22,716 nucleotides of DNA, from IMG/VR virus record IMGVR_UViG_3300042539_002098, positions 1 to 22,716 of that record, one strand, 5' to 3'. The notes beneath the pieces are model-generated. The model ran no database searches. It was given only the letters and a program-made list of their open reading frames with translations, and was not told the DNA's origin. Of this stretch, positions 1-22,716 are shown piece by piece. The DNA comes from a virus. Made by a program: the position numbers and the translations under genes. How positions within the stretch are numbered: position 1 is the first letter of the stretch; every line of letters starts with the position of its first letter.

Positions 1-309
1 GCGATCAGCATCGGGATATAAACTTAAAATATATTTGTAATAGTCAATGGCAACTTGTCGATATGACATATTCGTAGTATTCATATCTTTATAATCTAGA
101 TAAAGATAATGTGCTCGTTGAATATCAGGCAAATCTTTTAATATTCCGCAAGCACCTGCAACACCTTCAATGCCATTATAGATTAAACTTTTTTGATAGG
201 TAAAATCTGCCCAAAGTTCCTTAGTCATTTTACGATCAAACACCGCTTGCATAAATGGTGTTTTTTCTGCCAATGTATGTTTTACTGCTGTCTTTTCTTT
301 TAAGCTCAC
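1..309 (-). CDS. Heme-oxygenase-like protein (partial, C-terminus outside window)
   Basis: The reading frame starts at a GTG (309) and stays open to the window edge, giving 103 residues. The start is chosen because an AGAGGAG ribosome-binding site, inside the last codons of clpS, lies 7 nt upstream; only 4 nt separate the stop of clpS from this GTG, so the two are probably coupled. The N-terminus, with a basic stretch and KHTLAEKTPFMQ, resembles the proximal-histidine helix of heme oxygenases, in which the His binds heme iron. It is followed by helices typical of that all-alpha fold. Heme-oxygenase-like proteins are known from T4-like aquatic phages. Whether this one cleaves heme cannot be judged because the C-terminal half is missing; a non-catalytic member of the same fold is an alternative. 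Confidence 0.55.
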   Translation of the reverse strand, partial: MSLKEKTAVKHTLAEKTPFMQAVFDRKMTKELWADFTYQKSLIYNGIEGVAGACGILKDLPDIQRAHYLYLDYKDMNTTNMSYRQVAIDYYKYILSLYPDADR

Positions 310-313
310 TATG

Positions 314-619
314 TCACTCCTCTTCTACTTTAATTAGTAAAGGATAGCCTTGAGCTCTTGCTAAATTGACTCCGTCGATAGCTTTTTGTTCTGCAATTTC
401 GTAATGATAAATTCCAGCAACTGCACTACCTTGATGATGTACGGCCATAGTTAAATTATAGGCCTGTTCTTCTGTATGTTTGAATACAGTCATAAGCATA
501 GATATTACAAATTCCATAGGAGTAACATCGTCGTTACATATAACAACTTTGTATTTCTTTGGTTCTTGAAATTTACGCGAAGTAGTTTTTTTCTTTTCGA
601 TTACTGTATCTGTACTCAT
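314..619 (-). CDS. clpS: ClpS, N-end-rule adaptor of the Clp protease
   Basis: The protein has 101 residues, the usual ClpS length. After a Lys-rich N-terminal arm (residues 1-20) comes the conserved core: YKVVICNDDVTPMEFV (about 23-38), the helix MAVHHQGSAVAGIY (58-71) and the C-terminal ARAQGYPL (88-95). In the family the NDD/TPM segment and the HxxG helix form the pocket that binds N-terminal Leu, Phe, Tyr or Trp and hands these substrates to ClpA. No clear Shine-Dalgarno precedes the ATG. A GNRA-capped hairpin lies in the gap between hsp20 and this gene. A phage ClpS could redirect host ClpAP towards or away from particular proteins. Together with the phage ClpX and tmRNA in this window it suggests deliberate control of proteolysis (inference). 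The family call is secure. Confidence 0.95.
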   Translation of the reverse strand: MSTDTVIEKKKTTSRKFQEPKKYKVVICNDDVTPMEFVISMLMTVFKHTEEQAYNLTMAVHHQGSAVAGIYHYEIAEQKAIDGVNLARAQGYPLLIKVEEE

Positions 620-646
620 GATTATGTTTAATAAGTTTATTAGGCG

Positions 647-670
647 GCAAAGGGCATTTCTGCCCCTTGC
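647..670 (-). other. GNRA-capped hairpin between hsp20 and clpS
   Basis: Ten-base-pair stem (one G-U pair) closed by a GAAA tetraloop on the transcribed strand. It has no U-tract after it, so it is unlikely to be a simple terminator. It may protect the 3' end of processed hsp20 mRNA or set the relative expression of hsp20 and clpS. Confidence 0.5.
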
Positions 671-674
671 GTTA

Positions 675-1109
675 TCACTCAGCCTTTAGTTTTAAAACTC
701 GAGGCTTAAGCGCTTCTGGTACTACACGCTTCAGCTCAACTGTCAATACACCATTTTTAATTCGACCTTCGCCGACTTCCATATGTTCGGCTAATGTCCA
801 AGTTCGTGTAAAGTCACGAGCTGCAAGACCTCTGTGTAGATAATTTGCAACTTCTTCGTCTTCTCGCTTACGTTCTCCTTTTACTACAAGTTGATTCTGA
901 TCGATTTCAACTGTAATTTCTTCTGGCAAGAATCCTGTTACTGCGACTTCAATTTCATAATTGTTTTCGTCGTGTTTCAGAACATTATATGGAGGGTAAG
1001 AGGTATTAATTTGATTTGAAAAACGGCGTTCAAAATCGTTGAACAAGCTATCAAATCCTACAAGGGCTCTATTTAGAGCAGCAGTATCAAAACGTGTAAG
1101 TTGATTCAT
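675..1109 (-). CDS. Small heat-shock protein Hsp20 (IbpA-like)
   Basis: 144 residues. A variable N-terminal arm (1-35) precedes an alpha-crystallin domain (about 38-130) with YEIEVAVTGFLPEEITVEI, the LVVKGER strand, the HRGLAARDFTRTWTLAEH region and the family hallmark GVLTVELKR (about 120-128). The C-terminal PRVLKLK resembles the I/V-x-I/V anchor. Such ATP-independent holdases bind unfolding proteins; they are common in T4-like phages of aquatic bacteria. A consensus sigma-70 promoter (1193-1221) gives a leader of about 80 nt. The AAGGAGA ribosome-binding site in it can pair with an upstream UUCUUA, which suggests temperature control. clpS and a heme-oxygenase-like gene follow in the same direction. 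Confidence 0.93.
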   Translation of the reverse strand: MNQLTRFDTAALNRALVGFDSLFNDFERRFSNQINTSYPPYNVLKHDENNYEIEVAVTGFLPEEITVEIDQNQLVVKGERKREDEEVANYLHRGLAARDFTRTWTLAEHMEVGEGRIKNGVLTVELKRVVPEALKPRVLKLKAE

Positions 1110-1113
1110 AATA

Positions 1114-1138
1114 TTTCTCCTTATTAAGTAAGAATCAA
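1114..1138 (-). promoter_or_regulatory. Candidate RNA thermometer at the hsp20 ribosome-binding site
   Basis: On the transcript UUCUUA pairs with UAAGGA around a CUUAA loop, hiding the Shine-Dalgarno sequence. The helix could continue through a tandem G-A mismatch into UU/AA. A second hairpin, UGGGCA-CUA-UGCCCA in DNA (1140-1154), stands just upstream. Weak stems over the SD of small heat-shock genes are the hallmark of ROSE and fourU thermometers; this element matches neither consensus exactly. Confidence 0.45.
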
Positions 1139-1192
1139 TTTGGGCACTATGCCCATATCGTAGATGCCATTAGGTCAACTACAATATTATTT

Positions 1193-1221
1193 ATTATAGA
1201 TTAACTACCTATATATGTCAA
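1193..1221 (-). promoter_or_regulatory. Consensus sigma-70 promoter for hsp20
   Basis: TTGACA, 17-nt spacer, TATAAT, all on the minus strand. Transcription would start near 1186, giving an hsp20 leader of about 77 nt. Confidence 0.85.
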
Positions 1222-1225
1222 ATTG

Positions 1226-1417
1226 TTATTTTTCAGAAGATTTTTTAATCTCTATAATAATAGGATGCAGAATCTTTTGTTGAATTCTAGCGGCCATAGC
1301 TTCCATGACAATGTTAACATCTTGCCCTTTAGCTAATTGTTGCAGAGCGTATCCTAATTCATATTTTCGAACACGCTCTGCCCAATCTTCCATAGATTCT
1401 GTTGGATCTTTTCTCAA
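1226..1417 (-). CDS. 63-aa protein resembling the GluTR C-terminal dimerisation domain
   Basis: Residues about 20-58 (from GYALQQLAKGQDVN to QQKILHPIIIEIK) follow the pattern of the C-terminal dimerisation domain of glutamyl-tRNA reductase HemA, where AL..L..GED is followed by a helix and a (R/K)LTNKLLHxPT-like end. The catalytic and NADPH domains of HemA are absent, so it cannot be a reductase. The frame begins at a TTG two bases after the metallophosphoesterase stop, and an ATG nine codons in is an alternative; neither has a good ribosome-binding site. It is probably cotranscribed from the promoter at 2533. The resemblance was judged by eye and needs a profile search. Confidence 0.6.
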   Translation of the reverse strand: MRKDPTESMEDWAERVRKYELGYALQQLAKGQDVNIVMEAMAARIQQKILHPIIIEIKKSSEK

Positions 1418-1419
1418 CT

Positions 1420-2232
1420 TTAAACATTAAAAGAAAAAGAAGGATCAAACCCGCTAGTATCTTCGTCGCCTACGTATCCGCGAGGGTTACTAAGGACTCG
1501 AGTATTTCCGATAGAATAATCAACTGCGTCGTGCATATGACCATGTACCCATACTCTAATGTTTTCGTGATCTAAAATTAAATCACTAAGATCGCTAGCA
1601 TATGCTCCGTTCATATCTGTTTCACGTTGATATTTTTCGTTAATACTCATGAACGAAGGACTGTGATGTGTTATCACAATCGCAGGCATATTTTTCTTTT
1701 CCTTGAGCATTAATTTAATGTAATCACGAGAATTTCTATGCACACTAGCAGTAAACTCTGGAGTTAGCTTATAATACAAATTTTTGTTAACATAATGATT
1801 TGTGATCAAACGATAATCATTCATGCTATATTTGATTGTATGTAAAGTTAACGGATTACCTTTATTACAATCTGTCCAAAGTGTTGCACCAATAAACAAT
1901 ACTCCATTGTATTCTTCACATTCGTTTTCAAGCAATCTAACATTTTTTGGAAGAATAGATTTTAGATCATTATATGTACGATCAAGGCGACCATGATAAT
2001 GTTCGTGATTTCCTAATACGTAGAATACACGATCATATTTGGCGCACTCATGATAGAAAAAGTCGTACCATTTCAAAGATCCAGGTACACGGTCAGTTAA
2101 TCTTGTGCTATGAAATTCTCTATGAAAATCACGTGCCTCACATACATCGCCAGCAAGAATTAGAACCTCACCACCAGGAAGTTCTTGATATCCGTTTTCT
2201 AGATGCAGATCTGACACAAGATTGATTTTCAT
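1420..2232 (-). CDS. Calcineurin-like metallophosphoesterase
   Basis: 270 residues with all metal-binding motifs of the metallophosphoesterase superfamily in order: DLH near residue 8, GD (LAGDV, about 27-31), GNHEHY (about 75-80), a late HH (THHSP) and GHMH (about 230). These bind two metal ions and hydrolyse phosphomono- or diesters. The substrate cannot be told from sequence; bacterial and phage relatives include nucleases and cyclic-nucleotide phosphodiesterases. The ATG overlaps the stop of the upstream membrane-protein gene by four bases (ATGA), which indicates translational coupling. The GluTR-like gene starts two bases after its stop, so the three genes form one unit. Confidence 0.88.
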   Translation of the reverse strand: MKINLVSDLHLENGYQELPGGEVLILAGDVCEARDFHREFHSTRLTDRVPGSLKWYDFFYHECAKYDRVFYVLGNHEHYHGRLDRTYNDLKSILPKNVRLLENECEEYNGVLFIGATLWTDCNKGNPLTLHTIKYSMNDYRLITNHYVNKNLYYKLTPEFTASVHRNSRDYIKLMLKEKKNMPAIVITHHSPSFMSINEKYQRETDMNGAYASDLSDLILDHENIRVWVHGHMHDAVDYSIGNTRVLSNPRGYVGDEDTSGFDPSFSFNV

Positions 2233-2483
2233 TTTTGATCACTGTGTTTAATTGTTTCAAATAATTTATTCTGTTCTTCTTTAAACTCTTGATATTCACG
2301 ACGATAATTGTTAATAAGAATTCTAACAAAAATAACCATCCAACACATTGCCCCGGCAATCAAGAATTCTTTTTTAGAATCAGTACTAAGTCCAAAACCT
2401 ACTAAGGCAGCACCCGCATACCAACAAACATCTTCAAAAGTAGTTTGTTTAAGTTTCCAACGCAAAAATGATAGAATTTTCAT
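2229..2483 (-). CDS. Small membrane protein, two predicted transmembrane helices
   Basis: 84 residues. Two hydrophobic segments (about 18-33, WYAGAALVGFGL, and 40-58, EFLIAGAMCWMVIFVRILI) are followed by a charged C-terminal tail (EYQEFKEEQNKLFETIKHSDQK) likely to be helical. It is the first gene after a consensus promoter (2505-2533), has no visible Shine-Dalgarno, and overlaps the metallophosphoesterase gene by ATGA. I do not recognise the family. A membrane anchor or partner for the phosphoesterase is possible but is only suggested by the arrangement. Confidence 0.75.
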   Translation of the reverse strand: MKILSFLRWKLKQTTFEDVCWYAGAALVGFGLSTDSKKEFLIAGAMCWMVIFVRILINNYRREYQEFKEEQNKLFETIKHSDQK

Positions 2484-2504
2484 ATTAACAGTTAGTAAAC
2501 TACT

Positions 2505-2533
2505 ATTATACTACCATTTTTAAAAAATGTCAA
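2505..2533 (-). promoter_or_regulatory. Consensus sigma-70 promoter
   Basis: TTGACA, 17-nt spacer, TATAAT on the minus strand, placed directly after the stop codon of the PAAR/M15 gene. It drives the membrane protein, metallophosphoesterase and GluTR-like genes. Confidence 0.85.
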
Positions 2534-2535
2534 GT

Positions 2536-3513
2536 TTACGCAGCTCTTAAATCACCTGGCAAATATTCTCCGAATCCACCAGCAGCTTTTGGGCTACTAC
2601 CGGTGTAAGTATACATAACTTTTGCTCCGCCTTTTGGAGATTTTCCGTTGTATGCAACATGCACCCAATTACCTTCGAATATTAGTTGACTATAAGGATA
2701 TTTGTTCAATATAGCTTTGAATAATGTTTTATTTGCTTCTTGACTTCCTGAACTTATATCAGCTGCACATCCCGAAGTATGGTCGGAACTATCGCTGCTT
2801 CCAATACTTCTGTTATATTCAATTGTACGGAATCCGCTATTGATTATAAAAGTAAAGCCATCATCTCTTAATCTATCTAATATATTTGTGCACAATGCAA
2901 TCCAATTACATTCAATTTGATCTTTAGTAAGACCTACTTGATCTTGCATAGTCATTTTTGCATCTGCTATGATATAATACTTACTATTTTTACAGCCTTC
3001 AGGCGGTGCAGGAGGTCTTCCTGGTTCTCGTTGTTCGCTAGCAGATGGTGCTGTAATTGGAGGTGCACTAATTGTTATAACTGTTCCGCTTGAGTTGGTT
3101 GCAGTAACAACAGTAGCAGGAGTTGTTCCGCCTGGAGTATCTTCGTGATATTTTGGAAGGCTAGGGCTAACTGAAGTTTCTTCAGCAACTAATGCCGCAA
3201 TACCCTGTGGAGTATTTTCATATACTACTCTACCTTGGATTATTGTAGTACCGCTTACTCCGCCGCCATCATTTGCAAAAACATTAGGTGATCCTGATAC
3301 TGTTGTATCACCGTCGGTATCATCATCTCCGATTCTGTGTATTGCTAAATTATTAACAAATACGTTAGGGGATCCTGAAGTTTTAGTGTCGCCGTCTGTA
3401 TCACCATCTGTAACTCTAACCTGTGGTATATTATTTGTAAAAACATTTGATGAACCGGATGTACAGCTATCACCGTCGGTGTCATCGTCCCCTATTCGAA
3501 CACAAGCAGGCAT
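2536..3513 (-). CDS. PAAR-like repeat protein fused to an M15-type peptidase (spike-associated endopeptidase)
   Basis: 325 residues in three parts. Residues 1-90 hold three PAAR-like repeats: each has a GDxDTDGD stretch followed by SGS(P/S)NVFxN, and the first begins MPACVRIGD. A Thr/Ser/Pro-rich linker follows (about 95-170). Residues about 172-315 look like an M15 D,D-peptidase: INSGFR, SDHTSGCAADI supplying the zinc His and Asp, and WVHVAYN supplying the last His. PAAR proteins sharpen the tip of contractile tail spikes, so this chain probably carries a peptidoglycan-cleaving domain on the central spike to help penetration. A virion-associated or free endolysin is an alternative. A CATAAATA late-promoter-like box and an AGAAGAG ribosome-binding site precede the ATG. 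Confidence 0.82.
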   Translation of the reverse strand: MPACVRIGDDDTDGDSCTSGSSNVFTNNIPQVRVTDGDTDGDTKTSGSPNVFVNNLAIHRIGDDDTDGDTTVSGSPNVFANDGGGVSGTTIIQGRVVYENTPQGIAALVAEETSVSPSLPKYHEDTPGGTTPATVVTATNSSGTVITISAPPITAPSASEQREPGRPPAPPEGCKNSKYYIIADAKMTMQDQVGLTKDQIECNWIALCTNILDRLRDDGFTFIINSGFRTIEYNRSIGSSDSSDHTSGCAADISSGSQEANKTLFKAILNKYPYSQLIFEGNWVHVAYNGKSPKGGAKVMYTYTGSSPKAAGGFGEYLPGDLRAA

Positions 3514-3536
3514 AATATGTCTCTTCTAAGATACAA

Positions 3537-3544
3537 TATTTATG
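3537..3544 (-). promoter_or_regulatory. T4-type late promoter-like box
   Basis: CATAAATA on the minus strand, one mismatch to the T4 late consensus TATAAATA, 23 nt upstream of a structural gene. The sequence is short and the DNA AT-rich, so chance cannot be excluded. Confidence 0.45.
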
Positions 3545-3545
3545 C

Positions 3546-3570
3546 ACAAAAAAACCCGCATGTTGCGGGT
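3546..3570 (-). terminator. Rho-independent terminator after the dadA-like gene
   Basis: Stem ACCCGCA/TGCGGGT with a three-base loop, followed on the minus strand by seven T. It closes the exonuclease-GT2-41aa-DadA transcription unit. Confidence 0.88.
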
Positions 3571-3580
3571 ATTGATTCTA

Positions 3581-4756
3581 TTAAGATATCATGCTAACTA
3601 ACTGTTTTGCAGTTGCAGGTGAAAGTGTCCACCCTAAATGTCCGTGCCCTACATGATAAAATATATTTTTATTCTTTTTACTTTGTTGAACAATTGGCAA
3701 CATATTCGGAGTCATTGGACGTAAACAAGCCCAACTGCTATAATCTTTAGTACTAACAGATGGAAGATTAGTATGAACCCATTTGAGCAATGGTTCAATT
3801 CTATCACGTCGGATATCGTAGTTCTCTCCATCAAATTCGGCAGTGCCAGCAACACGTAATCTGTTACCTAATGTGCTAGTAACAATTTTTGCTTGATCGT
3901 CTAATAAACTAACCTTAGGCAAAAGTGTTGGAGGTACATTGTTAATTGTAATACTATATCCTTTTACTGGATATATAGGTAAATTGTCACCTACAAATTT
4001 TGATAATTTAATAGCACCGATTCCGTTAGCAATTACAACCTTGTCATAATATGCTTCTAGTTCCTCGAGCCTGATATCATCAACTTCAGTATTAAAAATA
4101 AATCGAACGTTATACTTATTTCTTAATATTTCTGATAGTTTAAAACAAAATTGATGAATATCTCCAACGCTATCATCTGAAGTCCATGCACCTCCTATGA
4201 TATCATTCACATAGTCAAGATAAGGCTCGATGTATTTTACCTGATTAGAATTTAGGATTTTCCATTCGCAACCATTATCTTCATAAATTTTTTGAGCATT
4301 TACGGCAGCATCAAAATATTTTTGATTCTTGTATATGTGTAAGATTCCGCATGTTGAGAAATCAAATTGAAGGTTTTCTTGCTGAATGATGTCTCGATAA
4401 AGATCACGAGATTCCAACCCCAATCTAATAGTTTCTTTAGTATTTTTTTCATAATCATTTTTAATGGTATGATACAGGAATTGTGACAGCCATTTAATCT
4501 TATCCCAAGATAAACTAGGTCGAACTAATAGTGGAGCATCTTTTTGGAACATCCATTTGATGCCTTTCTTTACATTACTCCAGGTGGTCCAAACTTCGCT
4601 ATTACTAACAGAAATCTGGCCACCATTTGCATAACTGGTTTTCATTGCAGGATAAGATTCCTGCTCATAGACTGTGACTTTATGACCTGCTTTTGTAAGA
4701 TAATAGGCAGCGGTTACTCCTGCTATTCCTGCACCAATTACTGCTATTCTACTCAT
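3581..4756 (-). CDS. FAD-dependent D-amino-acid dehydrogenase (DadA-like)
   Basis: 391 residues. The N-terminus has the dinucleotide-binding fold VIGAGIAGVTAAYYL (5-19) ending in an acidic residue of the second strand (VYEQE). Further family features are the ANGGQIS segment, the VGDIHQF segment mid-protein, the YPVKGYSIT strand and the C-terminal GHGHLGWTLSPATAKQL that closes over FAD. DadA enzymes oxidise D-amino acids such as D-alanine to keto acids and pass electrons to the respiratory chain. Residue spacing fits DadA, although at 391 residues it is somewhat short; another DAO-family oxidase (for example glycine oxidase-like) is possible. The start overlaps the stop of a 41-codon gene (ATGA). 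It is the last gene of a unit that also encodes an exonuclease and a glycosyltransferase. Confidence 0.82.
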   Translation of the reverse strand: MSRIAVIGAGIAGVTAAYYLTKAGHKVTVYEQESYPAMKTSYANGGQISVSNSEVWTTWSNVKKGIKWMFQKDAPLLVRPSLSWDKIKWLSQFLYHTIKNDYEKNTKETIRLGLESRDLYRDIIQQENLQFDFSTCGILHIYKNQKYFDAAVNAQKIYEDNGCEWKILNSNQVKYIEPYLDYVNDIIGGAWTSDDSVGDIHQFCFKLSEILRNKYNVRFIFNTEVDDIRLEELEAYYDKVVIANGIGAIKLSKFVGDNLPIYPVKGYSITINNVPPTLLPKVSLLDDQAKIVTSTLGNRLRVAGTAEFDGENYDIRRDRIEPLLKWVHTNLPSVSTKDYSSWACLRPMTPNMLPIVQQSKKNKNIFYHVGHGHLGWTLSPATAKQLVSMIS

Positions 4757-4878
4757 TTGCTTGCTAATACAATTTTACAAATATGTTCAAGCCTTTCTAT
4801 ATGCTCGAACGCACGCCATGGACTAGTATCCTTAGCGTAATCCGGAAGTCCTACTTTTATTTGATCAACCCAATTCAT
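4753..4878 (-). CDS. 41-aa conserved-position small protein
   Basis: The frame runs from an ATG that overlaps the glycosyltransferase stop (ATGA, 4875-4878) to a TGA that overlaps the dadA-like start (ATGA, 4753-4756). Four-base overlaps at both ends are strong evidence for a real, translationally coupled gene. The product starts MNWVDQIKVGLPDYAKDTSP, then has an amphipathic helix with RAFEHIERLEHICKIVLASK. There is no signal or membrane segment. I do not recognise it. Confidence 0.75.
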   Translation of the reverse strand: MNWVDQIKVGLPDYAKDTSPWRAFEHIERLEHICKIVLASK

Positions 4879-5693
4879 TGTGTGTCCTTAGTAAAAAATT
4901 GATTTACATATTTTGCATATGTATCTGGTTTATTTTTTGAAATATCGTCGAATATAAATTTCATTCTTGATATGATATCATCATAATAAGATAAGTTTCT
5001 TTTGGTAAAAGCTCTAGTGGCATGATCAACACATCTAGACATATGTAGTTCGAAGTTATTCGGTTTATTAATATCTAATGCATTACCTTGTTTATGACCA
5101 CCTATTTCTACGGGGTCTTTCCAGTAATAACAATATCCCGGAATACCATCCTCGTCTTCGGATATTTGATTATTATTAATCAACCGTTGATACCAACTCA
5201 TTCCTTCAGGGCCAGAATTCTCGTCAAAAGTAGCTTCTGCTATATACATCATAGCAGTAGCTTCTAAAACGTTAAATTCTAGTTTAGGAGCATCTGCCCA
5301 CCACATAATACTTTTTTTAGGCTTCCATGCTCGTTTACCTGTACGTACCAACCCATCGTAACATTGTTGAATATTCCACGGTAAAAATATATCATCATCG
5401 TCCCATGTTATATAATATTCACCTGTGCTACGAGCAACACCGTCTCTTCTAATTGCACCTGTACTTTTATAGGGTTTTCCGGTATTTAAATCGATATTAC
5501 TATTGAATATTTTTATACGTAATAGATCTTCATAACTGAAAGAATCATCGAGCACTAATGGATATTCTACATCAGTATTGCAAATAATAAGTTCAGTTTC
5601 GAGCTCAGTTTCTTGAGCTAAAAAACAAGATATCGATCTTTCTACACAATTAAATCTTCGATAGGTTGGCATCACACAAGAAACTTTAGGCAT
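4875..5693 (-). CDS. Family 2-type glycosyltransferase (GT-A fold)
   Basis: 272 residues. The N-terminus VSCVMPTYRRF and the motif TGEYYITWDDDDIFLPWNI (about 112-130) are the nucleotide-sugar and metal-binding (DxD-type) elements of GT-A glycosyltransferases; RRDGVARSTGEY just before is the usual helix. The acceptor is unknown: phage glycosyltransferases act on phage DNA, on virion proteins or on host envelope glycans. The gene overlaps the exonuclease gene upstream by 8 nt and the 41-codon gene downstream by 4 nt, so it sits inside one operon from the promoter at 6250. Confidence 0.82.
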   Translation of the reverse strand: MPKVSCVMPTYRRFNCVERSISCFLAQETELETELIICNTDVEYPLVLDDSFSYEDLLRIKIFNSNIDLNTGKPYKSTGAIRRDGVARSTGEYYITWDDDDIFLPWNIQQCYDGLVRTGKRAWKPKKSIMWWADAPKLEFNVLEATAMMYIAEATFDENSGPEGMSWYQRLINNNQISEDEDGIPGYCYYWKDPVEIGGHKQGNALDINKPNNFELHMSRCVDHATRAFTKRNLSYYDDIISRMKFIFDDISKNKPDTYAKYVNQFFTKDTQ

Positions 5694-6216
5694 GTTTAAT
5701 TTTTAATTTAGTGTAAACATTTTGAACTCCGATTGCTTGACGAATAGCGTCTTGCAATGCATCGTGTTTGCTACCCTTAGGCATATCCGGATCGTGCCCT
5801 AGATCAAATAATGTTCGAGTGTCTCTTAGTTGCCAATAATTCCAAGGCAACGGTCGTGTTAATTGCCTTAGGATATCTTCGATAATTACCAAATCAAACG
5901 TTGCACCGTGACTCCAAAATGCATCACAGCCCCAGGAGAATTTATGAAATCGATCCATCGCTTCGGTAAGAGGGATACGATCATCTAAGCTAAATGCTTC
6001 TTCCATGATGGCAGGATCTTGTTTGGACCACCAATCTAGAGTATTAGGATCGATTTCTCTGTTTAACTGATCTTGATCATCAATACTAATTTTAAAATAG
6101 ATTGACTCGTTAACACCATTTCCGTGTGGGTTAAAATGCACAGCGCCTAAGCTAAGAACAACAGCACGAGGACTAACTGCCATTGTTTCTAAATCGATCA
6201 TTAAATGTTTTGCCAT
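5686..6216 (-). CDS. DnaQ-fold 3'-5' exonuclease (DexA-like)
   Basis: 176 residues. Exo I is MIDLET (D8, E10), Exo II lies around SHGATFDLVIIE, and Exo III is KHDALQDAIRQA (a His and an Asp four residues later, the DEDDh arrangement). The closest known type is the small phage exonuclease related to T4 DexA and the Rv2179c-like exoribonucleases (judged by motif and length). It may act on single-stranded DNA or RNA. A perfect TATAAT lies only 5 nt upstream of the ATG, so the mRNA would be leaderless or almost so. It heads the unit with the glycosyltransferase, the 41-aa protein and the DadA-like enzyme. Confidence 0.85.
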   Translation of the reverse strand: MAKHLMIDLETMAVSPRAVVLSLGAVHFNPHGNGVNESIYFKISIDDQDQLNREIDPNTLDWWSKQDPAIMEEAFSLDDRIPLTEAMDRFHKFSWGCDAFWSHGATFDLVIIEDILRQLTRPLPWNYWQLRDTRTLFDLGHDPDMPKGSKHDALQDAIRQAIGVQNVYTKLKIKHA

Positions 6217-6221
6217 AATAA

Positions 6222-6250
6222 ATTATAGCAAATACATTATAAAACGTCAA
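6222..6250 (-). promoter_or_regulatory. Sigma-70 promoter giving a near-leaderless exonuclease mRNA
   Basis: TTGACG, 17-nt spacer, TATAAT. The -35 box overlaps the TGA stop of the bS21 gene. The ATG of the exonuclease is 5 nt after the -10 box, about where transcription should begin. Confidence 0.8.
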
Positions 6251-6480
6251 TACATTTTTTTAGGGAGTTGTTGATCTCTTAGTTTCTTTTTCCAACGAGC
6301 TTTTGCTGCGCCTGCTTTACGTTTACGAATAGTAGTTGGTTTTTCGTAAAACATTTTTTGACGTAGTGTTTCTAAAACTCCTGAATCATCAACTTTCTGT
6401 TTGAATTTTTTTAGGGCTATATTAATCGGGGTATCACCGACAATAACAGAGTTTCCAGTTATGGGTTTATACTTTCTCAT
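6247..6480 (-). CDS. rpsU: Ribosomal protein bS21
   Basis: 77 residues. The bS21 family pattern is clear: PINIALKKFKQKVDDSGVL, then EKPTTIRKRKAGAAKARWKKK, and the C-terminal QLPKKMY. The C-terminus closely follows the QLPKKLY ending of betaproteobacterial bS21, which points to the host. bS21 sits at the mRNA exit of the 30S subunit and affects initiation; phage copies are known in aquatic phages and are thought to bias host ribosomes. The ATG lies inside the last codons of clpX (14-nt overlap), so the two proteins are made from one message. Confidence 0.93.
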   Translation of the reverse strand: MRKYKPITGNSVIVGDTPINIALKKFKQKVDDSGVLETLRQKMFYEKPTTIRKRKAGAAKARWKKKLRDQQLPKKMY

Positions 6481-7693
6481 TTTTCATTTTATCAAAAATC
6501 ATGATAGCAGGACTACCATCTATAGTATCTTTACTTATCATAATCGACTTTAAACCGCGTTCTACAAGGTTCATTGCATCAAATTGATACGGTAGCAATG
6601 TTTTTTCGATAACATTCTTAAGTCCTCGTGCGTTTGTTTTTAGCTCTTTTGCACGTTCAGCAATTAATTTTAAGCTTTCGTCGTCAAATGTCAATTCTAT
6701 ACCATCTAACTCAAAAAGATATTGATATTGTTTAATTAAGCTGTTCTTTGTATCTTTAAGTACACTAACTAGTTGATCAACATCTAACTCATCTACACTA
6801 ATACAAAGACCAAATCGTCCTACAAATTCCGGAATCAATCCATATTTAATTAAATCTTTTGTAGTTACTTCTTGATAAATTTGGTTATTTGTTTCAATAG
6901 TCTTTATATTAGCAGAGAAGCCAATAGATTTAGATTCTTTTCTTTGTTCAATAATCTTGTCTAACCCAACAAACGCTCCACCACAGATAAACAAGATTCC
7001 AGTTGTATCGATTTCTTGAATTTCAATATTAGGGTGTTTTCTTTTTCCTGAGCTAGGGATACGCATGATACTACCTTCGATCATCTTTAGTAGACCTTGT
7101 TGAACTCCTTCTCCACTAACATCTCTAGTGATACTAACATTTTCACCTTTTCGAGAAATTTTATCTATTTCGTCTATGTATACAATACCTCTACTGGCTT
7201 TTTCTAGATCTCCATCTGCTTCGTTAATTAATCTAGTTAATATGCTTTCTATATCATCTCCAACATAACCAGCTTCTGTTAAACCAGTTGCATCACAAAT
7301 AGCAAATGGTAAATCTAAATAATCGGCAATCTTTTTTGCCATCATGGTTTTACCGCAACCAGTTGGGCCGAGCATTAGAACGTTTGTTTTTTCTAATTTA
7401 ATATCATTGCTAGGATGATTAATACGTTTATAGTGTTGACTTACTGCTACACTTAATGCAATTTTTGCATCATCTTGGCCGATAACATATTCGTCAAGAT
7501 AGTCTTTTATTAAACTTGGATTAAGTAGTTTTTTCTCGTTAGGAAAATTTTTGATTTTATTATCATCGAGTATACTTACACATAGATCAATGCAATCGTT
7601 ACAAATTGCAGCGTGTTCTCCGACGATTAATTTTTCAACGTCTTCTTTACTTTTGTTACAAAAATCACATTTGTGCGTCATTAATTTTGTCAT
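6467..7693 (-). CDS. clpX: ClpX, full-length AAA+ unfoldase
   Basis: 408 residues, close to bacterial ClpX length, with all parts. The N-terminal zinc domain has C9, C12, C31 and C34. In the AAA+ domain Walker A is GPTGCGKT (109-116), the pore-1 loop is GYVG (142-145), Walker B is IVYIDEIDK (170-178), the ssrA-contacting RKH loop is at 218-220, the ClpP-docking IGF loop is IGFSA (257-261), and the sensor-2 Arg lies in NARGLKN. It should therefore form a hexamer, recognise ssrA-type tags and dock on host ClpP. The start at 7693 has an AAGAG ribosome-binding site; it overlaps the upstream gene by 29 nt. A phage-encoded complete ClpX beside a phage tmRNA is unusual. Confidence 0.95.
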   Translation of the reverse strand: MTKLMTHKCDFCNKSKEDVEKLIVGEHAAICNDCIDLCVSILDDNKIKNFPNEKKLLNPSLIKDYLDEYVIGQDDAKIALSVAVSQHYKRINHPSNDIKLEKTNVLMLGPTGCGKTMMAKKIADYLDLPFAICDATGLTEAGYVGDDIESILTRLINEADGDLEKASRGIVYIDEIDKISRKGENVSITRDVSGEGVQQGLLKMIEGSIMRIPSSGKRKHPNIEIQEIDTTGILFICGGAFVGLDKIIEQRKESKSIGFSANIKTIETNNQIYQEVTTKDLIKYGLIPEFVGRFGLCISVDELDVDQLVSVLKDTKNSLIKQYQYLFELDGIELTFDDESLKLIAERAKELKTNARGLKNVIEKTLLPYQFDAMNLVERGLKSIMISKDTIDGSPAIMIFDKMKNEKV

Positions 7694-8075
7694 TGAATGC
7701 TCTTTTTAAAAATGTTTCAATATTAGTTATTCTATTTTGATTTATGTAATGATAAATTGCGGATGTATTTTCGTTATCGGTTTTATAATAAGTATTTTTC
7801 TTACCTAACATATATCCACTTAATCTTAATGTAGTCTCATTTGCGTTATCTACATCTATAAATTTATAATCACATCTCGAAAGTGCATGAAATAACCAAG
7901 AAACTTCTATCTCATGATCATAAAAGTATATATTAATATTTTCATTTATGCTAGCCTTGGCTAACCATTGAGAAACAATTTCTTGATCATTATCACTTAA
8001 ATGAATAAACAATATGCTGTATGATTCATTTTCAAAAACATCAGGGGGAGTTATTAATGTAATTTTTCCGTTCAT
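7665..8075 (-). CDS. Uncharacterised 136-aa protein
   Basis: I do not recognise the family. The protein is soluble, acidic and alpha/beta in appearance: ITLITPPDVF, SILFIHLSD, INIYFYDHE and YKFIDVDN read like alternating strands, as in a small Rossmann-like or receiver-like fold. Its ATG follows the stop of the membrane protein directly (TAA-ATG) and its end overlaps clpX by 29 nt, so it belongs to the clpX transcription unit. A role in guiding ClpX is only a guess from position. Confidence 0.72.
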   Translation of the reverse strand: MNGKITLITPPDVFENESYSILFIHLSDNDQEIVSQWLAKASINENINIYFYDHEIEVSWLFHALSRCDYKFIDVDNANETTLRLSGYMLGKKNTYYKTDNENTSAIYHYINQNRITNIETFLKRAFNDKINDAQM

Positions 8076-9371
8076 TTATACTTTTGCTCTAACTTGTAAA
8101 AGAATTTCTTTTGGGACTTGTGTCATATCTATCTTTTTTTCTCGAACTAATTGTGCGTATTCGTTTATTTTTTCATCTAATTTATCTTGACTAATATTTT
8201 TATAATCTTCTGGATTAATTGATGCTACAACCGGAACTTGAATTTCTTCTTGTTGAATAATAGGTGCTTCTTCTTGCATAGGTTCTTCGGGTAGAACTTC
8301 TTGTCTTTTAAACACTTTATGTCTTACCTTTTTAGTTTCCTCTCGTTGTATAACAGGAACTATTTCTTCTTTTGGTAATTCGAGAAATTCAGTTATAGGA
8401 AGAATTTCTTTTTCTGGTACATATACTTGCGGGCCTACTGTATCGATTCCCGGAGGATGTCTTACTGTAGGTACATTGAAAAGATACGGATGCTTAGAAA
8501 TATCAAAATCTTCTTTTGTATCCAGTTGAATGTTTTCCGGTGCTGGTTTAGATTCTTCTTTTACTACAGGAGGAATTTCTTTTGATTCTAATTGATTCTC
8601 TCTAAATCGTTGAAAGCTAATTTGACTAGCTAAAAGTAAAATAATAGCCAGCGGATCAAATACAATAATAATTGTAACGATCATCCATGTAACTGCTTTT
8701 TCTAAAATTGTAGGATCTGTGTTGCCGTATATAAATGCAGCAACATATTTTATAGGACCTACTTCAGCTTCGACTTTTCTTACTTCGGCTGCAATCGGTG
8801 ATTTTTCTTCAGTAAGCTGATTAATTCTTTTTTGTTCAGTCTCAATTTCAGATAATAATCGTTGTCTTTCTTTTGCTTGACTACGACGTATTTGTATTGC
8901 TTTATCTGCACCTGCTTCTGAAGTCGAGCGGCCCATTACTTGATCCACTGCTTCATCCATTTGTTTAAGTGCTCGGCGATTTACATCTATATTTTCTTTT
9001 GAAGTTTTTATTTTTTCATCATAAACTGCAAGTTTAGATAATACTTCTCCGCTAACTAGACCTTGTTCACTATGTGCTTTTGATAAAAAGCCAAAGATAC
9101 CCATTGATGTAATTAACATTAGTACACTTATGGATACAAGCAGGTATGCTTTTATAACATTAGGAGCGATAGACCAATTCTGTTTAAGCCATACTGTAGC
9201 TGTTATTTTTCCAACACCTAACACTATTCCCATAATAACAACAGGAATAACTGCTGAAGGAAAAATAGAAGTAAGGCCGAGAATACTATAGTATTCTGCG
9301 ACCCCTGAAATTATTAATCCACTTATTAGTGCCAAATAGGCAATTAATTTTTCATTATTGGTTGTTTTCAT
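8076..9371 (-). CDS. Four-helix membrane protein with coiled coil and long cytosolic tail
   Basis: 431 residues. Three transmembrane helices (about 8-28, 37-60, 72-95) are followed by a long coiled coil (about 110-205, rich in K, E, R and Q), a fourth membrane helix containing VTIIIVFDPLAIILLLAS (about 228-250), and a Pro/Glu-rich tail of about 180 residues that ends in a helical segment. Proteins with this layout and an FDPLA-type helix occur in T4-like aquatic phages without known function. The tail may bind a cytosolic partner. An AATAAATA late-box-like sequence lies just upstream of the ATG, but the gene can also be read from the promoter at 9839. Confidence 0.75.
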   Translation of the reverse strand: MKTTNNEKLIAYLALISGLIISGVAEYYSILGLTSIFPSAVIPVVIMGIVLGVGKITATVWLKQNWSIAPNVIKAYLLVSISVLMLITSMGIFGFLSKAHSEQGLVSGEVLSKLAVYDEKIKTSKENIDVNRRALKQMDEAVDQVMGRSTSEAGADKAIQIRRSQAKERQRLLSEIETEQKRINQLTEEKSPIAAEVRKVEAEVGPIKYVAAFIYGNTDPTILEKAVTWMIVTIIIVFDPLAIILLLASQISFQRFRENQLESKEIPPVVKEESKPAPENIQLDTKEDFDISKHPYLFNVPTVRHPPGIDTVGPQVYVPEKEILPITEFLELPKEEIVPVIQREETKKVRHKVFKRQEVLPEEPMQEEAPIIQQEEIQVPVVASINPEDYKNISQDKLDEKINEYAQLVREKKIDMTQVPKEILLQVRAKV

Positions 9372-9391
9372 TAAAATATTTATTTTATATT

Positions 9392-9787
9392 TTAACCTCT
9401 TCTCATAGTAGATATCTCAATAGCTTCTTTATCGCTAAAGATTGGTACTGCATTACTCTTATGCATAGTACCGATCCCAATGATTTTATCGCCGGTATAT
9501 TGTGGGGATGGTTTGCTTGAAACAGCACCAGTAGTCCATGTACTCAAACTCTTGGGTTTTGGATCGTTTGCACCTCGATAATTAGGAGAAGATGGTGTCC
9601 AAACGGGTGCAGCTAGTGCACGTTTACGCTTACGTTCTTCTTGTTCAACACCCCAACGTTTTTGTAGATCTTTCCATGAGTCATCTAATTCACGAGCTCG
9701 TTGTGCTTCGGCAGCAGAACGAAACTTTTGTTTACCTTTTTTCTTACCAGAAAGACTAAGAGCAGGATGATGAAGATGCATGGTCAT
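9392..9787 (-). CDS. Conserved phage protein of unknown function (131 aa)
   Basis: The N-terminal half is very basic with KKKGKQKFRSAAEAQRAREL and DSWKDLQKRWG, probably helical and possibly nucleic-acid binding. The C-terminal half is low in structure and ends with IIGIGTMHKSNAVPIF and EAIEISTMRR, a C-terminal pattern I associate with an uncharacterised phage family. The start at 9787 is fixed by GGAG seven bases upstream. It is the first gene after the consensus promoter at 9811-9839, ahead of the membrane protein, the 136-aa protein, clpX and bS21. Confidence 0.75.
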   Translation of the reverse strand: MTMHLHHPALSLSGKKKGKQKFRSAAEAQRARELDDSWKDLQKRWGVEQEERKRKRALAAPVWTPSSPNYRGANDPKPKSLSTWTTGAVSSKPSPQYTGDKIIGIGTMHKSNAVPIFSDKEAIEISTMRRG

Positions 9788-9810
9788 AGTAGTTCTCCAA
9801 AGTATAATAT

Positions 9811-9839
9811 ATTATAACATACTTGGTACATTAAGTCAA
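9811..9839 (-). promoter_or_regulatory. Consensus sigma-70 promoter of the clpX-rpsU unit
   Basis: TTGACT, 17-nt spacer, TATAAT on the minus strand; start expected near 9804, giving a short leader with a GGAG ribosome-binding site. Confidence 0.85.
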
Positions 9840-9842
9840 GAG

Positions 9843-9862
9843 AAACCCGCCGAAGCGGGTTT
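9843..9862 (-). terminator. Rho-independent terminator (bidirectional)
   Basis: AACCCGC-CGAA-GCGGGTT stem-loop with A-rich and T-rich flanks. On the minus strand it ends the small envelope-gene unit just before the next promoter. Confidence 0.85.
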
Positions 9863-9888
9863 TTGGATATCTATTAATTTCCTTTTTA

Positions 9889-9923
9889 AAAAATCATTAC
9901 TATATAATATAGTAATGATTTTT
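9889..9923. repeat. Perfect AT-rich inverted repeat, 16-bp arms
   Basis: Two 16-bp arms separated by TAA form a perfect palindrome, 12 bases after the stop of the 96-aa gene. Both ends carry five T on the respective strand. It could be a U-rich terminator, an mRNA end protector or a protein-binding site. A GC-rich terminator follows 27 bases further on. Confidence 0.8.
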
Positions 9924-9934
9924 AGAAGTCTAGA

Positions 9935-10225
9935 TTATTTTGAGTTTTTAGATTCTAAATATCTACGAAGTTGTTCTTCGTGAAGTTTAGCATTTTGATT
10001 AATTTTTTCAATTTGTTCCGGAGTACGACCGTCGTTTATTAATGCGGTAAGTTTGCTATCGACTCGAATGATATGCTCTATAGCAAGCTCAACATTGTCT
10101 TTTTGGGCATAACGATTTTCTATCCAATTGAAACCGTATATACCTGAACCTACTATCGCAATAATAGCAGCCCATTGTGTTCCTGTAAATTGTTTTACAG
10201 CATCAATAATATCGTTTGTACTCAT
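9935..10225 (-). CDS. Small membrane protein, one TM helix plus helical tail (96 aa)
   Basis: Begins MSTNDIIDAVKQF; a transmembrane helix (about 17-33, WAAIIAIVGSGIYGFNWI) precedes a charged helical region that includes IIRVDSKLTALI and ends EEQLRRYLESKNSK. The start is chosen at 10225 because its ATG overlaps the stop of the upstream gene (ATGA); a longer frame from a GTG at 10270 is less likely. One N-terminal helix followed by a coiled coil resembles inner-membrane spanins and XhlA-type lysis proteins, but no diagnostic motif is present. Confidence 0.68.
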   Translation of the reverse strand: MSTNDIIDAVKQFTGTQWAAIIAIVGSGIYGFNWIENRYAQKDNVELAIEHIIRVDSKLTALINDGRTPEQIEKINQNAKLHEEQLRRYLESKNSK

Positions 10226-10422
10226 ACGTTTGCTATAGTCCCATATTGACGGAACATTGAAGAATAACACATGCTACCTATTAGTTGCCAATTAACTTGT
10301 TGCCATCCTGCTTGAGTTATACAAATGTTGCCGTACCATCTTCCATCCGGTCCTCGCATAACTGCTGCCGGAGTTAGCATAGATGTTGATAAGATTAGAA
10401 AAAATAGTATTAACTTTTTCAT
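10222..10422 (-). CDS. Small exported protein (66 aa)
   Basis: MKKLILFFLILSTSMLTPAA is a typical Sec signal peptide. The mature part of about 45 residues holds RGPDGRWYGN, QAGWQQVNWQ and two Cys that could form a disulfide bond. There is no lipobox, so it is not a classic outer-membrane spanin. The ATG at 10422 is preferred over the in-frame TTG at 10437. No Shine-Dalgarno is visible, and a GATAAATA box lies 5 bases upstream, so the message may be leaderless. It is coupled to the 96-aa membrane protein by an ATGA overlap. Family not recognised. Confidence 0.65.
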   Translation of the reverse strand: MKKLILFFLILSTSMLTPAAVMRGPDGRWYGNICITQAGWQQVNWQLIGSMCYSSMFRQYGTIANV

Positions 10423-10427
10423 ATTTT

Positions 10428-10435
10428 TATTTATC
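10428..10435 (-). promoter_or_regulatory. Late-promoter-like box between pstS terminator and exported-protein gene
   Basis: GATAAATA on the minus strand, one mismatch to TATAAATA, directly after the pstS terminator tail. Confidence 0.35.
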
Positions 10436-10463
10436 AAAAAAATAGAGCTTTTTAAGCTCTATT
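10434..10463 (-). terminator. Terminator after pstS
   Basis: AATAGAGCTT/AAGCTCTATT stem with a three-base loop, followed by a run of T on the minus strand. Confidence 0.85.
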
Positions 10464-10505
10464 GCTGGTTACGAATTCCAGCCCTACTCTATCGTTGTAG
10501 GCGAT

Positions 10506-11510
10506 TTATTTAATTTGACTCCAGACACGCTCACGTATCTGTTTAGTTAATGTATCAGGTAATGGAACATAATCTAATTCTAATGCTGCCTGCTTACCAT
10601 TCTTAAATGCCCAATCAAAAAACTTTAATACATCTTGACTAGCTGCTTTATTTTCTGGATTTTTATACATGATAATAAAACTAGCTGTACTAACTGGCCA
10701 TACATTATCACCACGTTGATCAACAATACTTAACCCCATACCAGGAACACTAAACCAGTCAGCACCTGCCGCGGCAGCAGCAAATGTTAGATCATCTGGA
10801 CTAACCCATTTGCCACTCTTATTTTGTAGTTGCATAAACACCAGGTTATTTTTCTTAACATAAGCGTATTCTACATACCCTAGACTTCCTTTTATACGTG
10901 CTACGTTAGCAGCAACTCCCTCGTTGCCTTTGCCGCCCACACTTGTAGCAGCTGGCCACTTAACTGCTGCACCGCGTCCGACTTTATCTGCCCAATCTTT
11001 ACTTACGGTAGTAAGATAATCAGTCCAATTAAATGTTGTACCACTACCGTCTGCACGATGTACAACGGTAATTAGTTGATCAGGTAACTTTTTACCTGGA
11101 TTTAGAGCTACGAATTTAGGGTCATTCCATTTTGAAATAGTTCCCATAAACATTTCAGCCATTATAGGGCCAGTGACACGTAGTTCACCAGGTTTGAAAC
11201 CTTCTAAATTGATAATAGGTACGGTACCGCCTATAATTGCAGGAAACTGTACCTGACCATTTTTATCAAGGTCTTCACCTTTTACAGGTGCATCTGTTGC
11301 ACCAAATGTAACCGTTTTGTTATTAATTTGACGGATGCCACCCGAACTACCGATACTTTGATAGTTAAGTCCGACACCAGTTTCTTTCTTATATAGTTCT
11401 GCCCATTTAGCGTAAACAGGGAATGGGAATGTTGCACCTGCACCTGTAATATCAGCAGCATGTACAGTAATGCCAATTGAGGCAAATAAAATTGCAAATA
11501 GTTTTTTCAC
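10506..11510 (-). CDS. pstS: Periplasmic phosphate-binding protein PstS
   Basis: 334 residues. A signal peptide (MKKLFAILFASIGITVHA, cleavage after residue 18) precedes the mature start ADITGAGATFPFPVY. Phosphate-contacting elements of the family are visible: GATFP near the N-terminus, YQSIGSSGGI, TFGATDAP and HRADGSGTTFNWTDYL. PstS captures phosphate for the host PstCAB transporter, which the phage does not encode here. Phage pstS copies are known in marine cyanophages and others, where host PhoB raises their expression. A Pho-box-like sequence with a -10 box stands upstream, a GGAG ribosome-binding site precedes the ATG, and a terminator follows, so it is a single-gene unit. Confidence 0.95.
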   Translation of the reverse strand: MKKLFAILFASIGITVHAADITGAGATFPFPVYAKWAELYKKETGVGLNYQSIGSSGGIRQINNKTVTFGATDAPVKGEDLDKNGQVQFPAIIGGTVPIINLEGFKPGELRVTGPIMAEMFMGTISKWNDPKFVALNPGKKLPDQLITVVHRADGSGTTFNWTDYLTTVSKDWADKVGRGAAVKWPAATSVGGKGNEGVAANVARIKGSLGYVEYAYVKKNNLVFMQLQNKSGKWVSPDDLTFAAAAAGADWFSVPGMGLSIVDQRGDNVWPVSTASFIIMYKNPENKAASQDVLKFFDWAFKNGKQAALELDYVPLPDTLTKQIRERVWSQIK

Positions 11511-11545
11511 AAGTTCTCCTTTTTCTGTGTATAAAATTATTTACA

Positions 11546-11582
11546 ATTATATTAGCATAAAATTGTTACAAAATTATTACAG
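11546..11582 (-). promoter_or_regulatory. Pho box and -10 element of pstS
   Basis: Two 7-mers, CTGTAAT and TTGTAAC, spaced as in a Pho box (consensus CTGTCAT repeated every 11 bp; about 15 of 19 positions match over 11564-11582). A TATAAT (11546-11551) follows 12 bases later, and there is no -35 box, as expected for a PhoB-activated promoter. Confidence 0.7.
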
Positions 11583-11595
11583 TTTTAATAAAGTC

Positions 11596-11620
11596 AAAAG
11601 AAAAGGCTACCGAAGTAGCC
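11596..11620 (-). terminator. Terminator after the Ala/Pro/Lys-rich protein gene
   Basis: GGCTAC-TTCG-GTAGCC followed by TTTTCTTTT on the minus strand, with a stable UUCG-type loop. Confidence 0.88.
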
Positions 11621-11641
11621 TTTATCTTAACCAAGGTAAAA

Positions 11642-11845
11642 TTACTTCTTGGCTTCTTCCTTCTTGGCAGGAGCAGCAGGTTTTGCATCGGCCTTCTTTT
11701 CGTCCTTCTTAGCAGGAGCCGAAGCAGGCTTAGCAGCAGCAGGTGCCGGAGCAGCAGCAGGTTTTGCATCGGCCTTAGGAGCCGGAGCTTGAGCAAAAGC
11801 AGTAGCTGCAAAAAGAGTAGCGATCGTTGCAACGATTGATTTCAT
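11642..11845 (-). CDS. Secreted Ala/Pro/Lys-rich low-complexity protein (67 aa)
   Basis: A signal peptide (MKSIVATIATLFAATAFA, cleavage before Q19) is followed by about 49 residues made almost only of Ala, Pro, Lys, Asp and Glu, with two ADAKPAA units encoded by a 24-nt exact direct repeat (11672-11695 and 11753-11776). Similar short exported AKP-rich proteins are common in betaproteobacteria, so acquisition from a host is likely (inference). The coding DNA is much richer in GC than its neighbours. It has its own promoter, AAGGA ribosome-binding site and terminator. Function unknown; such polycationic proteins could lie at the membrane or bind envelope polymers. Confidence 0.8.
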   Translation of the reverse strand: MKSIVATIATLFAATAFAQAPAPKADAKPAAAPAPAAAKPASAPAKKDEKKADAKPAAPAKKEEAKK

Positions 11846-11894
11846 ATAATTTCCTTTTTAAGTTAATGAAATATGGTATTTCTACCTGTGTAAT

Positions 11895-11923
11895 ATATTA
11901 ACGCATTTTTCTGTAATTAACAA
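11895..11923 (-). promoter_or_regulatory. Promoter of the Ala/Pro/Lys-rich protein gene
   Basis: TTGTTA, 17-nt spacer, TAATAT on the minus strand. A palindrome TCTGTATTG...ACAGA surrounds the -35 box and could be an operator. Confidence 0.55.
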
Positions 11924-11953
11924 TACAGATAATAATATTTATTTTACCAAAAT

Positions 11954-11977
11954 AAAAAGCACCCGAAGGTGCTTTTT
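11954..11977. terminator. Bidirectional terminator after the orphan tmRNA tag end
   Basis: GCACC-CGAA-GGTGC with five A before and five T after, so it can work in either direction. On the minus strand it probably was the original terminator of the tmRNA gene. Confidence 0.82.
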
Positions 11978-11984
11978 AGGTTTG

Positions 11985-12058
11985 TTGGGTAATAAGGCCT
12001 TTCCTGCCCCATGGAGTTTACGCCGCTAGACGGCTAAAGCGTATTCTTCATCGTAATT
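11985..12058 (-). pseudogene. Orphan 3' end of a tmRNA coding piece (second tag)
   Basis: On the minus strand the codons GAT GAA GAA TAC GCT TTA GCC GTC TAG give DEEYALAV-stop, the shape of a tmRNA tag end. The bases after it share ATGGGG and a GCCTTAT(A/T)ACC block with the 3' part of the complete tmRNA at 12742-12913, in the same order. No acceptor stem, D-arm or resume site lies upstream: the similarity begins at GATGA and the GIY-YIG leader takes its place. It is best read as the displaced 3' end of the tmRNA gene, or as the end of a second copy. Confidence 0.68.
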
Positions 12059-12059
12059 T

Positions 12060-12067
12060 GATAAATA
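12060..12067 (+). promoter_or_regulatory. Late-promoter-like box for the GIY-YIG gene
   Basis: GATAAATA on the plus strand, 17 bases before the ATG, with an AAAGGGG ribosome-binding site between them. Confidence 0.4.
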
Positions 12068-12083
12068 ATAAAAAGGGGATGTT

Positions 12084-12743
12084 ATGTTTCTACCGTATGT
12101 GTATATTGTTCGTAACAGAGTCAATGACAAATTTTATATAGGAATGCGTTCTGCAAACAAAGTAGTTGCCGAAGAAGATTTAGGAATTAAGTATTTTACT
12201 TCTTCAAAATATGTAAAGAATAATTTTTTAGATTTTGATATACAAATAGTAGCATATTTCGTAGATCAATTATCAGCGTTTGAGTTTGAAAATGAATTGA
12301 TCAAAGAGCACTGGGGAGATCCATTACTTCTCAACCGGCATTATCAAAAATCAATGTCTAAATTTTCAATGACTGGAGCCAAACGAGCAGATTTAGCAGA
12401 ATACAACAAAAAGACAAAATCTAAACCTAAAGAAGAGAGAATTTATAAATGTGTTATATGTAATGAAATTTTTACACGATTAGAATTTTGCCATTATCCA
12501 ATTAAAGAAGAATTTGTATGCGGGCATAAATGCAACGGAGTTCGAAACGGTAGAAAGACTTTAGGTAAACCAAATTTAAAATCAAGAATATCGTTGAAGG
12601 GAAGACCGGCGTGGAACAAAGGAAAATCACATTCGGGATTCGGATCTTCTAACAATCCTATGAAGGACCCAACTAAAGTGGCGAAAATGTTAGAAACTAG
12701 AAGAATCAATAAAGAAAAGAAGAGGGGCAATAAGCCCCTCTAA
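12084..12743 (+). CDS. GIY-YIG homing-type endonuclease
   Basis: 219 residues, the only plus-strand gene. The GIY-YIG domain (about 4-95) shows YVYIVRN, KFYIGMR and a Glu-containing helix with FEFENELIKEHWG. A zinc-finger-like region follows (CVICNEIF and CGHKC, about 122-150), then GRPAWNKGKSH and NNPMKDP, which look like NUMOD3-type DNA-binding repeats. This architecture belongs to free-standing phage homing endonucleases. The gene is convergent with the tmRNA gene, and its last six codons overlap the tmRNA terminator stem. It lies exactly between a complete tmRNA tag region and an orphan tag end, which suggests that its target is the tag sequence (inference). Confidence 0.88.
   Translation: MFLPYVYIVRNRVNDKFYIGMRSANKVVAEEDLGIKYFTSSKYVKNNFLDFDIQIVAYFVDQLSAFEFENELIKEHWGDPLLLNRHYQKSMSKFSMTGAKRADLAEYNKKTKSKPKEERIYKCVICNEIFTRLEFCHYPIKEEFVCGHKCNGVRNGRKTLGKPNLKSRISLKGRPAWNKGKSHSGFGSSNNPMKDPTKVAKMLETRRINKEKKRGNKPL
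12710..12741 (-). terminator. tmRNA terminator, embedded in the GIY-YIG coding end
   Basis: AGAGGGGC-AATAA-GCCCCTCT, a perfect 8-bp stem, followed on the minus strand by TCTTTTCTTT. On the plus strand the same bases encode the last residues of the endonuclease. Confidence 0.85.
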
Positions 12744-12913
12744 GAAGCGTTTGGTTATAAGGCGCTTCTTAAACCCCATTCAAGGCTCACGCGGCTAAGC
12801 GTACCTCGAACTGCTCATCATTGGCAGCATTTACTTGTTTTGCTTCTTTTACGGAGATCGCCTACCGTGCTGTCCACTCTGTTTACTCACGCAATCGAAA
12901 CCATGACCGACCC
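12742..12913 (-). ncRNA. ssrA: tmRNA coding piece (5' half of a permuted ssrA gene)
   Basis: The 5' end GGGTCGG pairs with CCGATCC of the acceptor piece, placing a G-U at the third pair, the identity element for alanyl-tRNA synthetase. The D-arm region TGGTTTCGA matches the conserved tmRNA block. An ACGG/CCGT hairpin (PK1 region) precedes the tag codons at 12787-12828: (V N) A ANDEQFEVRLAA, then TGA. The tag ends in LAA, the ClpX degron. After the tag a perfect 9-bp hairpin (12741-12749 with 12763-12771) and a terminator close the gene. The order acceptor piece first, coding piece second shows a circularly permuted, two-piece tmRNA as in alphaproteobacteria, some betaproteobacteria and some cyanobacteria. 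Confidence 0.92.
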
Positions 12914-12914
12914 A

Positions 12915-13118
12915 TCATAAAGAAACTTTGAACAATGGAATATCCTCGCCCATATGTCTAATGTATTCTAGCGTAGTAGGAAATTCTGACAATGTTCCTT
13001 TGTGACTTTTGATTTCGATCTTAGTTTGATCTTCATTTTCAAGTCCGTAAAAAAACATAGTAGTAGCACCACTATCTAGTTGCTCTTTGAAATGTTGTTT
13101 GATGTTCATAATGTACAT
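12915..13118 (-). CDS. 67-aa protein encoded inside the tmRNA intervening segment
   Basis: The frame starts 12 nt after the CCA end of the acceptor piece and its TGA ends one base before the 5' G of the coding piece, so it fills the segment normally cut out during tmRNA maturation. The first ATG is at 13118; the ATG at 13109 (MNIKQHF) is an alternative. No strong Shine-Dalgarno is seen. The product has an amphipathic helix, MFFYGLENEDQTKIEIKSHKG as two strands, and FPTTLEYIRHMGED; it reads like a normal small soluble protein with AT-rich phage codon use. Family not recognised. Confidence 0.6.
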   Translation of the reverse strand: MYIMNIKQHFKEQLDSGATTMFFYGLENEDQTKIEIKSHKGTLSEFPTTLEYIRHMGEDIPLFKVSL

Positions 13119-13130
13119 ACAATTTCTTTA

Positions 13131-13200
13131 TGGTGGATCGGGCGGGAGTCGAACCCGCGTCTTGCCTGCATCTACGTTGCTTCTTTCCTTTCGGTCTCTA
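13131..13200 (-). ncRNA. ssrA: tmRNA acceptor piece (3' half of a permuted ssrA gene)
   Basis: The 3' end is a T-arm GCGGG-TTCGACT-CCCGC, then CCGATCC, A and an encoded CCA. It looks like a tRNA end, but no tRNA body precedes it. The acceptor strand pairs with GGGTCGG at 12907-12913, 218 bases downstream. GCAA just before the T-arm can pair with TTGC of the coding piece as part of P2. The 5' boundary is uncertain; a 6-bp hairpin (13202-13217) lies at its edge. A TATAAT at 13219-13224 has no good -35 box, so expression may depend on the csp promoter. Confidence 0.9.
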
Positions 13201-13209
13201 CAGCAATAA

Positions 13210-13284
13210 TCATTGCTTATTATAATAATCATATAACCAAACTAGGGCTGCTATGACTAAAAATATTAAACAAGCTTCAATCAT
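13210..13284 (-). CDS. Possible 24-aa membrane peptide
   Basis: ATG to TGA encodes MIEACLIFLVIAALVWLYDY plus NKQ-type polar end, a single hydrophobic helix. No ribosome-binding site is visible and it lies just upstream of the tmRNA acceptor piece. The strongly membrane-like composition is the only support. Confidence 0.3.
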   Translation of the reverse strand: MIEACLIFLVIAALVWLYDYYNKQ

Positions 13285-13310
13285 AATTACATTTTAATTA
13301 ACAGAATTCC

Positions 13311-13383
13311 CAGGGCGTGTAGAGCCTCTGCCGAGCCATGGAGCCTCTCACTCCATCAAATTACTACGTAAATTTTACCCCTG
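13311..13383 (-). ncRNA. Structured GC-rich leader or ncRNA candidate
   Basis: A local GC-rich island between the DUF2452-like gene and the tmRNA. CAGGG and CCCTG at its ends can close a multibranch structure that holds GTAAA/TTTAC and TGGAG/CTCCA hairpins. AGAGGCTC occurs twice 20 bases apart, and one loop (AGAG) can pair with a later CTCT. It lacks tRNA features. It could be a processing element for the tmRNA precursor or an independent RNA; no known family was recognised. Confidence 0.4.
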
Positions 13384-13398
13384 CAAAATCATTATTAT

Positions 13399-13884
13399 TT
13401 ACCATACCGGATTATCGTTTTCGTCAACTTCAATCCAAGTATGATCTCCTAACCACTTAACTCTTGCAATAAATTCATATCCTTCAACGACTAGAGAATC
13501 ATTCGGTCCATGATGGCATAATATATTTTTTTGTTTTCGAATATCAAAAGCTAACCAATAGCATTGGTTATGATAGACTTGAAATTGATAATGCGCCGAA
13601 TGTACCTGATCTGTTATATCTAATCTACGTTTAATCTGTTCTGCTTGTTTTTGCAAAACAGTTACTAATTCCATAATCCTATCATATTCTTGTTTAGCAT
13701 GGAGGCGGGCGACATTAAGCATAATGTCTTTTTGTTTAGTAACAGGTACTAAATCAAATTTTGGACCGCCTGCTTCAGTAGGATATTCGCTTACATTTCG
13801 ATTAAAAAAATGTATCAGAGCACCGCTAGATTCGCTATCGTAGCTGTTTACACCTTTAGCTGAATTTAGCTTTTCATCTGACAT
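13399..13884 (-). CDS. DUF2452-like protein (161 aa)
   Basis: The N-terminal part is polar; the middle holds ARLHAKQEYDRIMELVTVLQ and KQAEQIKRRLDITDQVHSAHY, a long helix; the C-terminal part has strands with FQVYHNQCYWLAFD and WLGDHTWIEVDEN. This pattern (an ARLH...Q helix, then ITDQVHxAxYxF) is what I associate with DUF2452, a family of unknown function in bacteria and phages. The ATG overlaps the stop of the 48-aa gene (TAATG), so it is the third gene of the csp unit. Function unknown. Confidence 0.7.
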   Translation of the reverse strand: MSDEKLNSAKGVNSYDSESSGALIHFFNRNVSEYPTEAGGPKFDLVPVTKQKDIMLNVARLHAKQEYDRIMELVTVLQKQAEQIKRRLDITDQVHSAHYQFQVYHNQCYWLAFDIRKQKNILCHHGPNDSLVVEGYEFIARVKWLGDHTWIEVDENDNPVW

Positions 13885-14030
13885 TAGTCAACACGAGTGT
13901 AATGAAGTACATTACCTTGACCGTATTGTGCTTCACCTAACATCTTTGCTTGAAGATCATTATCAGCATATACAATAGTATTTGCTGTTTGTGTAGCATT
14001 AAGACGAACCCAAAGTTGGAAACGATACAT
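13884..14030 (-). CDS. 48-aa protein of the csp operon
   Basis: MYRFQLWVRLNATQTANTIV, then YADNDLQAKMLGEAQYGQGN and a short end. It reads as a small beta-alpha protein; YADxDxxAKxLxEAQYG-type proteins occur in T4-like phages without assigned function. AAGGA six bases before the ATG is a good ribosome-binding site and overlaps the csp stop; its TAA overlaps the next ATG. Confidence 0.78.
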   Translation of the reverse strand: MYRFQLWVRLNATQTANTIVYADNDLQAKMLGEAQYGQGNVLHYTRVD

Positions 14031-14032
14031 TT

Positions 14033-14245
14033 TTATTCCTTTACAACAGATTGAATATTTTGAGCTTGTTTACCTTTTTCACCTTCGATCAGATCAAATT
14101 CTACAGTTTGACCTGGTTTAAGGCTACGATAGCCGTCCATTCTAATTTGGCTAAAATGAGCAAAAACATCGTCAGTTGACCCGTCCGGAACAACAAATCC
14201 GAATCCTTTTGCGTTATTAAACCACTTAACTTTACCACGAATCAT
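14033..14245 (-). CDS. Cold-shock protein, CspA family
   Basis: 70 residues from MIRGKVKWFNNAKGFGFVV. RNP1 (KGFGFV) and RNP2 (DVFAHF) are both intact, and the five-strand OB fold is complete to the C-terminus. Such proteins bind single-stranded RNA or DNA and melt mRNA structure. The ATG at 14245 is chosen over a GTG at 14266 because the GTG lies at the expected transcription start and the AAGGA site fits the ATG; the length is then typical. It is the first gene after a perfect sigma-70 promoter and precedes two small genes and the tmRNA. It may act as an RNA chaperone for phage messages. Confidence 0.93.
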   Translation of the reverse strand: MIRGKVKWFNNAKGFGFVVPDGSTDDVFAHFSQIRMDGYRSLKPGQTVEFDLIEGEKGKQAQNIQSVVKE

Positions 14246-14270
14246 TTTACTACTTCCTTTTGACACTTAT

Positions 14271-14299
14271 ATTATACTGTATATTTTACAATTTGTCAA
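14271..14299 (-). promoter_or_regulatory. Perfect sigma-70 promoter of the csp unit
   Basis: TTGACA, 17-nt spacer, TATAAT on the minus strand; start near 14264. No terminator is seen before 12741, so it may also drive the tmRNA. Confidence 0.9.
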
Positions 14300-14309
14300 G
14301 TGATTTTAC

Positions 14310-14597
14310 TCATTTAAGAGCAATACCTGTTGTTCCTTGGATATATTGATCTGCTGCATCTTTCTTTGCAGCGGCCAAAACCATAACATGGTTCATATTC
14401 AATCTCATAGTATCATTTTGAGCCAAAAATACAAACGGAATCATACCCAATCCCTGTGGCCCAAGACTAACAGTCAATGGTCGACTAACTTTAATATAAT
14501 CTGTATTTTCTTCCTCTAGTCTAGCAATAATTTCTTCTCCAGAAATTAATTTGATACTAACAACTTCGCCCACAGAGGCGCCTTTACTTATTAACAT
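14310..14597 (-). CDS. Sm-like fold phage protein (95 aa)
   Basis: VVSIKLISGEEIIARLEEEN is the Sm1-like strand pair (KLxSGEEIIA) seen in LSm-fold phage proteins; YIKVSRPLTVSLGPQGLGMIPF follows as the next strands, and the C-terminal part is a helix with DAADQYIQGTTGIAL. Members of this group are common in T4-like aquatic phages; RNA binding is plausible but not shown. It is the last gene of the nrd stretch, with an AGAAAGAG-type ribosome-binding site and no terminator before the csp promoter. Confidence 0.72.
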   Translation of the reverse strand: MLISKGASVGEVVSIKLISGEEIIARLEEENTDYIKVSRPLTVSLGPQGLGMIPFVFLAQNDTMRLNMNHVMVLAAAKKDAADQYIQGTTGIALK

Positions 14598-14613
14598 ATT
14601 TCTCTTTCTTAAG

Positions 14614-15057
14614 TTATTCTTCGCCTATTAGCTTTTCCATTAATTTATAATGATCGTAAGCTTTACGTAAGGCTTCGTATTTTTCTAATTTTTTTGGATC
14701 TGGTTGTAATATAGCTAAACGATCTTCGATTTTAGAAAATAGTTCTTCTAAGCTTTTACCTTTAAATTTTATATCACCTTCAAAATTAGCATCACCTTTA
14801 ACGTCTAATGTGTTTGGTGCTGCGGTTCCTACGGTGACCCACGGTTGTCCAGTATACCCTGTTCCATTTGGTGTAAATGTATAAGGTCCACTTGTTCCTA
14901 TTCCCATAGTACCAGAACTATTAATCGAGTAGTTCAAAGAAGTACTCATAGTAGAATTCATTATTGAATCTAAATCTATTGTATCACTGCTACTAATTGT
15001 AATCGTATCTTCTGATGATCCGGAAGTTATAACCTCGGAAGAATAATTAGTAGACAT
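14614..15057 (-). CDS. Putative phage structural protein (147 aa)
   Basis: The first 90 residues are Ser/Thr/Gly-rich and of low complexity. The C-terminal part has LDVKGDANFEGDIKFKGKSL, then EELFSKIEDRLAIL, PDPKKLEKYEALRKAYDHY and a final helix. The VKGDAxFxGDIxxxGKSL pattern followed by an amphipathic helix recurs in T4-like phage proteins of unknown, probably virion-related role. GGAG lies six bases before the ATG; the start overlaps the glutaredoxin gene by 11 nt. Confidence 0.7.
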   Translation of the reverse strand: MSTNYSSEVITSGSSEDTITISSSDTIDLDSIMNSTMSTSLNYSINSSGTMGIGTSGPYTFTPNGTGYTGQPWVTVGTAAPNTLDVKGDANFEGDIKFKGKSLEELFSKIEDRLAILQPDPKKLEKYEALRKAYDHYKLMEKLIGEE

Positions 15058-15286
15058 TGTTAACTCCTAAATATTCTTTTAATTCATTAAATCCGCCAAT
15101 AGATTGTCCGTTAATAATAATTTGAGGTACTGTACGTGCAGTTGGTACACTTTCGAGCAATTCTTCTTTTGACCATCCATCACCGATCTTACGTTCTTCA
15201 AACGGAATTCCTTTTTGTGTTAACAATGCTTTAGCTTGGTCGCAATATGTACAATAATATTTGCTCCATAAGATAACATTAGTCAT
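15047..15286 (-). CDS. Glutaredoxin (NrdH/NrdC-type)
   Basis: 79 residues with the redox motif CTYC (C12, C15), the cis-proline segment TVPQIIING and the glutathione-site GGFNEL. It should reduce ribonucleotide reductase after each turnover. It has a GGAGG ribosome-binding site, overlaps its neighbours on both sides, and lies two genes downstream of nrdB, which fits a role as reductant for NrdAB. Confidence 0.9.
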   Translation of the reverse strand: MTNVILWSKYYCTYCDQAKALLTQKGIPFEERKIGDGWSKEELLESVPTARTVPQIIINGQSIGGFNELKEYLGVNNVY

Positions 15287-15449
15287 TTGTTTCCTCCGCT
15301 TCTACAATAATAGATGAGTCACACATTTCTTGTGCAACTTCTTCGAGTGTTTTTGCAACTTCTGGTCCGATAACTAATTTTGAATTATCGCCATCTTTAA
15401 CAATTTTATTAAATTTAATTACTATAACTTTAGTTTGAATTTTTGCCAT
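15279..15449 (-). CDS. 56-aa small protein between nrdB and glutaredoxin
   Basis: Starts MAKIQTKVIVIKFNKIVKDG; the rest is acidic with EVAKTLEEVAQEM and SSIIVEAEE, giving a beta-alpha-beta impression. The ATG at 15449 is chosen because GAGGAT, overlapping the nrdB stop, is six bases upstream. It overlaps the glutaredoxin start by 8 nt. Family not recognised. Confidence 0.72.
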   Translation of the reverse strand: MAKIQTKVIVIKFNKIVKDGDNSKLVIGPEVAKTLEEVAQEMCDSSIIVEAEETND

Positions 15450-15457
15450 TTTTATCC

Positions 15458-16552
15458 TCACAAATCCGGTAACGCTTCGTATTCAACACTGTCAGACATA
15501 ACTCCGATAACATAATTAGTGCTTTCATTTTCTTGCAATGCTGTTTGTTTCTTAGAAATATTAACATGCTTATTAAACCAAGGAATAGGACTTGTTTTCG
15601 GATGTTCCTCCATATACTTAATACCAATTTCCTTTAATCTAGTAAAAGCTGTGTAGTCAACAAAATCTTTAAGAATGTTAGAATTTAACCCAATTACAAC
15701 ACCCTTTTTAAAGAGATATTCTGCCCATGCTTTTTCTTCTTTTATCACTTCTAAATATAGATTATATACTTCTTCTTTACATTCTTCTTGTAATTTTACA
15801 AAATCAGGATCATCTTTCACAACCTGATTGATAATCCAAGCAGTCCATTCTGCATGTAAAATTTCATCTTGTAGAATTAAACTTATAATGTTTCCATTGC
15901 CTATATAAATTTTATTCTCCACCATGGCTAATGAAGTAGCAAATGAAACCATAAACCTTAGTGCCTCTAGTGCATAGCTTGCATGTAAAGCTAACCATAT
16001 TGCACGTTTATGCTCATAAAGAGGAACTTCTTCGCCAAGTTCTTTCTTACAATTTAAAACATGTAAGTTATCATAATGATAACCAATATTTGCAGCCATA
16101 CTAACGATTTCTTCAGTATCGTGAATTTTGTTAAATTCTTCCTTAGGAACGCCGTATACATTTCTTATAATATGGCTATAGCTCTTTGAATGAATATTTG
16201 TTTCAAAAAAGCTCCAATTACTTACCAAAGCTTCTAATTCAGGAATTGAAATCACAGGTCCGAACACTTGATTTGGTGCTCTACCTTGAATACTATCTAG
16301 TGCTGTTTGGCGTAATAGATTACTTGTAAAAATATGCTTTATAGCATCTGAAGAATCTTTGTGATCAATTTTATCTTTAGTTAAACTGATTTCTTCTGGA
16401 ACCCAAAAAAATCCTCGGGCTAGTTCTTCAAATTTTTGAAGTTTAGGATATTTCACCTCTTCAAATCGTTGTACTGTAACTTCTCCATCTAAGAACATTT
16501 TTCTTTTAAGATAGTTAGGGATAGATTTTAAATCATACTGTCGTTTGCTCAT
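15458..16552 (-). CDS. nrdB: Ribonucleotide reductase class Ia small subunit NrdB
   Basis: 364 residues. Radical-site elements are recognisable: LDSIQGR (D86), [11 protein letters not shown] (E117, H121, Y125), [10 protein letters not shown] and QDEILH with the second-iron ligands, plus the C-terminal acidic tail that binds NrdA. Compared with E. coli NrdB (D84, E115, H118, Y122) the Asp-Glu and His-Tyr spacings agree, but one residue is inserted between Glu and His. The start MSKRQYDL at 16552 is taken because an AGAGAG site precedes it; a longer frame inside iscU is unlikely. It makes the diiron-tyrosyl radical needed by NrdA. The gene overlaps iscU by 20 nt. Confidence 0.95.
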
Positions 16553-16940
16553 TGTGTTTCTCTCTGTAATTTTGTACTGCTGCTTTAATAGCATCCTCTG
16601 CTAATATGCTGCAATGTATTTTCACTGGCGGTAATGCAAGTTCTTGTGCAATGTCTGTATTTTTTATTTTAGTTGCATCGTCTAAAGTTTTTCCTTTTAC
16701 CCATTCAGTTACTAGACTAGATGAAGCAATAGCTGATCCGCAACCATAGGTTTTAAATTTAGCATCTTCGATTAGTCCTGTTTCTGGATTTACTTTGATC
16801 TGTAGTTTCATTACATCACCAAGCTACCCGCAAGCCGGAGCACCAACCATACCGGTGCCGACTTGCGGGTCCTCCTTGGCGAATGATCCTACATTTCTTG
16901 GATTTTCATAATGATCAATAACTTTATCGCTATAAGCCAT
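16533..16940 (-). CDS. iscU: IscU iron-sulfur scaffold, interrupted by a 9-nt in-frame gap with TAG
   Basis: From a strong AGGAG-preceded ATG at 16940 the frame gives an N-terminus that matches IscU residue for residue in position up to GAPACG (C37, G38). Then comes TAG (16824-16826), CTT, GGT, and the same frame continues [11 protein letters not shown] to the C-terminus. The second half has [11 protein letters not shown] (second ligand Cys), LPPVK (the HscA recognition motif) and IHCS (third ligand Cys). Without the 9 extra bases the protein would be a complete IscU of about 132 residues. The sequence is closest in style to betaproteobacterial IscU. It may be expressed by bypassing or readthrough, as two pieces, or be a recent pseudogene. 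It lies between a HNH gene and nrdB. Confidence 0.88.
16818..16870 (-). other. Candidate recoding site in iscU (hairpin, Gly-stop-Leu-Gly)
   Basis: Codons GGG TAG CTT GGT: a Gly codon directly before a UAG and another Gly codon as the last of the gap. A 9-bp perfect inverted repeat (ACCCGCAAG at 16862-16870, CTTGCGGGT at 16826-16834) with an inner GCACC/GGTGC stem ends at the stop codon. The arrangement recalls T4 gene 60, where ribosomes leave a GGA before UAG and land on a later GGA. Confidence 0.5.
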
Positions 16941-16941
16941 T

Positions 16942-17160
16942 CTATTCTCCTAAAATGTTTTTAATTATTTCTTCTGGTTGGAAGCGATCCCATTTTTGCC
17001 TGTTTTCTTCCCCCAGGATCCATCTTAAATTTTTTCTACTACCTAATAATTCCGGATCAATACCTAATTCATAACCTTGACGATAAGGAATAATATGATC
17101 TAGTTGGTACTGATCTTTTCTTTTTCCGGAATTATTAGGAATCAATCCTTCTTGTTTCAT
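16942..17160 (-). CDS. Small HNH-type endonuclease
   Basis: 72 residues. YQLDHIIPYRQG supplies the first His pair position, SRKNLRWI the central Asn, and EENRQKWDR the final N-x2-K element, in normal HNH order. There is no separate DNA-binding domain. Small HNH genes often sit between nrd genes of T4-like phages as free-standing homing elements. Its TAG is one base before the iscU ATG, and its last codons supply the iscU ribosome-binding site. No ribosome-binding site of its own is visible. Confidence 0.75.
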   Translation of the reverse strand: MKQEGLIPNNSGKRKDQYQLDHIIPYRQGYELGIDPELLGSRKNLRWILGEENRQKWDRFQPEEIIKNILGE

Positions 17161-17175
17161 AATATGTGAGTTTGA

Positions 17176-19530
17176 TTAAAGTTTACAACTTTCGCAATCT
17201 TCTTCATCTGCCATTGTATTCAATGAAGGTGTGATAGTACTAGCAGGTATTGTTGTACCTGACAATATAGGATACATATTAGTAGCAGTAACCCCTGCTT
17301 TAGCTCCAACTTTATTAATCAAACTATAGTAGATAGTTTTCAAACCCCACTTATAGGCCAACATTAAATTCTTAGCAACTAAGGTACCTGGAACTTTTGC
17401 GTCCTTAAAATGAGCAGGATTGTAGAAAGTATTTGTGCTTAGACTTTGATCGATATATGCTGCTAACACAGCAGAAGTTTTAAGATACCCGACACAGTCA
17501 GTTTGATCCCACATTAATTGATAGCGATTCTTAAGGCGCTTATAGTCAGGAACAACTTGTACAAAGCTTCCTGCTTTGCTTTCTTTAACACTAATAAGTT
17601 CCATAGGAAGCTCGATACCATTGGTTGAGTTAAGAACAACAGAACTCGATTCAACAGGTGCAACAGCCATTAGTGTTCCATTTCGTATGCCGTGTTGTTT
17701 CATTTTAGCACGTAATGGTTCCCAATCTAAACTTGGCTGAAAATCAGTTAGTTCATTTACACCATTAGATCTTCTTTCCCACGGAAAAATACCTTTACCA
17801 TAATATGTATATTCGCTACGTTTGCAAGCTCCACGTTCTTGTGCTAATTCAACACTAGTTTCTGTTAGGTAATAGGCTTGATGTTCCATCCAACGTTTTA
17901 CTTCAGCAAGTGAGTCGTCTTCTCCATATTTTAGATTTCGACGTGCATGCCAATATGCTAAGTTAGTAATACCAATTCCAAGTGGTTCGAAATCTTCGTT
18001 TGCTAATTTACTTTGTATACTTAAGAAATCTTGATAATTTAAAAGATTACTTAGACTACGTACAAGTACACGACATGCTTTACGCATATCTTGAGGATTA
18101 CGGAAAGCACCCCAATTTATCGATCCAAGAGTGCAAAGAGCAATTCTCCCCTCCGGGTCTTCAATTCGTTGAAAAGGTTTGGTGGGCAAGAGTATTTCTT
18201 GGCAGAGATTTGATTGATATATAGGGTCAGTCTTTGTATCAAACGGGCCCTGGTTGATAACATTGTCGATGTTAACAAGGTAGATTCTTCCAGTATCCGT
18301 ACGCTCTTTAAGTATGCCGTTTTTGAAAATTTCTTCGGCGGATATAATTTTTTTCTTTTTTGTTTTATCTTGCTCATATTGTAAGTATAGTTTTTCAAAT
18401 TCTTTACTATCTCTATAATATGCTTCATAGAGATCAGGAACATCATGTGGATCAAACAGTGTTATATCTTCACCGTGCTTATAACGTCTCCAGAACATAG
18501 CATTTACAACTACGCTATAGTCCATTTGACGTACACGAGTTTCTTCTGTACCTTGATTATTTTTTAGTACAATAAGATCTTCAAATTGATAATGCCAAAT
18601 AGGAAATGTAATTGTACAGCTAGCGTTACGAATACCGCCCTGACTACAACTACGTAGATCAGAATACCATTTTTTCAAGAATGGTATCAAACCCGTATGT
18701 TTAATTTCACCATTACGAATTGGTGCTCCTAATGGTCGAATTCTGCCTATTTCGAGGCCAATTCCGGCTCGTTTTGAAGCATATTTGGCCATCATTTCGC
18801 CGGCAGCAAATATACTATCCAATGTATCGTCACTAGAAATAAGAACGCAGCTACTAAATTGTTTTGTAGTAGTTCCTAGCCCAGCAAGCACAGGAGTTGC
18901 TAAAGTAAAGTGGCCATCACTCGCACACTCATAATATTCTTTAACATATTTCAATCTCGTTTCTTTAGGTTCGGAATGAAAAGCTGTAGCTGCTGCAATA
19001 GCATAGCGAACTTGTGGAGTTTCGTAAATTTGTCCTGTAGCTCTATTCTGGACTAGATATTTTTCACAAAGTTGAGCAATAGCAGCATATGTGTATTTTT
19101 CATCTTTGTCATGATCTATAAACAGATCAATTATATCCCATTCATCTTTTGTATACCAATTAAGTAGATCTTGGGTATACATTCCTAGTTCTACGTTCTT
19201 TTTAATTATTTCATATAATGAAGGAGGAACATAAGTTCCATATACTTCTTTACGAAGCATACTTATACGTTGCCTACCTGCTACATATTGATAGTTAACA
19301 TTGTTAATATCAGGATTTTCTGTTTCGTCAATTAGATTTACCATTGCTTTAAGCAATAGTTCATCAATTGTTTTTGTGGTCATTCCGTCATGTAACTCTA
19401 TCTGTGCTTTGATTTCAATCATTGACGGGCTTACTCCGTCTATTCCACGACATCCATAAGCTACTTGTCGTTGAATTTTTGAAATGTCTAATGGGACTCG
19501 CTCGCCATTCCTCTTGACCACTGTGATCAT
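17176..19530 (-). CDS. nrdA: Ribonucleotide reductase class Ia large subunit NrdA
   Basis: 784 residues. An ATP-cone (1-95, VVKRNGERVPLDISKIQRQV) for allosteric control precedes the ten-strand barrel. Visible active-site pieces are FSSCVLISSDD (first redox Cys), RAGIGLEIGRIRPLGAPI, NLCQEILLPT with the Asn, Cys and Glu of catalysis, the second redox Cys in RIALCTLGSINW, and a C-terminal CESCKL shuttle pair (C-x2-C where E. coli has C-x4-C). It reduces ribonucleoside diphosphates with NrdB and glutaredoxin. AGAGG lies six bases before the first ATG. It heads the HNH-iscU-nrdB-grx cluster. Confidence 0.97.
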   Translation of the reverse strand: MITVVKRNGERVPLDISKIQRQVAYGCRGIDGVSPSMIEIKAQIELHDGMTTKTIDELLLKAMVNLIDETENPDINNVNYQYVAGRQRISMLRKEVYGTYVPPSLYEIIKKNVELGMYTQDLLNWYTKDEWDIIDLFIDHDKDEKYTYAAIAQLCEKYLVQNRATGQIYETPQVRYAIAAATAFHSEPKETRLKYVKEYYECASDGHFTLATPVLAGLGTTTKQFSSCVLISSDDTLDSIFAAGEMMAKYASKRAGIGLEIGRIRPLGAPIRNGEIKHTGLIPFLKKWYSDLRSCSQGGIRNASCTITFPIWHYQFEDLIVLKNNQGTEETRVRQMDYSVVVNAMFWRRYKHGEDITLFDPHDVPDLYEAYYRDSKEFEKLYLQYEQDKTKKKKIISAEEIFKNGILKERTDTGRIYLVNIDNVINQGPFDTKTDPIYQSNLCQEILLPTKPFQRIEDPEGRIALCTLGSINWGAFRNPQDMRKACRVLVRSLSNLLNYQDFLSIQSKLANEDFEPLGIGITNLAYWHARRNLKYGEDDSLAEVKRWMEHQAYYLTETSVELAQERGACKRSEYTYYGKGIFPWERRSNGVNELTDFQPSLDWEPLRAKMKQHGIRNGTLMAVAPVESSSVVLNSTNGIELPMELISVKESKAGSFVQVVPDYKRLKNRYQLMWDQTDCVGYLKTSAVLAAYIDQSLSTNTFYNPAHFKDAKVPGTLVAKNLMLAYKWGLKTIYYSLINKVGAKAGVTATNMYPILSGTTIPASTITPSLNTMADEEDCESCKL

Positions 19531-19563
19531 ACAAACCTCTTTATTATTATTTCAGGAAGATAT

Positions 19564-19998
19564 TTACCTTGGGGAGCAAACTTCAACTAAATTTTCTAGT
19601 TTAAATGACTCGGTTATCTCTGCTGCTGAGATAGGACCGTTATCACTATAGTTTATAACCCAATTATCATCTATATACACTACATTATACTCTCTATATC
19701 GAGTTGTGTCTACTAAGGTTCGTATCTCAATTTTAGAATCTGCGAATTTTTTTGTCAATTTAAGTGTCCATGCAATCATCAATGCTCTAGTAAATTCGTC
19801 ATACTTATTATCAGCTATAATTTCCCATGGACTAGGCCAACTCTTTTGATAATAGGGATCTATTTTTTTATTATAAGGAATGAATGGAGCAACATGCCAA
19901 AAATCCCAAACTTGTTGCAAGGGATCTTCGGCAGTTTCTAAATTTTTTCTAAAATTAATCCATTCTGTTAAACGTTCGTTTACTGATTGATTAAACAT
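19564..19998 (-). CDS. Conserved T4-like phage protein (144 aa)
   Basis: Contains VWDFWHVAPFIPYNKKIDPY, then SWPSPWEII, DEFTRALMIAWTLKLTKKF and a beta-rich end. The FW..APF, SWPDPWxLI and LGMxxTLKLT-type pattern recurs in T4-like aquatic phages near tail genes; the role is unknown. Its ATG overlaps the tail-spike stop (TAATG), which suggests joint late expression and perhaps a virion or assembly role. Confidence 0.72.
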   Translation of the reverse strand: MFNQSVNERLTEWINFRKNLETAEDPLQQVWDFWHVAPFIPYNKKIDPYYQKSWPSPWEIIADNKYDEFTRALMIAWTLKLTKKFADSKIEIRTLVDTTRYREYNVVYIDDNWVINYSDNGPISAAEITESFKLENLVEVCSPR

Positions 19999-21656
19999 TA
20001 AGAATACATTATATTAAATTGATAATCGATTGTATAGTTTTCACTGCCAGAATTATTTTGAGCAAACAATCTAACAGAATTCAATCCCATGTCGTAGCTT
20101 GTAGACCAGTTTAGTGAATCTGCAGGATCAACGAAATGATATGCATCATCATACGATACATAAGGTGTAGGAGTTCCATTTTTTACATATATGTTCAAGA
20201 CACCCATGCGTGTAGTAGATGTACTAGATTCAACATATACCTGGTATTTAACTTCTATTCTTTGATGATCATCTGTTAATGGCAACCTTAAAACTTCAGC
20301 ATTAGCCGATTGATTTACAACAACACTTTTAACTTCTGTTTTATAAATTGCATTTTTGCCAGCAATTAATTCAAAATAAGGAGTATTAGTTGATAAAGTT
20401 TTCAGTTGATATTCATATCGATCGTGATAATCATTTTGAGATACGTTTTCTGCAGATAGGAAAGATACTACTGGACCGCTAAGAGGATTATCTTCTCCTG
20501 CTAATGAATTTCGATTTCCTACATTGAAATATTGATTGTTTAATAATACATGATGTGTACCGGTTGTAGTTCCGTTTGTACCAAAATATATTGCTTCGTT
20601 TTCAATATCATAAAATTTGTTATTAACAAATCTACCAAATCTAGGACCAACACCTGCTAATGAATCTTTAGGGTCATTAAATGTTATACCTTTATGTAAA
20701 TTTTTAAATTTAGAATATTGAACAACAGGATTTGTTATATCATAGTTTGACTTAACACCATAATATAAATTTTCAAAATAACAATTATCGATAATTATAT
20801 TGTCAGCAGTAACTGATTGATATCCTCTAATATCAATACCAACGTGATTAGTGCTAGTATTAACCCCGATACCGTAATTTCCTTTAAATTTAACATCTTT
20901 AATTAACGCATTTGTAGCACAGTCTAAACTCATCATGCTTAATACATTAGTAACTGTAGTTAATACTGAATCATATTCTAAGGTCAGGCCTTGAATTTTT
21001 ATTCCTTCTGGTAATTGATTACTAATCATCGTAGTAGTATTATCAAAAGTCACATATCCTGCAAGGCCGCCTTCACTTCTTGAATCAACGGTTTGAAAAA
21101 TATGACTACCTGTTGATGCAATCTTAATAATAGTTTTATCAATTCCTTCACCTACAATCACTGTACCTTTTGGAATATATAAAGTCTCAGTAATTCTAAA
21201 AGTTCCAGGTGGGAATCTTAATGTTCTTGCCGGATTATCTGATAGTTCAAGGGCGTTTAAAAATAAATTATCAATAGCAACTTGTAATGTAGCAGTATCA
21301 TCGTTTATATAGTCGCCAACTGCGCCAAAATTTAAAACGCTAACATCATTATCGTCTAATCGTTGCTGTACAGTGCGATCAAATTCATTAGTACCGTCTT
21401 CGGCAGTTATGTAGCTTCCAACTCGATAAGTGTATGTTGCGGTAGTTGTTAATGTTGTAAAGAAATTTCTCAGATGATTTTCTGTTAAAATTTCTACATT
21501 ATCATCTCTAGAACCACCATCTTCTCTAGTTAGACCAATTAAAAGGCGTTCGGTATCAGCTGCCCATGCAAATTCTCCGCCTGCTAGTTGCGGAATTCCT
21601 GTTTGATTTTCTTGCCCTCTGCGTACCTGTATGCGAGCGATTTCAATTACAGCCAT
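19998..21656 (-). CDS. Tail spike/fibre with pectate-lyase-like beta-helix
   Basis: 552 residues. The N-terminus IQVRRGQENQTGIPQLAGGE with FAWAADTERLLIGL and VEILTEN is the structural-attachment type seen in T4-like tail fibre and neck proteins. Residues about 105-400 form a right-handed beta-helix of the pectate-lyase-3 type: VLNFGAVGDYINDDTATLQ, RFPPGTFRI, IPKGTVIVGEG and many short strand repeats. A beta-sandwich-like C-terminal domain (about 410-552) may bind carbohydrate. Such proteins bind or cleave host surface polysaccharide. GGGG precedes the ATG and a GATAAATA late box lies at 21678. Confidence 0.88.
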   Translation of the reverse strand: MAVIEIARIQVRRGQENQTGIPQLAGGEFAWAADTERLLIGLTREDGGSRDDNVEILTENHLRNFFTTLTTTATYTYRVGSYITAEDGTNEFDRTVQQRLDDNDVSVLNFGAVGDYINDDTATLQVAIDNLFLNALELSDNPARTLRFPPGTFRITETLYIPKGTVIVGEGIDKTIIKIASTGSHIFQTVDSRSEGGLAGYVTFDNTTTMISNQLPEGIKIQGLTLEYDSVLTTVTNVLSMMSLDCATNALIKDVKFKGNYGIGVNTSTNHVGIDIRGYQSVTADNIIIDNCYFENLYYGVKSNYDITNPVVQYSKFKNLHKGITFNDPKDSLAGVGPRFGRFVNNKFYDIENEAIYFGTNGTTTGTHHVLLNNQYFNVGNRNSLAGEDNPLSGPVVSFLSAENVSQNDYHDRYEYQLKTLSTNTPYFELIAGKNAIYKTEVKSVVVNQSANAEVLRLPLTDDHQRIEVKYQVYVESSTSTTRMGVLNIYVKNGTPTPYVSYDDAYHFVDPADSLNWSTSYDMGLNSVRLFAQNNSGSENYTIDYQFNIMYS

Positions 21657-21677
21657 TATAATATCCCCTATATTGGA

Positions 21678-21685
21678 TATTTATC
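21678..21685 (-). promoter_or_regulatory. T4-type late promoter-like box before the tail spike
   Basis: GATAAATA on the minus strand, 21 bases before the ATG of a structural gene, inside the last codons of the upstream exonuclease. Confidence 0.45.
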
Positions 21686-22406
21686 TAGTTAGTAGCTGTT
21701 TAAGTCCTTGCATTCCGCTGGTATAATACTCTTGTACTTTATCTAACCATTTATTTTGCCAATGCTGAAATTCATCGGGCCATAGATCAAATTGTTGGTA
21801 TTGCAGATCTCTAGAACACATGAATACATGTCCTTCTCGTATATCTGTTTTATATACTTCATTATGTGCCATTATATAAGCAGTTAATTGAATTTTATAA
21901 TCGTCGATCCAATCTTCTTTTTTAGGCTTATTAGTTTGTTTATAATCCATAACTGAAGGATTTCCGTTATACACACCTACTAAATCAGTTGTTCCAGAAT
22001 ATAGACCTGGAAAATATAGACTTTGCTCTATAGCCCATACTTCATCGACTTTACTCAATCCATTTTCGATAATGACATCGGCCATTTTATTTGCTTGTAC
22101 ATGGACTGGATTATTTCCAGGTTGCCGTTGGAGACCTGCTATAAATCTTTCTAAATTTCCGTGCATAGCAGTACCTACTCCGGCCGCCTCTTTAGTTATT
22201 TGATTTGCTTTTTCTTCACCGATTCTTTTCCTCCATTCATTAAGTGCAGTCATATCTTTAGTTGCACCAAGAATAGTAGTTACAGAAGGAAGACTTTCAC
22301 CGTCCGGAGTTCTGTATACACGTTTACGTGTGACAGGGTCATTTATTTGAACACAATTTTTATATTGATATCTTTCAACAAATTGTGGAGGAGTATAATT
22401 AGTCAT
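21681..22406 (-). CDS. PD-(D/E)XK exonuclease
   Basis: 241 residues. SVTTILGATKD and GVGTAMHGNLERFI open the RecB/Cas4-like fold; the catalytic set is GTTDLVG (Asp), SVMDYKQTNKPKK (D-x-K) and YKIQLTAYIMAHN (the Gln-Tyr motif). Such phage exonucleases act in recombination or DNA degradation. The TATAAT box is only 8 bases upstream of the ATG and no Shine-Dalgarno is present, so the mRNA would have almost no leader. Confidence 0.87.
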   Translation of the reverse strand: MTNYTPPQFVERYQYKNCVQINDPVTRKRVYRTPDGESLPSVTTILGATKDMTALNEWRKRIGEEKANQITKEAAGVGTAMHGNLERFIAGLQRQPGNNPVHVQANKMADVIIENGLSKVDEVWAIEQSLYFPGLYSGTTDLVGVYNGNPSVMDYKQTNKPKKEDWIDDYKIQLTAYIMAHNEVYKTDIREGHVFMCSRDLQYQQFDLWPDEFQHWQNKWLDKVQEYYTSGMQGLKQLLTR

Positions 22407-22414
22407 ATTACTTA

Positions 22415-22443
22415 ATTATACTAACTTAATTTTTAAATGTCAA
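22415..22443 (-). promoter_or_regulatory. Consensus sigma-70 promoter of the PD-(D/E)XK exonuclease
   Basis: TTGACA, 17-nt spacer, TATAAT on the minus strand. The -35 box overlaps the TGA stop of the upstream gene. Confidence 0.85.
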
Positions 22444-22716
22444 AGTTTTGAATTAAGTGCTTTGGTTGCGGCTTGAGATGCCATTGAATCTACAGAAGGA
22501 CTTGCGCCACCTGTATCACCTGCTTTATCTTTATTTGGATTATTTGTTTTTGTTTTAAGAACAATTGATCCATTATCTAGAATATCATCGATGACATCCC
22601 CAGCTGGATCGACTGCATTTTTAAGAGCTATCAAGGCATCCGGAGTACCGATACCTAGTCCAAATGGTTTAAGTAAATTCATAACCACAGGAAAAGGTAA
22701 AGTAGATGCCTGACCT
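22440..22716 (-). CDS. C-terminal end of an unidentified protein (cut by window edge)
   Basis: The frame is open to the window end (GQASTLPFPVV before the internal Met), so the 80-odd residues seen are probably the end of a longer protein rather than a gene starting at the GTG or ATG near 22685. KPFGLGIGTPDALIALKNAV is followed by an acidic and then polar, low-complexity tail ending ATKALNSKL. Family not recognised; the position beside tail genes suggests a structural role. Confidence 0.6.
   Translation of the reverse strand, partial: GQASTLPFPVVMNLLKPFGLGIGTPDALIALKNAVDPAGDVIDDILDNGSIVLKTKTNNPNKDKAGDTGGASPSVDSMASQAATKALNSKL

Follow-up and report, generated by a model that had tools for sequence, protein, structure and literature searches.

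The window, the whole 22,716-nt stretch of DNA that was analysed (IMG/VR virus record IMGVR_UViG_3300042539_002098), carries on its minus strand a permuted tmRNA gene, the spacer between the two pieces of that gene, and an open reading frame (ORF) within the spacer. The features are listed below by window position.

12696 to 13225, minus strand: permuted tmRNA gene, whole call (ARAGORN and Rfam).
13131 to 13158, minus strand: acceptor piece, with the T-arm at 13158-13142, the acceptor 3' strand CCGAUCC at 13141-13135, A73, and an encoded CCA at 13133-13131 (sequence and Rfam).
12914 to 13130, minus strand: intervening (spacer) segment of 217 nt (sequence reading).
13121 to 13130, minus strand: 5' strand of the closing helix (UAAAGAAA...), also the weak Shine-Dalgarno (SD)-like leader of the ORF (pairing analysis and fold).
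12915 to 13118, minus strand: cargo ORF (P0001) of 67 codons (ORF list, homologue comparison and selection).
12918 to 12925, minus strand: 3' strand of the closing helix (UUUCUUUA), also the last ORF codons, VSL (pairing analysis, fold and homologue comparison).
12914 to 12917, minus strand: UGAU element directly before the coding piece, its UGA being the ORF stop (pairing analysis).
12907 to 12913, minus strand: acceptor 5' strand GGGUCGG, the start of the coding piece (sequence and Rfam); the expected RNase P site would lie on its 5' side.
12787 to 12828, minus strand: tag reading frame (ARAGORN).
12721 to 12741, minus strand: intrinsic-terminator-like hairpin with a T-run, downstream of the coding piece (sequence scan).

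The tmRNA of the window is a genuine permuted tmRNA. The earlier note, made from the sequence alone, had read a two-piece gene here without naming the strand and proposed a covariance-model check. This reading was borne out, as Rfam family RF04321 (tmRNA_permuted) matches 12787-13187 (minus strand) with full coverage of the model and an E-value of 2.7e-15, scoring 85 bits where the gathering threshold is 47. ARAGORN also calls the permuted form, with the tag AANDEQFEVRLAA followed by a stop. The tag has a ClpXP-type tail, with RLAA at its end instead of ALAA. On reading the sequence, CCGAUCC (followed by ACCA) and GGGUCGG form seven pairs between the two pieces, and the G-U pair that the note had placed at position 3 was confirmed at position 3/70. 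This G3.U70 is the alanine identity pair. In the predicted fold of the precursor RNA, the acceptor stem is stacked on the closing helix, with a z-score of -3.37 that beats all 200 shuffles. A group I intron is absent from the window tmRNA, in which the T-loop is uninterrupted and no Rfam intron family matched. No clear sigma-70 promoter was seen upstream of the tmRNA, where nothing exceeded chance.

Other genes of the window deserve mention. A GIY-YIG-like ORF at 12084-12743 on the plus strand, assigned by eye from its motif and having no Pfam match, abuts the tmRNA, and its 3' end overlaps the tmRNA terminator. The same contig encodes ClpS (314-619), an Hsp20-type chaperone (675-1109), and ClpX with its zinc finger (6467-7693), all on the minus strand. 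These three could form a proteolysis set acting on tagged proteins.

The 217-nt segment is filled by the 67-codon ORF exactly as had been described: it begins 12 nt after the CCA, and a single base (U) separates its UGA stop from the coding piece. Homologues start at the second ATG (13109), probably the conserved start, and the native protein, counted from there, may be 64 aa long. IMG/VR yielded 10 relatives in the first search and 45 loci by profile. In four other phage lineages (L002, L004, L005, and L041), the ORF also lies inside a permuted tmRNA that both Rfam and ARAGORN recognize, and the relatives within tmRNAs keep the same junctions down to 44% protein identity (L041). The synonymous-site comparison suggested in the note gave dN/dS values of 0.06-0.25 for close in-tmRNA pairs of this family, i.e., purifying selection, and examination of the relatives' spacer ORFs for stops and frameshifts left the reading as a gene standing. 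The window ORF is thus a real protein gene under purifying selection.

More than 30 homologues of the ORF are free-standing, outside tmRNAs. In L009/L010 (3001-3509), a short-spacer tmRNA is directly preceded by a homologue, which is an alternative linkage of the same pair. The window ORF has no significant match in Pfam or PHROGs and no significant solved relative in a PDB fold search, and its match in BFVD is one uncharacterized phage protein (E 1.5e-5). The AlphaFold model, which is of moderate confidence (pLDDT 75), contains one helix and four strands. The product would thus be a small phage protein with this predicted fold, and it is also encoded outside tmRNAs. Among cultured phages, neither the ORF (tblastn) nor the tmRNA (blastn) of the window found a match, and no relative of the ORF was confirmed in bacterial genomes. 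The sole survey of bacterial spacers was an exact-pattern scan of the GTDB collection with the junction pattern TCCACCATAAGGAARTTTRATG, which gave no exact match.

The window is one instance of a recurring arrangement. IMG/VR was scanned with both junctions and with a coding-piece motif, which gave at least 181 permuted tmRNA loci with at least 170 distinct spacers and reached only part of tmRNA diversity. Since the locus finder demanded G3.U70 and pairing, these two features are no independent evidence for the extended set, for which Rfam and ARAGORN serve instead; Rfam confirmed the tmRNA independently at 19 of the 19 cargo loci tested. A spacer was called strictly coding if it had an SD of at least 4 nt, an ATG or GTG 8-17 nt after the CCA, at least 18 codons, and a stop no more than 14 nt from the coding piece. 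By this test, 75 of 170 spacers are coding, where shuffles that keep both ends in place would give 9.7. Of the spacers that reach 150 nt, 34/48 are coding, and shuffling of the interior predicts 0.44. The junction scans are biased towards coding spacers, and the fair rate therefore comes from the loci found by the coding-piece motif, a sample unselected on spacer content, in which 12 of 82 are strictly coding (2.3 expected). About 85% of the spacers in that sample are thus noncoding by the strict test, and cargo is therefore not needed for tmRNA function. A looser test finds 88/170 coding spacers against 8.9 expected by shuffling; the cargo falls into at least 44 protein clusters among the matches listed, with related members within clusters, so that spacer counts are not counts of independent events.

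The cargo types include thioredoxin, HNH-like proteins, several families of short hydrophobic or transmembrane peptides, and many unknowns. The thioredoxin is full-length (PF00085, 4e-21), and the HNH-like cargo of several phages matches Pfam at 5e-4, slightly below the curated cut-off. One pair of transmembrane-peptide cargos differs by 11 synonymous and 0 nonsynonymous changes. A 125-residue cargo considered as GNAT-like was dropped, as Pfam gave no support beyond a weak winged-helix hint. Tags at cargo loci include the type ANDxxxALAA. Chance ORFs, assembly errors, and RNA-structure constraints taken for coding were considered as a rival explanation. Some of the calls made by the looser criteria have no SD and probably arose by chance, as is expected for about 9 of the 88. 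However, the arrangement recurs on independent contigs with dN/dS far below 1, a thioredoxin among the cargos, and a large excess over shuffles, which makes chance or artefact a very improbable source of the whole. The protein-coding spacer is a recurring, exchangeable cargo slot in many uncultured phages. The note's protein gene in a removed tmRNA spacer is therefore real, and its description as a single case was an understatement.

Eight permuted tmRNAs of cultured phages (Marzo, X1, BUCT-ZZ01, Rb1, QDWS359, QDWS595, Tunturi_5, and JWDelta) showed no coding spacer on inspection. The JWDelta tmRNA (Achromobacter phage, L471, about 1230-1440) is unannotated in that stretch of its record and has a noncoding spacer of about 200 nt, closed by TAGTGACTCTGT/ACAGAGTCACTA, with TGAT before GGG. 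A match in Bacillus phage G was set aside, as the gene is annotated as ending at the acceptor, i.e., the standard form. Among 12 cargo-phage records, which are mostly fragments, none showed an SmpB gene, and host SmpB would thus be used. Three loci (L055, L111, and L088) hold two short ORFs in tandem within the spacer. Noncoding spacers of L244, L252, L255, L298, and L317 carry a T-arm-like GGTTCGA motif, perhaps the remnant of a second acceptor piece. Unusually long tags of 26 and 28 residues are predicted in L046 (5727-6142) and L208 (2110-2538). A tRNA with anticodon CUA (ARAGORN 'Pyl') is present in L016, L017, L018, L026, L044, L046, L048, L049, and L107; such tRNAs are common in such phages and are probably amber suppressors. 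The segment L001 1-1294 contains two permuted tmRNAs in tandem. The first shares the spacer ORF of the window, and a GIY-YIG gene on the opposite strand splits its coding piece; the second is intact, and its short spacer is noncoding.

Phages exchange cargo at constant tmRNA flanks. L338 and L409 are syntenic segments in which about 650 nt of flank on either side are 94-95% identical and the tmRNA pieces 96-98% identical. The spacer of L338 codes for 66 residues distantly related to the window ORF, whereas that of L409 codes for a 24-residue hydrophobic peptide, and the two have no similarity. In the pair L237/L291, the coding piece is identical over 150 nt and the acceptor piece over 69 nt, with one spacer noncoding and the other coding. 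Conversely, one cargo family is paired with coding pieces too diverged to align. The simplest account of the exchange would be recombination within the tmRNA flanks, which are conserved. Alternatively, nucleases whose genes lie within or next to the tmRNA might cut cargo-less tmRNAs and have the spacer copied in, as intron homing endonucleases do. The swapping of spacers between constant flanks would fit this homing-type mobility, as would the HNH-like cargo ORFs of several phages, the GIY-YIG gene that interrupts an L001 tmRNA, and the GIY-YIG-like ORF that abuts the tmRNA of the window. However, most cargos are non-nuclease and ordinary phage recombination in conserved flanks suffices, so that homing is considered unlikely.

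The ends of the spacer form a helix. In coding and noncoding spacers alike, nucleotide i pairs with nucleotide -(4+i), which gives a helix offset by a tetranucleotide, and many pair types are seen in its covariation. The register is sharp: the first six pairs all form at offset 4 in 69% of coding and 65% of noncoding spacers, against at most 10% at other offsets. Over eight pairs, coding spacers average 7.49, compared with 6.58 (sd 0.08) for shuffled partners; the corresponding means for noncoding spacers are 7.22 and 4.56 (sd 0.17). The tetranucleotide UGAU precedes the coding piece in 47/49 coding and 36/65 noncoding spacers, and UAAU takes its place in 13 further noncoding ones. Since the helix and UGAU are also found in noncoding spacers, both belong to the tmRNA, and the cargo makes use of them. 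An SD match of at least 5 nt lies in the left strand of the helix in 36 of 49 coding spacers, but in only 7 of 65 noncoding ones. In 40 strict coding cases, 95% of SD positions are inside the paired helix, and the spacing between SD and start is mostly 5-7. The window has a weaker SD (AAAGA) than its relatives, in which the SD reads UAAGGA. The UGA of UGAU is the cargo stop in 71 of the 88 spacers that are coding by the looser test, and the cargos that do not stop there end mostly 9-14 nt before the coding piece. The helix is weaker in coding spacers, with a median stability of -5.3 kcal/mol against -8.3 kcal/mol in noncoding spacers (p 6e-7), which may follow from SD composition alone.

The helix also bears on the protein. 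The C-terminal VSL is present in the in-tmRNA homologues compared and in 0/36 free-standing homologues, and the more distant in-tmRNA relatives in L188 and L338 stop 13 nt earlier instead. A role of VSL as a protein signal was rejected, since it is missing from the 36 free-standing homologues and is explained by the helix. As VSL occurs only inside tmRNAs and follows from the helix, it appears that an RNA constraint wrote the C-terminal end of the window protein.

These features could reflect economy alone, a discarded spacer being packed with small genes that use the tmRNA promoter, where SD and stop lie in the helix for want of room and no coupling exists. Diverse and exchangeable cargo is what such packing would give, and the helix and UGAU occur without cargo. 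On the other side, SD and stop are reused precisely inside the helix across dozens of unrelated cargos, and packing is not universal, as many spacers stay noncoding. Economy without coupling falls slightly short of an even chance in our estimate.

The explanation favoured with high confidence is that the window contains a functional-looking permuted tmRNA whose spacer is a protein-coding cargo slot, in which the closing helix and UGAU double as SD, last codons, and usually the stop, and the cargo is exchanged. The tmRNA, the ORF, its selection, the helix, and the exchange were demonstrated computationally. Points that speak against the explanation are the weak SD of the window, the absence of a clear promoter, the noncoding spacers of the eight cultured phages, the large share of noncoding spacers overall, and SD composition as a possible cause of the weaker coding helices. 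In the proposed mechanism, a single transcript would give the acceptor piece, the cargo mRNA, and the coding piece. Pairing of the initial ~8-10 nt of the spacer with the ~8-10 nt preceding UGAU would extend the acceptor stem. This closing helix, general to the phage permuted tmRNAs examined, most likely helps to align both pieces for RNase P and 3' processing. Its 5' strand would serve as the cargo SD, its 3' strand as the last codons, and the UGA of UGAU usually as the stop, and it is by this reuse that the cargo fits between two processing sites. The cargo may be translated from the nascent RNA before the helix closes, or from the cut-out RNA. As the ribosome-binding site is inside the helix, initiation and precursor folding would compete. 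RNase P would cleave at G1, one base past the cargo stop, and ribosomes on a cut-out mRNA that ends there could become clients of this very tmRNA. The SD in the helix and the stop one base short of the coding piece make a link between tmRNA maturation and cargo expression plausible, for which the note had proposed that maturation would release or destroy the mRNA.

A further layer on this cargo-slot explanation is a choice between translation and maturation, in which the helix hides the ribosome-binding site once the precursor is complete, and the spacer senses translation and tunes tmRNA output. Free ribosomes would load early, translate the cargo, and delay the pairing of the tmRNA pieces; if ribosomes were scarce or stalled, the precursor would fold and be processed, giving more tmRNA. 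The paired SD nucleotides of the 40 strict coding cases and the weaker helices of coding spacers agree with this, and the 3' strand of the helix is transcribed only after the ORF. Moreover, the footprint of a ribosome at termination would reach the coding-piece start and cover it. However, noncoding spacers have the helix too, and processing may be its only role. The switch is thus a tentative proposal, clearly below an even chance. That the tmRNA precursor acts as a translation sensor in the fuller sense, with ribosome supply choosing between cargo protein and rescue-RNA maturation and the cargo from cut-out RNA itself exposed to tagging, is considered doubtful.

The arrangement can be compared with known systems. 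Permuted tmRNAs of phages are already known, e.g., in Methylophilales phage Melnitz (PMC9004378). The window shares the acceptor-first order, spacer, and coding piece with the permuted tmRNAs of Alphaproteobacteria, Betaproteobacteria, and Cyanobacteria (RF04321/RF01849-RF01851), and also the encoded CCA, G3.U70, and a tag ending in LAA, but its spacer is a protein gene. The spacer oddities in a 2025 tmRNA database of 97,179 sequences are one tRNA-Ala and one repetitive element, and a search of that text found no mention of protein-coding spacers (PMC11915505). The earlier note knew of no described case; likewise, no earlier description of a protein-coding tmRNA spacer was found in the literature searched, coverage of which was incomplete, and priority is uncertain.

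In tmRNAs with group I introns, LAGLIDADG homing endonuclease ORFs occupy 23/844 introns (PMC11915505), and a protein ORF likewise lies in a segment missing from the mature RNA. In contrast, here there is no intron, the spacer is at the permutation point, the cargo is varied and mostly non-nuclease, and SD and stop form part of the closing helix. The ArfA mRNA lacks a stop codon and is thereby repressed by trans-translation (PMC10107115). With RNase P cleavage ahead of GGG, the cargo mRNA would similarly end 1 nt after its stop and its ribosomes could be tmRNA clients, although the cargo keeps an intact stop codon and matched no rescue-factor family. Processing of the tRNA type also frees a protein mRNA in tRNA-mRNA operons, of which E. 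coli thrU-tyrU-glyT-thrT-tufB and tyrT-tpr are examples. The mRNA of the window differs in lying inside one functional RNA, between its halves and sharing a helix with it.

Permuted tmRNA spacers, so far treated as waste, are thus a gene slot in many uncultured phages. The slot conceals a class of small proteins, with many predicted transmembrane peptides among them, which escape annotation because gene callers commonly place no genes inside RNA genes. The finding opens to test the processing of permuted tmRNAs, through the conserved helix and UGAU, and a tie between the supply of rescue RNA and translation, as well as the reason why phages carry tmRNA at all. It also reveals modular gene exchange inside a noncoding RNA that is usually regarded as conserved housekeeping machinery.
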